Source: Desulfurococcales archaeon
GTDB lineage: Archaea > Thermoproteota > Thermoprotei_A > Sulfolobales > NBVN01
Reading direction: 5' to 3'
Assembly (NCBI GenBank): GCA_015523295.1
Contig: WAKQ01000017.1
Coordinates: 62,001-126,000, forward strand
DNA: 64,000 nt
Part shown: piece after piece, positions 1-64,000 of the stretch
Numbering within the stretch: position 1 is the first letter of the stretch
Layout of the letters: every line of letters begins with the position of its first letter
Made by a program: the position numbers and the translations under genes
The notes under the pieces: generated by a model
Seen by the model: the letters and a program-made list of their open reading frames with translations, nothing else
The model's database searches: none
What the model was told of the DNA's origin: nothing

Positions 1-2712
1 TCTCCTAGCCGCTTCTGCTAACTGAGGGATTGGATATTTAGCCACACTTATTACATCATCTAGAAACCTTACTGCTACTCTAATATCATTAGCTAAACTA
101 ATCCAATCTACGGTCGAAAAGCCGTTCTCTTCGATTACATACTTCTCTAAGTTAATGCTCCCTAAATTACAGGACTCCCACTCAAGCAACGGCTCTTCTC
201 CACAGTTATGATTGATAATCCCGTTGGCCACGTAATTATGAGTCAAAGGAACTGTAAAATCGTAGAAGTTAACTAAACCTACGTCAACTACTTTTATTAC
301 CGTAGCCCAAGGGCTCCCCATTTCATAGCTTGCTGAAGTGAGCCTCTCCATTTTACTAATATCTTCAAAACCTATTAGATGTTTGAAGATCTCTTTACTG
401 TAATCCTCTACTACCAACTCGTAATAGCCTGTACTACCATCATATTTCCACTCATCCTCATGCCTTTCAAAAATTGCTGATGAGATTCCGAATTGTGTTA
501 AAATTACTTGTATCTCTTTGAGCAGGTGTGGAGAAGGACTAGTAAGCTTTATCCTACCCTCACCATCCACATAACCCCCAGCTGTGAAGATCCCCCTAAG
601 AAATGCTAGTAAGCTTTTTGGAGCCATTTTGAATACTAGATCAGGGAGCCTGTCCCGGGAACCTCCCTCAAAATAATCATTAACTAGCTCTAGAACACTG
701 TTGTAGACTCTTGTCCCCCTACTATACCTTACCTTGATCTTATGTTTCGACCTACTAAGTAAATATGTGTGAGATAGAGGATTACCTCCTAATTTTACAA
801 TACCTCTCCTAACCCTTTCTTCGGCCGCAGAACCTTTTTCCCTGAAATACCATGCGACATACTCTCCATTTATAGTGCCTGCCCCGTAAATCCATCCGAG
901 AGCAAAAGCTACATCATTATCGATCTCATTGCCATTATCAATAATTCCTTCAGTGAAGGCTGGGTGAATCCTACCTAAAAGGATCTTGTCCCCTGCTTTT
1001 AGGTCTCCTGCAGCTTTCCATCCCTCCTTTGTTAAAAATTTGTGTTCAGATGTAACCGTGATTTCATATCCTTCCTTAGTTTCCACTCTTAGCCCTTGTT
1101 TCTTCCCTAAATACCAGACCCATGCCTCAGTCTTTTGCGGTACTAATAACTTAAGTTTTCTATTATGCTTGTTTCTGTAAACGGTTTCTCTACCCACGAC
1201 AGTGATTAAATTTGTTCGATAAGCGATAGGCTCTCCGCCCTCGCCCAGTAAATTCTCATCTATAGAGACCCCAACTGCGATTCCTTGCTTTTTAGCCTCC
1301 AAGAAGATATCTTTTGCCCTCAGCCATCCCCTAGGTGTCAAAACTAGAGTATCTTCAGCCACACAGGGGTTAGTAGCATTAATCTTTCCAAGATACCAAG
1401 TAGGATGACGTCTGTTGATTGTGTCGATGAACAACAGCCCAGGATCACCGCCTTCCCATGCGGCTTTAGTTATCTCATCAAAAACCTCAGCAGGGTCTAT
1501 CCATTTTACAATAGCATTTTCAGCCTCTGCTATGGCTAGTGCTTCATCCCAAGTAATAATTAAAGAATCCTCTAGCGATATAGAGCCGCCCTTTTCTTCC
1601 AGTTCTTTGATTATGAATTCTTGAACCCAGTCCTCGCTCATGTAATGCCTTGACCATACAATACCGTACTTCCTAGAGTTGGCTGACTTATCAACGGAAG
1701 TTTTCCTAGGATTAATTAGAGGTACTTCTTTACCCTCAGCGATGGCTTTCATAAAGTAATCATATATACCCACAGATATGTTGAAGTTCTGAAGCAAGCG
1801 ATCTTTCATCTCACCTGTTTTAGATCTTATGAACTTCATAATATCAGGATGCCATATGTGCATTACTCCCATATTAGCTCCTCTTCTTCTACCTCCTTGC
1901 TTTATCACATCAGTATTCACGTCAAATATCCTCATAAATGAAAGTGGACCTGAAGCAACCCCTCCTGTAGATAGGACTACGTCGCCCTCAGGCCTTAACT
2001 CGCTGAAGTCAAAACCACATCCCCCACCTTGCTGAAATACTATCGCCTGAGTCCTCACGGAATCATATATTCCGTCATTATTCTCAGTAGTTATTGCATC
2101 CCTGACAGGTATGACAAAACAGGCCGAAAGAATCCCTAGCTTTGTACCCGCATTAAATAATGTAGGGGAGTTAGGAATAAACCTTCTAGAAGCCATCAAT
2201 TTTAGGAACTCTTCAGTCCAGAAATCCCTTTTTTCTGGAGATTCAGCCAAAGCTATGTTATGAGCAACTCTGTGAAGTAACTGCCTAGGCGTTTCGGTGA
2301 CCTTACCTGTCTCATGATTTTTTATGAGATATCTCTGATACAACACTCTTAAAGCTGGATAAGTAAAACCCATATCCACTGGGTCGAAGCCCTTCCAGTT
2401 ATTCTTGCCATACACTTCATTGTATATTCTCGAAAGGACATAGACTTTAGCGGCTTTTTCCAACCCGGGGTTAGAAACCAGCCTACTTACGAAGGCTTTT
2501 TCGACTAGATCTGATAATTCACTACTCTTAATCTCTTTATAACCACCTTCTATAATATCATTAATTATATCATCGACAAACTTCTCTATATCATCTTCTA
2601 CCCCAGAGGTTGTAAAAGCTAACTCAATAGATTTTTTAAGCTTAAGTAAATCAAAGGATTCCCTTCTACCATCCTTTTTGATTACCCGTAGCTTAGAGAG
2701 TTTTCTCATCAT
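1..2712 (-). CDS. nrdJ: Adenosylcobalamin-dependent (class II) ribonucleoside-diphosphate reductase, partial (C-terminus off window), interrupted by an intein
   Basis: Minus-strand reading frame from ATG at 2712/2709 ([30 protein letters not shown]...) with RNR motifs [35 protein letters not shown] and INATNPC...[15 protein letters not shown]; frame stays open to position 1. Confidence 0.93.
205..1365 (-). mobile_element. In-frame intein (387 aa) in the ribonucleotide reductase, at NP^C...HN^CGEEPLL
   Basis: Block [21 protein letters not shown]; block [31 protein letters not shown]; block [23 protein letters not shown] followed by +1 Cys; degenerate DOD motifs [10 protein letters not shown] and [12 protein letters not shown]. 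Confidence 0.93.
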
Positions 2713-2904
2713 CCTAGGTCATGGAGTTAAATTATCCGTTGAGGGATATGAACACTTGCTAACTTAACTAAGAGATCTATTTCATAACTGGGGTATTACG
2801 TGAGTAATCACTTATTAGATTTATTAACTAAAATTTATTTCGCTTATTATGCCTCATAAATGAATAAATAACTGCTCAAAACAAATAACTGTATATTTAT
2901 TATT

Positions 2905-4044
2905 TTATAAAGCTTTGAACTTAGAGTACCACGATTCATACACTTTAATTAACTCTCTATTAACGCTGGGCTTCCTGCCTTTAAGAGCATACTTAAAATC
3001 ATCTAACGTAACAGGGCGTACATCACCTTTACCACCATATTTGTCGAATATCTCACTGACAGTCCTGAGATGTGCCGCCATTATAATATCTCTAATATCG
3101 CTACCTGTATATCCCTCTAAGAGATCGGCTAACTTCTCAAGGTCCACATCAGGTGCAAGCTTTATCTTTTTAGTATATAATCTTAGCAATTCAATACGTG
3201 CTGTCTTATCTGGGAGAGGAACGTAAATTCTCTTCTGAAATCTCCTTATGAATGCTTGGTCTAGCTTCCAAGGTTTATTGGTAGCAGCTATCACATATAT
3301 GAAGTGTTTTTGACTCTTATTGAGTAACCCGTCCATTTCTTGGAGGAATTGATTCCTAACTCTTACCTCACCACCCACTTCGTTGCTATAGGTTCCTAAA
3401 ATCGAGTCCACTTCATCAATGAATATTATGACAGGCTTTCCATTAGAGGATATCTCTCTAGCTTTTTTGAAGAGCTTAGCTACTTTTTTCTCTGCATCAC
3501 CAAGCCATTTTGACATTATTGAGGCAGCATCTGCGTGTATAAAATACCCGTTAATTTCATTGGCAACTGCAGCAGCAAGTAAAGTTTTCCCACAGCCCGG
3601 AGGACCGAAAAGAAGGATACCCCTTGGCCAACCTAGGGGGAAGAGATCGGGTCTCATCGTCGGATATATGATGGATTGCCGTATTGCATCCTTGGCCTCC
3701 TTCAGATCTGCAATGTCCTTGAAGGTAACGTTAGGCCTTTCCTTTAATATCATCTCCTCTATTTCACTATCATCATTTACTGTTCTACCGCCGTTAGCTG
3801 GTATTATAGACACCCTTAAGTTCTCAAGATCTCTAATCCTCCTCCTGTATTGCACTATCCACTCCTTATATAAGGTATTCAATGCATTGTCGGGATAAAG
3901 CTGTATTATTTTTGACAAGACATTAATTGCACCTTTATAATACTTTACGGCTTCACCGAAGTTCCCTTCCTTATCCTTCATAACGGCTTGAATTGCATAA
4001 TGCCTTGCCATATTCTCTAAATAAGAAAGTGAAGAACTACTCAC
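2905..4044 (-). CDS. cdvC: CdvC, Vps4-like AAA+ ATPase with N-terminal MIT-like domain
   Basis: N-terminal MIT-like helices, Walker A FGPPGCGKT, Walker B IIFIDEVDS; third gene of cdvABC operon. Confidence 0.95.
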   Translation of the reverse strand: MSSSSLSYLENMARHYAIQAVMKDKEGNFGEAVKYYKGAINVLSKIIQLYPDNALNTLYKEWIVQYRRRIRDLENLRVSIIPANGGRTVNDDSEIEEMILKERPNVTFKDIADLKEAKDAIRQSIIYPTMRPDLFPLGWPRGILLFGPPGCGKTLLAAAVANEINGYFIHADAASIMSKWLGDAEKKVAKLFKKAREISSNGKPVIIFIDEVDSILGTYSNEVGGEVRVRNQFLQEMDGLLNKSQKHFIYVIAATNKPWKLDQAFIRRFQKRIYVPLPDKTARIELLRLYTKKIKLAPDVDLEKLADLLEGYTGSDIRDIIMAAHLRTVSEIFDKYGGKGDVRPVTLDDFKYALKGRKPSVNRELIKVYESWYSKFKAL

Positions 4045-4066
4045 GTGTTACACCCCCTAAAAAAGC

Positions 4067-4954
4067 TTAGAACCTTATTTTGTTCTGCTGCCTTAACCTA
4101 TGAAGCGACTCTATAATCACGTATTTACCTACGCCCAGCTTCGCAGCAACATCCCCTACGTCTATAAACCCGCCATGTGTTAATATGTACTCCAACACCT
4201 CCTTATCTATTTCCTCAACCTTAGGTCTCCTGATCCGTGGCTTTGGAGTTACAGGCACCTTAATTGCTGACTCCTTAACTCTGACCTCTAAACTTTTCCC
4301 AGTAGTCGTCGCAAGAAGCTCTGTAGGTATATCGGGTAACCTATTATTCACTGTATCTGTCACAGTCTTTTCCAATTCCTCTATCATCCTCTCGGCTTCA
4401 GGGGTATATTCTATTGCCTTATCGGCATCTACAGCGATAGAGTCCGTCGTCTCAACGAGAACCTTCTTAGTTTCCGATATCAGTGTATCTATGCTGTACC
4501 CCATTGAAGGAACTATGTCCTTTATGTAATCTCTCGCCACGGAGAGTATACCAGTTGCTTCCATCATTGGTGCAGTTATATTACTCACATTTTCGATAGT
4601 CTCCAGCCTTAACTTAACTTGCTCTAATACCTTATCAACCACCAATAACTTTGTATACATGCTCTTCACTTGAGTTACCTCATTAGCGTATATGAGCGCC
4701 CTATCCCTTTCTTTCTTAACTAAGGCCTCTACAGCCTTCCTTAGTAACTCACGATACCTCAGCTCAAGCTTCCTTAAAGTATCTCTTACCTCTTGCGCAG
4801 ATACATCTATACGGACAATAAGAGCGGTGATTACTCTTTTCTTATCTGTTTTTCCTTTGATACCAAAAGCCCATCCCATAAAATCAAAAAACTTCTTGAA
4901 TCCACCCCCCTTATCCGGTACTATCGCGGTCAACGTGCTAAACCTCCTCTGCAC
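4067..4954 (-). CDS. cdvB: CdvB, ESCRT-III-like protein with C-terminal winged-helix
   Basis: Coiled-coil ESCRT-III-like core, proline-rich VPVTPKPRIRRP (MIM2-like), C-terminal wH; between cdvA and cdvC. Confidence 0.92.
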   Translation of the reverse strand: MQRRFSTLTAIVPDKGGGFKKFFDFMGWAFGIKGKTDKKRVITALIVRIDVSAQEVRDTLRKLELRYRELLRKAVEALVKKERDRALIYANEVTQVKSMYTKLLVVDKVLEQVKLRLETIENVSNITAPMMEATGILSVARDYIKDIVPSMGYSIDTLISETKKVLVETTDSIAVDADKAIEYTPEAERMIEELEKTVTDTVNNRLPDIPTELLATTTGKSLEVRVKESAIKVPVTPKPRIRRPKVEEIDKEVLEYILTHGGFIDVGDVAAKLGVGKYVIIESLHRLRQQNKIRF

Positions 4955-4969
4955 TATTCCCTAATTAGA

Positions 4970-5668
4970 TCAGGTCTCCATTATCTGGACCTGTATAGGT
5001 CCCTCAGCAGGCTCTGTAACTGGCGCTTTCTCCTCATCATGCACTGGCATGTGGTGAACGTCAGATGCCTCAGACTCAAGCTTACTTATTAAGCTCACAT
5101 GCTTCTCGATATCTTTCTTCTCCTCAATGCACCTAGACCTCGCATCCTTTAGATAATCTATGGCCGCCTTATAAGAAACCTCGCTAACTTCGTTGCTCAT
5201 ATATAGCATCATTAAGTTTGATATATCTCTCTCAAGCCTTGTAATCTGATATTCCAAATCATTTGCTCTTCTTTTCAAAGACTCCTTAACCTCCTTTACC
5301 TCTCCTTTGACCTTATCAAAGCCTGACTCAAGCTTCCTTTTCATATCTTCATAAGCGTGTACTGGAATGCTGCCTTTCCTGTAAAGCTCTTCAATAGCCC
5401 TTAATCTCTTCCTTACTCTATCAAGCTTGTTTTCAGCCGAGAGAGCTTTAACTTTCCACTCAGGTACTATCACTAATCCATCAGGCGTGAGTTTAATTCT
5501 CTCCGAACCTATCTTCTCAAGAGCTGAATCATTGACTGCTACCTCAATGGCCTCAACTTCTCCGGTAATGTCCGTGAACGCCGTGAGAACTTTACCTACA
5601 GTTCTCCCATACTCCTCTTTAACATACTGACCTATGAATTTCTCAACCTGATCAATAGTGACAGACAT
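4970..5668 (-). CDS. cdvA: CdvA, cell division protein (PRC-barrel-like N-terminus plus coiled coil)
   Basis: PRC-like N-terminus (FIGQYVKEEYGRTVGKVLTAF), coiled coil, short C-terminal peptide; first gene of the cdv operon. Confidence 0.9.
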   Translation of the reverse strand: MSVTIDQVEKFIGQYVKEEYGRTVGKVLTAFTDITGEVEAIEVAVNDSALEKIGSERIKLTPDGLVIVPEWKVKALSAENKLDRVRKRLRAIEELYRKGSIPVHAYEDMKRKLESGFDKVKGEVKEVKESLKRRANDLEYQITRLERDISNLMMLYMSNEVSEVSYKAAIDYLKDARSRCIEEKKDIEKHVSLISKLESEASDVHHMPVHDEEKAPVTEPAEGPIQVQIMET

Positions 5669-5808
5669 ACTACGTGCACCTCGATAAAGGACTGTTTAGC
5701 TTTAATCTTTAAAAAGCCTATAACCCATTAAACCACCTTAATCGCACCTGAAAGCCAGAAGTGATACACTAATATACTTCATGAAATACTAATCTCCTGG
5801 AGAGCATT

Positions 5809-7086
5809 ATGGATTACGATATAAGAGATGTAAAGGCATTGCAGGTCCTGGATTCAAGAGGAAATCCAACAATTGAAGTTCTTGTAATGACTGAAGGCGG
5901 TGGCTATGGCAGGGCAATAGCACCTGCTGGTGCTTCCAGAGGCAAGAATGAAGCAGTAGATCTTAGAGATGGCGGTAAGGACTATGGAGGGATGGGTGTA
6001 AGGAAAGCCGTATCCGCTGTGAACAATTATTTAGCTCCCGCCATAATAGGTATGAACAGTTACGAGTATAGAGCAGTGGATCGTAAGATAATAGAGGTTG
6101 ACGGAACAAGAAATAAGTCTAAAGTAGGAGGGAACGCGACCACCGCTACCTCCCTAGCCGTCATCAAGGCCGCAGCAGACACCTCCTATCTCTCATTATT
6201 TGAGTTTCTAGGAGGCAAAAGAGCCCGTACACTACCTGTGCCCCTAATGAATGTAATAAATGGCGGTGTTCATGCAGGTAACGGCTTGAGAATTCAAGAA
6301 TTCATGATAGTACCCTACGGCGCAGATTCTTTTTCCGAGTCTATACGGATGGCCGTGGAAGTATATAAAGAACTTAAGAAGTACTTAAAGGAAAAATATG
6401 GGCCCTCAGCAACTAACGTAGGAGATGAGGGGGGCTTTGCACCGCCTCTTAGCAAAACTTCTGAAGCCCTTAATGCCCTTGAAAAAGCCATCACTGGAGC
6501 CGGATATTCCGAAGGCGATATAGGTATAGCTTTAGATGCAGCCGCTACTCAATTCTACGATCCTCAGAACAGACTTTACTCTATAGACGAGAAAAAGTTA
6601 GGTAGTGGGGAACTACTGGATTTCTACTTATCCTTACTGGAAACACATCATATAATCCTCCTGGAAGATCCCTTTGCTGAAGAAGAACCTGAAATGTTCG
6701 GTGAACTTAAAAGGAAGTCAGAACATGCCCTCATAATAGGAGATGATATCACAGTGACCTCTTCGACGCTAATAGAGAAGTATATAAAGCGGGATTTCAT
6801 TGATGGAGCGATAATTAAGGTTAATCAAATAGGAACTTTCTCTGAAGCTGAAGACTCAATAAGGTTGCTCCTTAAGGAGGGTAGGAAGGCCGTGATAAGT
6901 CATAGAAGTGGAGAGACTGAGGATTCTACAATAGCACATATAGCTGTCGCTTATGAGACCGGGTTAATTAAAACAGGTGCCCCTGCCAGAGGAGAGAGAA
7001 CAGCAAAATATAATGAACTACTGAGGATCGAAGATTACTTAGGTGGTGCTGCAGAGTTTGCAGGTAAAAAAGCAATCTTAAGGTAA
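5809..7086 (+). CDS. eno: Enolase
   Basis: QVLDSRGNPTIEV, NVGDEGGFAPPL, EDPFAEEE, KVNQIGTFSEA, SHRSGETEDSTIAH. Confidence 0.98.
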   Translation: MDYDIRDVKALQVLDSRGNPTIEVLVMTEGGGYGRAIAPAGASRGKNEAVDLRDGGKDYGGMGVRKAVSAVNNYLAPAIIGMNSYEYRAVDRKIIEVDGTRNKSKVGGNATTATSLAVIKAAADTSYLSLFEFLGGKRARTLPVPLMNVINGGVHAGNGLRIQEFMIVPYGADSFSESIRMAVEVYKELKKYLKEKYGPSATNVGDEGGFAPPLSKTSEALNALEKAITGAGYSEGDIGIALDAAATQFYDPQNRLYSIDEKKLGSGELLDFYLSLLETHHIILLEDPFAEEEPEMFGELKRKSEHALIIGDDITVTSSTLIEKYIKRDFIDGAIIKVNQIGTFSEAEDSIRLLLKEGRKAVISHRSGETEDSTIAHIAVAYETGLIKTGAPARGERTAKYNELLRIEDYLGGAAEFAGKKAILR

Positions 7087-7317
7087 TGCTATTGCTACTC
7101 CAACCATAATAACCCCTAGAGCTAGCAACACAGCACTAAACTCTTTAACCTTCATATTCGATACCCATTTAGCAAGTCTTACAAGACCGTAAACACTGTA
7201 TCCAAGAGCCACCACCGCTATTATAGAGAGTCCTGCTAACGCCAACCAACTTGAAATCCCAGCTACTTTATAACTGGTTAACGCTTCCCAAAGGCCATAG
7301 AGGATTTGGAGGCCCAT
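7078..7317 (-). CDS. Small two-TM hypothetical membrane protein
   Basis: 79-aa hydrophobic ORF convergent to eno. Confidence 0.55.
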   Translation of the reverse strand: MGLQILYGLWEALTSYKVAGISSWLALAGLSIIAVVALGYSVYGLVRLAKWVSNMKVKEFSAVLLALGVIMVGVAIALP

Positions 7318-7377
7318 TCAATCACCGGTAACTATCTCTGAATCCAGATTCTTTATAAAGGATGTGCCTTCTAAGAG

Positions 7378-7434
7378 TCCGTCAGAACCCAGCCTCCAAT
7401 CATCTGTCATAGCTTTTAACCTTCATCATCCGGC
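7378..7434 (-). ncRNA. Candidate C/D-box sRNA
   Basis: Minus strand: ccgg-ATGATGA-aggttaaaagct(12)-ATGA-cag-ATGATTG-gaggctgggtt(11)-CTGA-cgg, in an intergenic gap. Confidence 0.5.
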
Positions 7435-7517
7435 TAAACATCTAATCAAAGGATATATAAAGTCAATTCAAGATTCATATTTAAATAACCTTAACCTCCA
7501 TAATTGTGGAGATCTAG

Positions 7518-7805
7518 ATGAAGTGTCCAAAATGCGGGGCTGAGGTAAAGCCGCAGAAGACCTGGCAGCTAGTGGCACCTCTTCCTGATGCCGAAGGCAG
7601 AATCACGATCATAGTTATGGGTTCCTTTAAGTGTCCAAGATGTGGCTACAGCTGGAGACAGAGAATATCTAAAATTAAAGTAGGGCCAGAAGGGGAAATC
7701 GATCTAGGAGAGAAGAAGAGGAAAAAGAAGAAGGAAAAGAAGAAGAACACCGAAGGCAAAGTTATTGAGGTCGACTTAAGTGACATCTACGAAGAGGAGC
7801 TATAA
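7518..7805 (+). CDS. Zinc-ribbon protein with Lys-rich low-complexity segment (crenarchaeal conserved hypothetical)
   Basis: CPKCGAEVKPQKTWQLVAP...CPRCGYSWRQ then KKRKKKKEKKK and acidic C-terminus. Confidence 0.75.
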   Translation: MKCPKCGAEVKPQKTWQLVAPLPDAEGRITIIVMGSFKCPRCGYSWRQRISKIKVGPEGEIDLGEKKRKKKKEKKKNTEGKVIEVDLSDIYEEEL

Positions 7806-8223
7806 AAAAAGATTAGGGGCTATAGCAGAAGCTATCGTCACAATAGTAGTCTTGGCTATAGTCTTACTCTCCTTAGCGAAAATAGTCATGTTTGCTGTAG
7901 TGGAAGGTAAGTCAATGGAACCGACGTTGCAGACAGGAGATCTGGTGTTTGTAGTTAAAACTTCACCCAAAGACCTCAAGGTAGGTGATGTTGTCGTATA
8001 TAGAAAACCCTCAGGAGAGTATGTGATTCATAGAATAATAAAAATTGTTAAGGTCGGCAATATGCTGGACGTTGAAACGAAAGGGGATAACAATTTCATA
8101 GCGGATGGAGTGATCCCCGTAAATTGGATAGTTGGAAAGGTCGTAGGTTTAGATGGAGAGGTTCTTAAGCTACCCGGTATCGGATATATAAATCTATGTT
8201 TTCGAGCCATGCACATTGGTTGA
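7780..8223 (+). CDS. Signal peptidase I (archaeal/SipW-like)
   Basis: VEGKSMEPTLQTGDLVFV, GDVVVYR, YVIHRI, KGDNN motifs. Confidence 0.9.
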   Translation: MTSTKRSYKKRLGAIAEAIVTIVVLAIVLLSLAKIVMFAVVEGKSMEPTLQTGDLVFVVKTSPKDLKVGDVVVYRKPSGEYVIHRIIKIVKVGNMLDVETKGDNNFIADGVIPVNWIVGKVVGLDGEVLKLPGIGYINLCFRAMHIG

Positions 8224-10245
8224 ACTTCTCCCACTCTCCATCAAGTAATCGATTACTTCTTTAACGTATTTTCCTGTACTTTTATTTTTCACAATTGCCT
8301 TCAAATACTCATTAAAGTCAATGTCTGAGCGTTCCTTCCATATGAAATATGCAGATTTGAGGGATTCGTACGCTTTAGCATGGTATTTACAGAGAGGAAT
8401 TCCGTCGACAACCCTATGAAGTAACCTGCCGCATATAACACAACTTTTACCATTAATACCTCTCCCTACCGCCTGTTCTAGCACTTTACCACCAGTAAGC
8501 TTATGCTCTTTTATCATGTCTTTTATTCTCAGTAGCCTCGGACTAAGAATACTCACTGCTTCCCTTACAACCTCAGATCTGCTTTTCTTTCCAAGTCTTA
8601 CAGCCTCCATTTTCATTTCGAAAGCCCTTGTGAGTTCAATTGATATTAATTCACTGAAGTAGTTTTCGAGAATAGCCGCGACTTCCATACCCAGCGTTGA
8701 TACCTCAATGCCGTTACCTAAGGGTCTAAAATATCCCCTCTTGAAAAGCACTTCGAGAATATCAGCTCTTGTTGCTTCGGTACCTATATTGACGCTTTCC
8801 ATCCATTTAAGTAACGTCGCCCTTGTATATCTGGGCGGTGGTCTAGTGTATTTCTTAACTACTTTAACACTTGCAATATCTAAAGCACTCCCTTCTTGTA
8901 GGGAGGGAAGCTCCTGCTCTTTTATTTGAACGTATCGGTAGATATCAATCCATCCCTTAGACTCTATTTTTTGACCAGTAAGTGAAAAAGTGTATTCTCC
9001 TGCAAGCAGTGTGTATTTCAAGTTTAATATTTCAGCTGGGTCACTGAATGTAGACAGATATCTCCTTGTTATTAAATCATAAATAATCCATTCTTTCTTA
9101 GATAGTTTCTTTCTCGGAATATATCCGGTAGGATATATTGCAGGATGTGCGGGATCATCCTTTCTCCCATTGTGAGGGATTAACTTAGGCCTCCGAAGCA
9201 ACCTCATACAATGATCTTTATAGACATTTATCTTAGAAAGTGAAGTCACTATAGCTTTGTTATTGAGGTCTTTAGGAAGTCTCTGCGAATTTGTTCTTGG
9301 GTAGCTGATGAGCGAATTTAAGTATAGAGATTCGGCTATTCTTAAAGTCTCAGAAGGCGATATTCCTGCAATCCTTGATGCTTCTAGTTGAAGATCAGGC
9401 AAATTAAATGGAGGAGGTGGTGCTACAGCTCTTCTAGATGTTTCAACTTTTACGAGCTTTAACCTCCTTAATTCTCTAAGCTTTTTAGCTATTTCAAGTG
9501 CCCTGACCTTACTTACAGGCGAGGGAAACCTGTTAGTAAGTCTGAACATTTTTCCTTCAATCTCAATGCGGACCTCTACATCAAAACTTACTACAGGAAC
9601 GAAAGTATCGCGCTCTACTTGTCTTTTGATAACCTCCATCAGAGTCGGTGATTGTACACGCCCAGCGCTAAGAACATATCTTCTTCCTGTAAGGGTTCTA
9701 TATATGTCCATTAAGGCTCTACTAACATTTATACCCCAGAGCCAGTCAAGCTCATGCCTACAGAGGCCGGCTTCAATCATTTCCCTATCTAGGTCATGGG
9801 GGTTATTGAATGCTGTTCTAAGCTCTTCACGTGTGAGAGAAGAAAACTTAACCCGTTTCGCTTTTCTCTCATCACCAAAGACCTTAATTATCATATAACC
9901 GATGACCGAACCTTCAATATCAAAGTCGCAGGCATTTACGTATAGCTCCGCATTGCTTGAAAGCTTCTGGAAGATCTTGAAGAACTTTCTAAGATAGCTA
10001 CTGTTTCTTTCAACTTCATGGCGTGGAGCCCAAGAATACTTGAATACTGGATAACCTCCTTCCTCAGCTTTTAAAGTGAAAAGATGTCCAGCAGCGGGTA
10101 CTATTAACGCCTTTCTATCACGATATACCCCTACCCAATACGGAACACCATAGAGAGTATGCCTGGTCTTAAATTCAAGAGCTTGCGCTATTCTTAATGC
10201 CGCCTTAGGCTTCTCAGCAATTATCAGAACATATGTCTCCCTCAC
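8194..10245 (-). CDS. topA: Type IA DNA topoisomerase (topo I/III-like)
   Basis: Toprim IIAEKPKAALRIA, LISYPRTNSQRLP catalytic Tyr region, SAGRVQSPTL, C-terminal zinc motif. Confidence 0.93.
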   Translation of the reverse strand: MRETYVLIIAEKPKAALRIAQALEFKTRHTLYGVPYWVGVYRDRKALIVPAAGHLFTLKAEEGGYPVFKYSWAPRHEVERNSSYLRKFFKIFQKLSSNAELYVNACDFDIEGSVIGYMIIKVFGDERKAKRVKFSSLTREELRTAFNNPHDLDREMIEAGLCRHELDWLWGINVSRALMDIYRTLTGRRYVLSAGRVQSPTLMEVIKRQVERDTFVPVVSFDVEVRIEIEGKMFRLTNRFPSPVSKVRALEIAKKLRELRRLKLVKVETSRRAVAPPPPFNLPDLQLEASRIAGISPSETLRIAESLYLNSLISYPRTNSQRLPKDLNNKAIVTSLSKINVYKDHCMRLLRRPKLIPHNGRKDDPAHPAIYPTGYIPRKKLSKKEWIIYDLITRRYLSTFSDPAEILNLKYTLLAGEYTFSLTGQKIESKGWIDIYRYVQIKEQELPSLQEGSALDIASVKVVKKYTRPPPRYTRATLLKWMESVNIGTEATRADILEVLFKRGYFRPLGNGIEVSTLGMEVAAILENYFSELISIELTRAFEMKMEAVRLGKKSRSEVVREAVSILSPRLLRIKDMIKEHKLTGGKVLEQAVGRGINGKSCVICGRLLHRVVDGIPLCKYHAKAYESLKSAYFIWKERSDIDFNEYLKAIVKNKSTGKYVKEVIDYLMESGRSSTNVHGSKT

Positions 10246-10257
10246 CTACATCACCTA

Positions 10258-11391
10258 TCAAGTAATAGGGATCGGAAAAGTTGCAATTAGTAAAATAACG
10301 TAAGTTATCCCATATAGCAGTTTGTCCCTAGGAGACATGCTGTCCAACATGTTGGCAGCTCCTATATGAGGTCTTGAACCCGAAAGAATCCAAGCCAACA
10401 CAATGAAGATAGCCAGCCACATCAGTTCATGAAATATTAGCGATGCAGCTACTGCTAAAATTGAAGTAGCTAAAGATATAATAAAATGTATTTTGGAGCT
10501 AGTTAACGCCCTCGCTATATGCCCCCCGTCCAATTGACCTATAGGTAGAAGGTTGGCAAAATGAATAAGCAGTATAAGATATGCTGCCTCAGCTATTGGG
10601 GTCATCAACCTTACCGAGTTTAGACCTCCCCCTAAATAAGTGGAGATAAGATAAGCGGATAAGGGGGAAATTGTTAAAGGGCTCAGCACTCCCTCTGTAA
10701 CCCCTTTCATTACAATGTTTGGGGGGATCGTAGGCGATGTCAAGTAGCTAACTACATAAATTGCGAGGGAGAGAACTACCCCGAATAAAGGACCTGAGAT
10801 GCTAACCTTAGCTAGATCAACTAATTTCTTTGGGAAATAACGCATCAGGATAATAGCTCCGAAAGTTCCTAAGGGGGAGATTACTGGAGCCGGGATAGGG
10901 AGAGGATAAGAAGCGGGGACAGTAGTTTTTCTGGAAGCAAAGTAATGACCTAACTCATGGAGAAAGATAGGGAGAACAACTGCTATAGTAAAGCCTGTCG
11001 CTCCAACCCATGGGTTGATATATGCCGCTATCGGTTGAAGCCCTAGCTTATCTAACGCCATGTTATATCCCATAACGCTCAAATACCCTGTATAGAAAAC
11101 GGAAGCGATTGTTACGCTGAATAATATTAAGAATAACTTCTTATTACTTCTGATCCTCTGAGGATGTTTGGTTACCTTTAGAAGCAGATCTTCACCTTTC
11201 CTATAAAGGAGAGGATAATAGCCATCTCCAACTAGATCGTTATAAAGCTGTGAAAAGCGTTCTTTAATATAATTCTTTCCAGATACTTCACATATGATAA
11301 GGTAAGTATAGGTGTAATTATCTTCATCTATAAGAGTCGCTGTAAAGTATCTACCAACCATCTCATGAACTTTATCCCCGTTGGAATGCAT
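10258..11391 (-). CDS. Site-2-protease family (M50) membrane metalloprotease
   Basis: HELGHYFASR and NLLPIGQLDGGHIARAL motifs, multiple TM segments. Confidence 0.92.
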   Translation of the reverse strand: MHSNGDKVHEMVGRYFTATLIDEDNYTYTYLIICEVSGKNYIKERFSQLYNDLVGDGYYPLLYRKGEDLLLKVTKHPQRIRSNKKLFLILFSVTIASVFYTGYLSVMGYNMALDKLGLQPIAAYINPWVGATGFTIAVVLPIFLHELGHYFASRKTTVPASYPLPIPAPVISPLGTFGAIILMRYFPKKLVDLAKVSISGPLFGVVLSLAIYVVSYLTSPTIPPNIVMKGVTEGVLSPLTISPLSAYLISTYLGGGLNSVRLMTPIAEAAYLILLIHFANLLPIGQLDGGHIARALTSSKIHFIISLATSILAVAASLIFHELMWLAIFIVLAWILSGSRPHIGAANMLDSMSPRDKLLYGITYVILLIATFPIPIT

Positions 11392-11406
11392 GAATACTAG
11401 ACCGCC

Positions 11407-11712
11407 TCATATCTCTACAAAGCCAAAGAGCTCTTTCTCCAGCTCTATGAGTTTAGCCACAGGCACTAACTCCTTTTCTCCATTGGGTAAGCTTCTAATT
11501 AAAGTAAAGGGGAGAACCCCCTTCCTCAACTCTTCTTTAGCGATCTCGATAGGATCTTTTGGCAACCTGGACACATCTATTAAGGGAAACGCCCCCAATT
11601 CCAACTGAAGGGCTCTAGCAGAGATAACTCTTGCCTTCTCATATCTAGTTAAGCGAGGAGGCCCAGCCTTCACTCCGGACTTCTTAATTAGTGAAATTAT
11701 GTCCTTCTTCAT
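11407..11712 (-). CDS. rpoK: DNA-directed RNA polymerase subunit K (Rpb6)
   Basis: LTRYEKARVISARALQLELGA. Confidence 0.93.
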   Translation of the reverse strand: MKKDIISLIKKSGVKAGPPRLTRYEKARVISARALQLELGAFPLIDVSRLPKDPIEIAKEELRKGVLPFTLIRSLPNGEKELVPVAKLIELEKELFGFVEI

Positions 11713-11817
11713 CCTAACCCTACCTACAATCCATTTAGATGAGGTTAATTAAGCTTGCCTAAACAGCAATCAAAACGACTTCGCAGCTTAATAATTAAAA
11801 AATCGTGGAGTTGAGTG

Positions 11818-13512
11818 TTATTCTAGACCCCCGTACTCTCCATATCCTCCTGGCATGCCTCCTTTAGATCCCTTCTCTTCTTCCTTCTTCGATGGAGTTG
11901 CCGCTATTACATCATCTACTTTCAGTACAGCAGCAGCGGCCTCAGCAGCTGCCTTTATTACCTGCTTTTTCACCATCACAGGGTCTATAACATTAATCTT
12001 TGTCACATCTTCAACTATCTTGCCATTCATTACGTCAATACCTGCATTGATCTTCCCTTGGCTGTGTAGACTTCTTAGCTCCATTACAGCTTCTATTGGA
12101 TCGAGTCCTGCTGTCTGGGCAAGTACAGACACTATTTCTTCCAGAGCGTCTGCGAAGGCTTGCACTGCTAATTGTTCCTTACCACCTACACTCTCAGACC
12201 ACTTCCTTAACCTTAAGGCAAGCTCTACTTCTGCAGCCCCACCGCCAGGAACTATCTTCGGGTCTCTCAGTACATTCCTTACAGCATGGAGCGCATCGTG
12301 GAACGACCTTTCAGTGTCGTCAAGTATCATATCGCTGGATCCTCTTATCAGTATCGTCACGGCTTTCGGATTCTTGCAACCCTCTATGAAGACCATCTTG
12401 TCATTACCTACCCTCCTCTCCTCCACTATTTCTGCGTAGCCTAGGTCGTTAGGCGTTAGATCTCTTATGCTTGTCACGATCTTCCCTCCTGTTGCTCTTT
12501 CTAGTTTCTCCATGTCTGACCTCTTCACCCTTCTTACTGCGAGTATCCCCTTCTTGGCTAGGAAGTGCTGAGCCACATCGTCAATACCCTTCTGACAGAT
12601 AACGACATTAGCACCAGTAGCAGCAATCTTCTCAACCATCTCCTTCAGCATCTTAGTCTCTTCATCAAGGAACATCTTTATCTGCTCAGGTGATGTAATG
12701 TTTATCTTTGCTGTTATCTCGGGCTTCTCAACCTCTAGTGGAGCGTCTATGAGGGCGATCTTAGCCTTCTCAACACGCTTAGGCATGCCAGGATGCACTA
12801 CCTCCTTATCAAGCACTATACCGTCGATTAGTTTGGTCTCACTTAGTGAAGCGCCTTTCTTCTTCTCAATCTTAATGTTGTCGAGCCTTACGTTATATGT
12901 TCCATCGGGCCTTTTTTCTGCTGCCCTTAAGGCAGCCTCTATCGTCATATCAACCATAGACTGAATTAGGTCGGGAGTTGCTATATACTTGCTGGCTAGA
13001 GTAGAGTATACAACATCATATAATGCTTTCTTAGTTTTCTCCCTGCCCTCCGCTGTAGATATATCACCTATCTCTATCTTATATCCGATCTCATCAAGTA
13101 TTTTGAGAGCTTGGGTCTGAGCTTTCTTAAAGCCTTCAATTATTATGGTGGGATGAATGTTCTGGTCTAAGAGAGCTTCAGCCTTATCTAATAAGTCACC
13201 AGCCAATACCACCACTGATGTAGTGCCGTCACCCACCTCCGCATCAACCGCCTTCGCAGACTCAACCAATAACTTAGCAGCAGGATGCTGCACCTCCATC
13301 TCCTTGACTATTGTAGCACCATCGTTAGTAACAGTGATATCGCCGAAGGAATCCACAAGCATTTTATCTAATCCTCTTGGGCCTAGGCTAGTTCTTAGGA
13401 CCTCTGCAAGCGCTCTTGCGGCAACAATATTGCTCCTTAAAGCTTCTCGACCATAGGAGCGCTTGGTTCCCTCTTTCAATATGACCACAGGAACACCATA
13501 AACACCTGCCAT
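11818..13512 (-). CDS. thsA: Thermosome subunit (group II chaperonin)
   Basis: [43 protein letters not shown]-terminal [12 protein letters not shown] tail. Confidence 0.98.
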
Positions 13513-13546
13513 ATTCTAACACCATTACTTGATTATGAATCACTTC

Positions 13547-13554
13547 TATATAAG
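13547..13554 (-). promoter_or_regulatory. Putative TATA box of the thermosome gene
   Basis: CTTATATA preceded by purine-rich GGAAAG about 35 nt upstream of the ATG. Confidence 0.45.
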
Positions 13555-13628
13555 CTTTCCTGCTCCCCGAGAAGAAAAATTTAAAAAGAGTTTGTTTTGC
13601 CTATAATACAGCCTTTTGAGGGATCGAA

Positions 13629-14408
13629 GTGAACGTTCCTCTATGCGATATGTGCAGTAGGAAACCTGCTTTTTATCTCGCTCCCTCCTCAGGAAAACGC
13701 ATATGCCCAAGCTGTATGGAAAAGATGATCAACAAGGCAATTAAGGCCTCCTTGAGAAGAGCTTCCTTACGCCCTAAATCCGTGATTGGCGTTGTAATTC
13801 CCTTCGGCAGGGTTATTGAAGGGGCAATGCTTGCTCACCTTGTCTCTAAGATTGAGGCAAGATTCAACACAATTGTAGTGGTTATCTATCCGAGGGTATG
13901 CAGTAATTTGTGTGAAGTACTCTACAAACTCACAATTCCTCAATTTACTGCCTGTGTAAGCTACCATGTAGCAGACGTAAAGAAACCACAGCTCACAGGG
14001 GATCTGATCTCTATTACTTTAAAAGAAACTGAACGTCTAATGCAAACTTTCGAGCCCTCCCCTAAAATAACATTACTACCTTATACCTTAACCGACATTA
14101 ACGAAACTTTCTTGGAATCTCTTATGGCTAAGCCCGAACTCATGAATACTATAAAAAAGATAAAGATATTGCTTTATAGCCATTTGATTTCGCTACCTTT
14201 TAATAACTTCCAGCGGAGAGATATTCTGGCATTTGCTTATAAGAAAAACACTCTCAACATTATAAGCGGTGAACAGTGCTCACAGCATTATAATTCAGAA
14301 CTCGCAGAACTTCCGTTACTGGTTAACGAGCTTGAGTACTTCCATAGCGAACTTTCCTATAGCTCTCTTAAGTCCTTAGAGAAAATACTTGATATGAATG
14401 TAAAATGA
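13629..14408 (+). CDS. TtuA/TtcA-like (PP-loop superfamily) protein with N-terminal zinc finger and degenerate PP-loop
   Basis: CDMCSRKPAFYLAPSSGKRICPSC...; expected SGGxDS replaced by PFGRVIEGAML. Confidence 0.55.
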   Translation: MNVPLCDMCSRKPAFYLAPSSGKRICPSCMEKMINKAIKASLRRASLRPKSVIGVVIPFGRVIEGAMLAHLVSKIEARFNTIVVVIYPRVCSNLCEVLYKLTIPQFTACVSYHVADVKKPQLTGDLISITLKETERLMQTFEPSPKITLLPYTLTDINETFLESLMAKPELMNTIKKIKILLYSHLISLPFNNFQRRDILAFAYKKNTLNIISGEQCSQHYNSELAELPLLVNELEYFHSELSYSSLKSLEKILDMNVK

Positions 14409-14434
14409 GAAAGGACGGTATATTTAGATCAATC

Positions 14435-14456
14435 TTTAAGTGATAAAGCACTTAAA
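14435..14456. repeat. Perfect inverted repeat TTTAAGTG-ATAAAG-CACTTAAA
   Basis: Read directly; 8-bp arms, 6-nt spacer, right arm overlaps TATA-like CTTAAATA. Confidence 0.7.
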
Positions 14457-14492
14457 TACTATGTTCACTTCTAAAATACGGCCACTAAAGAG

Positions 14493-14930
14493 GTGTGTAA
14501 GTTGCCTTTAAGAGAAAATATAATTGATAGTAGACTGAGCGGTAGAGAGATAAGAATTAAAGTCGCTGGATATGATGATGAAATCAAAGGAATTATTGAT
14601 GAGGTCGCCCGATATGAGATTGGCCTGAGATCTGAGGGGAAGGCAGTTGTCGTTTTCAGACATTCCATAATGTATGCCACAATTAATGCGGCAGATCTTC
14701 ACGGGTACAGTGGAGAAAGATTAAATGATACCGTTATTGACTCAGACCTAATCGGAACCGATCTAGAGCTCCATCTAATAAACGGCGATGAGCTTAAAGG
14801 GAGACTTATGAAAGTTTCTAAATATGAGCTTGGATTACGCTATAATGACAATGGGGTTGTAGTGCCTAAATCCGCTATAGCATTCGCAGTAATAAAGTCG
14901 AGCCCCCATGAAGTTAATAGCGAGGAATAA
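14493..14930 (+). CDS. Tandem Hfq/Sm-like domain protein
   Basis: Two repeats: EIRIKVAGYDDEIKGIIDEVARYEIGL..VVVFRHSI and DLELHLINGDELKGRLMKVSKYELGL..VVVPKSAI; TTG at 14502-14504 is a plausible start. Confidence 0.65.
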   Translation: MCKLPLRENIIDSRLSGREIRIKVAGYDDEIKGIIDEVARYEIGLRSEGKAVVVFRHSIMYATINAADLHGYSGERLNDTVIDSDLIGTDLELHLINGDELKGRLMKVSKYELGLRYNDNGVVVPKSAIAFAVIKSSPHEVNSEE

Positions 14931-14932
14931 CT

Positions 14933-15271
14933 TTAGGAAGAATTAAGATCCCTCTTCTTTAACTCAAACCTGATGAGCTTGATCTCCGTGTAGTCATTTA
15001 TATTTTTGCCGCGATATAACCTTCTTAGAGTCTTAATAAGGTCTTCCTTGCTAGAGAAGCCGTCTGTATGTGCGTCTTCCTCTGTCAACTCCTTGACCTT
15101 CTTGACTTCAACGCCTTTAATCTTAGCTATTCCAAGCCTCACCCCACCTGCAACCACCTCCACTTCCTCACCAACCCTAAGGTTGGTACTCAGCCTAACG
15201 GTAGAGGTTTTAGAGCCGTTAACTATACTTGACGCGAACTCTTTCTTAAAGGAAAGCTTCTTCTTTCCCAC
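14933..15271 (-). CDS. ASCH-domain protein
   Basis: LSFKKEFASSIVNGSKTSTVRLSTNLRVGEEVEVVAGG... Confidence 0.75.
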   Translation of the reverse strand: MGKKKLSFKKEFASSIVNGSKTSTVRLSTNLRVGEEVEVVAGGVRLGIAKIKGVEVKKVKELTEEDAHTDGFSSKEDLIKTLRRLYRGKNINDYTEIKLIRFELKKRDLNSS

Positions 15272-15325
15272 GTATGATCACCTATTGCCTTTTATAAGAA
15301 GAAATCAATACCTTTTTAAAGGTGG

Positions 15326-16009
15326 TTGGAGATGATGAGCCTTCTCAGAAAGCTACTTACTTCAGGAGAGGAAAAGCTATTTGAAAAACTAGTAAGTCAT
15401 ATGGACCTCTCCGTTAAATCAATGTATATCGTCACCGAACTGATGAAGGGAGGGCTTACGTTAAACCAAGTGGAAAGTATGGTAATTGATGTAATAACGA
15501 ATGAAAAGGCTGGAGATAAGATCACTGCAGAGCTCATTAACCTTGTTTCAAAGGGTGCTGTTCCTCTGGCTCTGTTAGGTGATATAGAATTCTTGATAGA
15601 TAAGATAGACGACATACTAGATCTTATTTATTTTATAGCCACAGAATATGGTAGGGCCTTTCGTGTAGGGCTACATAAAAAGAGACACATCAACGACATC
15701 TACAATGATCTTCTTAAAACATCCATGATCGCTCTTAAGGCTCTAGAATCTCTTCAAGAAGAACTATCTATTGCATTGAAAGACTTCTCAAAACTTCAGA
15801 GACTTAATGATAGGATCGACATTTACGAAGACAAAGTTGATGAGCAAAAAAGCAGAATGCTTGACAAACTTTATAGCTTCGGTGATGAAATAGATGCCAT
15901 AACGTTCAACCACTTAGTGGAAATGATAAGAAGTTTAGACACCATAGTGGACTCTTGTGAAGATGCTTCCCACCTTGTTATACGGGTCGTAAGCTCATTA
16001 CTCTACTGA
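15326..16009 (+). CDS. DUF47/PhoU-like phosphate transport regulator
   Basis: Helical PhoU-like protein directly upstream of PiT transporter. Confidence 0.8.
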   Translation: MEMMSLLRKLLTSGEEKLFEKLVSHMDLSVKSMYIVTELMKGGLTLNQVESMVIDVITNEKAGDKITAELINLVSKGAVPLALLGDIEFLIDKIDDILDLIYFIATEYGRAFRVGLHKKRHINDIYNDLLKTSMIALKALESLQEELSIALKDFSKLQRLNDRIDIYEDKVDEQKSRMLDKLYSFGDEIDAITFNHLVEMIRSLDTIVDSCEDASHLVIRVVSSLLY

Positions 16010-16035
16010 AAGCACTATGAAGAGGAAGACACCTC

Positions 16036-16974
16036 ATGATGATAGTCATAATCCTTGGCACTCTCTTCGCAGTAACCGTTGCTATAGCGGTAGGAAATAA
16101 TATGGGCGTTATATCTGGCCCTACAGCAGGGTCTAGAATCGTGAAAAGAGGTACACTAAGTCTTCTTGCGGTTGCCGGGTTACTCTCAGGTTATTTCCTT
16201 GAAGGTTGGAAGCTTAGAACAGAGTACAGTAACATTTCTGCCTTATATTCGATCGTCAGCATACTTTTAGCTATGGTGATTTTGGCCTTGCTAACTGTAG
16301 GGGGGTTTATCACCTCAATAACTCAGATCTTTGTCGGAATATACATAGGGGTACTCCTACTTCAAGGAAGTAGTTATGGGATCCTTATAGTAGGGAAGAT
16401 CATAGGTTATTGGCTTATTACGTTCATTCTGTCAGTTGCAACATCCTATATATTCATGAAGGTTCTTGGAGGAAGAAAAAGTAATGCCCTAATAAACAAC
16501 CTCCTAACACTTAAGATCGTCAGTATCATACTCGTGTTCCTAACGGCTTACATGCTAGGAGCTAATACAATTGGATTTATGACTAGCTTTATACCAACAA
16601 CAGTTCCTTCGACTATTACAAATATTCTTGTCGTAGTTGGTATTGTGGCAGGAATAGTTGTCGTCAGAGGTGGAAAAGGAATAGCCAAATTAGGCAGTGG
16701 GTTTTACGGAATAAGATATTCCAGCTCGGTAATTCCTTATATTTCTACCCTACTGCTTACTGAGATTGGGACACAACTCTCAATTCCTTTACCAATGTCA
16801 ATTTCTATATTTTCCGGTGTACTTGGTGCTGCAGTAGGCATGAAGCTTAGGTTGATTAATCCCAGAGACGTCAGTATCTATATAATAATCAGCTGGATTA
16901 TACCTCTTCTCATATCAATAATTGCATCATATGTTATTTTCTCTTTCTTGAGAATGCCTTCTTACCACATGTGA
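16036..16974 (+). CDS. Inorganic phosphate transporter, PiT family
   Basis: GNNMGVISGPTAGSRIVKRG signature, multiple TM. Confidence 0.85.
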   Translation: MMIVIILGTLFAVTVAIAVGNNMGVISGPTAGSRIVKRGTLSLLAVAGLLSGYFLEGWKLRTEYSNISALYSIVSILLAMVILALLTVGGFITSITQIFVGIYIGVLLLQGSSYGILIVGKIIGYWLITFILSVATSYIFMKVLGGRKSNALINNLLTLKIVSIILVFLTAYMLGANTIGFMTSFIPTTVPSTITNILVVVGIVAGIVVVRGGKGIAKLGSGFYGIRYSSSVIPYISTLLLTEIGTQLSIPLPMSISIFSGVLGAAVGMKLRLINPRDVSIYIIISWIIPLLISIIASYVIFSFLRMPSYHM

Positions 16975-18978
16975 CCTTGATTCCCTATACTCAGAAAGCA
17001 AAGCCTCAAGGTTTGAATAGGTTAGAGTTTCAGCTTCAGCCTTCCTGCGCTCTAACTCAACCATAACATTCTTCAATCTTGAAATAGTTTCAGAATCCAC
17101 TGCCTTAACACATTTACTCAGACTCCATACCTCCTTTGCAGCAGTAGAAGGTATTGAGAACAGATTTACCAGGCGAGATGCAAATTCCTCAGTCCCTGGA
17201 GGTAAAACCAACGAGATCCTCAGTTCCTTTAACCTTTTCAGGTTCATATCAGTAAGCAATGATAGATCATCTACATACCTGATTTTCTCATCTCCATTAC
17301 CATCAATAACACACCTACCGCCAAGGTTAGGTATTAACCTGTAGTTACCCGACAAGACATTATCGATAGCCTTAGTAATGGAGCTAAGATGATGCTCTAC
17401 CTGTTCTTTCTCATATCTCAATCTAGTGAGATGACGTTCAAGACTGTTTACACGCTGGATTAATTCCTTAACTTTCCTATCCTTCATAACCTCAATATTA
17501 ACTCCTGCCTCTAACTCATTCACAAGATTGGACAATCTGATTACCTCTTTCTCCAATTCCCTGACCTTTTCCTTATAGAGCTCCCTTTCCTTAACCACTT
17601 CATCCAACCTTCTATTAAGCTCCCTCAGCGTTTCATCAGAACTTGAACTCGAGTTGCTTGCTATGACCTTCCTTACAGGTTTTAATTTTCTGGAACTCCT
17701 CACAACGTCGTCAATAATATCCTCTACTATAGTAGAAAGAGGCTCATCACTGATTAGCCTGGCCTTATACTTTTGAAGCTCATTTACTGGTAAGCCCATA
17801 CTTTTAACCTTTACAGCTAATTTCCTAGCTTTCTCCTCATATATCCTGAATGCCTTGATTGCTGCAGACAGTGCATCTCTCTCGTGGGTATTCATGACGC
17901 TCACACCGTGTTTACTGCAGAAGCTTCTTACTAGTAGCTCTTTTTCACCAGTACTCAAGGACTTAGGAGGTACGTATAGCTGAGCACCCAACATTGCAGC
18001 TAGCTTCCTTACCATTTCAGGCACGGGATTCTTATCCGTCGCTACTATAGCAGGTATCCCTTCTTTTAATAGAAGATTCGCTATCTCACTCCTATCTAGA
18101 GTCCTGCCGGACGTGATAAGCACAGGCTTGCCGTCTAAGTCTATGGCTGCTAGGCCAACCTTCATACCTGGATCATAGCCAATTATGAGGTACTTCTTCG
18201 GCCTTTCGCTTTCGCTGAAAAACAAGAGTTTCTTATTTATAACCGGTTTTATCTTGACAACAACGTCTTTTCCCTTAGCCTTCTTAACTACCCCTATAAG
18301 ATCCTCTCTCGATGTATATACGATAAATAATGCTTTTTCTATACCTCCCCTACTTTTCCGTATAATAACATCATAGTCCTTACCTGAGCTATCCAGCTCC
18401 TCCCTTATCTTTTTAACCATTCTAGCCACTGCAGCCCTCAAATTTCGCTTAAACTTTGTAGAGCGGGAACCTCCTGCTGAACCGCTCCGGCCGGGGTATA
18501 CCTCTATTTTAACCTTCTTCTCAAACACGTTAAGCTTTCTTCCATAACCGATTGAAGCGAGTATAGCTATAGTAGAGGCTGCTTTTTTAGGTTCAAGTTT
18601 TTCTCTACCAACCTGCAAACCCGCATCAGCAGCCACTTTTTTGAGATCCTGGAAGGATTTATCATCAAGCGTTACTTGAACAATTTCTATATCAGGAGGC
18701 AATAATTTCAAGATCTTCATCAAATTTCTCTTGTTACCGCCTAATTCCATTATATTATCCACAGCTAAAACTGCTGGCCTATTCTCCCAAAGGAGTCTTA
18801 TAAGGCGTCCTAAAGATCCTTCATCAATCTTGACGAGAGAAGAATTCTTAAAGATCGCTATAGCATAGAGATAATTGCCTAGGTCTCCACCTCCATTTCT
18901 TATAATATCTACGCCAACAATACAACATTTATCAGACCTCATCAACCTCTCCCTTGACATATTTGAGAGCTCTTTCAA
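16927..18978 (-). CDS. DUF460 family RNase H-like fold protein with coiled coil
   Basis: IGYDPGMKVGLAAIDLDGKPVLITSGR, long central coiled coil. Confidence 0.8.
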   Translation of the reverse strand: MKELSNMSRERLMRSDKCCIVGVDIIRNGGGDLGNYLYAIAIFKNSSLVKIDEGSLGRLIRLLWENRPAVLAVDNIMELGGNKRNLMKILKLLPPDIEIVQVTLDDKSFQDLKKVAADAGLQVGREKLEPKKAASTIAILASIGYGRKLNVFEKKVKIEVYPGRSGSAGGSRSTKFKRNLRAAVARMVKKIREELDSSGKDYDVIIRKSRGGIEKALFIVYTSREDLIGVVKKAKGKDVVVKIKPVINKKLLFFSESERPKKYLIIGYDPGMKVGLAAIDLDGKPVLITSGRTLDRSEIANLLLKEGIPAIVATDKNPVPEMVRKLAAMLGAQLYVPPKSLSTGEKELLVRSFCSKHGVSVMNTHERDALSAAIKAFRIYEEKARKLAVKVKSMGLPVNELQKYKARLISDEPLSTIVEDIIDDVVRSSRKLKPVRKVIASNSSSSSDETLRELNRRLDEVVKERELYKEKVRELEKEVIRLSNLVNELEAGVNIEVMKDRKVKELIQRVNSLERHLTRLRYEKEQVEHHLSSITKAIDNVLSGNYRLIPNLGGRCVIDGNGDEKIRYVDDLSLLTDMNLKRLKELRISLVLPPGTEEFASRLVNLFSIPSTAAKEVWSLSKCVKAVDSETISRLKNVMVELERRKAEAETLTYSNLEALLSEYRESRSHVVRRHSQERENNI

Positions 18979-19813
18979 GGCTGAGAACTACTTTGTATCG
19001 GCGTTTAAAGAATTTAATCAACTGATTCACATCTCTTTCCAGGATCTTAAAATGTGCTGGATCGTCCCTATAAAGGTACTGAGGCCAATCGATAATATAA
19101 GGGGTTCTAAGATCTCTTGATACAAGAATATTGTATTCGCTAAGATCCCCGTGAACTATACCCACTTTTAAATAGGCTTCCCTCACAACACTTAAAATAC
19201 GCTTAAGCAACATATCGGGCTCCGGCAACTCCCTACACTTATAGAGCTCAATACCTTCTATACGCGCCATTACAACTGCATGTCTATTCCAACCGTAAAC
19301 CTTTGGAACATAGGATGTATAATGATGAAGCATTTGAAGAGCCTTAAATTCCCTTTCTGCAGCAATCTTTGACCTAATAAGCCAATCCGTCTTATCCACA
19401 AGATAGCCCCTGAACCTTACAACTTTCTGAAAGCTTATGCGTCCTATTCTATAGAATTTTATTAGGGCATCCACGCCGTCACTAAGCTTGGCAGAATATA
19501 CTTCACTCTCCTTCCCCACACCTAGGAGAGGTCCTATATACGCTACTAAACCTTTATGTGTTAGAGAGTAAAGAGCCAATAGATCTAGACCTAGGTATGT
19601 TATTCTATAACCTCTATTATTAGCTCCTCCTTTAACTATAGCCTTTAACTCTGTCAGTCTCGCAACAACTCGCATTAACTGCTTCGGACTTAACCTTGAC
19701 CTCTTTTCAATAATCTCTAAAGGCACATAGCTATACCGGTTAAGCATTAAATCAAGAACTCTCAATACCTTTAAATCGGCTGGGGATAACTCACCTACGA
19801 TTTCTTGTAACAT
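18932..19813 (-). CDS. rio2: RIO2-type serine/threonine protein kinase
   Basis: N-terminal wH, GVGKESEVYSA, VHGDLSEYNILV, IIDWPQ. Confidence 0.95.
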   Translation of the reverse strand: MLQEIVGELSPADLKVLRVLDLMLNRYSYVPLEIIEKRSRLSPKQLMRVVARLTELKAIVKGGANNRGYRITYLGLDLLALYSLTHKGLVAYIGPLLGVGKESEVYSAKLSDGVDALIKFYRIGRISFQKVVRFRGYLVDKTDWLIRSKIAAEREFKALQMLHHYTSYVPKVYGWNRHAVVMARIEGIELYKCRELPEPDMLLKRILSVVREAYLKVGIVHGDLSEYNILVSRDLRTPYIIDWPQYLYRDDPAHFKILERDVNQLIKFFKRRYKVVLSLERALKYVKGEVDEV

Positions 19814-19856
19814 AGTCTCATCCTTGGAGCTGCGAACATCTTAAAAAAACTTCCTA

Positions 19857-19920
19857 AAATCAGCCACCGACCCTTCATCACACGAATCCACTCAGTCCCG
19901 GGTTACACTCATCACTCCAT
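19857..19920 (-). ncRNA. C/D-box sRNA
   Basis: Minus strand: GTGATGA-gtgtaacccggga-CTGA-gtggattcgt-GTGATGA-agggtcggtgg-CTGA; exact C, D', C', D boxes; T7 tract about 10 nt downstream of D. Confidence 0.82.
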
Positions 19921-19927
19921 ATAAGGT

Positions 19928-21154
19928 TTAAAAAAGCATCAATTTACCCTGTATTATGTCATAGGTTAACTTAGTTACTTTTGAAAGCTCATCATCTATT
20001 ATAGATTCAATGTCAGACCTTATCGAATTAAAGCTGTTGAGATCGTCAGTGAGTATTTTAGCAACAGCTACTTGAGGCATGTCAATAGGAGAGCCAATCC
20101 TAGATAGGACTTCCACATAGACCTCCTTCACCTTTGGTTCTTCAGACACTATTCGGTTAGCTATCTTATTAGCCAACACATTGTACAGTTTCCCCACATG
20201 GCTCACTGGATTCTTGCCTGCAGTTGCTTCCAAACTCATAGGTCTTAAAGGGGTGATCAAGCCATTAGCTCTATTACCTCTACCTGTCATCCCATCATCA
20301 CCATGTTCTGCCGAAGTCCCTGTAACTGTGAGGTATGCTATTCCCTTATCCGGTTTGTCTGCAGCATTTAGGAAGGCCTCCACCTCATATTCTGGCACTA
20401 GCTTAGATGCCTTATCTAAAACCCGATTCAGTACATCCTCTTTTACAGACAAATAATGGTCCATATCTTCAACCAAACTTGAGATCATCGCAGCTGCAAT
20501 AGTAAGCTTTATTTTTCTATCAGTTCTGAGACCCATAACCTTGACATCCTCACCCACCTCAGGAAATTCACTCTTAAACTCCTTCGAGTTAAGAAAGCGT
20601 TCAGTCTCCAATACCAGATTCTCTAGCTTGGATAAAGGAGCAAAACTTACACCAAAGCTTGTATCATTTGCCAAGGGCACAGCTTTCTTTCCCAGCTCAA
20701 ACACACCTACGAGATCTTGGCTACCACTCCTAACCATGTAATCGACCTTCACATGTCTTTCAGGGTCTAAGAACCTCATATTCTTCTTAATCCAGTCCTT
20801 AACTGCACCTATAATTAAGGTACCTATAGGGACCCGGTCAATTTCCCCGTTTTCCAATACTACAAACTCTGTTGCCCTTCCCGACACTATTATGGTAATA
20901 GGATGAAGAATCTCCCCACCTCCAAAACGAGGTTTGGCCTGACCTCCCACTAATAAGACCTTGTCAAGATTATGATGAAGGATATAACCATATTTACTCA
21001 TATAATATTTAGATAGAGCCACACTCGACAGTTCAGATGCTGCATCAGCAATATAGTCGGGATGACCCGTACCTTTCCTCTCGACAAGCTCTACACTCTG
21101 GCTTTCAACAGGTGTCCATTCAATGAATTCAACCTTTATATTCCTTTCATTCAT
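19928..21154 (-). CDS. mat: Archaeal S-adenosylmethionine synthetase
   Basis: ERKGTGHPDYIADAASE, GGQAKPRFGGGE, GDDGMTGRGNRANGLITPLRPMSLEATAGKNPVSHVGK. Confidence 0.97.
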   Translation of the reverse strand: MNERNIKVEFIEWTPVESQSVELVERKGTGHPDYIADAASELSSVALSKYYMSKYGYILHHNLDKVLLVGGQAKPRFGGGEILHPITIIVSGRATEFVVLENGEIDRVPIGTLIIGAVKDWIKKNMRFLDPERHVKVDYMVRSGSQDLVGVFELGKKAVPLANDTSFGVSFAPLSKLENLVLETERFLNSKEFKSEFPEVGEDVKVMGLRTDRKIKLTIAAAMISSLVEDMDHYLSVKEDVLNRVLDKASKLVPEYEVEAFLNAADKPDKGIAYLTVTGTSAEHGDDGMTGRGNRANGLITPLRPMSLEATAGKNPVSHVGKLYNVLANKIANRIVSEEPKVKEVYVEVLSRIGSPIDMPQVAVAKILTDDLNSFNSIRSDIESIIDDELSKVTKLTYDIIQGKLMLF

Positions 21155-21313
21155 TTTACATACCTAATTTGGGGGGGCCGTAAATCAAATTAAATTTTAC
21201 CCCTTATTATGGAAAACCTTAACAAGGAGCATATGTGAAGCCGTAGGGACAAATGTAGGAAACACCTAACAACTATCTTGGCAGTTTCATCAGACTTTCT
21301 ACGGTATACTTCA

Positions 21314-21568
21314 TCATTTCTTATAGTCAATTACAATATACAGTATTTGACTGCCTCTTATTAATACAGTCCCGTATTTGGCAATGGGTTTATCATCCGG
21401 TGAGAGCTCCTCGCAATCAACCATCACAATGTTCATCGTGGGGTCAGTCATAATTAGTCTCCCAACATATGAATTGCCATCCTTAACTCTTACGAGTACA
21501 TCTTTGTTTACTGAAGACCTTAGAGTCTTCAAAGGACTATCCGCTCTCTGCGAAGACACTAACTTCAC
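21314..21568 (-). CDS. LSm (snRNP Sm-like) protein
   Basis: Sm1 VLVRVKDGNSYVGRLIMTDPTMNIVM, Sm2 VLIRGSQILYI. Confidence 0.93.
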   Translation of the reverse strand: MKLVSSQRADSPLKTLRSSVNKDVLVRVKDGNSYVGRLIMTDPTMNIVMVDCEELSPDDKPIAKYGTVLIRGSQILYIVIDYKK

Positions 21569-21652
21569 CTCTGGACTATCGTAAAGGCTTAAGTATATAA
21601 GCTTTGATCCCCTGCTTACATCCTTTTTAAGTAGTTACGAGTAAATACTCTG

Positions 21653-21922
21653 GTGATTCTATTGAGTGACGAAGAAATTAGAGTCGGGGGAAAGCCTCTG
21701 GATGACTACCTGGTGTCCGTCGCCATACTCTTCAACCAAGGAAAAGATAGAGTAATATTGAAAGGCAGAGGAAATAATATATCTAAGGCAGTAGCACTTT
21801 ATAACGCTCTTAAGAACCGAATGGGGGAAGCTTTAGAGCTGGTGGACGTTAGAATTGGCAGTGAAGATCTCCGAGGGAAAATAGTCTCTTATATAGAGAT
21901 AGAGGTTAGGAGAGCCTATTAA
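21653..21922 (+). CDS. Alba-family DNA/RNA-binding protein (divergent paralog)
   Basis: RVGGKPLDDYLVSVAILFNQGKDRVILKGRGNNISKAV resembles Alba at 30609. Confidence 0.85.
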   Translation: MILLSDEEIRVGGKPLDDYLVSVAILFNQGKDRVILKGRGNNISKAVALYNALKNRMGEALELVDVRIGSEDLRGKIVSYIEIEVRRAY

Positions 21923-21930
21923 AGCCGCCA

Positions 21931-24900
21931 TCACACCTCTGACAAAGCCTCTTCACTCACACTCTTCTCCTGTAACTGACTCTCAATTTCCGTGAGTTTG
22001 CTTCTTGCCCTTATACGTACTACATCACTCAGCAGGAGAATTAGGGCCGTGCTTCTTGAGAGATTACCAGACCTTACATGATCGAGTAAGTGCTCAAGTT
22101 CCCTTGTTGCTTCAACGCTGGCAATATCAGGATAATATTCCTTGATGAGATCCGCAACTTCCATGCCAAGCTTAGTTGGTATCAAATATAGCCTCTTCTT
22201 TGACACTATAGCATATCCATGTCTTAGGTTGTTTTCCACAGCTTTCGCATACGTACTAGGTCTTCCAATCTTCTTATCCTTCATTAACTTAACAATATCA
22301 GACGCTGTAAAGAGGCGCACCTCAGAAGCATTGATAACTTTAGACTCTTCAAGTCTCATCCTCACCTCCTTCATTTCTTTAAGGGCAGGATACACTTTCA
22401 GCCTAGAATATCGCAGAAACCCTTCTTTTAATATTTCAACAGGAACGCTAATTTCGACCCTCACAGGCCCCAAAAACGTTTCAAAGGTAGCTGTCACTAC
22501 CTCAGCTGGAATCATCTGGCTCGCAATAAACCTGCTGAAGATCATCTCGTACAATTTCCTGTGATACCAAGTCAAATTATTAAATACATTGAAGGTAAAC
22601 TCATCTATGTTATTGAGATCGGGAACCGGCTGTGTTGGCCTTATACACTCATGAGTTCCCTCACCTCCCCAAGATCTTAAGTACATCCTATCGGATAGAC
22701 CTTCTTTCTCGAGAAACTCCTTAGCTATATTCATTCCCGTAGGAGATACGTGTGTGCTGTCTGTTCTGTGGTAGGTTATGAAGCCAAGCTCGAAAAGGTC
22801 CTGCGCTATCCTCATAATTCTTCCAGGAGGAAGCTTAAGCACCCTCATACCATCATAGAGTAGTGAGTCGGTAGTATAGGGTGGTTTCGGCTGAATTTTA
22901 TTTATAGTTTTATTTACAAGTTTTAAAGTTACGTAATTATTACTTTTCAAGAAGGTAATAATTTCCTCAGCTAGATTACGATCTCTTGTGAAATAAGATA
23001 CCCTTAGCTCATTCGGTAGATTAGCAATTATTAAATATCCCTTGCTTTCAAGGTATCTTCTATACCTCTCAACGATCCACTCGAGAACCGGTGTCTGTAC
23101 CCTACCACCACCTAACCAATATTTCCCTAATTTACTTTTCAGGACATTACTTAACTCAAACCCTATTAGCCTATCATCAACCCTCCTCACAATCTGAGCA
23201 TTCACCCTCTTCTCATCTATAGCCCTGGGATGTAGCAGTGCCTTCAGAAAGCCTTGATGAGTCACCTCATGAAATTCTATTCTCCTGAAGCTCGTAACAT
23301 AAGGTCGAAGAAGTAGGTAAACATCATAAGCTATCTTCTCCCCTTCATCATCAGGGTCTGTAGCTATAAAGACCTCATCTACCTCTTGCGCCAGCTTCCT
23401 TAAAGCTTCAATGACTTTTTTACTGTCTCGAATTCTCGATGATCCGCATCTAGGGCATCTATCGACATCATCAGTGAATTGGTACCCGCACTTAGCACAT
23501 CTTTTTATGGTTGTATATATGGGTTTTAGACCCCTATATCCCTTACTAATACCATGAAATGCTTCATTAACGGTGAGGTCGATTAGATGGCCTAAGGTAG
23601 GAGCTATTGTAGCCACATAAACCTCTTTCTTCAGAGGTATAACGGTTTCGTAAGCAATGTATTCTCCGAGATACCTTCTGCCTGGCCTACCGAACATTCG
23701 AGCGATAGTTTTAGCTTTGGTTGGAGACTCTACAACGATGAGAACAGATTTGATCTTTCGAACATCCTTCCCTTCTTCAACATTCTCACGACTCCTTCTT
23801 TGCTCCTTTTTAATCTTCTCCATGTCCACTTCGTTTAATGGCTTGGGCTCAAACGTAGCAACATAATGTGATAGCTTGTTACTGAAAATTCTAAGCATTT
23901 CTTCATCTTCGTAAAGAATCAGAGATAGACCTAGTGTCATGCTCCCCTTCAATAGACGACTTGACCTACCTGAGGCTTGAATATAAGTCATAACATCAGG
24001 AATGCTTGCCACTAATTTACCTGACCTATACTTGACAATATATGAATCAGTTACGAACTTTCCATGAGTCCTTACATATTTTGAGACGAACAACATTACC
24101 TTGGGTATAGTTCTCCTAATACGTTCTTCAATCTCCTTAAGGTAGCCGTCAACCTCACCATAACCCCTTAAACTTGCCTGAAGTATCCTTAATTTTCCGG
24201 GGCTCAGTCTTGAGATCCTTGTCATTAGTTCCCTGTCTTCATCACTTAGTTGATAACCCTTACGGGATACCTGAATCAAGGCTTGAAACAGTCCTCTTGG
24301 ATTCGTAAGGAGCGATTCAAAAGGGAAATTAAATTTAGGTATGCCTATAAAGACAGTATTATATATTCTCAGAGGCTCATCTATGCCTCTCGTTAGTATG
24401 CCATAATATGTTGAAACACCTACCAGAACATCAACATCGCCTTTCCTAAGCCTGTCTAGAGACTTTCGTGAAGTTGCTGTAATAGCCTTTAATCCATGCA
24501 GTTTTAGTTCGTCTGCAATCCTTCTAGCCTCCGCTAGCCCCCGTTCCTTGCTTACAAATAATAACGTGCCACCTTCCAAGCCCTTTATCAACTCGGGAAG
24601 GTTAACATCCTTCAAGGGGTAGACAACTTCAATAATGTTTCTTAAGTAGTCCATTATAGAACCTACTTCGAAACCTAGAATCTCCCTCAATACCTTAACC
24701 CTTGAGCCCCTTGCCCTCCCTGTAGCACTAGCTATAAGTAACTGTCCAATGGCATCGATGTCCAAGGTAGCAGCCAGTTCCATTTCAACCTCATATAACT
24801 TTTTACTCAGTTCTTCTACCTTCTCCTCATTACCTGCATACTTATGGAACATGAGCTCTGACTTAAGTGAGACTACCTTCCTTGCAAGCTCTATAGACTT

Positions 24901-25560
24901 ATCATCCACACCTAGAGTGTGGAGAATTAGATCAATCAAGGAAGACGATTTCAGTAAAGCATCAAAGTCATCAACTATGACTAAGCTGTACCTTAGCCCT
25001 CTAAAGAATTCTTTATTCCTAAATATGAACGCGTGTGTGACTACATCTATCCTGCCATTCTTCAATAGTTTACCGCCTTCAGAGTCCTTTAGATTTTCAG
25101 AGTCATTTATTATCTCCTCACGACTAAGGCTCCTTAATGAGGAGATGACCTGTTTCATCAGCTCTCGCGTGGGGACTATATAGAGAATATTTGCACCCTT
25201 AGAGGCCCTATAGATCGCATATACCTGGAGAAGTGTCGTCTTACCTACACCTGTAGGAGCTATCAATGCAAATGATTCATTAGAAAGCATTCTCTTAGCC
25301 CACGCTCTTTGAATTGTCCACAGTCTCTTACCGGTCAAGGCAGTGAAAAAATCGTCAAATGCCTTTAATTCATCCTCAAGAAGAAAGAGATCAATCAATC
25401 TCTTAGCATTACCTAAGGCGGTAAGGACTGATCTTACCCCATCCCTTTTAGCGTCTTTTAGATACTTAGACGGCATACATCTCCTACAAGGAAGCCCTTG
25501 TTTTAACCTGTCTTCACTTATAGGGCCTCCACAGTTAGGACATGCTCCCTTAATAATCAT
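21931..25560 (-). CDS. rgy: Reverse gyrase
   Basis: N-terminal zinc finger, APTGVGKTT, VDDFDALL, Toprim VVESPTKAKTIARMFG, second CxxC..CxxC finger, GFITYHRTDSTHVS. Confidence 0.98.
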   Translation of the reverse strand: MIIKGACPNCGGPISEDRLKQGLPCRRCMPSKYLKDAKRDGVRSVLTALGNAKRLIDLFLLEDELKAFDDFFTALTGKRLWTIQRAWAKRMLSNESFALIAPTGVGKTTLLQVYAIYRASKGANILYIVPTRELMKQVISSLRSLSREEIINDSENLKDSEGGKLLKNGRIDVVTHAFIFRNKEFFRGLRYSLVIVDDFDALLKSSSLIDLILHTLGVDDKSIELARKVVSLKSELMFHKYAGNEEKVEELSKKLYEVEMELAATLDIDAIGQLLIASATGRARGSRVKVLREILGFEVGSIMDYLRNIIEVVYPLKDVNLPELIKGLEGGTLLFVSKERGLAEARRIADELKLHGLKAITATSRKSLDRLRKGDVDVLVGVSTYYGILTRGIDEPLRIYNTVFIGIPKFNFPFESLLTNPRGLFQALIQVSRKGYQLSDEDRELMTRISRLSPGKLRILQASLRGYGEVDGYLKEIEERIRRTIPKVMLFVSKYVRTHGKFVTDSYIVKYRSGKLVASIPDVMTYIQASGRSSRLLKGSMTLGLSLILYEDEEMLRIFSNKLSHYVATFEPKPLNEVDMEKIKKEQRRSRENVEEGKDVRKIKSVLIVVESPTKAKTIARMFGRPGRRYLGEYIAYETVIPLKKEVYVATIAPTLGHLIDLTVNEAFHGISKGYRGLKPIYTTIKRCAKCGYQFTDDVDRCPRCGSSRIRDSKKVIEALRKLAQEVDEVFIATDPDDEGEKIAYDVYLLLRPYVTSFRRIEFHEVTHQGFLKALLHPRAIDEKRVNAQIVRRVDDRLIGFELSNVLKSKLGKYWLGGGRVQTPVLEWIVERYRRYLESKGYLIIANLPNELRVSYFTRDRNLAEEIITFLKSNNYVTLKLVNKTINKIQPKPPYTTDSLLYDGMRVLKLPPGRIMRIAQDLFELGFITYHRTDSTHVSPTGMNIAKEFLEKEGLSDRMYLRSWGGEGTHECIRPTQPVPDLNNIDEFTFNVFNNLTWYHRKLYEMIFSRFIASQMIPAEVVTATFETFLGPVRVEISVPVEILKEGFLRYSRLKVYPALKEMKEVRMRLEESKVINASEVRLFTASDIVKLMKDKKIGRPSTYAKAVENNLRHGYAIVSKKRLYLIPTKLGMEVADLIKEYYPDIASVEATRELEHLLDHVRSGNLSRSTALILLLSDVVRIRARSKLTEIESQLQEKSVSEEALSEV

Positions 25561-25678
25561 CTCTCATTCCTGGTTAAGACCTGCCTATATTGATGCACTT
25601 ATAAAACCTTCACCCCATGGGGCTTTTTGGGTAAGCCTAAAGAGAAACTTCTTTTAACATAGGTATCATGTAGTTGGT

Positions 25679-27289
25679 GTGGGGGGAGTGGCTAGAAAAT
25701 TCATATTTGTTACAGGTGGAGTGCTTTCCGGATTAGGTAAGGGCGTGACATCAGCATCTATAGGCTTGCTTCTAAAATCAAGCGGCTATTCAGTGACGGC
25801 CATCAAGATAGACCCTTATGTAAATGTTGATGCAGGGACCATGAATCCATACATGCATGGAGAAGTCTTCGTAACGGAAGATGGTGGAGAAACAGATTTA
25901 GACATAGGGCATTACGAGAGATTCTTGAATATAAACTTATCCAAAAAGAATAACATAACTACGGGAAAGATCTACAAGACAGTGATTGAGAAGGAGAGAA
26001 AAGGCGACTATCTTGGAGAAACAGTTCAAATAATTCCGCACGTCACAGATGAAATTAAAAAAGAGATCCGTGAAGTCTCTAAGGAGCAGGGAAGCGACAT
26101 AACTATTATTGAAATTGGAGGGACCGTAGGCGATATTGAGTCCTTGCCTTTTTTAGAGGCTGCAAGACAGCTTCTAATGGAGGAAGGATCTAGAAACACA
26201 TTTTTTGTACATGTAGTCCTCGTACCTAAATTATCTGTTACTGGTGAGCTTAAGACAAAGCCTGCACAACATAGTATTCAAGAACTCAGAAGAATAGGCA
26301 TCCAACCAGATATCATAGTTGCTAGATCGGAGGTCCCCTTAGACTTTGAGGCAAGGAAAAAACTATCACTCCATAGCAGTCTCCCAATAGATGCAGTAAT
26401 CAGCAACCCAGATGTGGAGACTATATACCTTGTACCACTCATTCTCCACAAGCAGAGGATACTGAAAATAATCTCTAAGAAACTAGGGTTAGAACTTAGA
26501 AAGTCAGATTTCAGCCATTGGAAGGAATTTGTCGACAGACTACTCACAGGTTCTACACGGGTTGAAATAGGGATGATAGGCAAATATACAAAACTAAAGG
26601 ATAGTTATATCAGCATAGTGGAGGCACTTAAGCATTCTGCGGCCCAATTTCTCGTCAAACCTTCACTTAAATGGTATGAGTCCACTGACATTGAAGAGGG
26701 CAGAATTTCCCCTGAGCAGATCTCAGAAGAGGTAGATGGAGCTCTAATACTTCCGGGATTTGGCAGAAGGGGGGTTGAAGGTAAAATATCAGCTATAAAG
26801 GTCCTCCGTGAAAAAGGTAAACCAGTTCTAGGCATATGTTTTGGACTTCAGCTCATGGTTGTTGAATATGCGAGAAACGTTTTGGGCCTTGATAATGCAA
26901 ATTCAACCGAAGTAGATCCCAATACCCCCTACCCCGTAGTGGATCTGCTGAGCATGCAAAAAGGGGTATTACAGAAAGGGGGGACAATGAGACTTGGCTC
27001 CTTGCCGATAAGGCTAGTAAAGGGAACTAAAGCCTTTGCTTTCTATGAAGGTAGGGAAGTTATCTACGAAAGACACAGACATAGATATCAAGTCAACCCT
27101 AAATACATAGACCTACTTGAATCCTCCGGCCTTAGAGTCAGTGGTTATAGTCTCGAGGGTTTTCCTGAAGTAATAGAATCAGTGGAAAGGAAGTTCTTTC
27201 TTGGAACTCAGGCACACCCAGAATTTAAGAGCAGACCCCTAAATCCAGCACCTCTTTTTAAAGCTTTTATGAAAAGTTTACTTAAGTAA
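25679..27289 (+). CDS. pyrG: CTP synthase
   Basis: [44 protein letters not shown]. Confidence 0.98.
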
Positions 27290-27334
27290 AGGTATTATTC
27301 TAAGGTGGATATAAACCCGTAATAGATCCTTTAG

Positions 27335-27577
27335 CTAAAGTTTCTTGCTTTCAATTACAATCATAGTAGTGGTACCTCTAACCTGAGGTATTTTCCTGAT
27401 CTTATTAATTACCAACTCCCTCAAAGCTTCGTGAGAAGGGGCCTCAACTTTAACGACAATATCATACATTCCATAAACCTCGTAAACTTCCTTCACCCCC
27501 TCTATTTTAGATAAAGCGTTAATCACTTCAGACTCTGTACCTATCTCAGTGTTTATTAAAACTATCGCGGAAGACAT
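27335..27577 (-). CDS. Stand-alone Lrp/AsnC ligand-binding (RAM) domain protein
   Basis: 79-80 aa: AIVLINTEIGTESEVINALSKIEGVKEVYEVYGMYDIVVKVEA. Confidence 0.88.
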   Translation of the reverse strand: MSSAIVLINTEIGTESEVINALSKIEGVKEVYEVYGMYDIVVKVEAPSHEALRELVINKIRKIPQVRGTTTMIVIESKKL

Positions 27578-27635
27578 ACTGTCATCCGTGATTATTAATG
27601 GTTTATGTTTTATAAGCTTATAGTTACAGCCTTTT

Positions 27636-27701
27636 AGGCCTCAGCAGCCTGGCCCTCATCATTTATAGCTTTCCGACCTTACAAGGCACATCATCAGCCT
27701 T
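27636..27701 (-). ncRNA. Candidate C/D-box sRNA
   Basis: Minus strand: AGGC-TGATGA...ATGATGA-gggccaggctg(11)-CTGA-g-GCCT; 4-bp terminal stem AGGC/GCCT; D' not clear. Confidence 0.45.
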
Positions 27702-27762
27702 GCACTAACTTCTTAACTTAAGCATTCAAAAAGCTATTGACGGATACACAGTAGTTATAGGG

Positions 27763-28500
27763 TTGTGGAGCATGAGAATAGAGGCAGGGTATAGAGCCTA
27801 TCTATTGGATTCATTGATAAGTAATTACAGAATAATAAAATACGCCATTGAAAAGTTCAATAGCAACGTATATCTTTCTCTTGAACCTTCTATAGGCTTA
27901 ATGGAGAGAAAAGGATTACGATACTTCATGGCCATACCTCAGCTGACAATTTTTATACCTGAGACCCTACCCTTCAAAGACCCAGACTTCATATTGGCTG
28001 AAGATATTTGGGTTAACGCGAAGGTTTTACCCAGCCCAATGAAGTTAGCAGCCCTGGGAGAACCCTTCAAAAAGCTACTGGCCCTCATTGGAGGAGATCC
28101 TACTGAAGCTGTAAACATTTCTAAACCTTCCTGTTTTTTAATAGGGATTAACTCTGGTGTAGACAGTTCAATCTATCTTAAAAAGATAGTTAATCAAAAA
28201 CACGTTGCTATCCTCACAGGGTTAAAAGATCTAACATCATCAAGTAAAAGAACATCTGGTCAACCACTCTATTACTGGTCAACACATCCCCTACTCTCAA
28301 ACATTTACTTAAATAAGACTAAAATTAACCTAGTTCCAATTAGCTCTCTGAAGAAGTTGAAGTACTTGATTAAGCCCCTCCTATATTTGGACAGTGAAAC
28401 TGTAATGGGAGAGATAGAGTTTAACTCATCAGTTGTTTTCACAGGCTATACTCAAGAACTAAAAGAATTACTTTTCAGGGCTATCCTTTACACCTGTTAG
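27763..28500 (+). CDS. Hypothetical protein
   Basis: 245-aa ORF in gap between pyrG/RAM gene and xpb; no family recognised. Confidence 0.6.
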   Translation: MWSMRIEAGYRAYLLDSLISNYRIIKYAIEKFNSNVYLSLEPSIGLMERKGLRYFMAIPQLTIFIPETLPFKDPDFILAEDIWVNAKVLPSPMKLAALGEPFKKLLALIGGDPTEAVNISKPSCFLIGINSGVDSSIYLKKIVNQKHVAILTGLKDLTSSSKRTSGQPLYYWSTHPLLSNIYLNKTKINLVPISSLKKLKYLIKPLLYLDSETVMGEIEFNSSVVFTGYTQELKELLFRAILYTC

Positions 28501-30120
28501 TTCATCTAGCTTCATTCTCTTGCGCTTTCTCGACTGGCCCTCTTCAACTGTACCCTTAGCGACTATCTCATAAAGCACGGCCTCCTTACCCGCGCCCGGT
28601 CTGAGAAGCCTGCCTAGCCTTTGTATGAATTGCCTCCTAGAACCGGTGCCAGCTACTAATATTCCAACTGATGCATCTGGTATATCGAGACCTTCATCAC
28701 CCACTGTGGTAACCACTAAAACCCCCTTATCCTCTTTCCGGTATCTTTCAAGGATTGCCGTCCTTTCATCATCGTTTGTAGATCCGGTCAGCAGGTAGCC
28801 GTCGACCTCTTCAGCGATTTTCTTAGCCAAGTCAACATAGTGGGCAAAAACTATTATTTTCTTTCCCTGACGCAGCTCTTTTTCAACTATCTCCTTAACC
28901 TTATCAATTTTAGCCTTAGATTTTTGAAATATCTGAAGCATCCGGGAATGCGCTCTTAATGCATGAATAGCTCTAAGATTTCCTCTCTTGGCCGCCTTAA
29001 CTATATTCTCGAAGCTCTCTCCTCCTGCATATCTCCTGTAAAGTTCCCTTAATTCATTGTACTCCTTCATCTCCTCAGGAGATAGCTGAACCTTTATAGT
29101 CACCACTTTATACTTAGCTAGATATCCCTTTTCGGCCAGTTCTGCCGGAGATTTAAAGAATATCACGCCTCCCATCAAGGGGAAAAGCTGCACATGTCCA
29201 CCGTCTTCCCTATAAGGGGTGGCCGAGAGTCCCAATCTGTAGAAAGCTGGAGACATTGTAGCGATATACTTAAACTTCTCTGCTGGCAGGTGATGAACCT
29301 CATCAATAAGAAGAAGAGTGAAATAAGGCGCTAATTTACCCATAGATCTATAGGCTGTCTGATATGTTGCTAACGTGATAGGAGCTATTTTCTTTTCCTT
29401 GCTATAATACAGTCCGATATACGATTCGTCAATATTAGTAAACCTTAATAGCGACTTACGCCATTGCATGAGCTGCTCCTTCGTATACAGGATTATGAGC
29501 GTTTTGACTGAGGCTTTAGTTAAGGCTGCAATCCCTATTACGGTTTTACCGGAACCCGTAGGAAGTGCTATAATGCCACGGAAGTTATTTTTAATCCATG
29601 AGTCTACAGCCTCCTTCTGATAATCTCTAAGTTCACCCACGAACTCTATTCTATCTCTAAGGGTTTCGCCCAGTCGGAACCCAGTAAGATCAGATACGGA
29701 GAACCCCAATATCTTGAGCTTGTTGATTAGGTTATTATAGTGCATTGGGTATGTGTAAAATATTCTGTCTTTACGATCATATAAAAGCAAACTCCTTAAC
29801 TCATCATATAACGAACCCAGATACCTCGAGAACCGCACGTATAACTTCTCACCATCAAAGCTAACAATAGCATTACCTAATCTTTCACCTTTAATCTCCT
29901 CTAACTGCTCAACGAGTTCTTCGGAATAATCCGCCCCTGCCTCATCAAGTACTTCAAGGATGTGATCTACTGAAAAACCTCTTTCTAGAACCTTATCCTT
30001 AGAGATCTTGAAGATAGTGACCCCCTTCTCTCTGCCCAAGTAATCGCTGAAAGAAAGCAACTTCTTAAAAACATCTGAACTTACCCAACCGCGAACAACG
30101 AATTTCGGTTCATTATCCAA
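28468..30120 (-). CDS. xpb: XPB/ERCC3-like SF2 DNA helicase
   Basis: LRDYQKEAVDSW, LPTGSGKTVIG, DEVHH, SATPYRED, QRLGRLLRPG. Confidence 0.93.
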   Translation of the reverse strand: MDNEPKFVVRGWVSSDVFKKLLSFSDYLGREKGVTIFKISKDKVLERGFSVDHILEVLDEAGADYSEELVEQLEEIKGERLGNAIVSFDGEKLYVRFSRYLGSLYDELRSLLLYDRKDRIFYTYPMHYNNLINKLKILGFSVSDLTGFRLGETLRDRIEFVGELRDYQKEAVDSWIKNNFRGIIALPTGSGKTVIGIAALTKASVKTLIILYTKEQLMQWRKSLLRFTNIDESYIGLYYSKEKKIAPITLATYQTAYRSMGKLAPYFTLLLIDEVHHLPAEKFKYIATMSPAFYRLGLSATPYREDGGHVQLFPLMGGVIFFKSPAELAEKGYLAKYKVVTIKVQLSPEEMKEYNELRELYRRYAGGESFENIVKAAKRGNLRAIHALRAHSRMLQIFQKSKAKIDKVKEIVEKELRQGKKIIVFAHYVDLAKKIAEEVDGYLLTGSTNDDERTAILERYRKEDKGVLVVTTVGDEGLDIPDASVGILVAGTGSRRQFIQRLGRLLRPGAGKEAVLYEIVAKGTVEEGQSRKRKRMKLDELTGVKDSPEK

Positions 30121-30133
30121 GGTTTGCTAAGCC

Positions 30134-30484
30134 TCACTCGTATTCCTCTTCCTCGTATAACTCCACAATAACTCTAGCTTTCACATTTCTTTTAAAGAAA
30201 GGCGGGACCTCAGAACCCAAATCCATCGTAAATGTGATCTCGTTCCCTAAGTCATCTCTAAATCTTATCTCGGCTACATATGATTCTTGGCCGCCTCCCT
30301 CCATAGACTTTAAAAGTGCTTTATATAGCCTGGAGAAAGCCAGCTGGAAGGCCACGGGATTGCTTAAGTCTTGAGGTGTTATTTTAGCTTCCGCTAATCC
30401 CCTAGCTATGTCAACCACTACCTTATCTATGAAACCTTCGCCATTAAAGACTTTTTTATATGAGCTTCCTTCAACTGAACCCAT
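30134..30484 (-). CDS. Conserved hypothetical upstream of xpb
   Basis: ORF 30134..30556; ATG at 30484 (MGSVEGSSYKK) has an upstream AGGTG and is the likelier start. Confidence 0.6.
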   Translation of the reverse strand: MGSVEGSSYKKVFNGEGFIDKVVVDIARGLAEAKITPQDLSNPVAFQLAFSRLYKALLKSMEGGGQESYVAEIRFRDDLGNEITFTMDLGSEVPPFFKRNVKARVIVELYEEEEYE

Positions 30485-30608
30485 TATCCTACACCTAATC
30501 AACCTATAGGCTGTAAAGAATATAAAGGGTTCCTGCCTAGAGACTCCTAACCTCAAAGCTTATTAATCAATTGCTTAGTTTAAACATCGAAAAGCAATAT
30601 AGGAAAAG

Positions 30609-30917
30609 GTGAGAAAAATGTCAGCGTCCCAAGGTCCAATATCCAGCAATGTAGTTCTAGTAGGTAAGAAACCGGTTATGAATTACGTATTAGCAACCTT
30701 AACTCTCCTAAACCAGGGAGTGCCAGAAATTATAGTGAAGGCTAGAGGTCGAGCAATAAGTAAGGCTGTAGATACTGTCGAAATAGTTAGAAGCAGGTTC
30801 CTACCTGATAAGGTCGCAATTAAGGATATTAAGATAGGGAGCCAGGTAGTGACAACTGCCGAGGGCAGGCAGACTAGGGTCTCCACTATAGAGATTACCA
30901 TCTCTAAGAAGGAGTAA
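30609..30917 (+). CDS. albA: DNA/RNA-binding protein Alba
   Basis: [47 protein letters not shown]. Confidence 0.97.
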
Positions 30918-31093
30918 CCGGTAAAATAAAAACATCACAGTAGTATCATTCGATTTTTTGCCAAGTTTAACAAACAGAATAAAACTGACTGGCGTTCAGC
31001 CATAGAAACCTTTAACTCTTCTTTATACTTTTCCACTCCCCTAGGAGGACATAAGGTTTAATTCTCTTAACGTGAGGCTCACAGGGTATTGGA

Positions 31094-31789
31094 TTGGGGA
31101 GATTACTGGACAGAATTGCTCTTGCAAAAAAACCTCTTCTTCAAGTCGCCCTAGACTTCGTGAGGTTAGAAGACATGTTAAGGGTGGTTTCTGCGTTAAG
31201 AGACCTTCCTATTGACATATTTGAGGTTGGCACCCCTTTAATAAAGAGCGAAGGCGTGAGAGCTATATCGTTGTTAAAAGCCTTCATAGGCGACCGAGCT
31301 TTAATTCTTGCAGATATGAAAACGGCAGATGTAGGGGGTTTAGAGACGGAGATCGTAGGAAATGCTGGAGGTGATGTAACCACAGTTCTTGCTTCAAGTG
31401 ATGATGAAGTAATACTTAGTGCACTGGCCAAGGGTAGTGAAGTGGGGTTGGATGTGGTTGTGGACACCGTCGGATTAAAGAACGTTGAGGAAAGAGTGGA
31501 ACGAATTATAAGCCTCGGTGTTAGATTAGTCAATCTCCACGTAGGCATAGATGTGCAGAAAGCCGAAGGTTTGAATGCTGCTGATCTAGCTGAGAAGTAT
31601 ATGGGTATGGTTAAAAAGTACAGAGATAATGTTGTATTTTCTATCAGTGGAGGGATTAAACTGGAAGACGTAGTAAAACTTAAGGAGAAAGGATTCAGGG
31701 TAATTGTAGTAGGTTCATCAATAACTAAGGCACCCGACCCTAGAAGAGCTACATGTGAAATTCTAAGGTCTCTTGAGAAAGATTGTTAA
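31094..31789 (+). CDS. hps: 3-hexulose-6-phosphate synthase (OMPDC/HUMPS superfamily)
   Basis: LQVALDFVRLEDML, EVGTPLIKSEGV, ADMKTADVGGLE, NLHVGIDVQ. Confidence 0.85.
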   Translation: MGRLLDRIALAKKPLLQVALDFVRLEDMLRVVSALRDLPIDIFEVGTPLIKSEGVRAISLLKAFIGDRALILADMKTADVGGLETEIVGNAGGDVTTVLASSDDEVILSALAKGSEVGLDVVVDTVGLKNVEERVERIISLGVRLVNLHVGIDVQKAEGLNAADLAEKYMGMVKKYRDNVVFSISGGIKLEDVVKLKEKGFRVIVVGSSITKAPDPRRATCEILRSLEKDC

Positions 31790-31848
31790 TGACTTACTAG
31801 CATGTGAGTCCTGATTTTTAAGTTAATTAATTAAACAAAATCTTTCAG

Positions 31849-32184
31849 GTGTTTAATAATATGCTAGAGCTGTTGCTACTGGTGGTGACCTTAATTCTGA
31901 CTTTTCTAGCCGTAAGTGGTTACGATCAATACATAGCGACAAAGATTAAGGCGCGTACACTTAGGGATAGATCTAGGCTATACCCTACAGATCACACCTT
32001 TGCAGAAGGCGATCCTTTTACCCGGATGAGGATTAAGAAAGTCAAGGCCGCTAAGGTGGGTAGCTATCTAGTTGTAACTCTTGTAATAAGCGAAGGAGGG
32101 AGAGGAGGAGAGAAAATAGAAATTGAAGATCCAACACTCCTTCTCCCTCTAGTGAATGGCGAAAATGCTGAAACACTTACTTAA
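31849..32184 (+). CDS. Hypothetical protein with N-terminal TM anchor
   Basis: LLLLVVTLILTFLAVSG then charged soluble part. Confidence 0.5.
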   Translation: MFNNMLELLLLVVTLILTFLAVSGYDQYIATKIKARTLRDRSRLYPTDHTFAEGDPFTRMRIKKVKAAKVGSYLVVTLVISEGGRGGEKIEIEDPTLLLPLVNGENAETLT

Positions 32185-33547
32185 TGAACAGGTCTTCATA
32201 CTCTTTCATCATTCCTGCGCTTGTTTTAGTATCTACGAATAACGCGGCAGCTTCCTCAACATCTGTAACGTCAACTACCTCATGGCCATGTCTGGCCGCA
32301 ATAATTGCTGCTGGCCTTAATATTTGAGTTGCATAGCGCAGACTGCGTGAGACTCCTAAATCTGCCAGTTTTTCAAGGGCCTCTGAAGTTAGCTTTATTT
32401 CCTCTTCAACTGACCTTATCCTAATAATTTCTTTTATCTCATCCCTATTATAGGGCCTAACAGGTATAAGCAACAGCCTATCGAGAAGATCAAGGGGTAT
32501 TCCATGAGGTGACTCGATATCCGTTCCCCTTATCCTGGTTACACCTCTGTTGGTTGCTAGAATTAATATAGGAGAGAACTCTGACTCGAGAACCCTCGTT
32601 AAGAATGAAAAAGACTCCAGGTCAAGTAAGTGAGCGTCATCAATGAATAACACGCCTGGGACTATCTCAGCTTTTCCCTCATCCACCCATTTCTTAACCT
32701 GCGAGTTAACAGACTTTCTTATGTCCTCATCAATCTCTCTCTCAAATTCGACACCAAAGAGGCCGGTTAGAGAAAACCGCTGACTAGCTGCATAAACATC
32801 TAGGTCATTAAATGAGAATACGTGAACTATTTCTTTCTCCTTCTTCACAGAACCTGAAGGTTTCTCAGACTCGACCTTCCAAGGCTCTATATCATAATAT
32901 TTCGCCCTCTCTATACCCTTAACTCTTCCAACTTTATGAACGATACCTGTCTCAGCATCAATCCATATGTGATCCCCTCGTTTCACCCTCAACTGGGTCA
33001 ACTGTTGTGTGACCTCCTCACCCACTGTTAGAGTTAAGGAATCATCCTTTGTCTCTAAAGTTATACGTGCTTCCCTAGGCACTTTAACGTAGGGGTTCAA
33101 CGGATGCCTAACGTATCCGATCTTAATACTTGAAACAACGCCTTCGTAAACAAGTCTTTTCTCCCTGACACGGACACCCATAGCCTTACGTACAGCTCTC
33201 ATTAAAACCTCAGTCTTTTTAGCTTCAGTTGAGTATACTTCAGCACCATCCATAGATACAAAGGGGGTGTCCTCTCCTAGCTCCCTAGCAATTGCAACAG
33301 CTAGTGCTGTCTTACCGGTGCCAGGGGGTCCTACCAATAGAATTCCCTTTCCAGTCATCTTACCTTCCTTAATCATTTCTACTACTATACCTGCTGCCTT
33401 CCTAGCTTCTAGCTGACCTACTAATCCATCAGCTATGCGTTCAGGCTCTCCTTTCTCGTTAAGACCTAAACCTTTTATATGACTATGAAGCGTGAGAAGA
33501 TATTCAGCCTCCTTCCTCAATGGCTTGATCTCCCTGATCTCAGCCAT
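32177..33547 (-). CDS. RuvB-like/TIP49 AAA+ ATPase
   Basis: LLVGPPGTGKTALAVAIAREL, VLFIDDAHLLDLE; ORF extends to 33679 but MAEIREIKPLRKEA at 33547 is the likely start. Confidence 0.9.
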   Translation of the reverse strand: MAEIREIKPLRKEAEYLLTLHSHIKGLGLNEKGEPERIADGLVGQLEARKAAGIVVEMIKEGKMTGKGILLVGPPGTGKTALAVAIARELGEDTPFVSMDGAEVYSTEAKKTEVLMRAVRKAMGVRVREKRLVYEGVVSSIKIGYVRHPLNPYVKVPREARITLETKDDSLTLTVGEEVTQQLTQLRVKRGDHIWIDAETGIVHKVGRVKGIERAKYYDIEPWKVESEKPSGSVKKEKEIVHVFSFNDLDVYAASQRFSLTGLFGVEFEREIDEDIRKSVNSQVKKWVDEGKAEIVPGVLFIDDAHLLDLESFSFLTRVLESEFSPILILATNRGVTRIRGTDIESPHGIPLDLLDRLLLIPVRPYNRDEIKEIIRIRSVEEEIKLTSEALEKLADLGVSRSLRYATQILRPAAIIAARHGHEVVDVTDVEEAAALFVDTKTSAGMMKEYEDLFIK

Positions 33548-33651
33548 ACAAATCCCCCATAAGATCAAGAAGTACAAAGAAAAAATTGATTGCTTTGAAG
33601 AATTAGGGAACACTTTAAAGATTGGGTGTGAATAAACTAAAGGTGTGTTAG

Positions 33652-34134
33652 TTGTCACAGAAAGGAAGTGGTAAGTCATCAGGTAAAGAGCTGAGGATAG
33701 TGACCAAGAAAGTAGTGTCTGAGGACCTCGTAAAGAAAGACGCTAAAAAAATGAAATTGTTGAAAATCATAAACGAACTTAATCAGATCTCGGAAAGATC
33801 ACTTACTAAGTTATTATACTTATTGAAAAATGAGAAAAACATTGATCTAGGTTATAAATTCGTAATGCTTGGAGATACCCCAAGCAGCCGGGAAGTAGCT
33901 GAAGACCTAAGGATCCTCCTTTACTTAGGCCTTTTAGAAACTGATCCTATCACAAGACGATTAAGACTTACCTCAAACGGCAAGGAGTTCCTTGATAATA
34001 ACCCTGTGGAAAGCCCTGAGATAGAAGAACTGCTTAAAGCTTTAGATGAGTTAAAGCCAAAAATTGAGGCAGAAGAGAGCACAGCCGAGCTGGTGTTAGG
34101 GAGAAGACGCCGGAGAAGAGGGAGAAGACGGTAG
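33652..34134 (+). CDS. Winged-helix-like protein with Arg-rich C-terminal tail
   Basis: TTG start; SREVAEDLRILLYLGLLETDPITRRLRLTSNGKEFL; ends GRRRRRRGRRR. Confidence 0.6.
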   Translation: MSQKGSGKSSGKELRIVTKKVVSEDLVKKDAKKMKLLKIINELNQISERSLTKLLYLLKNEKNIDLGYKFVMLGDTPSSREVAEDLRILLYLGLLETDPITRRLRLTSNGKEFLDNNPVESPEIEELLKALDELKPKIEAEESTAELVLGRRRRRRGRRR

Positions 34135-34143
34135 TACCCGGCC

Positions 34144-34545
34144 TCATTCTTTTGTAGGGTCGTAAACAGTAAGCAATTTCCTGATGAGTTCTGGGTATGC
34201 ATCTCTGTATCTCATAATAAATTCGGATTCCCGCTGCCTTACTCTGGGATGCTTCCTTCTCTTATCAGGATACATCAAAGGAATTCCATCTATTATAGGA
34301 TACCATCTACCACACTTTGGACATACGAGAACCCCGGCCTTGACATCAGTCTTTATGCACTCATCGCAAGGAGGCTTATCCTTGAGGTCTTTAATGAAGA
34401 CTCTGAGATACCCGCAGTAGTAATCGCAGAACGGCTTATCGATATTGAACTTTCTATCAATACTTACTTTTTCGAATACATGTAGTTCTAAGGGGAAATG
34501 CTTACACATAGGGCAAGCCAGTAGATTAAGCAATGCATACCTCAT
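34144..34545 (-). CDS. Trm112-like zinc-ribbon protein
   Basis: LLACPMCKHFPLEL...GVLVCPKCGRWYPIIDGIPLMYP. Confidence 0.82.
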   Translation of the reverse strand: MRYALLNLLACPMCKHFPLELHVFEKVSIDRKFNIDKPFCDYYCGYLRVFIKDLKDKPPCDECIKTDVKAGVLVCPKCGRWYPIIDGIPLMYPDKRRKHPRVRQRESEFIMRYRDAYPELIRKLLTVYDPTKE

Positions 34546-35921
34546 TTCAACACCTGATCCAGTATAGACTTCAAGAGATTAAGTAGTTTCTCAGCTTCCA
34601 CCTTGCTGGAGGACTCAACAAATATTCTTAATACGGGCTCAGTACCAGAAGGCCTGACAAGGAACCAGTAACTCTTACCAATAACTTTCACACCATCAAC
34701 ACTTATTATTCTATCACTATAGAATTTTTCTTTAAGTACATCATATAGTTCACTCAGCTTTTCCCTTGACTTCAAGGGGATCTTTGTCTTTATAAGATAT
34801 CTATGTGGAAGACCGTTTACGGCATCACTTAAACGGACTTTCTCCTTCGCTAGGAACTCAAGCATTAAGGCAAGGGCCATAGCTCCGTCTCTCACATACT
34901 GATGCGGAGGATACATAAAACCACCATTTTCTTCAAAACCTGCCATAGCACCTAACTTAACCATCTCCCTTGCTATGACAACGCTACCTACTTTAGTCCA
35001 TATGACCTCCACTCCATACCCTTTCAAAACATCCTCGACTATTGTAGAAGAGGACACCGCCGTTATTATCCTTCGAGGTGTATTATCTTTCCTATTAGTT
35101 AGGATATGCTTGCACAGCAAAACAGCGCTTCTATCACCGGGTATCACTCTCCCTATATCATCAACGAAGATCGCCCTATCAGCATCACCATCGTGTGCAA
35201 CACCTATGTGTGAGTTTGAGGATTTAACTGCATTTGAAAGCTGCACAAGGGATTCAGGTGTAGGTTCTGGAGGTCTATTAGGGATGTGAGAAATTTCAGT
35301 GTTTAAAGTCATTACTTTAGCCCCTAACTCCCTCAACATCTTAGGTGTAGTTAGGGATCCCACATTATTCGCACCGTCAACTACAACCTTAAACCCAGAG
35401 GCTCTTATTAGTTCTTTGTCCACCATATTCACCACGGAAGTAATATAGAAGTCCAAAACGTCATCCACTCTCTTAACGTCATATCCTAGCTCAATCCATG
35501 GGGGTCTATGCGATCTTCCTTCATGGAAATATCTTTCTATCTCCTCCTCAACCTTTCTAGGGGCTTCAATACCGTCGCCTAGTATCACCTTAAGTCCGCT
35601 ATACTCTGGAGGATTATGCGATGCAGTTATCATCACACCTCCATCAAAACCCTTCTCCTTTATATAGTACTGCAAGGCAGGTGTTGGTACTAAGCCAGCG
35701 TCAAAAACCCTAACACCTTCAGAAAGAAGCGTGCCCACTACTATATGATGTATAAAGTAGCTCCCTGCTCGGGCATCCCTACCAATCAACAATTTTGAAC
35801 TCTTACCGAAGTAATAGCCTATGGCTCCCGCCAATCTAGTGATAAATTCTGATGTTAAAGCAGAGTTTGTAACCCCCCTAACGCCATCAGTACCGAAAAG
35901 CCTGCTACCCCTGGATAACAT
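34542..35921 (-). CDS. glmM: Phosphoglucosamine mutase/phosphomannomutase family
   Basis: LFGTDGVRGVTN, TASHNPPEYSGLK, DGDADRAIFVD, RPSGTEPVLRIFVE. Confidence 0.93.
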   Translation of the reverse strand: MLSRGSRLFGTDGVRGVTNSALTSEFITRLAGAIGYYFGKSSKLLIGRDARAGSYFIHHIVVGTLLSEGVRVFDAGLVPTPALQYYIKEKGFDGGVMITASHNPPEYSGLKVILGDGIEAPRKVEEEIERYFHEGRSHRPPWIELGYDVKRVDDVLDFYITSVVNMVDKELIRASGFKVVVDGANNVGSLTTPKMLRELGAKVMTLNTEISHIPNRPPEPTPESLVQLSNAVKSSNSHIGVAHDGDADRAIFVDDIGRVIPGDRSAVLLCKHILTNRKDNTPRRIITAVSSSTIVEDVLKGYGVEVIWTKVGSVVIAREMVKLGAMAGFEENGGFMYPPHQYVRDGAMALALMLEFLAKEKVRLSDAVNGLPHRYLIKTKIPLKSREKLSELYDVLKEKFYSDRIISVDGVKVIGKSYWFLVRPSGTEPVLRIFVESSSKVEAEKLLNLLKSILDQVLK

Positions 35922-36026
35922 CTTGAATTACCACCACATTTGCAATTCTATTAGCGAGTTGCCAACTATATAATTTAATTTTATAGAAGTGGCGAGGGTA
36001 ATTAAGAGGAGATGCGGTGATGAACC

Positions 36027-37082
36027 ATTAAAGTATGGCTTGATTCATTGACCTCTAAGCAGAGCACGTTACTTGGCACGATAGCTAAAGAATTAATTAA
36101 GCAAGGGTATAAGGTTTTAGTTACATGCAGGGAGTATGAATTTACCGTAGGAGCGTTAAAACGACTTGGAATAGATCCCAAGGTTGTGGGAAAATATTCA
36201 GAGGGTGGCCCCTTTGATAAGGTATTAGCAGACGTAGAAAGAATGAAAGAGCTACTTCCCATTGTTAATGAGGAAAAACCTAATATCCTTATCTCCTACC
36301 CTAACCCCTCTGCTGCTAGGTTAGCCTTTGGACTTGGGTTTAAGTATATTGCAATGACTGACTCCCCTCACGCCGTCATCCCCAGCCGTTTATCCTTGCC
36401 ATTGGCGGACTATATAGTGTACCCCAACTGTATCCCTAGAGGCGAAATAGAAAAATACTCCTACCAGCCAACCTGTTTAGTTCCTTATGAGGGAGTAGAT
36501 GAAGTTACGTGGATAGTTAGAAATAGACCATCACTTAAGTACATTAAGGATATACTGAGCCTCCCTCCATGGAGATATATCGTTATAAGGCCGCATGAAT
36601 CACATGCAACCTATTACAGGAACACAAAGCTTAGAATTAACCTCATGAAGCTGATAAAGGAAGTAACCAAAGAAGGTTATACAGCAGTTTTACTTCCAAG
36701 ATATCAGGAACACATCCTAATAGCTAAAGAGCTCTTCAATAGAGGTATCAACCTAAAACTCATCACGGGAATGTATGATGGGGTAAGCCTAACGTATTAT
36801 GCCAGAGCTGTTATAACTGGAGGTTCTACACTAGCAAGGGAAGCTGCCCTTCTAATGACAACAGGAATAACATACTTTCCTTATAGGCTTTACGTGAACG
36901 ACTTCGTAAAAAGCAAAGGTTATCCACTATATAAGGTCACTGAACTTCAAGAGATTATCAATATCCTGAAGACTTCAAGGCCTAGGAAACCTCATTACGA
37001 CGACCTTGTCGCTAAGCTTAAAAAAGATTTCAAAGATCCTTTAGAAGTAATAGGCACCATCCTGAGAAATCTTAACGGGTAG
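36027..37082 (+). CDS. DUF354 family protein (glycosyltransferase-like fold), probable ATT start
   Basis: Track ORF starts TTG 36048; in-frame upstream codons give IKVWLDS preceding LTSKQSTLLG with GGTGAT 5 nt upstream of ATT. Confidence 0.75.
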   Translation: MKVWLDSLTSKQSTLLGTIAKELIKQGYKVLVTCREYEFTVGALKRLGIDPKVVGKYSEGGPFDKVLADVERMKELLPIVNEEKPNILISYPNPSAARLAFGLGFKYIAMTDSPHAVIPSRLSLPLADYIVYPNCIPRGEIEKYSYQPTCLVPYEGVDEVTWIVRNRPSLKYIKDILSLPPWRYIVIRPHESHATYYRNTKLRINLMKLIKEVTKEGYTAVLLPRYQEHILIAKELFNRGINLKLITGMYDGVSLTYYARAVITGGSTLAREAALLMTTGITYFPYRLYVNDFVKSKGYPLYKVTELQEIINILKTSRPRKPHYDDLVAKLKKDFKDPLEVIGTILRNLNG

Positions 37083-37087
37083 ATAAA

Positions 37088-37927
37088 GTGAAGGCCTATT
37101 ATAGTGTGCTACTTAGGGATCTCAATAAAGACAGTAAAACTCTTGAAGCTATTGAGGATGCAGGCTTTGACGGAGTAGAGGTAAGCCTTGAATATCCTAT
37201 TTGCTATAAGGAATCTATTGACGGGGTGGCTATAGAAAGATTGAAGGAGGAGGGCCTTCTATACTCGTTCCATATGCCGTGGAGGGACTTCGCTCTTGCG
37301 TCACCGATAGAATCTATCCGTGAAGCGTCACTCTCAGAATTTATGAGATGTTGCAGACTTATAAGTAGGTTTAACCCCACTCACTTGGTTTTACATGTAT
37401 CAACCAATCAATCCTATTGCGGGTTCAACTATAGGGAATGTATAGAAGCAGGAAGAAAATCGTTAGAAAAAATCGACGCGTGGTGTAGGTCTAGGGACTT
37501 GGAAGCTCTAGTGGAGACTGTTCCTGATAGGTGCTGCAGTGGTGAAGATCAATTACCATACCTTATAAATAACCTCAGCCGTATCTACGTATGTCTCGAC
37601 TTACCCCATATCTTAGAAAAAAGACTTAAGAGAGTAGGAGCCCTCTACGATTATCCTAACATAATAAGGGACCAAGCTCCAATAGTTCTTGAAAGGCTGA
37701 GATTATTACATATACATAAATTAGGGATTGATAAAAATACAGGGTTATTAGTAGATCACATAATGCCTGAGGAACACGAGTTAAATGAGATTCTTAACAT
37801 GCTAGAAGAACTTAACCTAGTATATAAAATTAAAGCAGTAGTTTTCGAGGTTTTCCACCCTAGAAGGGTCAGGGAAAATATGAAAAAATTAAAGCGCTTG
37901 GTTAGAAGGGTCCATGAAATTGAATAA
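37088..37927 (+). CDS. Sugar phosphate isomerase/epimerase-like TIM-barrel (AP endonuclease 2 superfamily)
   Basis: EDAGFDGVEVSLE, SFHMPW, HLVLHVSTN, CLDLPH, LLHIHKLG. Confidence 0.72.
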   Translation: MKAYYSVLLRDLNKDSKTLEAIEDAGFDGVEVSLEYPICYKESIDGVAIERLKEEGLLYSFHMPWRDFALASPIESIREASLSEFMRCCRLISRFNPTHLVLHVSTNQSYCGFNYRECIEAGRKSLEKIDAWCRSRDLEALVETVPDRCCSGEDQLPYLINNLSRIYVCLDLPHILEKRLKRVGALYDYPNIIRDQAPIVLERLRLLHIHKLGIDKNTGLLVDHIMPEEHELNEILNMLEELNLVYKIKAVVFEVFHPRRVRENMKKLKRLVRRVHEIE

Positions 37928-38639
37928 TGAAAAATTAAGGAAGAATGAAAGCCTCATCCTTGGCATTGATGAGGCAGGTCGTGGACCGGTTATCGGCGAT
38001 ATGTTTATAGCGGGTGTGTTGACCAGGAAAGAAAACATTCCTCTGCTGAAATCCCTAGGTGTAAAGGATAGCAAGAGGCTCACACCTAAGATGAGGTGCC
38101 GTCTTACTCATCAAATAATCCAGCTCTCTGAAATGATCTTAGTTGTGAGATGCACTCCGCAAGATATTGACATTAGAAACCTAACGTATCTCTTCACTGA
38201 TGCGATAACTAGGATTGTAAGGCATGTTCTATCACAAAAGTCTTGCCTTTTAAAGGAGATCTACGTTGATGCTGTCTCGAGCGTTAAAGTTCGACATGCC
38301 CTCTCTAGCGTGCTTCCAAGTAATGTAAAACTCATTTACGAACCGAAAGCTGATGCTAAATATGTTATCGTAGGTGCAGCATCCATAATTGCAAAATACT
38401 TAAGAGACAAACACATAGAGTATCTGAGAAAAGTATATGGCGACTTTGGAAGCGGCTACCCCTCAGATCCTAAGACATTATCTTGGCTAAGAGGGTTTGT
38501 TGAGAAAGAGCTCCCTCCCATAGTGAGAAAGACTTGGAAAACTCTCGAAAGAATTGGAATTCCAGCCAAGGAGAAAGAAGGAGCTGAGAAGAACCCACAT
38601 AATCTACTAGGTAAAAAGATTAGAAAACCCCACAACTAA
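37914..38639 (+). CDS. rnhB: Ribonuclease HII
   Basis: LGIDEAGRGPVIGDMFIAGV, DSKRLTPKMR, GSGYPSDPKT. Confidence 0.95.
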   Translation: MKLNNEKLRKNESLILGIDEAGRGPVIGDMFIAGVLTRKENIPLLKSLGVKDSKRLTPKMRCRLTHQIIQLSEMILVVRCTPQDIDIRNLTYLFTDAITRIVRHVLSQKSCLLKEIYVDAVSSVKVRHALSSVLPSNVKLIYEPKADAKYVIVGAASIIAKYLRDKHIEYLRKVYGDFGSGYPSDPKTLSWLRGFVEKELPPIVRKTWKTLERIGIPAKEKEGAEKNPHNLLGKKIRKPHN

Positions 38640-38680
38640 ATTAGGTGTTAAACATTTTTTCTTACAGGTGCATAGTGTAG

Positions 38681-39877
38681 ATGCCTACGAACTTACCTCC
38701 GGAGGCCCGGGCAAAATGGGCTAAGTACTTAGATGCTAGAACTCCTGAAGAAAAACTGAGGGCCCTTGAAGAGTACCTCTCTACAATACCTAAACATAAA
38801 GGAACTGAAAACCTGAGGGCTTGGGTAAGGCGAAAGATCGCTGACCTGAAGGAGGAGATCGAGGAACGTAAAGCAAGAAGGAGCGGCTCAGGTGCTCCTT
38901 CGTTCTTCATTGAAAAGGAAGGAGCGGCTCAAATAGTTATATTAGGCATGCCCAACTCAGGGAAAAGCGCACTCCTCAGAGCGCTCACTAATGCAAAACC
39001 TCATGTGAGCAATATACCGTTTACAACTAAGCACCCCATCCCAGGAATGATGTATTATGAAGATATCCAACTCCAATTGGTAGAAGCTCCAGCAATAGTT
39101 GAGGGTATGAGGAGAGGTTCTATATGGTGGGGTTCAAGAGTTCTGGGATTAGCAAGAAACGCTGATGCTCTCTTAATAGTTCTAGATTCTCGAAATGACC
39201 CCCTATCTCAAGCACGGATAATAGTTCAGGAACTTAAGGAGGGGGGAGTGGAGATAGTAAAGCCTCGAGGAGAGGTTGTGATATTAAGGAGTAAAGCAGT
39301 TCACGGAATAAAAGTGATAACTCTAGGAAAGCTTATAGATTGTACAGTAGAAGATGTAAGAAAACTGCTCTCCAGCTACGGTGTCTTTAACGCTGAAGTT
39401 AAGATTTTTGGCGAGGTGTCTCTAGACGATATAGAGGCCTCTATCTTCGAACGCAAAATATTCAAGCCGGCCATTGTACTTCTAAACAAATCAGAAAAAC
39501 TAGAAAACGAGATAATAGCCGAATATATAGGGAAAATAAAGAAGTTCTTCCCTAGCTCTCCAATAATGCCTGTGTCTTCCCTAACCAGGGAAAACCTTGA
39601 CAAAATACCCAAACTCTTATTTGATAATCTTGGAATTATAAGGGTATATACAAAAGAACCTAATGAGTCTTCGCCCTCTGATAAGCCTTTAATACTTAAA
39701 AAGGGTGCAATAGTCGCAGATGCCATCAAGAAGATTAGGGAGGATTATCTGAAGTTCTTCAAATATGCAAAAATATGGGGACCTTCTGCTAAATATCCGG
39801 GGGAGAGAGTAGGTCTTGATCATCAACTCCAAGATGGAGACATAATTGAAGTTAGGACAAAGATAAAGGGAATCTAA
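38681..39877 (+). CDS. OBG/DRG-family GTPase with C-terminal TGS domain
   Basis: GMPNSGKSALLRALT, LLNKSEK, C-terminal TGS-like HQLQDGDIIEVRTK. Confidence 0.92.
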   Translation: MPTNLPPEARAKWAKYLDARTPEEKLRALEEYLSTIPKHKGTENLRAWVRRKIADLKEEIEERKARRSGSGAPSFFIEKEGAAQIVILGMPNSGKSALLRALTNAKPHVSNIPFTTKHPIPGMMYYEDIQLQLVEAPAIVEGMRRGSIWWGSRVLGLARNADALLIVLDSRNDPLSQARIIVQELKEGGVEIVKPRGEVVILRSKAVHGIKVITLGKLIDCTVEDVRKLLSSYGVFNAEVKIFGEVSLDDIEASIFERKIFKPAIVLLNKSEKLENEIIAEYIGKIKKFFPSSPIMPVSSLTRENLDKIPKLLFDNLGIIRVYTKEPNESSPSDKPLILKKGAIVADAIKKIREDYLKFFKYAKIWGPSAKYPGERVGLDHQLQDGDIIEVRTKIKGI

Positions 39878-39887
39878 GGTGGAATAG

Positions 39888-40715
39888 GTGGCCAGAAAGA
39901 AATCGAAGAATAAAGAAGGGAAAAGCAGTAGAAAGAAGAAAAGCATCAATATAGATTCCTGGATAGATAAATACATTATGGACTTCGTAAGCCTGATTGG
40001 GTTAGATATTTTAGGTCTAGGAAAGAAGGCCTATAAAGAGCTTCTCTCGGATATCATGATTGAGTTATATGGTTCCCTAACTTCATATACTAATGTTAAA
40101 ACCTTAGCAAAAAGATATCTACGTAATCGACGGTTACTCGATGAAGTCATAGCGTCAAGGCTTGCCATGACGCTCGACAAATTTACAGAAGAGCAGCTTG
40201 AGTTTATAGTATATAACATAAGTGACAGTGTCCTTAACTTGGCACCTAAGATATACGAAGAAATCAAAAGGCTAGGACGTAATGATCTTGCTACCTTGTT
40301 AAGGGTTAAATGGGCAAATGCCTGGCTTAAAATAAAGAAAACTTCTTTACCTCTCGAATGTCCAAAATGTGGTTTTAATGCAGTAATGCCTGACCTTACA
40401 TGTTTAGTTTGTAACTCAGTGCTTAAAGAGAGCGAAGTAAAACAGCATGCCAACTTCCTCTCAAGTTTCAAAATGTTCATAGATGACCTCCAATGCGAGG
40501 ATCTAAAAAGGCTACTAAATTACGACTATGTATTGATGAACGGAGCTGGCATTAAGCTTCCTTGGGAGAGAAAAGAGCCGATCGATGTGGAAATATTTCT
40601 CTCAGACGTAGAAAAGAAACTACTTAAGGAAGAATACAAACTGAGATGTGAGCAGATGGATAATGCAGATCACCAACAACGTGGAGTATGTGAAGAGCAC
40701 CATCTACAGCAATAA
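39888..40715 (+). CDS. Hypothetical Zn-ribbon protein with basic N-terminus
   Basis: MARKKSKNKEGKSSRKKK; CPKCGFNAVMPDLTCLVC. Confidence 0.62.
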   Translation: MARKKSKNKEGKSSRKKKSINIDSWIDKYIMDFVSLIGLDILGLGKKAYKELLSDIMIELYGSLTSYTNVKTLAKRYLRNRRLLDEVIASRLAMTLDKFTEEQLEFIVYNISDSVLNLAPKIYEEIKRLGRNDLATLLRVKWANAWLKIKKTSLPLECPKCGFNAVMPDLTCLVCNSVLKESEVKQHANFLSSFKMFIDDLQCEDLKRLLNYDYVLMNGAGIKLPWERKEPIDVEIFLSDVEKKLLKEEYKLRCEQMDNADHQQRGVCEEHHLQQ

Positions 40716-40989
40716 GATAGTTCTCGTAGCAATTACTACTCAGAACCCAGCATATTACAAACTTCTAACCCGGTTAACTGAAAAGCTTGAGAAAGCGTTC
40801 AAAGGCAAACTAGTGGCAGTAACATTAAAGATAGATGGAGATGCCACTCAAGAAGCAGCTGTAGTTCTCTATATTGATGGAGAAGAGGTTCTTAGACAGA
40901 ACTTGTTTTTAATGGATTTAAAGAAGGATGAGGAACTCTTAAAATGGAGTATAAGGGAACTTCTTACAGAGTATAAATTGAATATGTAG
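40648..40989 (+). CDS. Hypothetical, possible thioredoxin-fold protein lacking CxxC
   Basis: AAVVLYIDGEEVLRQN resembles the thioredoxin cis-Pro/beta region; overlaps previous ORF by 68 nt. Confidence 0.5.
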   Translation: MSRWIMQITNNVEYVKSTIYSNKIVLVAITTQNPAYYKLLTRLTEKLEKAFKGKLVAVTLKIDGDATQEAAVVLYIDGEEVLRQNLFLMDLKKDEELLKWSIRELLTEYKLNM

Positions 40990-41002
40990 GGTCAATATTC
41001 GA

Positions 41003-41386
41003 TTAAGAAAGCATTAACCTGCTAAGGCGGTAATAACACTCCTTATTAATACGGTTTTTGCCTATTTTGACACCCTCCAATTCAAGAAGCCTTCTCTTTA
41101 ATTCAGGATTACTATGTCCTTGATAAGTATACCCTCCGAGAGTGCATTCAGCCCTAACTACACGATGACATGGAATAACGATAGGCTCATTATTAAGCTT
41201 TAGAAGTTGCCCGATAACCCTCGGTGAGGTACCCATTAACAGGGCTAATTCCTTATATGTTATTACTTTACCTAAAGGTATCAGCTGAAGAAGCGCTTGG
41301 ATAGCATTGAGATAGGGAGTTCTGCCCTTACATTTGACCAGGCTATTATTTTGAATCTGCAGGCAGGGGATCACCTTTGCTCCCAT
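41003..41386 (-). CDS. ogt: Methylated-DNA-protein cysteine methyltransferase
   Basis: VIPCHRVVRAE active site, GKVITYKELA. Confidence 0.92.
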   Translation of the reverse strand: MGAKVIPCLQIQNNSLVKCKGRTPYLNAIQALLQLIPLGKVITYKELALLMGTSPRVIGQLLKLNNEPIVIPCHRVVRAECTLGGYTYQGHSNPELKRRLLELEGVKIGKNRINKECYYRLSRLMLS

Positions 41387-41606
41387 CTAATGCCTTTCTA
41401 GAAATTATTGTTATTTTGCCAGAGTCCTCATCACGCTCAATGATAAATTCAGTGCCCCATCTCTCGATCATTGCCTTCGGTAGATAGAGATTTAAGGGTA
41501 AAGTGAAGTACTCGTAAGTGTACGTTTTACCATTAACGGTTTTCTTTCCAATAATCTTTTTAGCATTAGCAGTTCTCCTGGTCACAGTCATCATTGCCCA
41601 CCCCAC
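41346..41606 (-). CDS. Hypothetical, possibly AbrB-like
   Basis: 86-aa ORF, FTLPLNLYLPKAMIERWGTEFIIERD; overlaps ogt 5' end. Confidence 0.45.
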   Translation of the reverse strand: MGWAMMTVTRRTANAKKIIGKKTVNGKTYTYEYFTLPLNLYLPKAMIERWGTEFIIERDEDSGKITIISRKALDGSKGDPLPADSK

Positions 41607-41666
41607 GGTAATTGTTAGGGCTAGGGATCTATTAAGACTTTTACTTTAATGCAATATCAGCTACCT

Positions 41667-43211
41667 TCACCTAGGATAGTCACACCTATATTTAAAGAGT
41701 GGGGAGTCTTGCTCATAGCTCTTGCATAGCTGAAGAGCAATTTGAGCTTTACTTAATTCGTAGCCCAAGTAAAGGGCGTGCTGAGCACCTAAGCCTAGTT
41801 TCTGAACAACATGCCTACCTAGACTTAAGATATCATAACCTGAGAACCTAGCTATTAGTTTCTCGTCCTTCCTACTGTATGCATCGACTATTACTTCATT
41901 GCTGTTGTGATCTATGAAAATCTTAAGGTAAATCCTAGGATCTAAAGATGGGGGTACGTAACTGGTTACAGTTTCACGTTTTATATCCTCCTTTATTTCC
42001 GGTGGTTTCAATTCCTTTGCTCTTTTCTCCTTAAGTATTAAAAGATCTACACCGACGTTTATAGGTGGAGATTTCCTCACATAAGCTCTATAAACCATCT
42101 CGCGAGCAATACTAACCTCCTTAGCAACACCTCTCACCTTATTACTCGACTCAGTTACAAGGAGTACAGATGCACCTAGCTCGAAAGCTAAGGAAGTCAA
42201 TGACGCTACAACACCTGGAGAATCAGCATCTAGTAATTCGTAAAAATTAGGCAGCCCGAATAGATGAGGATAGTGGAGTTCTTCCGTAGATTTGAGATGA
42301 GCCTTCAAGCTCTGCGCAAAGCCTAGCATAGGAGGCCGAATAAGCGGATCTACTATGATTTTATCAAGTCCAAGCTCAAGGGCCTTCTCAATATTTTCCT
42401 TAAGAGAAGCTACAAGGGCTTCAGGTGATGAGGTATCATCTGGAATAATTACTAATGCTTGTTTACTAGTTATGTTACCTGAAATAGCCTCTAATGTTTT
42501 ACCGTTTATGTTAGCTAGTAAGTCAAAATCTACAATGGATTTCTTCCCGACCCTCATATAGTCAAGAATATCTAAGCCGACAATAAGGTTGTAGTTCTTA
42601 AAGAAGTCCATAACCCTCCATAAATCCTTTGAGGGATTACAATCTACATCACAACCTAGTATAATGCCTTCATAGCCATATTTCACTATGTAATCAGCAA
42701 TGCCTGCTGGATTTCCCTTGCCCTTCATATACTCGAAAAGAAGAACCATAGGGGGAGGAGAGACTGTAAATTTCACATTGTTGATGGCGAAGAGCGGATT
42801 GTTGGATGCTATAATCTCTTTTATTCTACCTCTAATATCTTTCTCCAAGGAGATCTGGATTAGCGAGTCTGCAGGCAGTTCTGGAGAAAAGGTAACTCCC
42901 TCCTTGAGATATTTAATCATTTCAGGCAAGTCCCCCACATAGGTAGTTCCTTTAACGGCCTTCACTCCGAACTTTTTCTCTAGAAGCCTAGCGGAACCCC
43001 TAATCAAGCCTGGAAGAATTATCAAGTCATACTTCGTAACAGGTACTTTATTCTTAATAAACTCACTCATTATATAGTCAACACTTGCGAGGCAAGCGAC
43101 CTGGGCCGATGATCTGAAAATATCAAACTCAATATCATTTTCCTTAATCGATTTAACAACTTCTCTCACTAATCCTTCAGCGCTTACTGTGGTCACTAAC
43201 AGTATCCTCAA
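41667..43211 (-). CDS. Dihydropteroate synthase-related protein
   Basis: GYEGIILGCDVDCNP, LGLDKIIVDPLIRPPMLGFAQSL, TIM-barrel DHPS-like region. Confidence 0.78.
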   Translation of the reverse strand: MRILLVTTVSAEGLVREVVKSIKENDIEFDIFRSSAQVACLASVDYIMSEFIKNKVPVTKYDLIILPGLIRGSARLLEKKFGVKAVKGTTYVGDLPEMIKYLKEGVTFSPELPADSLIQISLEKDIRGRIKEIIASNNPLFAINNVKFTVSPPPMVLLFEYMKGKGNPAGIADYIVKYGYEGIILGCDVDCNPSKDLWRVMDFFKNYNLIVGLDILDYMRVGKKSIVDFDLLANINGKTLEAISGNITSKQALVIIPDDTSSPEALVASLKENIEKALELGLDKIIVDPLIRPPMLGFAQSLKAHLKSTEELHYPHLFGLPNFYELLDADSPGVVASLTSLAFELGASVLLVTESSNKVRGVAKEVSIAREMVYRAYVRKSPPINVGVDLLILKEKRAKELKPPEIKEDIKRETVTSYVPPSLDPRIYLKIFIDHNSNEVIVDAYSRKDEKLIARFSGYDILSLGRHVVQKLGLGAQHALYLGYELSKAQIALQLCKSYEQDSPLFKYRCDYPR

Positions 43212-43274
43212 GTCTCATAACCTACACTGTGGGTGTTTTAGACAAGTTAAAAATATGCGGGTAGTATAAGTTTC

Positions 43275-43589
43275 GTGGGGACAGCGATGGTGGAGAAAAT
43301 ACCTGTATTGAACCTAGAAGGATACGCTATTAACGGTTTTCTAGACTCATTCGAAATAGTAGACTGCGGTGTTAAAGGTAAGATAAGATTAAGCAAAATT
43401 CAAGCGAGGTTAGCGAATGGGGAGGTCGTAGAAACGAATTGTATGGAATATCCTAGAGTCGCTAGGATTTTCGTGCTCTTGGAAAAGTATAAGAAGTTCA
43501 AGAACGCAATAGTGATAGATAACCTCAACGAAGAAATGATGAAAGGTATTACATATGACCTTGATCTAAAAACTTCACGTAAGGGATGA
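43275..43589 (+). CDS. Conserved hypothetical
   Basis: 104-aa ORF in clear intergenic context. Confidence 0.5.
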   Translation: MGTAMVEKIPVLNLEGYAINGFLDSFEIVDCGVKGKIRLSKIQARLANGEVVETNCMEYPRVARIFVLLEKYKKFKNAIVIDNLNEEMMKGITYDLDLKTSRKG

Positions 43590-43751
43590 TTAAGACACCA
43601 GACACTGAGGGAGACAACAGAAAAAAAGAATCAACCCTTATAGCTTGCCCTGAATCCATAGAGGTAGTCAGATAGCGTTTACTAAAATTCTTTCTGAGGC
43701 CTAATATTCATAGGAACCTATAAAAGGCGCAGAGATCCAACCAATAATCTG

Positions 43752-44141
43752 GTGCAGGGAATGGACAAAGAGAAGAGCAAATTCCGCATGAGTATCCCAA
43801 AGAGCGAAGAGGATTATAAACATATCGAGGAGGAAATTAACAAAGAGTCTGAAAGTGAGGAAGGAAGTGAGGCTTATCACGAGCATGAACTAGGCCTAGA
43901 AATAAGGACAGGCGAAGATGCGACAGTTCTCTTGCTTAACACCATCGCACACACATTAGCACATATCGAGATGGAGCTGGGCAATATTAACACAGCTATT
44001 TTAGAGGTAAGTGAGAAAACACAGAGTTTAAGGTCAGCTGTTTTCACACTTGTTAAAGCCCTTCTCTACGGCTCCATATCAAAGCCCGAGGCTAAGAGGA
44101 AGCTACTCCACGATATATTAGAAGAGCTTATGGAGGGCTGA
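43752..44141 (+). CDS. Acidic coiled-coil hypothetical
   Basis: 129-aa ORF, Glu-rich N-terminus followed by helices. Confidence 0.5.
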   Translation: MQGMDKEKSKFRMSIPKSEEDYKHIEEEINKESESEEGSEAYHEHELGLEIRTGEDATVLLLNTIAHTLAHIEMELGNINTAILEVSEKTQSLRSAVFTLVKALLYGSISKPEAKRKLLHDILEELMEG

Positions 44142-44203
44142 TGTTATAAGAGCAACATTTTTTACCTACTTAACTTGGTAGAATGGTCGGGTTGTGAAGG
44201 GTT

Positions 44204-44482
44204 ATGAAGTTTTGCCCTAAGTGCGGTACAATGATGATCCCGGTGAAGAGGGGGAACAGAACTATACTTAAATGTCCTAAGTGCGGATATGAGGAAGAGC
44301 TTAAATCCAAGGAACTTAAAGACTATAAAATTGAGGTAAAGGAGACTTCTAAGAAAATAAGAACTACCTCTGTAGTCAGCGAAGGGGAGGAGAAAAAGAG
44401 GGCAAGAGAAGAAATTGAACAGGAAAAAGAAGAATTCTATGAAGTATTCCTCGACCTCATGAGCGAGGAGGAAGGGTCATAA
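44204..44482 (+). CDS. TFS/RpoM-like protein with N-terminal zinc ribbon only
   Basis: MKFCPKCGTMMIPVKRGNRTILKCPKCGYEEE matches TFS N-ribbon; no C-terminal ribbon. Confidence 0.72.
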   Translation: MKFCPKCGTMMIPVKRGNRTILKCPKCGYEEELKSKELKDYKIEVKETSKKIRTTSVVSEGEEKKRAREEIEQEKEEFYEVFLDLMSEEEGS

Positions 44483-44538
44483 AAAGAGAGTGTGGCTAAG
44501 CACATATTTATAATCTTCATAATATGAAGGTTTTTGGT

Positions 44539-44640
44539 GCGGGGGTGCCCGAGCAAGGTCAAAGGGGTCGGGCTCAGGACCTCGTGTGGGAGCCCCGATG
44601 GCGTAGGCCTGCGTGGGTTCGAATCCCACCCCCCGCACCA
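44539..44640 (+). tRNA. tRNA-Leu(CAG), CCA encoded, 14-nt intron at 37/38 (44579..44592)
   Basis: Acceptor GCGGGGG/CCCCCGC, anticodon stem TCGGG/CCCGA, long variable arm, T arm GTGGG-TTCGAAT-CCCAC, ACCA end; BHB helix CTCA/TGGG. Confidence 0.95.
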
Positions 44641-44644
44641 AAAC

Positions 44645-45049
44645 TTACTTCTTTCCTTCGGCACTGCTCGACGGCCTAGAGAGGCCCTTAATTCTTCTAA
44701 TTTTCTCAATAATGTCAAGTAGCTTTAAAATATCATCGTACTTGTCGCTAAGCTCCAGCTCGCCTGCTGAGACTTCTCGAATCAATTCACTAACCTTGTA
44801 AGCTACGTGTTTCTCTAGTTCATCCAGAACAGCTTCTGTTGTTGCTGATATAGCTTCGCTTTCCGTTGATACTACCCTTATTGAACCATGTACAGGGCAG
44901 ATAATTTCTCCGCTCCTAAGCTTAAATAGAGGCAACCCACAAATAGGGCATGTCTGATCAAGCATTACCGCACCCGAACGTAGTAACTCAGCCATCCTTT
45001 GAAGGGCTTTATTTCTATCTATACTGGGTTTATCCATATTACTGCCCAA
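44645..45049 (-). CDS. Sjogren's syndrome/scleroderma autoantigen 1-like zinc protein
   Basis: LLRSGAVMLDQTCPICGLPLFKLRSGEIICPVHG. Confidence 0.82.
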   Translation of the reverse strand: MGSNMDKPSIDRNKALQRMAELLRSGAVMLDQTCPICGLPLFKLRSGEIICPVHGSIRVVSTESEAISATTEAVLDELEKHVAYKVSELIREVSAGELELSDKYDDILKLLDIIEKIRRIKGLSRPSSSAEGKK

Positions 45050-45176
45050 ATAATCCAGGAAATAGCGGTATTAAGTATGCTACGTGTGAACGGGGTTTTC
45101 CAAGGTAGTAAGCGGGGCAGCAATTTAATTTAGTTTATTAGTAAGGTTTTTTAGGTATTTCGAGGAGGGTGAAAGA

Positions 45177-45461
45177 ATGTCTGAAGCTTCAGCTAATAAA
45201 AATGAGCTTAATGAGGCAAAACTGAGACAGGCTCTCATGTTGCTTGAAAAGATAATTAGCGATTCAAGTGTTCCTAGAAACATTCGACGAGCCGCTATAG
45301 AGGCTATGAAAATGCTCAGAGATACTTCCTTATCACCGGGTGTTAGAGCTGCAAACGCAGTAAGTATATTGGATGAAGTAAGCCAAGATCCGAACATGCC
45401 AATGCATACACGAACAGCGGTATGGAGCATTGTGGCCGTGCTATCCACTGTTAAAGACTGA
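45177..45461 (+). CDS. UPF0147 family protein
   Basis: [54 protein letters not shown]. Confidence 0.9.
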
Positions 45462-45507
45462 GATAAATCAAGCAACTGAAGACGTTGTGAGTGAGGATGC
45501 TTGAATT

Positions 45508-46923
45508 ATGAGAGTCAGAGCTAGAGTTAGGGGTATATACTCCACCGCACTCTCTAAGCTTTTGAATGACCATGGCATAGAGCTAGTGGATGTTACTCCA
45601 CAAATAGCTGAGAGAATTGGCGTTGATCCTAGAAGAGGGCTACCTGCAGACGTAACTATTAAGTCTGATGAAGACGACTCATCACAAGTCCTCGTACTTG
45701 GCTTTCCTCAAGCCGTTGAGAAAATTACAGAGGTTCTTGTAGATAATATTCCTGATTTAATAATCTACAAGCCTAAGATAGGCCTATATTCATGCTTTAA
45801 AAGTAGAATAGTAGGTATAAACAACAACGTCTGCTTAGCTCAAACTCCTGTAGGTAATGCCTTGCTTGTTGATGAGAAAAATTGCTTGCCAGGCAGGGAG
45901 TTACCCGTAACAGTTGTAAAGGTTCCCATAAAAAGCGGGGATAGACTAGTAGTATCCAGTAAGGTAAGGGTTGTTGGAAAATATGCTATACTGGGGAGAG
46001 GATCCGGTGTTTCTTTTAGTAGCTTCATAAGAAGTAAGGAAAGGATCTCAAAGCTCCTAGAAATCTCAGCTGATTTAATTAAGGAAGGATATTCTATTCG
46101 ATGGAGAAGCAATGCAGATGAAGCGGATATAAACCACATAATCAGTGAACTCCCTGATCTTAAAAAGAAGTTTAAGGAAGTGGAGAATTTACTAAAAACA
46201 TCGGAACCTCTGAAAATAGTCTATGAGGGCGAATACATGAATATTCTAGAGCTCACTTACCGGTCGAAAATGTATTTAGATGAAGTGCGCTCATCTGTAA
46301 CCTCAACCACACCATACCATCATATGCTTAGAACATTAAACAAGGAGGAAAATGTTGTCGATCTTCTCGACATAATAGCCAAGGAAGTCGACTCAAAAAA
46401 ATTGGTAGAGTGGCTAAGACGATGGATTGCTAATAAAATCCTGGATAGAAAAGAGATATTCCTTCAGCACAAGAGGGTATTTAAGAAAAATATCAATATA
46501 GGTCACATGCAACCGATAGAAGCTGTCTTAACCCCTGGGGTGCTCATTAAGCTAAGAAGGAACATTAAGTCAAAAGGGCTTTATGACGGTTTAAACGTTA
46601 GTAAGGATGTAGGTGATTATGCAATAACCGTCGTCTGGGAAGGTGAGTGGCATCTCAAGCATGAATATTTCGCAAAAAGTGGGATCTCAAAAGGCATATA
46701 CTTTAATATAAATACACCGCCAGAGATTCTTCCTAATGGCACGATTAGATATGTTGATTTAGAGGTTGATTTAGTGAAGCCTGCTGGCTTAGGATGTAGA
46801 CTGATAGACTCTGAGGGCTTCAGGAAGCTGATAGCGGAGCAAGCAGTTACCCAGGAAATCCTAGAAAATGTGATTAAGGAAATAGAGACTCTAATCTCCA
46901 CATACTGCAGCCTGACAAAGTAA
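45508..46923 (+). CDS. FAU-1/RNase E-G-like RNA-binding protein
   Basis: MRVRARVRGIYSTALSKLL...; C-terminal DUF402-like domain; resembles archaeal FAU-1. Confidence 0.8.
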   Translation: MRVRARVRGIYSTALSKLLNDHGIELVDVTPQIAERIGVDPRRGLPADVTIKSDEDDSSQVLVLGFPQAVEKITEVLVDNIPDLIIYKPKIGLYSCFKSRIVGINNNVCLAQTPVGNALLVDEKNCLPGRELPVTVVKVPIKSGDRLVVSSKVRVVGKYAILGRGSGVSFSSFIRSKERISKLLEISADLIKEGYSIRWRSNADEADINHIISELPDLKKKFKEVENLLKTSEPLKIVYEGEYMNILELTYRSKMYLDEVRSSVTSTTPYHHMLRTLNKEENVVDLLDIIAKEVDSKKLVEWLRRWIANKILDRKEIFLQHKRVFKKNINIGHMQPIEAVLTPGVLIKLRRNIKSKGLYDGLNVSKDVGDYAITVVWEGEWHLKHEYFAKSGISKGIYFNINTPPEILPNGTIRYVDLEVDLVKPAGLGCRLIDSEGFRKLIAEQAVTQEILENVIKEIETLISTYCSLTK

Positions 46924-47514
46924 TCCCTTCTTCCTACAAATTTCTTTAACACATTCACGAAGCACATAACACTTGTCTTTCGATGCATCTATCTCTGACA
47001 ATCCTTCCTCGGAAACCAGTCGCCTATAAATAGCCCTTACCTTCTCAGTGGTTTTAATATCTTCCTCTAAATAGGGGATCCTGGTAGTTCCATTCCTTTT
47101 CCGCGATAAGCCTACTTCAGGAGAGACATCCAGATAAAAAGCTATATCAGGCTTAATTGCAAAATAGTTAACTGTCTTTATCCATTGAATGTCAGCCCCC
47201 CGTGCCCCTTGGTATGCTATTGAAGAATAGTAATACCTGTCACTGATTACAATTTTTCCTTCATTCAATGCTGGTTTAATAACTTTCTCCACATGGTAAT
47301 ACCTGTCAGCAGCCATCAGAAGTGTCTCAATCACTGCACCTAACGCTCTACCATACCTCCTTATAAGTTTTGTCATTTCATCGTTAAAAGGCTCGTACGT
47401 ATAAAGAGTTTGGAATCCCTGAGAATTTAGGAGTTTAACTAAGGCCTTAGCGATAGATGTCTTACCTGCTCCGTCAATACCTTCAAAAACGATAAAGAGC
47501 GGTTCATACCTCAA
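46891..47514 (-). CDS. tmk: Thymidylate kinase
   Basis: IVFEGIDGAGKTSIAKAL, ISDRYYYSSIAYQGARG. Confidence 0.95.
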   Translation of the reverse strand: MRYEPLFIVFEGIDGAGKTSIAKALVKLLNSQGFQTLYTYEPFNDEMTKLIRRYGRALGAVIETLLMAADRYYHVEKVIKPALNEGKIVISDRYYYSSIAYQGARGADIQWIKTVNYFAIKPDIAFYLDVSPEVGLSRKRNGTTRIPYLEEDIKTTEKVRAIYRRLVSEEGLSEIDASKDKCYVLRECVKEICRKKGLLCQAAVCGD

Positions 47515-47908
47515 TAACTAATTCACCTCTCTTAATGCAGGCTTGTTTACCGTTATACGGTGAGAGCCTGACAAGCTTTTCAGGCTCTATAGTATAAAGC
47601 GGAATATCTGAAATAATACACCCTATAATCGTTATAGGGTCGACCTTCGTAACAATAACCGCAATAGGACTTTTATTACCTCTAGATAATGCATAGAGAA
47701 TATAGGAACCTACCGTACTTCCGACAGCGTTAGGAAAAACTAAGAGCCTCCCATTAATTTCATATTTACCATGCAAATAACCGGTATTGGGATCTATGTC
47801 CCCTAAGTAAGCTATAGGTTTAAGCTCAACGACCAATTCACCACATAGAGGCCCCCTTGACGAGATCACCTCACGTAAAGGGAACACAGTTTCGACCATA
47901 CTTAACAC
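47504..47908 (-). CDS. Aconitase X swivel domain (small subunit)
   Basis: DUF126-like: DPNTGYLHGKYEINGRLLVFPNAVGSTVGSYILYALSRG. Confidence 0.88.
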   Translation of the reverse strand: MLSMVETVFPLREVISSRGPLCGELVVELKPIAYLGDIDPNTGYLHGKYEINGRLLVFPNAVGSTVGSYILYALSRGNKSPIAVIVTKVDPITIIGCIISDIPLYTIEPEKLVRLSPYNGKQACIKRGELVIEV

Positions 47909-49104
47909 CTACAGAACTCATCAAGTAATTTCCAGCGATCCATAATGAAAACCGGAACTTTAGCAAGCTTAGGTATATAAAACATGGCCTTACCCGAATC
48001 AGTCACCACTAAGTCAATGCCTAAGAAATCAAGCCTTGTTACCACAGGGCAGACATTGAACAAGATCTTCACACCGTACCTATTAAGCTGGGAAGCGCCT
48101 GAGGGTATCTTGGTATAGGGGCCCGTAATGAGCCATAACTCTTTCTCCGCGTTCTTTAAACATCCCCCCTTACCCTTAAGTTTCAGGAGAAGATACTTTA
48201 TTATTTCTGAGACTTCATTGTTGGAAAGATGGGGGCAACCCAATATAAAGAGCATCTTTTTACCTCTCTCAATTAGCGCTTTCTTTTCCTGGCCCAGAGA
48301 CTTCTCATCGATAACGATATGCTCAGTAATATCTGACTTTACGAGGAGTTCTTTATATCCAGGTGTAATCCCCTCCATCACGACCATCGGAGCACCTGAG
48401 GTTGCACCGAAAGCTGCGAGAAATGCACGTAACATGCTTACATCAGTTGAACTAGAAATACCATTCACATATGGAATCCTATCAGGGCACATCTCGCCAG
48501 CCATATATCCTATAAGGGAAGCCTCCAAGTAAGATTTAGGCGGTACAACACTAACCTTACATCTAGGTAATCTTCCCTCCAGAAGATGAACGCCTCCCAG
48601 ATACGTCCTTCCGGTGAGGGCCTCGAATAGGGCTAAGGGACCACCCTCCCTGTTTGTATAAGCTCCTGCAATGCTGTTAGCATAGAGAACTGCGTTGCTT
48701 TCTGCCCATGCTAAATGCTCGCCTCTTTTTGGAGGCCTAATATAGTAGGGGGCACAGGTGAAGTATTTCGCCCCCATTATTGCCAAGAATCTAATTATCT
48801 GCATTTGCTTATCTAAAACTTCTTTAGAGAATCGCCTCCCCCTAAACCCCTGAATAACTGCATAAGGATTAGCTGTAGTAAAAGACTTGAACTTCACACC
48901 TGATGAGGCAATACTCTCTAAAAACATAAGGCCAGCATCTCCGATATTAAAATATGAAACCCCTGAAACGTGAGCGTGAGCCACCTTGATAAGCCTTTCG
49001 GCACCTAGAATTTCACCAACCTTTATCAATGACTTGATGGCTTTCTGTAATACAACGCCATATTCACCATTATACATTTTTTCTTCTTCATCAGTCAAAT
49101 ACAT
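47902..49104 (-). CDS. Aconitase X catalytic subunit; candidate phosphomevalonate dehydratase large subunit
   Basis: AcnX family: TDEEEKMYNGEYG, AHVSGVSYFNIGDAGL, CPHLSNNEV. Confidence 0.88.
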   Translation of the reverse strand: MYLTDEEEKMYNGEYGVVLQKAIKSLIKVGEILGAERLIKVAHAHVSGVSYFNIGDAGLMFLESIASSGVKFKSFTTANPYAVIQGFRGRRFSKEVLDKQMQIIRFLAIMGAKYFTCAPYYIRPPKRGEHLAWAESNAVLYANSIAGAYTNREGGPLALFEALTGRTYLGGVHLLEGRLPRCKVSVVPPKSYLEASLIGYMAGEMCPDRIPYVNGISSSTDVSMLRAFLAAFGATSGAPMVVMEGITPGYKELLVKSDITEHIVIDEKSLGQEKKALIERGKKMLFILGCPHLSNNEVSEIIKYLLLKLKGKGGCLKNAEKELWLITGPYTKIPSGASQLNRYGVKILFNVCPVVTRLDFLGIDLVVTDSGKAMFYIPKLAKVPVFIMDRWKLLDEFCRC

Positions 49105-49110
49105 TGAGCC

Positions 49111-50409
49111 TCACCATTCCGGCTTCATAAATTTTTCTCTTTCCTTAACAGGGTAGGTGGCGTCGATGCCTAGCTTACTTGTTAAGCCATCAGCCGAACT
49201 TGGATCTAGTGTCGATCCTCTTGCGTAGTTAATCACTACTAAACCTTTTGCTGCTTGAAATCTTGTTGCTATAGCCCACTCAACAGAGCTTATGTCGTCA
49301 GGGTCTATATCATCATCAACAACAACTACATGCTTTAGGCTAGGGTGAGCTGCAAAAGCTGCCATTATAGCCGTTTTTCCATCACCATCGGTATTCTTAG
49401 AAATAGAAACTATGGCATGTAGCCAACCCCCTCCCGAATTCGTTAATCTTACCTTTCTAACTTTAGGGACTGATCTTCTCACGGCATCCCATATAGCGGC
49501 TTCCTTAGGAAAACCCATAAGTATTTTATGCTCATTACCTCCGGGCAGGATTACATGGAAGAAGGGCTTTCCAACATTAACATAAAGGCTTTCTATCTTC
49601 ACCAAGGGTTGCTTTCTGATAGAGTCATATAGATTCAGCAAATCAACGAAAGGTCCCTCATCAACGAGCTCCTTAGTGATTTTACCTTCCATAACAACTG
49701 AAGCTGATGGGTGAACGGGTATTCCGTATTTGGGCGTCCTCACTATAGAGGTTTTCCCTCCCAAAAGCTTCTCATAGACAGAAAACTCGAACACACCATA
49801 AGGTGGAGAAGTTGCAGCCGAGAGGAGGAGTAGAGGATCGCAGCCGACCATTATCGCTATAGGAGTTTCAAGACCTTTGCTCAGATTCTCTGTATAGATT
49901 CGGTAAAGATGCCTAGGTACTAACCTAATGGCCAAGCCTCTACCTGGGACTAGCATTAGGCGATGTATTGAGGCATTATAAAAGTCATTATTATCTGGTA
50001 GGGAAGCTACCACCACAGAAGAGGTTATGTACCTGCCTCCGTCTTTTCTAAAGAATTTAATTGCTGGTAACCTATCTAACCTTACATCAAGGGAGACAAA
50101 ATAATCTGAAAACTTCTCTTCCTTAAAGCTATACCCAATGCCTGCAGCATTCAATCCATCAATTATTTTTAGATATGCATCCTCATCACTGGAAGAATTA
50201 AGTAGTTCATAAAGTACGTCTCTTTCACCTATGACATTACTCACACAAGGAATTGACGATCCCTTCACCTTAAAAATGACTGCTTTTCTTTCTTTCTCCG
50301 CATTTTTTATAACTTCAGAGGGCTCATAACTACTAGATAGTTCATCCGCTATATTCACTACCCGCCCCTTTAAGCCTAACCAATTGATGACGTCCGCTAG
50401 ATATCGCAT
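49111..50409 (-). CDS. UbiD-family decarboxylase; candidate anhydromevalonate phosphate decarboxylase
   Basis: GGRYITSSVVVASLP..N, HRLMLVPGRGLAIRLVPRHLYRIY, VVVDDDIDPDDISSVEWAIATRFQA. Confidence 0.9.
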   Translation of the reverse strand: MRYLADVINWLGLKGRVVNIADELSSSYEPSEVIKNAEKERKAVIFKVKGSSIPCVSNVIGERDVLYELLNSSSDEDAYLKIIDGLNAAGIGYSFKEEKFSDYFVSLDVRLDRLPAIKFFRKDGGRYITSSVVVASLPDNNDFYNASIHRLMLVPGRGLAIRLVPRHLYRIYTENLSKGLETPIAIMVGCDPLLLLSAATSPPYGVFEFSVYEKLLGGKTSIVRTPKYGIPVHPSASVVMEGKITKELVDEGPFVDLLNLYDSIRKQPLVKIESLYVNVGKPFFHVILPGGNEHKILMGFPKEAAIWDAVRRSVPKVRKVRLTNSGGGWLHAIVSISKNTDGDGKTAIMAAFAAHPSLKHVVVVDDDIDPDDISSVEWAIATRFQAAKGLVVINYARGSTLDPSSADGLTSKLGIDATYPVKEREKFMKPEW

Positions 50410-51692
50410 CCTAAACGACCACCCGTCTCTTGATAATCATTATCCAATCTTATATACCCAGCTACCAATCCTCCTATGGGGCCACGGTAAGGCGTCAATA
50501 TCTTAATAAGGACATTATCCCCCCTTATAGATACATCCTTTATAATCCCCACACCTACCTCCTCCAAATCTCCATTAAATATTCCAACAAGACATCCCTT
50601 GAAGCGATCTTTTGAGATGAAATTAACTTTAAACCCATAGTCACTGACGAATATATTCTCACCATAACCCTCTATAACGACATTAATGATATCCCCGAAA
50701 ACAGAGGCGTAGGTTATTTTATCCTTTATAATATCTAGCGCCGGTACTCTCTTAATTAGTTCCTGTATATCTACCCTCATACCTCCGAAAACCTTAGACT
50801 TTAGCAAACCGATTCTACTTAAGTCCACCTGCCTAACGACCGAATCACTAAAATATCTACGGTATGATTCCCTTCTAAGTAGTTTTCTAGCCTCCCTATC
50901 CCTAGCTCTAACATTCTTAGGCCTGTCCGCTAGGAGGATATCAACTTGCCTTCTTACGGATGAAACTACTGTTTCATAGAGATCCTTGTCGGTGACTACT
51001 ACATGAGTAGGTTTGATCCGCCGTAAAATCTCCAGCTTGTGCCTCAAAGCTAACGAGCTTTTGACCCATCCGTCAGTGTTAATAATTATCATACCAGGAG
51101 AGGGATCCCTTCGGGCAATGTTAATTAAGTCACATATAGCACCAAGTATCTCTTCCCTACACTGAGATGGAGTAATACACCCTACAAACCTTAATTTGTC
51201 AAAACCTAAGCCTCTCTGCCACGTAAAGATCCTCTTAACCCTAACCATTGCTACAGTCCCTGGAATTGCCAAATCTTCTTGGCCTACGTCAGCTTCTACA
51301 AGGTATACAGGATTACCTCTCTGGATGAAGTAATTACTAATGAAAGCCGTGAGCGTGGTCTTTCCCGACTCAACAGGACCCAAAACTAGAACCACAGGCT
51401 TGCTTCTCCCATCTTTATAGAACTTCCAAACACGTTCGGCTATCACAGTCCAGCATCTAATCAGTTCATAACCTTCCTCATTCCTGACAATACTTCCATC
51501 CTCACCTAAAACGACTTCAACTTCAGCATAACCTATTCCTAGAACATCATAACTTCTATATTTATGAATCACTACTGACTCTCCTTCAATATATTCAGCC
51601 CCCACAAGCAGTATCTTACCTTTCTTCACTGTAAGGCGGGCAGGTCCTGAAACCGTTATAGTCTCGCCTTTACTGATACTTAACGTCACCAT
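50397..51692 (-). CDS. Clp1/Grc3-type polynucleotide 5'-hydroxyl kinase
   Basis: VLVLGPVESGKTTLTAFISNYF, EADVGQEDLAIPG, INTDGWV. Confidence 0.9.
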   Translation of the reverse strand: MVTLSISKGETITVSGPARLTVKKGKILLVGAEYIEGESVVIHKYRSYDVLGIGYAEVEVVLGEDGSIVRNEEGYELIRCWTVIAERVWKFYKDGRSKPVVLVLGPVESGKTTLTAFISNYFIQRGNPVYLVEADVGQEDLAIPGTVAMVRVKRIFTWQRGLGFDKLRFVGCITPSQCREEILGAICDLINIARRDPSPGMIIINTDGWVKSSLALRHKLEILRRIKPTHVVVTDKDLYETVVSSVRRQVDILLADRPKNVRARDREARKLLRRESYRRYFSDSVVRQVDLSRIGLLKSKVFGGMRVDIQELIKRVPALDIIKDKITYASVFGDIINVVIEGYGENIFVSDYGFKVNFISKDRFKGCLVGIFNGDLEEVGVGIIKDVSIRGDNVLIKILTPYRGPIGGLVAGYIRLDNDYQETGGRLGCDI

Positions 51693-51734
51693 ACGGGATC
51701 ACTTTAAAAGACTGACATTTCCTAATAATACGTA

Positions 51735-52586
51735 ATGAGCCAATCGAACGATATGAGTAATATATGTAGGGACGCACATAGGATACTCAAAAACACGTTA
51801 CGCGAAGTGCGGTTGTCAAAAAGACATGGCCAACATCTAACTCGCGACTGTAGTATAGGATATACCTTCAGTAAGGTTCTCAAGGAGATTGGCGCTCTAA
51901 ACTGTTTGGAGATAGGTGCTGGCCCAGGCATTCTCACTCTCTTTCTAGCTAGCACTGTCAAACAGCTAATAGCAGTAGAGCTAGACCTTAAACTCCTAAG
52001 GTACCTGGAGCATTACACTAAGCATTTATATAATGTCCATCCTGTGGGAGGTGATGGAATAAGCATTATGAATAGCAGTATAAGGCTCGATACAGTAGCT
52101 TCTAACACTCCTTATTACATTACCGCCCCGTTGGTGATAACATTCATCAAATCACCATTAAAGAAAGCGGTGTTAATGCTACAGAAAGAAGTGGCAGAGA
52201 GGCTAATATCGCCAGCCGGTACGAGGAAGTATGGCAGGATAACTGCATTCGTAAACACTTTCGCTGAAGTTAAAAAAATTGCTGACTTCTCTCCCATCTC
52301 CTTTACTCCACAACCTGAAGTTGGTTCATCGCTGGTCGTCATCCTCAAACGTCTTCAGTGGAATGAGGAATTCAGTTTATATGAAGAAATGCTGAGGTTC
52401 TTATTCACCCAGAGAAGGAAGGTCGCCTCTAAAGTCTTCAACAATTTCTTGAAGAGGCAAGGGCTTAAAGAAGTTGACCTCAAATTCCTTAGAGGGAGAA
52501 GAGTTTATCAGTTAAATGTTGATGACCTGCTGAGGCTTTACGAGTTCGTTAAAGATTCTAAAGATTTAAATCAAGCTACGGAGTAG
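51735..52586 (+). CDS. ksgA: KsgA/Dim1-family rRNA adenine dimethyltransferase
   Basis: KRHGQHLTRD, LEIGAGPGILTLFLA, NTPYYI, LMLQKEVAERL, FTPQPEVGSSLV. Confidence 0.9.
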   Translation: MSQSNDMSNICRDAHRILKNTLREVRLSKRHGQHLTRDCSIGYTFSKVLKEIGALNCLEIGAGPGILTLFLASTVKQLIAVELDLKLLRYLEHYTKHLYNVHPVGGDGISIMNSSIRLDTVASNTPYYITAPLVITFIKSPLKKAVLMLQKEVAERLISPAGTRKYGRITAFVNTFAEVKKIADFSPISFTPQPEVGSSLVVILKRLQWNEEFSLYEEMLRFLFTQRRKVASKVFNNFLKRQGLKEVDLKFLRGRRVYQLNVDDLLRLYEFVKDSKDLNQATE

Positions 52587-52590
52587 CAAA

Positions 52591-53250
52591 CTATCTCTTA
52601 AGGGCAATATTTAATGCTGCATAAACATCACCGCCTATCCTCCCTGGCCTAGAAGAAAGCCGGGATGAGGCAAACGGGTTCAATAGATTTGTCCCTTTTT
52701 CACTAATGAGGATAACATTGTAAGGAAAGTCAACCTTAGATAACTCTTTCAGGAGAGACTCTACCATAGCTATAACCTTCTCATCAGAGGAGCGACCAAC
52801 TTTAATGACTACTTTCCTTGGCTGAATATCTGAAACCAGCGAACGTAAATCCTCCAGTAACTGCATTGCTTTCCTTCTGTATCCATGTGCTACTACGATA
52901 TCATCAGCTAACACTATATATGCATAACAGTCCCCTGGATCAATGCCTACTGTCAGTGCTTGCACTTCTTCTTTGCCAAGTAGAGCAAGTGCTGTGCGAT
53001 TAATGTTACCTTCATTAACCAAGAAAGTTTTATCTGCCTTGGCTCTAGTATTCCCCTTACATTCTAAATCCACTACAAGTATTGAAGCGTTAACCTCTCT
53101 CTTCAGGAATTTAGGGACGGAATATTCGATATGTAGATAGTTAGCTATATCAATAAATTTTCTGAAGAGCCTGGGATCACATATAGCTACGACGATATTA
53201 TGTTTGGGCATTACATTCATGTTCATCATATTAAAGTACCTAAACAGCAT
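52591..53250 (-). CDS. Predicted RNase H/RuvC-fold protein
   Basis: LTVGIDPGDCYAYIVLADD, RKVVIKVG, terminal RIGGDVYAALNIALK; true start may be 53211. Confidence 0.55.
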   Translation of the reverse strand: MLFRYFNMMNMNVMPKHNIVVAICDPRLFRKFIDIANYLHIEYSVPKFLKREVNASILVVDLECKGNTRAKADKTFLVNEGNINRTALALLGKEEVQALTVGIDPGDCYAYIVLADDIVVAHGYRRKAMQLLEDLRSLVSDIQPRKVVIKVGRSSDEKVIAMVESLLKELSKVDFPYNVILISEKGTNLLNPFASSRLSSRPGRIGGDVYAALNIALKR

Positions 53251-53311
53251 TTAACGATTCCACCATAATGCTAAAAACATGGCTGCAGGACTAACTGATC
53301 AAGGGCGGTAA

Positions 53312-53884
53312 TTGATTATGGGAGGAGAGCTGATTTTGACGATGTTAAATCTGTGGAACTTAGTACTTAAGGCCTTTATAGCTTTTCTCCCAGCCCTAGT
53401 AGGTAATGCAGCACCCTTAGTTTCACGAAATCTTCTCCGGGGGAAAAAGCTCACACCCATAGATGGTGGTAGAAGGTTGAAGGACGGACAACACATCTTC
53501 GGTGAGAACAAGAGTTGGGAGGGTTTTATAGCGGGGGTAGTTTCAGGCCTATTAATAGGGCTGTTGTATTTCCTGTTGTTTAATAACGCATTATGGATTG
53601 TTATTGGATTTCTCATGGGCTTAGGGGCTATGATTGGCGATCTCCTGAATTCCTTTGTAAAGAGAAGACTAAAAATAAAACCAGGTGAGCCTTTTATTCC
53701 GTGGGATCAGCTATCCTTTCTCTATATAGCCTTCCTATTCATTTATCCGTTAGAAATAATTAATGTCTCTGCACCTAAGATTACCTTAGTAGATCTAGCT
53801 ATTGCAACATATTTAGTACTTATCCTTCATCCCCTCACTAACCTCATTGCCTACTGGCTCCGATTGAAGGACAGGCCTTGGTGA
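53312..53884 (+). CDS. carS: CDP-archaeol synthase (CarS)
   Basis: PIDGGRRLKDGQHIFGENKSWEGFIAGV, GLGAMIGDLLNSFVKRRLKIKPGEPFIPWDQL. Confidence 0.92.
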   Translation: MIMGGELILTMLNLWNLVLKAFIAFLPALVGNAAPLVSRNLLRGKKLTPIDGGRRLKDGQHIFGENKSWEGFIAGVVSGLLIGLLYFLLFNNALWIVIGFLMGLGAMIGDLLNSFVKRRLKIKPGEPFIPWDQLSFLYIAFLFIYPLEIINVSAPKITLVDLAIATYLVLILHPLTNLIAYWLRLKDRPW

Positions 53885-53889
53885 CTTCA

Positions 53890-54063
53890 TCAGCCTTTCT
53901 TTCCAGAGGCTAGATTCTTCATCAGCAACCTGTATCTTACGTACTTGTCTAGAGGTGAAAACCTAGCTGGATGAGCAACAACTGTTGGAGTCCCGCAAAC
54001 AGGGCATTTATCTTTTAGGGTGTAGCGATGACATTTAGGGCATTTTCTAAGCAGAAATCTCAT
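53890..54063 (-). CDS. nop10: Nop10 (H/ACA RNP component), absent from ORF track
   Basis: Manual translation MRFLLRKCPKCHRYTLKDKCPVCGTPTVVAHPARFSPLDKYVRYRLLMKNLASGKKG*; TAATG overlap with aIF2a. Confidence 0.95.
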   Translation of the reverse strand: MRFLLRKCPKCHRYTLKDKCPVCGTPTVVAHPARFSPLDKYVRYRLLMKNLASGKKG

Positions 54064-54872
54064 TAGCGTTTCTCCCTCTGGTACGAGAATACAACATTGC
54101 TCCTCTTAGAGAGCTTCTGTACCCCATCTATATACGCTGATAGAACCTTCTCAGCTCTTTTATAGTCGCTTGAAATAACCTCAACCCTATATCTTGGCGC
54201 CCCGATAGTGTAGACCCTTACATTAGTATCACCTTGAAGGTCAACATTCTTCAATGGGTCTGTAAGAACCTTCCTAATCCTCTCGACACCATCAGGTAGC
54301 AAAGTCCATAGAGTTACGATCCCCCTTATTTTTATTTTCTTGATCTTGATATGCTTTCTAATCTCTTCCATGAGTGGCTCTATCCAGTCCTCAGATACAT
54401 CCGCTTCCCTCAGAGCATCGGGCCCCCGATAGGCAGCTTCCTCGAATCCCAAGTATATTTCCCCGTAATGATCCTCAAGCGGCCATCCAACTTCTTCGTA
54501 TGCATCGTCTAGCGTCCTACCTAACTTTTTAGCCACGATCTCTAGAAGTTTTTCAGCCCTTTGCGCTCTCTTGAACTCAAGCATTTTCCTTCTCTGTTCA
54601 GTTGAATTGACTCTCTTCATTGAAACGTCGATATGCTCCCTTCTCCTGTCAATTCTTATAACCTTAACAACCACCTTCTGGCCTTCACGCACAAAGTCCT
54701 TAATATCCCTCACCCATTTAGAGCTGACCTCAGACCATGGCAGGTATGCTTCTTTACCTCCATATTCATCTAAATCTAAATAAGCTCCGTAATCAAAGAC
54801 CTTCCTAACAGTGCCAATAACTAACTCACCAACGTGTGGAAGCTTACTTCTTTTTCTTACCAAAATATTCAC
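54063..54872 (-). CDS. Translation initiation factor aIF2 alpha
   Basis: S1 domain: PHVGELVIGTVRKVFDYGAYLDLDEYGGKEAYLPWSEVS. Confidence 0.96.
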   Translation of the reverse strand: MNILVRKRSKLPHVGELVIGTVRKVFDYGAYLDLDEYGGKEAYLPWSEVSSKWVRDIKDFVREGQKVVVKVIRIDRRREHIDVSMKRVNSTEQRRKMLEFKRAQRAEKLLEIVAKKLGRTLDDAYEEVGWPLEDHYGEIYLGFEEAAYRGPDALREADVSEDWIEPLMEEIRKHIKIKKIKIRGIVTLWTLLPDGVERIRKVLTDPLKNVDLQGDTNVRVYTIGAPRYRVEVISSDYKRAEKVLSAYIDGVQKLSKRSNVVFSYQREKR

Positions 54873-54899
54873 CCTGTAGGCTTACTCTTTTTGAAGCTA

Positions 54900-55097
54900 T
54901 TATCCAAGAATTTTTACTACCTCACCCAGGATTTTAGCCTTCCCACCTGTTGGCTGGACTAACAACCTGCCACAGACTAAACACCTAACTGGAAAAGTTG
55001 CATGATCGAAGATCACTTGCTCATTCCCGCAAGAGGGACACCTAACTTTTATGAATCTTGACTTAGGCATCGGAATAAGTACCTTCCTCTTCTTCAT
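54900..55097 (-). CDS. rps27e: 30S ribosomal protein S27e
   Basis: [38 protein letters not shown]. Confidence 0.96.
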
Positions 55098-55384
55098 TAT
55101 CTGACCACCTCCACTAGCTCGGCCTTCTTAAGTCTTAAACCTCTTCTATGTGTAATATACCCACATTGGGTACACTTCAACTTCAGCACTACCTTCTTAG
55201 TCACTTTAGCGAACCTTTTCTGCTCTGGTTTTCTCTTGCTTCCATAGCCCTTGTTTTTTCTCTCGTACCTTCTCTGCCCTTCTGCTAAAGCCCTTCTTTT
55301 ACCACCTTTGTAGATCATCACCGTATGAATTGTATGGGTTCCGCACCTTGGACAGTAGGTTCTTATTCTCTTAGGTATCTTCAT
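55097..55384 (-). CDS. rpl44e: 50S ribosomal protein L44e
   Basis: [56 protein letters not shown]. Confidence 0.97.
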
Positions 55385-55431
55385 CTTCCAAACCTCTGAT
55401 TTTAGCTCTAGTTCGTAAAGCCTAAATACTT

Positions 55432-55719
55432 TTACCTCCCACTTAATATCCTCTTCCTCTCCTCCTCAGACCTAACCTTAACTATACCTAAAGAGACGGC
55501 GCAGCTAACACAATAGCATTTCCTAACCGGGTATCTTGCAATTATAGCACCTTTCTTTTCTAGCTCAGCAGCTAATTGAGGATCAACCGGTGAATACCAC
55601 CTCGTAACACAAATTGCCTTATCCTCAGGCACTAACCTTCCACAGCTATCACATTGAATCATCTTTACTGAGCCTTTGCCACCTTTATGCCTTCCCCTAT
55701 TTTCCCTCTTTTTAGGCAT
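55432..55719 (-). CDS. rps26e: 30S ribosomal protein S26e
   Basis: [36 protein letters not shown]...[15 protein letters not shown]. Confidence 0.95.
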
Positions 55720-55846
55720 CCTAACACACCTAAACCTCGCTACCGGTTACGCTTTTAACTTTTACTTAGCAAGTTATTATATTCATTGCCCCTAAAGATT
55801 CTCCAAACATTAAAGGACATCATAAAATAATGAAATAATGTAAACT

Positions 55847-57295
55847 CTAGTACTTGTTGGCGAGCCTTAAGTAAGCTACTGCCTTATGCCCGCAAAGAGG
55901 ACACTTCTCATTGGCTGGAACTTCATAAGGGTCTAATGGGGTTCCCAAGACATCAGCGTTGAGCACCTCAGCGAGCTTTTCAGCGCATTCTGGTTTACCA
56001 CACCAAGGCATTTCGACAACACCGCCCCCTCTCAGATGCTTTCTCGCCAATTGGACATTATTCGTCCTAAGAATTCTTTCTCGGAAAGCCCCCCAGGCTC
56101 TATTCTTTAAGTTATTATCGATAGCCTCCCCCAGCCCCTTTAGTCTATCCACGAGCTCTTCTCTAGGAACTTTCTCTCTAGCTCTGAGATCTCTTCGAAA
56201 AACAGTGACGTGGCCTTCCTTAACCTCTCTAGGCCCTATCTCAATCCTTAAGGGAACCCCCCTTAACTCCCATATGTTAAACTTCTCGCCGGGAGTTATA
56301 TCATCTCTTAAATCCACATACTCTCTAAGACCGGCTTTCTTAAGGCATTCACCCAATTTTATGGCTTCATTAACAACATATTTTTTAACATTATCCCCAC
56401 CAGCAGGTATTGGAATTACAACCACTTGTATGGGGGCCACCCTAAAGGGCAGCACAAGCCCTTTCTTATCACCATGTACAGCTAGAAGAGTAGCTATCAC
56501 ACGTTCCGAGATCCCGTAGGAGGTCTGCCATGCATAATCAATACTTTGATCCTTCTTCTGTATCCAGACCTCAAAAGCCTTGGTGAAGTTCTGACCTAGA
56601 TTATGCACCGTACCTATCTGCAACATCTTACCATCAGGCATCATAGCATCAAACGCAATAGTGTATATTGCACCAGCGAACTTATCCCATTCAGGCCTCT
56701 TAGAAACCAAGTAAGGTATCCCTAACTCGTCAAAGAAACGCCTGTAAATGTCTATGGCCTCCCTTACCTGCCTTTCAGCATCAGTAAAATCTTCATGTAA
56801 AGTGTGCGCCTCCTTAAAAGTAGTTACTTCCCTAACCCTCAGCATAGCCCTTGTAGCTTTAGTCTCATATCTAAAAATACTGACGACTTGATAGTATTTT
56901 TTAGGCAATTGCTTGTAGCTCTTAACCCAGTAGGATTCCATATAAGATAGAGGCGTCTCACTGGTGGGCCTCAACGCCAACTTAACGTCCAAGGGTTGAA
57001 GACCTCCGTGAGTGACCCAATAGACCTCATTCTCGAATCCTTTAACGTGTTCAGATTCCTTAGCTAGTATGTTTTCCGGAATTAGAAGTGGAAGCAGTAT
57101 TTCCTCATGACCTGTAGAATCCAGTAAACTTCTCAATAATTCAACCACGTTCCTTCTAATCTTGAAACCGTATGGCAACCACACTCCCATGCCTTTTGCT
57201 GGATATCTCCCATAGTCATATACTTCAGCCTCTTCTAGCACCCAGTCCAGCCATTGACCAAATTCTTTACCTAGATCTCGATAGATACAGCACAT
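55847..57295 (-). CDS. proS: Prolyl-tRNA synthetase
   Basis: [45 protein letters not shown]. Confidence 0.97.
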
Positions 57296-57408
57296 CCAAT
57301 ATCAGCCCTAAAGGATTAGAGAAGCCCCGTGTTTTATATGCTTATACATCTTGAACATCTACCGGAAAGAAAACCTTAATTAACCCACATTCCTAAACCC
57401 TTTATGGT

Positions 57409-57503
57409 GCCGCGGTAGTATAGCCCGGCCCAGTATGCGGGCCTGTCGAGGTTATGCCCGCAGCAAGCCCGTGACCCGGGTTCAAATCCCGGCCGCGGCG
57501 CCA
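57409..57503 (+). tRNA. tRNA-Asp(GTC), CCA encoded, 17-nt intron at 37/38 (57449..57465)
   Basis: Acceptor GCCGCGG/CCGCGGC, anticodon stem CGGGC/GCCCG, T arm CCGGG-TTCAAAT-CCCGG, GCCA end; BHB helix CTGT/GCAG. Confidence 0.95.
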
Positions 57504-57628
57504 ACTACCCTTACATCTAATAACGAAAGAGATTATTCCAGAGCAAGAACCATGGGCTTATACTATATATAGTCCCTCATAAATTTTATCAGAAATTATT
57601 TATTAGAGCTTTCTCGAATACCTTTTAG

Positions 57629-58042
57629 GTGTTACGCGTGAGCACAATGTATGCAGAATTAGGAGGTTTAAAAACAGGAAACTTCATAGTCATTGATGGA
57701 GAGCCCTGCAGGATTGTCGAGATAAGCAAGGCAAAAACAGGGAAGCATGGCAGTGCTAAAGCCCATGTGGTGGCGATAGGAATCTTTAGCGGCAATAAGA
57801 AGACGCTTGTCGCTCCCGTAAGTCAGAGAGTTGAGGTGCCAATAATTAATAAACGAACAGGGCAGGTTATTGCCTTAACTGGGAACTCTGTGCAAATAAT
57901 GGATCTTGAGACCTATGAGACTCTTGAGGTAGAGATGCCTGCAGAAGAAGAAATTAAGAGTAAACTTCAACCAGGTGCTGAAGTTGAGTACTGGGAGGTT
58001 ATGGGGAAAAGGAAAATAATGCGTGTATTGAAGACAGCTTAG
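57629..58042 (+). CDS. Translation initiation factor aIF5A
   Basis: [21 protein letters not shown] hypusination region. Confidence 0.97.
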
Positions 58043-58162
58043 TAAATAGATTATTGATAACGTTCTCCACAATACCGAAAACAATTTTTGAAGTTCTCGA
58101 AATCTTATACACCTCAAATATGATTAATAAGGTCCTTGCGAAGGATAACCGTTGGGAAACAG

Positions 58163-59503
58163 ATGAAGGGCTTGGAAAGGTTAAGATATGCAATTGCCTC
58201 CTTCATAAAGGGAGGAGGAAAATATGAGGATGCTGTCAATAACTTCATCAGAGACCTTCAAAAAGCGTTGATAACTGCTGATGTGAATGTGAGGGTGGTT
58301 ATAGACCTCACTAAGAAGATAAAAGAGAAAGCACTAGAAAGCGAGCCTCCTCCAGGTGTTCTAAGAAGGGAATGGTTCGTTAAAATAGTATATGACAGCC
58401 TTGTGGAATTATTTGGGGGAGAGTCCCCAGAGATCTATCCTACAAAGCTACCTTGGACCATAATGCTAGTAGGCGTTCAGGGCACAGGGAAAACAACGAC
58501 AGCAGGTAAGCTAGCGAATTTCTATAAGAAGAGAGGGTACAGGGTAGGCCTAGTCACTACTGACACCTATAGGCCAGCAGCTTATGATCAGTTAAAGCAA
58601 ATTTCGGAGCAGATAGGTGTCCCCTTCTATGGTGAGAAAGGGGGGAAGGATCCAGTAAAGATTGCTAAGAGGGGAATCGAGTTCCTGAAGAACAGAGGAG
58701 TTAACGTGATTATCGTGGATACTGCAGGACGCCATGGTTATGGAGATGAAGAATACCTTCTTAAGGAGATGGAAGACCTAGCCAAAGCGCTTAAGCCGGA
58801 CGAGGTAATGCTAGTTATCGATGCCTACCTAGGCCAGAAAGCCTATGACCTTGCAAAGAAGTTCCATGAGAAGGCCCCCATAGGATCGATAACCATTACT
58901 AAGCTTGACGGGACTGCTAAAGGCGGAGGCGCTATCTCCGCAGTTTCTGCTACTGGGGCAAGAATAAAGTTTATTGGAGATGGAGAGAAAATCGATGACA
59001 TAGAACCTTTCAATCCACGTAAGTTCGTGTCTAGAGTGTTGGGGCTAGGTGATCTTGAAACACTCCTGGAAAAATTTAAGGCCTTGGAAGAAAGCGAGAA
59101 CCTTGAAAAGAGATGGGAGAAAGCCCTTCTTACTGGAAGATTGACTTTACGCGACCTATACGCGCAGATAAAATCTTTGAAAAAACTCGGCCCTCTAAGG
59201 AAGGTTTTGCAGATGATCCCAGGGCTTTCCCTGATGCCTATAGACGAAAGTAAGCTTCAGGTGTCTGAAGATAAAATGGATAAATGGCTGCATATTATGG
59301 ACTCCATGACCTACTCAGAACTCGACAACCCTCATATAATAGACAGAAGCAGAATAAGGAGAATAGCACGTGGTTCAGGTACCTCACCCGAGGAGGTTAA
59401 AGAACTACTGAACTACTACGAAAATACTAAAAGAATGTTAAAAACGATGAAAAGGAAAAAGTCATTACTTAAGAGATTAGGTGCCGGCGGTGTATTCAGT
59501 TAA
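58163..59503 (+). CDS. srp54: Signal recognition particle protein SRP54
   Basis: MKGLERLRYAIASFIKGGGKYED, VGVQGTGKTTTAGKLA, DTAGRHGYGDEE, C-terminal M domain; track ORF extends upstream to a TTG at 58136. Confidence 0.97.
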   Translation: MKGLERLRYAIASFIKGGGKYEDAVNNFIRDLQKALITADVNVRVVIDLTKKIKEKALESEPPPGVLRREWFVKIVYDSLVELFGGESPEIYPTKLPWTIMLVGVQGTGKTTTAGKLANFYKKRGYRVGLVTTDTYRPAAYDQLKQISEQIGVPFYGEKGGKDPVKIAKRGIEFLKNRGVNVIIVDTAGRHGYGDEEYLLKEMEDLAKALKPDEVMLVIDAYLGQKAYDLAKKFHEKAPIGSITITKLDGTAKGGGAISAVSATGARIKFIGDGEKIDDIEPFNPRKFVSRVLGLGDLETLLEKFKALEESENLEKRWEKALLTGRLTLRDLYAQIKSLKKLGPLRKVLQMIPGLSLMPIDESKLQVSEDKMDKWLHIMDSMTYSELDNPHIIDRSRIRRIARGSGTSPEEVKELLNYYENTKRMLKTMKRKKSLLKRLGAGGVFS

Positions 59504-59522
59504 TGGTCCCAGACGAGTGATT

Positions 59523-60803
59523 ATGGAAAAGGTTAAAGAGATTCTTCTCGAGCACTCACTCTGTGATAGATGCTTAGGCAGGCTTTTCGCCTCTTACGGC
59601 CTAGGACTGAGCAACGCTCTTAGAGGAAGGGCCTTAAAAACTGCCTTAGCCATGCAAATCCACAAGGAAATTATGGAAGGTAATACAGAGGAAATCGAGC
59701 ACCTCAGAAAAATTGCTGAAAACGGTGGAAGAGTCTTTGACGAGCTGGCTAGGAGATATGTAGGCTATGTAACTCATAAAAAATGCGAAATCTGCAATGG
59801 TCATCTCGACAGTCTCCTTGGTAAACTAGCTCTAAGAGCATATAATGAGCTGAGCAAGTATGAAGGTAAGAGTTTTCTTGTCGGCGTTAAGAAAGGCTCA
59901 CAAATCGCTTTAAAGGAAAGAAGAATTGCAGAACTTTATGGACTGACTTCATGGGAATCTGTGGCTAGAGAAGTTAAGAGAGAGGTGGGGAAAAGGCTTC
60001 AATCACTTACAGACATGAATCCAGACTTCAGATACCCTGACCTAATAATCGTAATAGATCTAGACCTGAGAAAAGTGTTTGTAGAACCCACGCCCTTACA
60101 CCTACTCGGTTCCTATGTTAAATTAGGTAGATTCATAACTCAGATGCTTTGGATAGGCAAGAAAGGAAGGAATTATTCCTTCTCAGTCGAGGAGTCGGTA
60201 AGGAAAATCCTCCCCCTATTTAAGGGGGAGGACTTGCTCTTCCATGCGTCAGGGAGGGAGGATGCCGATGCTAGAATGCTAGGTGATGGGAGACCCTTAA
60301 TTCTTGAAGTTAAGCGACCTGTTAAGCGGTCTGTAAAGTTTTCAAAGATCGAGGAAAAAGCCAGTTCACCTCCTTGGGTTCTCCTCAAGATAGATAAGGT
60401 TGTGAAGCCTGAGTATGTCAGACGTATTAAGAGTGATGTTAAAAGAAAGATTTACAGAGCAATAGTTATCTCCTACGATGGCTTCGATGAGGAAGATATT
60501 TACAAGATAAAGGAAAGCTTCAGTAATCGGGTTATATCTCAGAAAACCCCTAGGAGAGTGTTAAGGAGGAGAAAGGATATTGTTCGCTTCCGGAAGGTAT
60601 ATGAGGTTGATGGCATGCTTTTACATAAGAACATTGCAGAATTTATAATTCACTGTGATGGAGGACTTTACGTCAAGGAGCTGATACATGGCGATGAGGG
60701 AAGAACTACGCCCTCCTTCGCTGAGATGTTGAATAAGGCTTTAGAGGTAGCCTTTCTGGATGTCTTAAAGCATGAAGAGTTTGAGGTTGCTAGCACCTCT
60801 TAA
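59523..60803 (+). CDS. pus10: tRNA pseudouridine synthase Pus10
   Basis: CDRCLGRLFASYGLGLSNALRGRALK, FHASGREDADARMLGDGRPLILEVKRP; ORF extends upstream to 59481. Confidence 0.93.
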   Translation: MEKVKEILLEHSLCDRCLGRLFASYGLGLSNALRGRALKTALAMQIHKEIMEGNTEEIEHLRKIAENGGRVFDELARRYVGYVTHKKCEICNGHLDSLLGKLALRAYNELSKYEGKSFLVGVKKGSQIALKERRIAELYGLTSWESVAREVKREVGKRLQSLTDMNPDFRYPDLIIVIDLDLRKVFVEPTPLHLLGSYVKLGRFITQMLWIGKKGRNYSFSVEESVRKILPLFKGEDLLFHASGREDADARMLGDGRPLILEVKRPVKRSVKFSKIEEKASSPPWVLLKIDKVVKPEYVRRIKSDVKRKIYRAIVISYDGFDEEDIYKIKESFSNRVISQKTPRRVLRRRKDIVRFRKVYEVDGMLLHKNIAEFIIHCDGGLYVKELIHGDEGRTTPSFAEMLNKALEVAFLDVLKHEEFEVASTS

Positions 60804-60836
60804 ATGTTTATAAGGATATGGAGAACCTAAGCTTAG

Positions 60837-61142
60837 GTGCAGGAAGTGGTCAAGGCATCTCAAGGCCCCCGACATAGGACTAGGAAGCTACTAAAGAAAA
60901 GTGTACGGGAAAAGGGAGCAGTCCCTCCCTTAAGCCTAGTAATGCATGAGTATAGCGAAGGAGATAAAGTGTATATTAAACCTAATCCGGCAATTCATGA
61001 CGCTCTTCCTCATCGCAGATATATAGGTAAAGTGGGTAAGGTGTTAGGGAAGCGGGGAAGAGCCTATATAGTTGAGGTGTTCCTAGGAGATAAAAGGAAG
61101 GAGCTTATTATATACCCTGAGCATCTTAGACCAGCTGCGTGA
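60837..61142 (+). CDS. rpl21e: 50S ribosomal protein L21e
   Basis: KASQGPRHRTRKLLKKSVREKGAVPPLSLVMHEYSEGDKVYIKPNPAIHDALPHRRYIGKVG. Confidence 0.96.
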   Translation: MQEVVKASQGPRHRTRKLLKKSVREKGAVPPLSLVMHEYSEGDKVYIKPNPAIHDALPHRRYIGKVGKVLGKRGRAYIVEVFLGDKRKELIIYPEHLRPAA

Positions 61143-61151
61143 TGACTGGAA

Positions 61152-61472
61152 ATGAGGATCGTTGATAGCCGTAACCTAACTTATTTAGAAGTAGCAAGAA
61201 TAATAGATGAGATCAAAAACAAGGGATATGAGCTAGATCAGCTTGCTATAAGAGTTAGCGAGTATGTTAATAAATTCAGTAAATGTAAGGATGCTCAATC
61301 ACTTGTTAAGGAATTGCTTGAAGCAGGTCTTAAAGAAATAACAGCCGTAATGATAGCCAATATAGTCCCGCAGAACGATGACGAAGTTAAAGCTCTTCTT
61401 AACTTCGAGCATGAATTACATGATACTGAAGCAGTTAAAAAAATTCTGGAAGAAGTGAAGGCTCACTGCTAA
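61152..61472 (+). CDS. rpoF: RNA polymerase subunit F (Rpb4)
   Basis: Downstream of L21e; LTYLEVARIIDEI...ITAVMIANIVPQNDDEVKALL. Confidence 0.88.
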   Translation: MRIVDSRNLTYLEVARIIDEIKNKGYELDQLAIRVSEYVNKFSKCKDAQSLVKELLEAGLKEITAVMIANIVPQNDDEVKALLNFEHELHDTEAVKKILEEVKAHC

Positions 61473-61502
61473 CTCTTACAATTATTTCAGGAGGTTAACC
61501 CG

Positions 61503-62198
61503 ATGATAGATAAATATAGAGGCAGAAAGGATGATAGAAGAGTTGCTAGAGAGGACTATGCGATAGTTCTAGATTACATGCCTCAAGGTAATCCTGTGGA
61601 TACGCATCACCCCTCTCATAGAACTAGACCTATTGCACAGGCAATAGGGGATAAATACTTTACCCTCTTAGAGTTTTATCCAAAACCTGGCGTTAGCCTA
61701 ACCCAAGGTGAGAAAGTCTACGTTGGTTTCAGAAGAAGGGAGTTGAGAGATAAAGTTGAGTATGTATGGGGGGAACCTATAAGATATGAAGATCTAACTG
61801 GTGTGGCTAAATCGTACCTTCCTGAAGCTATAAGACAGATAGTCCTTAACCGGGAAAAAGCATTTGTAACATTCTTCAATATAGCAGCCCCCCTGACAAT
61901 AAAGTTACACTCCCTTGAGCTTCTTCCTGGTGTTGGTAAGAAGACTATGTGGCTGATCCTTGATGAAAGGAGGAAGAGGCCATTTCAAAGCTTTGAAGAC
62001 ATTAGAGAGAGATGCAAAATACAGAATCCTGTAGACATGATAGTGGAAAGAATCTTAAGTGAATTGAGGGGGGAGGAAAGGTATTACCTCTTCCTAGATC
62101 CACCTCCTGGAACTGAGAATGCTATTGTGTTAGGGTACCTTCATAGGATTTACAGGTTGTTGAGAAGTGAAAGCGGAGCCGGTTTCGAGGAGGACTAG
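61503..62198 (+). CDS. DUF655 family protein (HhH-containing RNA-binding)
   Basis: AIVLDYMPQGNPVDTHHPSHRTRPIAQAIGDKYFTLLEFYPK, LLPGVGKKTMWLILDERRK. Confidence 0.9.
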   Translation: MIDKYRGRKDDRRVAREDYAIVLDYMPQGNPVDTHHPSHRTRPIAQAIGDKYFTLLEFYPKPGVSLTQGEKVYVGFRRRELRDKVEYVWGEPIRYEDLTGVAKSYLPEAIRQIVLNREKAFVTFFNIAAPLTIKLHSLELLPGVGKKTMWLILDERRKRPFQSFEDIRERCKIQNPVDMIVERILSELRGEERYYLFLDPPPGTENAIVLGYLHRIYRLLRSESGAGFEED

Positions 62199-62871
62199 GC
62201 TAGTAATCATTGGCCCTGAAGGAAGGATAAACATGGGGTTCATTCTGAGACTGGCTAAGAATTTCAATATTAAGGAAATATGCTTAGTTAACCCTAAATT
62301 CTCTCTGGAAGATCCTGAAATTAAAGAATTTGCTGCAAAAGGTGTGGATTTTCTAAGTAAGGTGAGAACGGAGGAAAATTTTAGTGACTGCCTTAGAGGA
62401 AGTAGGCTCACAATATGTACAACCTCCAAATCAAGTAGGGATGACGTATTAAGGCAGGGAATCCACCCGCACCTGCTGAGGTTTATTCTACCTCCCTCAG
62501 GCGACATATCCCTTGTATTTGGAAGGGAGAGCGTTGGGTTGACTAGGGACGAGCTCAAGGAATGCGATATAATCTCTACGCTGGAGACTGGAAGCGAATA
62601 TAATGTACTCAACCTCTCTCACGCAGTATCCATATACCTCTATGAGCTCAACATGATAAATGAAACTATTGGAGGTGACTCCTGCAACCCCTACACAACT
62701 AATGGAATTAGGAACCTATTCAACACTCTCTACACTCTATCTAAGAATAAAAGAGGGGTTATTGCACTAAAGCATGTGTTCTTCAGATCAAACCCACGAA
62801 AGCCAGAATGTGGAGCTATATACAAGCTTCTTAAAGAATTCATTAAAGCCTTGGAAAAGCATGAAAGTTAA
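62167..62871 (+). CDS. SpoU/TrmJ-like RNA 2'-O-methyltransferase (SPOUT)
   Basis: IIGPEGRINMGFILRLAKNF, LVFGRESVGLTRDEL, YNVLNLSHAVSIYLYEL. Confidence 0.88.
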   Translation: MKAEPVSRRTRLVIIGPEGRINMGFILRLAKNFNIKEICLVNPKFSLEDPEIKEFAAKGVDFLSKVRTEENFSDCLRGSRLTICTTSKSSRDDVLRQGIHPHLLRFILPPSGDISLVFGRESVGLTRDELKECDIISTLETGSEYNVLNLSHAVSIYLYELNMINETIGGDSCNPYTTNGIRNLFNTLYTLSKNKRGVIALKHVFFRSNPRKPECGAIYKLLKEFIKALEKHES

Positions 62872-62914
62872 AGCCTTAAATAGGGATGAGTTACTTAGAC
62901 GTTAGGTGTACTGA

Positions 62915-63430
62915 ATGCCTCTGAGACCAGCAAGATGCTATAAAGACCTAAACAAGCCACCCTATACAAGGAAAGAATACATAGACGGGATTCCACAGCC
63001 TAAAATTACTAAATTCGTGATGGGGAACCCGCAGGGTGAGTATGACGTGGCAGTAGAGCTCATTTCCTTGGAGTACTCGCAGATTAGACATAATGCCCTA
63101 GAGGCCGGACGTGTTATGGCGAACAAGTACCTCTCAAAATATGTGGGGGAAGACAAATACTTACTGATAATCAGGCAGTACCCTCATCACGTCCTGAGAG
63201 AGAACAAAATGATGGCCTTTGCTGGCGCTGACAGGCTACAGGATGGAATGAGGCAAGCTTTCGGCAAGCCAGTGGGTACGGCAGCAAGGGTTAAGCCGGG
63301 TAGTACAATTGCCGAGGTGAGAATTCCTAAGAACGCCATTCCACAAGCTAAGGAAGCGCTGAGAAGACTGAAGGATAAGCTAGGCATAAGGACTAGAATG
63401 ATCGTTAGAGAGTTGAGTTCCACTAAATAA
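62915..63430 (+). CDS. rpl10e: 50S ribosomal protein L10e/L16
   Basis: [52 protein letters not shown]. Confidence 0.97.
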
Positions 63431-63452
63431 TCATCTCATCTGATGTAATAAG

Positions 63453-64000
63453 ATGGAGATAACTGATTTTTACCTAATTGACGAGGGTAGATTAAAGGAA
63501 ATTCTCGAAAGATACAATCCTAGGAAAATACTTGTTCAACTCCCAGAAGGATTAAAACATTTTTACCCGTCAATATTAACCCATATTAAGAACCTTCTTA
63601 GTAGAAGAAATGTCATTATAGATCTGGATGCCTCACCAATTTTCGGTTCCTGCCTAATGGATACTTCAATAACCTCTCATTACGACATAGTTCTACACTT
63701 CGGACATGAAGAATACCCTTATTGGAAAGCACCGAAAAACATCTTCTTCATTAAACTCATATCAAAAAATAATATTAGTGACGATACCTTAAATAGGTTT
63801 ATAAAATTTGCCTTAGACCATCATCTGATAAAATTAGCACTATATGGAACTGCACAACATCCCCTAGAAAGTATTGGTGAAAGACTCGTGGATGCAGGAC
63901 TGGAGATAGTAAACGATATTAAAAGAGGAACTATTTTCGGCTGTTGGTTCTCCGACCTTATAGAAACAGTTAAGATGGCTGACGGTGTAATTGTGGTAAG
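63453..64000 (+). CDS. dph2: Diphthamide biosynthesis protein Dph2-like, partial (runs off right edge)
   Basis: MEITDFYLIDEGRLKEILERYNPRKILVQLPEGLKHF, DASPIFGSCLMD, YDIVLHFGHEEYP, TIFGCW. Confidence 0.85.
   Translation, partial: MEITDFYLIDEGRLKEILERYNPRKILVQLPEGLKHFYPSILTHIKNLLSRRNVIIDLDASPIFGSCLMDTSITSHYDIVLHFGHEEYPYWKAPKNIFFIKLISKNNISDDTLNRFIKFALDHHLIKLALYGTAQHPLESIGERLVDAGLEIVNDIKRGTIFGCWFSDLIETVKMADGVIVV

Follow-up and report, generated by a model that had tools for sequence, protein, structure and literature searches.

Full-length inteins with a dead endonuclease are already well known, among them yeast VMA alleles, fungal PRP8 inteins and the crystal structure of PhoVMA. The yeast VMA and fungal PRP8 inteins form allelic series that run from active through inactive and mini-inteins to empty sites, in which loss of Asp and domain-specific relaxation were taken as signs of inactivity (PMC1508164). 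Their host genes are eukaryotic and several of the VMA alleles have been measured as inactive (PMC1508164), unlike the intein described here, which lies in the ribonucleotide reductase (RNR) gene nrdJ at the start of a 64,000-nucleotide window (the whole stretch of DNA analyzed). The genome of the window is referred to below as G000, and two relatives from the same genus as G001 and G002.

In Pyrococcus horikoshii, the PhoVMA intein (PDB 7QST) is missing both Asps, has a low pI, and shows no binding or cutting of its site; cutting was regained once active-site segments were grafted in (PMC8966425). It resembles the G000 intein in being archaeal and full length, with a LAGLIDADG domain that keeps its fold but not its active-site Asps, and in having an active allele, TliVMA, at its site. 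PhoVMA is a top fold match to the G000 intein; it occupies another host gene and site (VMA-b), is 19% identical, and was assayed in vitro. PI-PfuI, the RNR intein of P. furiosus (PDB 1DQ3), likewise combines HINT and LAGLIDADG parts in an RNR, but it is larger (454 amino acids), 17% identical, and solved as a homing endonuclease; the likeness seen is one of architecture.

The closest relation by site is the intein contained in the NCBIfam model PRK08332 (NF006207) of vitamin B12-dependent RNR, which describes the same host protein. Residues 1-387 of the G000 intein align end to end with positions 860-1241 of this model (E 1e-72), and the insertion site is therefore homologous; we take the intein in the model to be probably allele RIR1-b. 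A paper on an nrdJ allelic series in Thermoproteota was not found in the literature searched, most subscription journals being outside it.

The nrdJ gene is on the minus strand and is already open at the start of the window; in the genome contig its reading frame runs for 1,268 codons with no break. Pfam recognizes ATP cone, RNR all-alpha and RNR barrel domains, interrupted by Intein_splicing and LAGLIDADG_3. The N-extein (positions 1366-2712, minus strand) encodes a class II, B12-dependent NrdJ with an ATP cone and ends in KINATNP. The C-extein (1-201, minus strand) runs past the window edge (contig C17 of G000, locus L003). Its first residue, the +1 Cys (202-204, minus strand), aligns with Cys322 of Thermotoga maritima NrdJ (1XJE/1XJK), as judged by aligning the intein-free protein of G002 with the T. 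maritima class II RNR and counting position 322 on the alignment. We take the NrdJ Cys aligned with C322 to be the carrier of the thiyl radical, and the unspliced precursor should therefore be inactive. Neither a second nrdJ copy nor an anaerobic nrdD was found in the G000 genome, which is 77% complete.

The intein itself, CVAEDT...NGIINHN followed by Cys, spans 205-1365 on the minus strand and has 387 codons (Pfam, NCBIfam and alignment), exactly as an earlier note on this DNA had placed it. The N-terminal part of the HINT splicing domain (residues 1-146; 928-1365, minus strand; boundary from the alignment with G001) begins with the nucleophile Cys1 (1363-1365), the sole Cys of the intein, and carries the TxxH of block B as TSEH (1042-1053). 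The C-terminal part (residues 353-387; 205-309, minus strand) includes blocks F/G (205-264) and ends in His-Asn, and the NCBIfam models intein_Nterm and intein_Cterm matched at the two ends. All splicing residues are thus present as the earlier note had read them, with Cys1, TxxH, terminal His-Asn and a +1 Cys, in frame in the host, as in a class 1 type intein. A segment LGEGGEPxAY in the N-terminal splicing region, at about 1210-1260 of the window, is conserved in most inteins of the close family and is retained even in the G032 mini-intein described below.

Between the two splicing parts lies a LAGLIDADG homing endonuclease domain (residues 147-352; 310-927, minus strand), with the partition boundary placed by eye on G001. 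Its fold is kept, with two LAGLIDADG helices in an alpha-beta-beta-alpha-beta-beta-alpha arrangement (Pfam LAGLIDADG_3, AF2 model, Foldseek). The AF2 model of the intein, made with a 16-row alignment, has a pLDDT of 89.1 and a pTM of 0.90, and the best PDB fold matches found by Foldseek are the TliVMA, PI-PfuI and PhoVMA inteins, with PI-SceI and I-DmoI lower. The acid that ends each helix in an active LAGLIDADG enzyme is missing. In motif 1 (871-900, minus strand), codon GCA at 880-882 gives Ala162 at the end of helix 150-162, and in motif 2 (568-603, minus strand), codon GGG at 577-579 gives Gly263 at the end of helix 249-263. Alignment with the allelic inteins puts both residues exactly in the two catalytic Asp columns, with no acid in either for G000, and so bears out the proposal that both catalytic acids are lost. 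Judged from the model, the domain has the LAGLIDADG endonuclease fold but not the catalytic chemistry.

Neighboring alleles use GAT or GAC at the acid codons, and G000 differs from these by two bases at each; two separate two-base differences make sequencing error in a single metagenome-assembled genome (MAG) unlikely. An artefact was also rejected on the grounds that the full reading frame is open and that alleles are present in many genomes. The frame was further said to be undamaged. It is indeed open for all 1,268 codons, but the endonuclease is otherwise damaged: of 64 further positions at which all alleles with both acids agree, 16 are changed in G000, whereas those alleles, each left out in turn, are changed at 0-7 of 66-73 such positions. 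Nor does the open frame show that the endonuclease died recently, since any frameshift or stop codon would disable the RNR as well.

Alleles at the same nrdJ site were gathered by searches of relatives, order and phylum and by one scan of GTDB genomes, each comparison resting on one MAG per species; allele states are written as motif 1/motif 2. The GTDB query was an alignment of D/D alleles only, which inflates the proportion of D/D alleles, and we make no claim about frequency. Five phylum-level matches whose site pattern did not parse (G319, G324, G243, G270 and G507) were left out of all counts. The set comprises 37 distinct full-length inteins and one mini-intein of 163 amino acids (G032), all at the NP|C site. 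Nineteen of the 37 are D/D. Six have lost one acid: N/D in G119, G226 and L081, D/N in G348 and L088, and D/R in G012. Another 11 have lost both: A/G in G000; N/N in G003, G028, G125 and G323; N/S in G136 and G127; and, one each, A/S (G025), R/L (G402), G/G (G294) and G/C (G317). The remaining one, G129, is E/S with a heavily decayed endonuclease domain, and in G032 this domain is gone entirely with all splicing residues kept. Asn is by far the commonest substitute for the catalytic Asp and is carried by five of the six single-acid alleles, which suggests, as read from these sequences, that D-to-N may be the usual first inactivating step.

A comparison of empty and occupied alleles in relatives, proposed earlier, finds empty, D/D and dead alleles within a single genus. 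G002 has an uninterrupted host protein and an empty site flanked as TNP^CGEQP (L036), and the G001 intein (JALWQN010000067.1, Desulfurococcales archaeon), at the same site, is D/D and 66% identical to that of G000 over its full length. The site is uninterrupted in most genomes with an nrdJ match among the relatives searched.

Some members of the series have peculiarities of their own. G012 has two nrdJ-like genes (L009 on contig C5 and L032 on C76), each with an intein at NP|C, one D/R and the other decayed further. The same-site inteins L020 (G039, contig C24), L115 (G287) and L116 (G241) end in Ser-Leu-Asp before the +1 Cys, and not in His-Asn; both of their endonuclease acids are present. 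A search of viral contigs with the G001 intein as query found no relative, and phage records gave distant RNR inteins only, at about 24% identity.

The two acid columns were left out of the alignment for the intein tree, which joins G000 and G001 as sisters with support of 100/100; dead alleles appear as tips scattered among the D/D ones; the D/D label changes 13 times by parsimony, with at least 11 changes forced by well-supported branches. The exteins of G000 and G001 are 72.5% identical and their splicing domains 72.9%, a match that indicates vertical, shared descent. The inteins of G185 and G003, at 60-69% identity, are far closer than their exteins at 40%, which is the mark of horizontal transfer.

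With the intein topology kept fixed, the tip lengths for the endonuclease are 0.656 in G000 and 0.151 in G001, so that the endonuclease of G001 evolves about four times slower. The corresponding lengths are 0.201 and 0.177 for the splicing part and, on a separate extein tree, 0.281 and 0.235 for the exteins. At the level of these sequences, the acceleration on the G000 branch is confined to the endonuclease part; the splicing part and the exteins are not accelerated. Among 26 close alleles, the median ratio of endonuclease to splicing tip length is 1.70 for dead and 0.84 for D/D alleles (one-sided Mann-Whitney P of 0.0004, indicative only, as the tips share some history). Synonymous sites between G000 and G001 are saturated (pS 0.88), and hence no dN/dS estimate dates the loss of the acids.

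Changes in the dead endonucleases are unevenly distributed. At positions invariant among the D/D alleles, 12 of 156 cells are changed in the LAGLIDADG helices and 157 of 612 elsewhere in the endonuclease; the two Asps are changed in 19 of 24 cells, partly by definition, as dead means that an Asp is lost. The comparison of helix core with other positions does not suffer from this circularity, and it suggests that selection may act against misfolding but not against loss of cutting. Both Asps are lost in seven of 12 dead alleles, against 2.6 expected (P 0.0035) from a background of all D/D-invariant endonuclease positions. Against the 19 freely changing positions the excess shrinks, with about 5.9 expected (the P of 0.13 was computed for eight, more than the seven observed), and selection for double loss is not claimed.

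The G000 nrdJ intein is very probably in post-mobility decay, a stage of the homing cycle, with splicing probably kept up by the requirement for mature RNR. The homing cycle calls for active-type and empty alleles at the same site and for relaxation in the endonuclease and not in the splicing domain, and all of these were found. The sequences carry the two lost acids, the D/D sister, the empty congeneric site, the endonuclease-only acceleration and the intact splicing motifs; from them we infer that cleavage is lost and splicing retained, and what the cause was at the level of the population. An intein that spread horizontally by means of a functional LAGLIDADG endonuclease would have entered nrdJ at the codon before that of the catalytic Cys, and in the common ancestor of G000 and G001 it would still have had both acids. 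Fixation at this site, or a shortage of empty targets, may then have followed on the G000 lineage, and selection on cleavage would have lapsed; both metal-binding Asps would subsequently have been lost while other endonuclease residues drifted. Splicing would still be under selection, because only excision of the intein would give the precursor a working RNR active site, and selection holding the endonuclease domain foldable would account for the persistence of helix-core residues. The earlier note had also placed the intein in this phase, and its same-genus D/D sister and endonuclease-limited acceleration agree. That the intein is still needed for RNR maturation, as was also proposed, is supported by the intact splicing residues and by the lack of a second nrdJ or an nrdD among the 77% of the genome at hand.

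So read, the G000 intein has reached a late and unremarkable point in the life cycle known for inteins and is, taken alone, a routine decayed homing endonuclease. Its value lies in the allelic series, in which empty, D/D, single-loss, double-loss and mini-intein states stand side by side at one nrdJ codon across Thermoproteota, so that one can measure, in many independent replicates, in what order, how fast and in which domains decay proceeds during the homing cycle.

It is possible, though rather unlikely, that the endonuclease is dead as a nuclease and kept since splicing depends on it as a scaffold, in a mutualism of endonuclease and HINT domain. The domain retains its full length and a well-predicted fold, its helix-core residues are conserved in dead alleles, and such dependence is reported for the M. 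jannaschii TFIIB intein, as cited in PMC7765530 and PMC8966425. The G000 endonuclease branch, however, is strongly accelerated, and the absence of the domain from G032, with all splicing residues in place, together with the heavy decay in G129, means that this intein family as a whole does not depend on the scaffold. We regard as less probable still a stronger form, in which the acid-less endonuclease would be selected in the clade as a folded scaffold assisting or timing RNR splicing, a stable state and not a mere stage of decay.

The earlier note also raised the idea that the intein persists at the RNR active-site Cys as a conditional splicing switch that responds to temperature or redox state. 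Since the insertion falls immediately ahead of the residue that matches C322, splicing could in principle gate RNR activity. The idea nevertheless found no support and seems improbable: with Cys1 as the sole Cys and Thr at -3, the known disulfide traps, whether internal or through -3, are excluded; the intein is patchily distributed, the site being empty in a congener and in most relatives searched; and dead alleles do not form lasting clades, unlike what would be expected of a useful switch.

It is very improbable that the domain has been repurposed to bind DNA without cutting it, in the manner of the transcription factor WhiA. The fold is kept and WhiA is also among the Foldseek matches, but the net charge of the endonuclease part, 0 to +10 across all D/D alleles, has drifted to -1 in G000, the branch is accelerated, and no dead sublineage has spread. 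Equally hard to credit is continued activity through other acids (D/E) near the motifs, as the acidic residues at +4 and +6 after motif 2 occur in D/D alleles too (VDNDG, VDSDK) and so are not replacements, no acid lies near motif 1, and mutation or natural loss of the Asps goes with inactivity in characterized inteins (PMC8966425, PMC1508164).

The nrdJ intein has company in the same genome. Further inteins were found at loci L118, L120, L121, L122 and L125 (contigs C19, C4, C22, C20 and C10), mostly in secretion-type ATPases, a RadA/KaiC-like protein and a helicase, with one ATPase reading frame holding two. On inspection of the translations, all of these look like mini-inteins or seem to have relic endonucleases, so that loss of mobility is not peculiar to nrdJ in G000; only one intein, in a Tes-like (tetraether lipid synthase) radical SAM protein (L002/L004, contig C10, about 64.6-66.0 kb), keeps both acids, in the motifs IADGH and NGDGY. 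Its +1 Cys provides the third Cys in the CX3CX2C motif, and an intein-containing Tes model is already in NCBIfam (NF045703).
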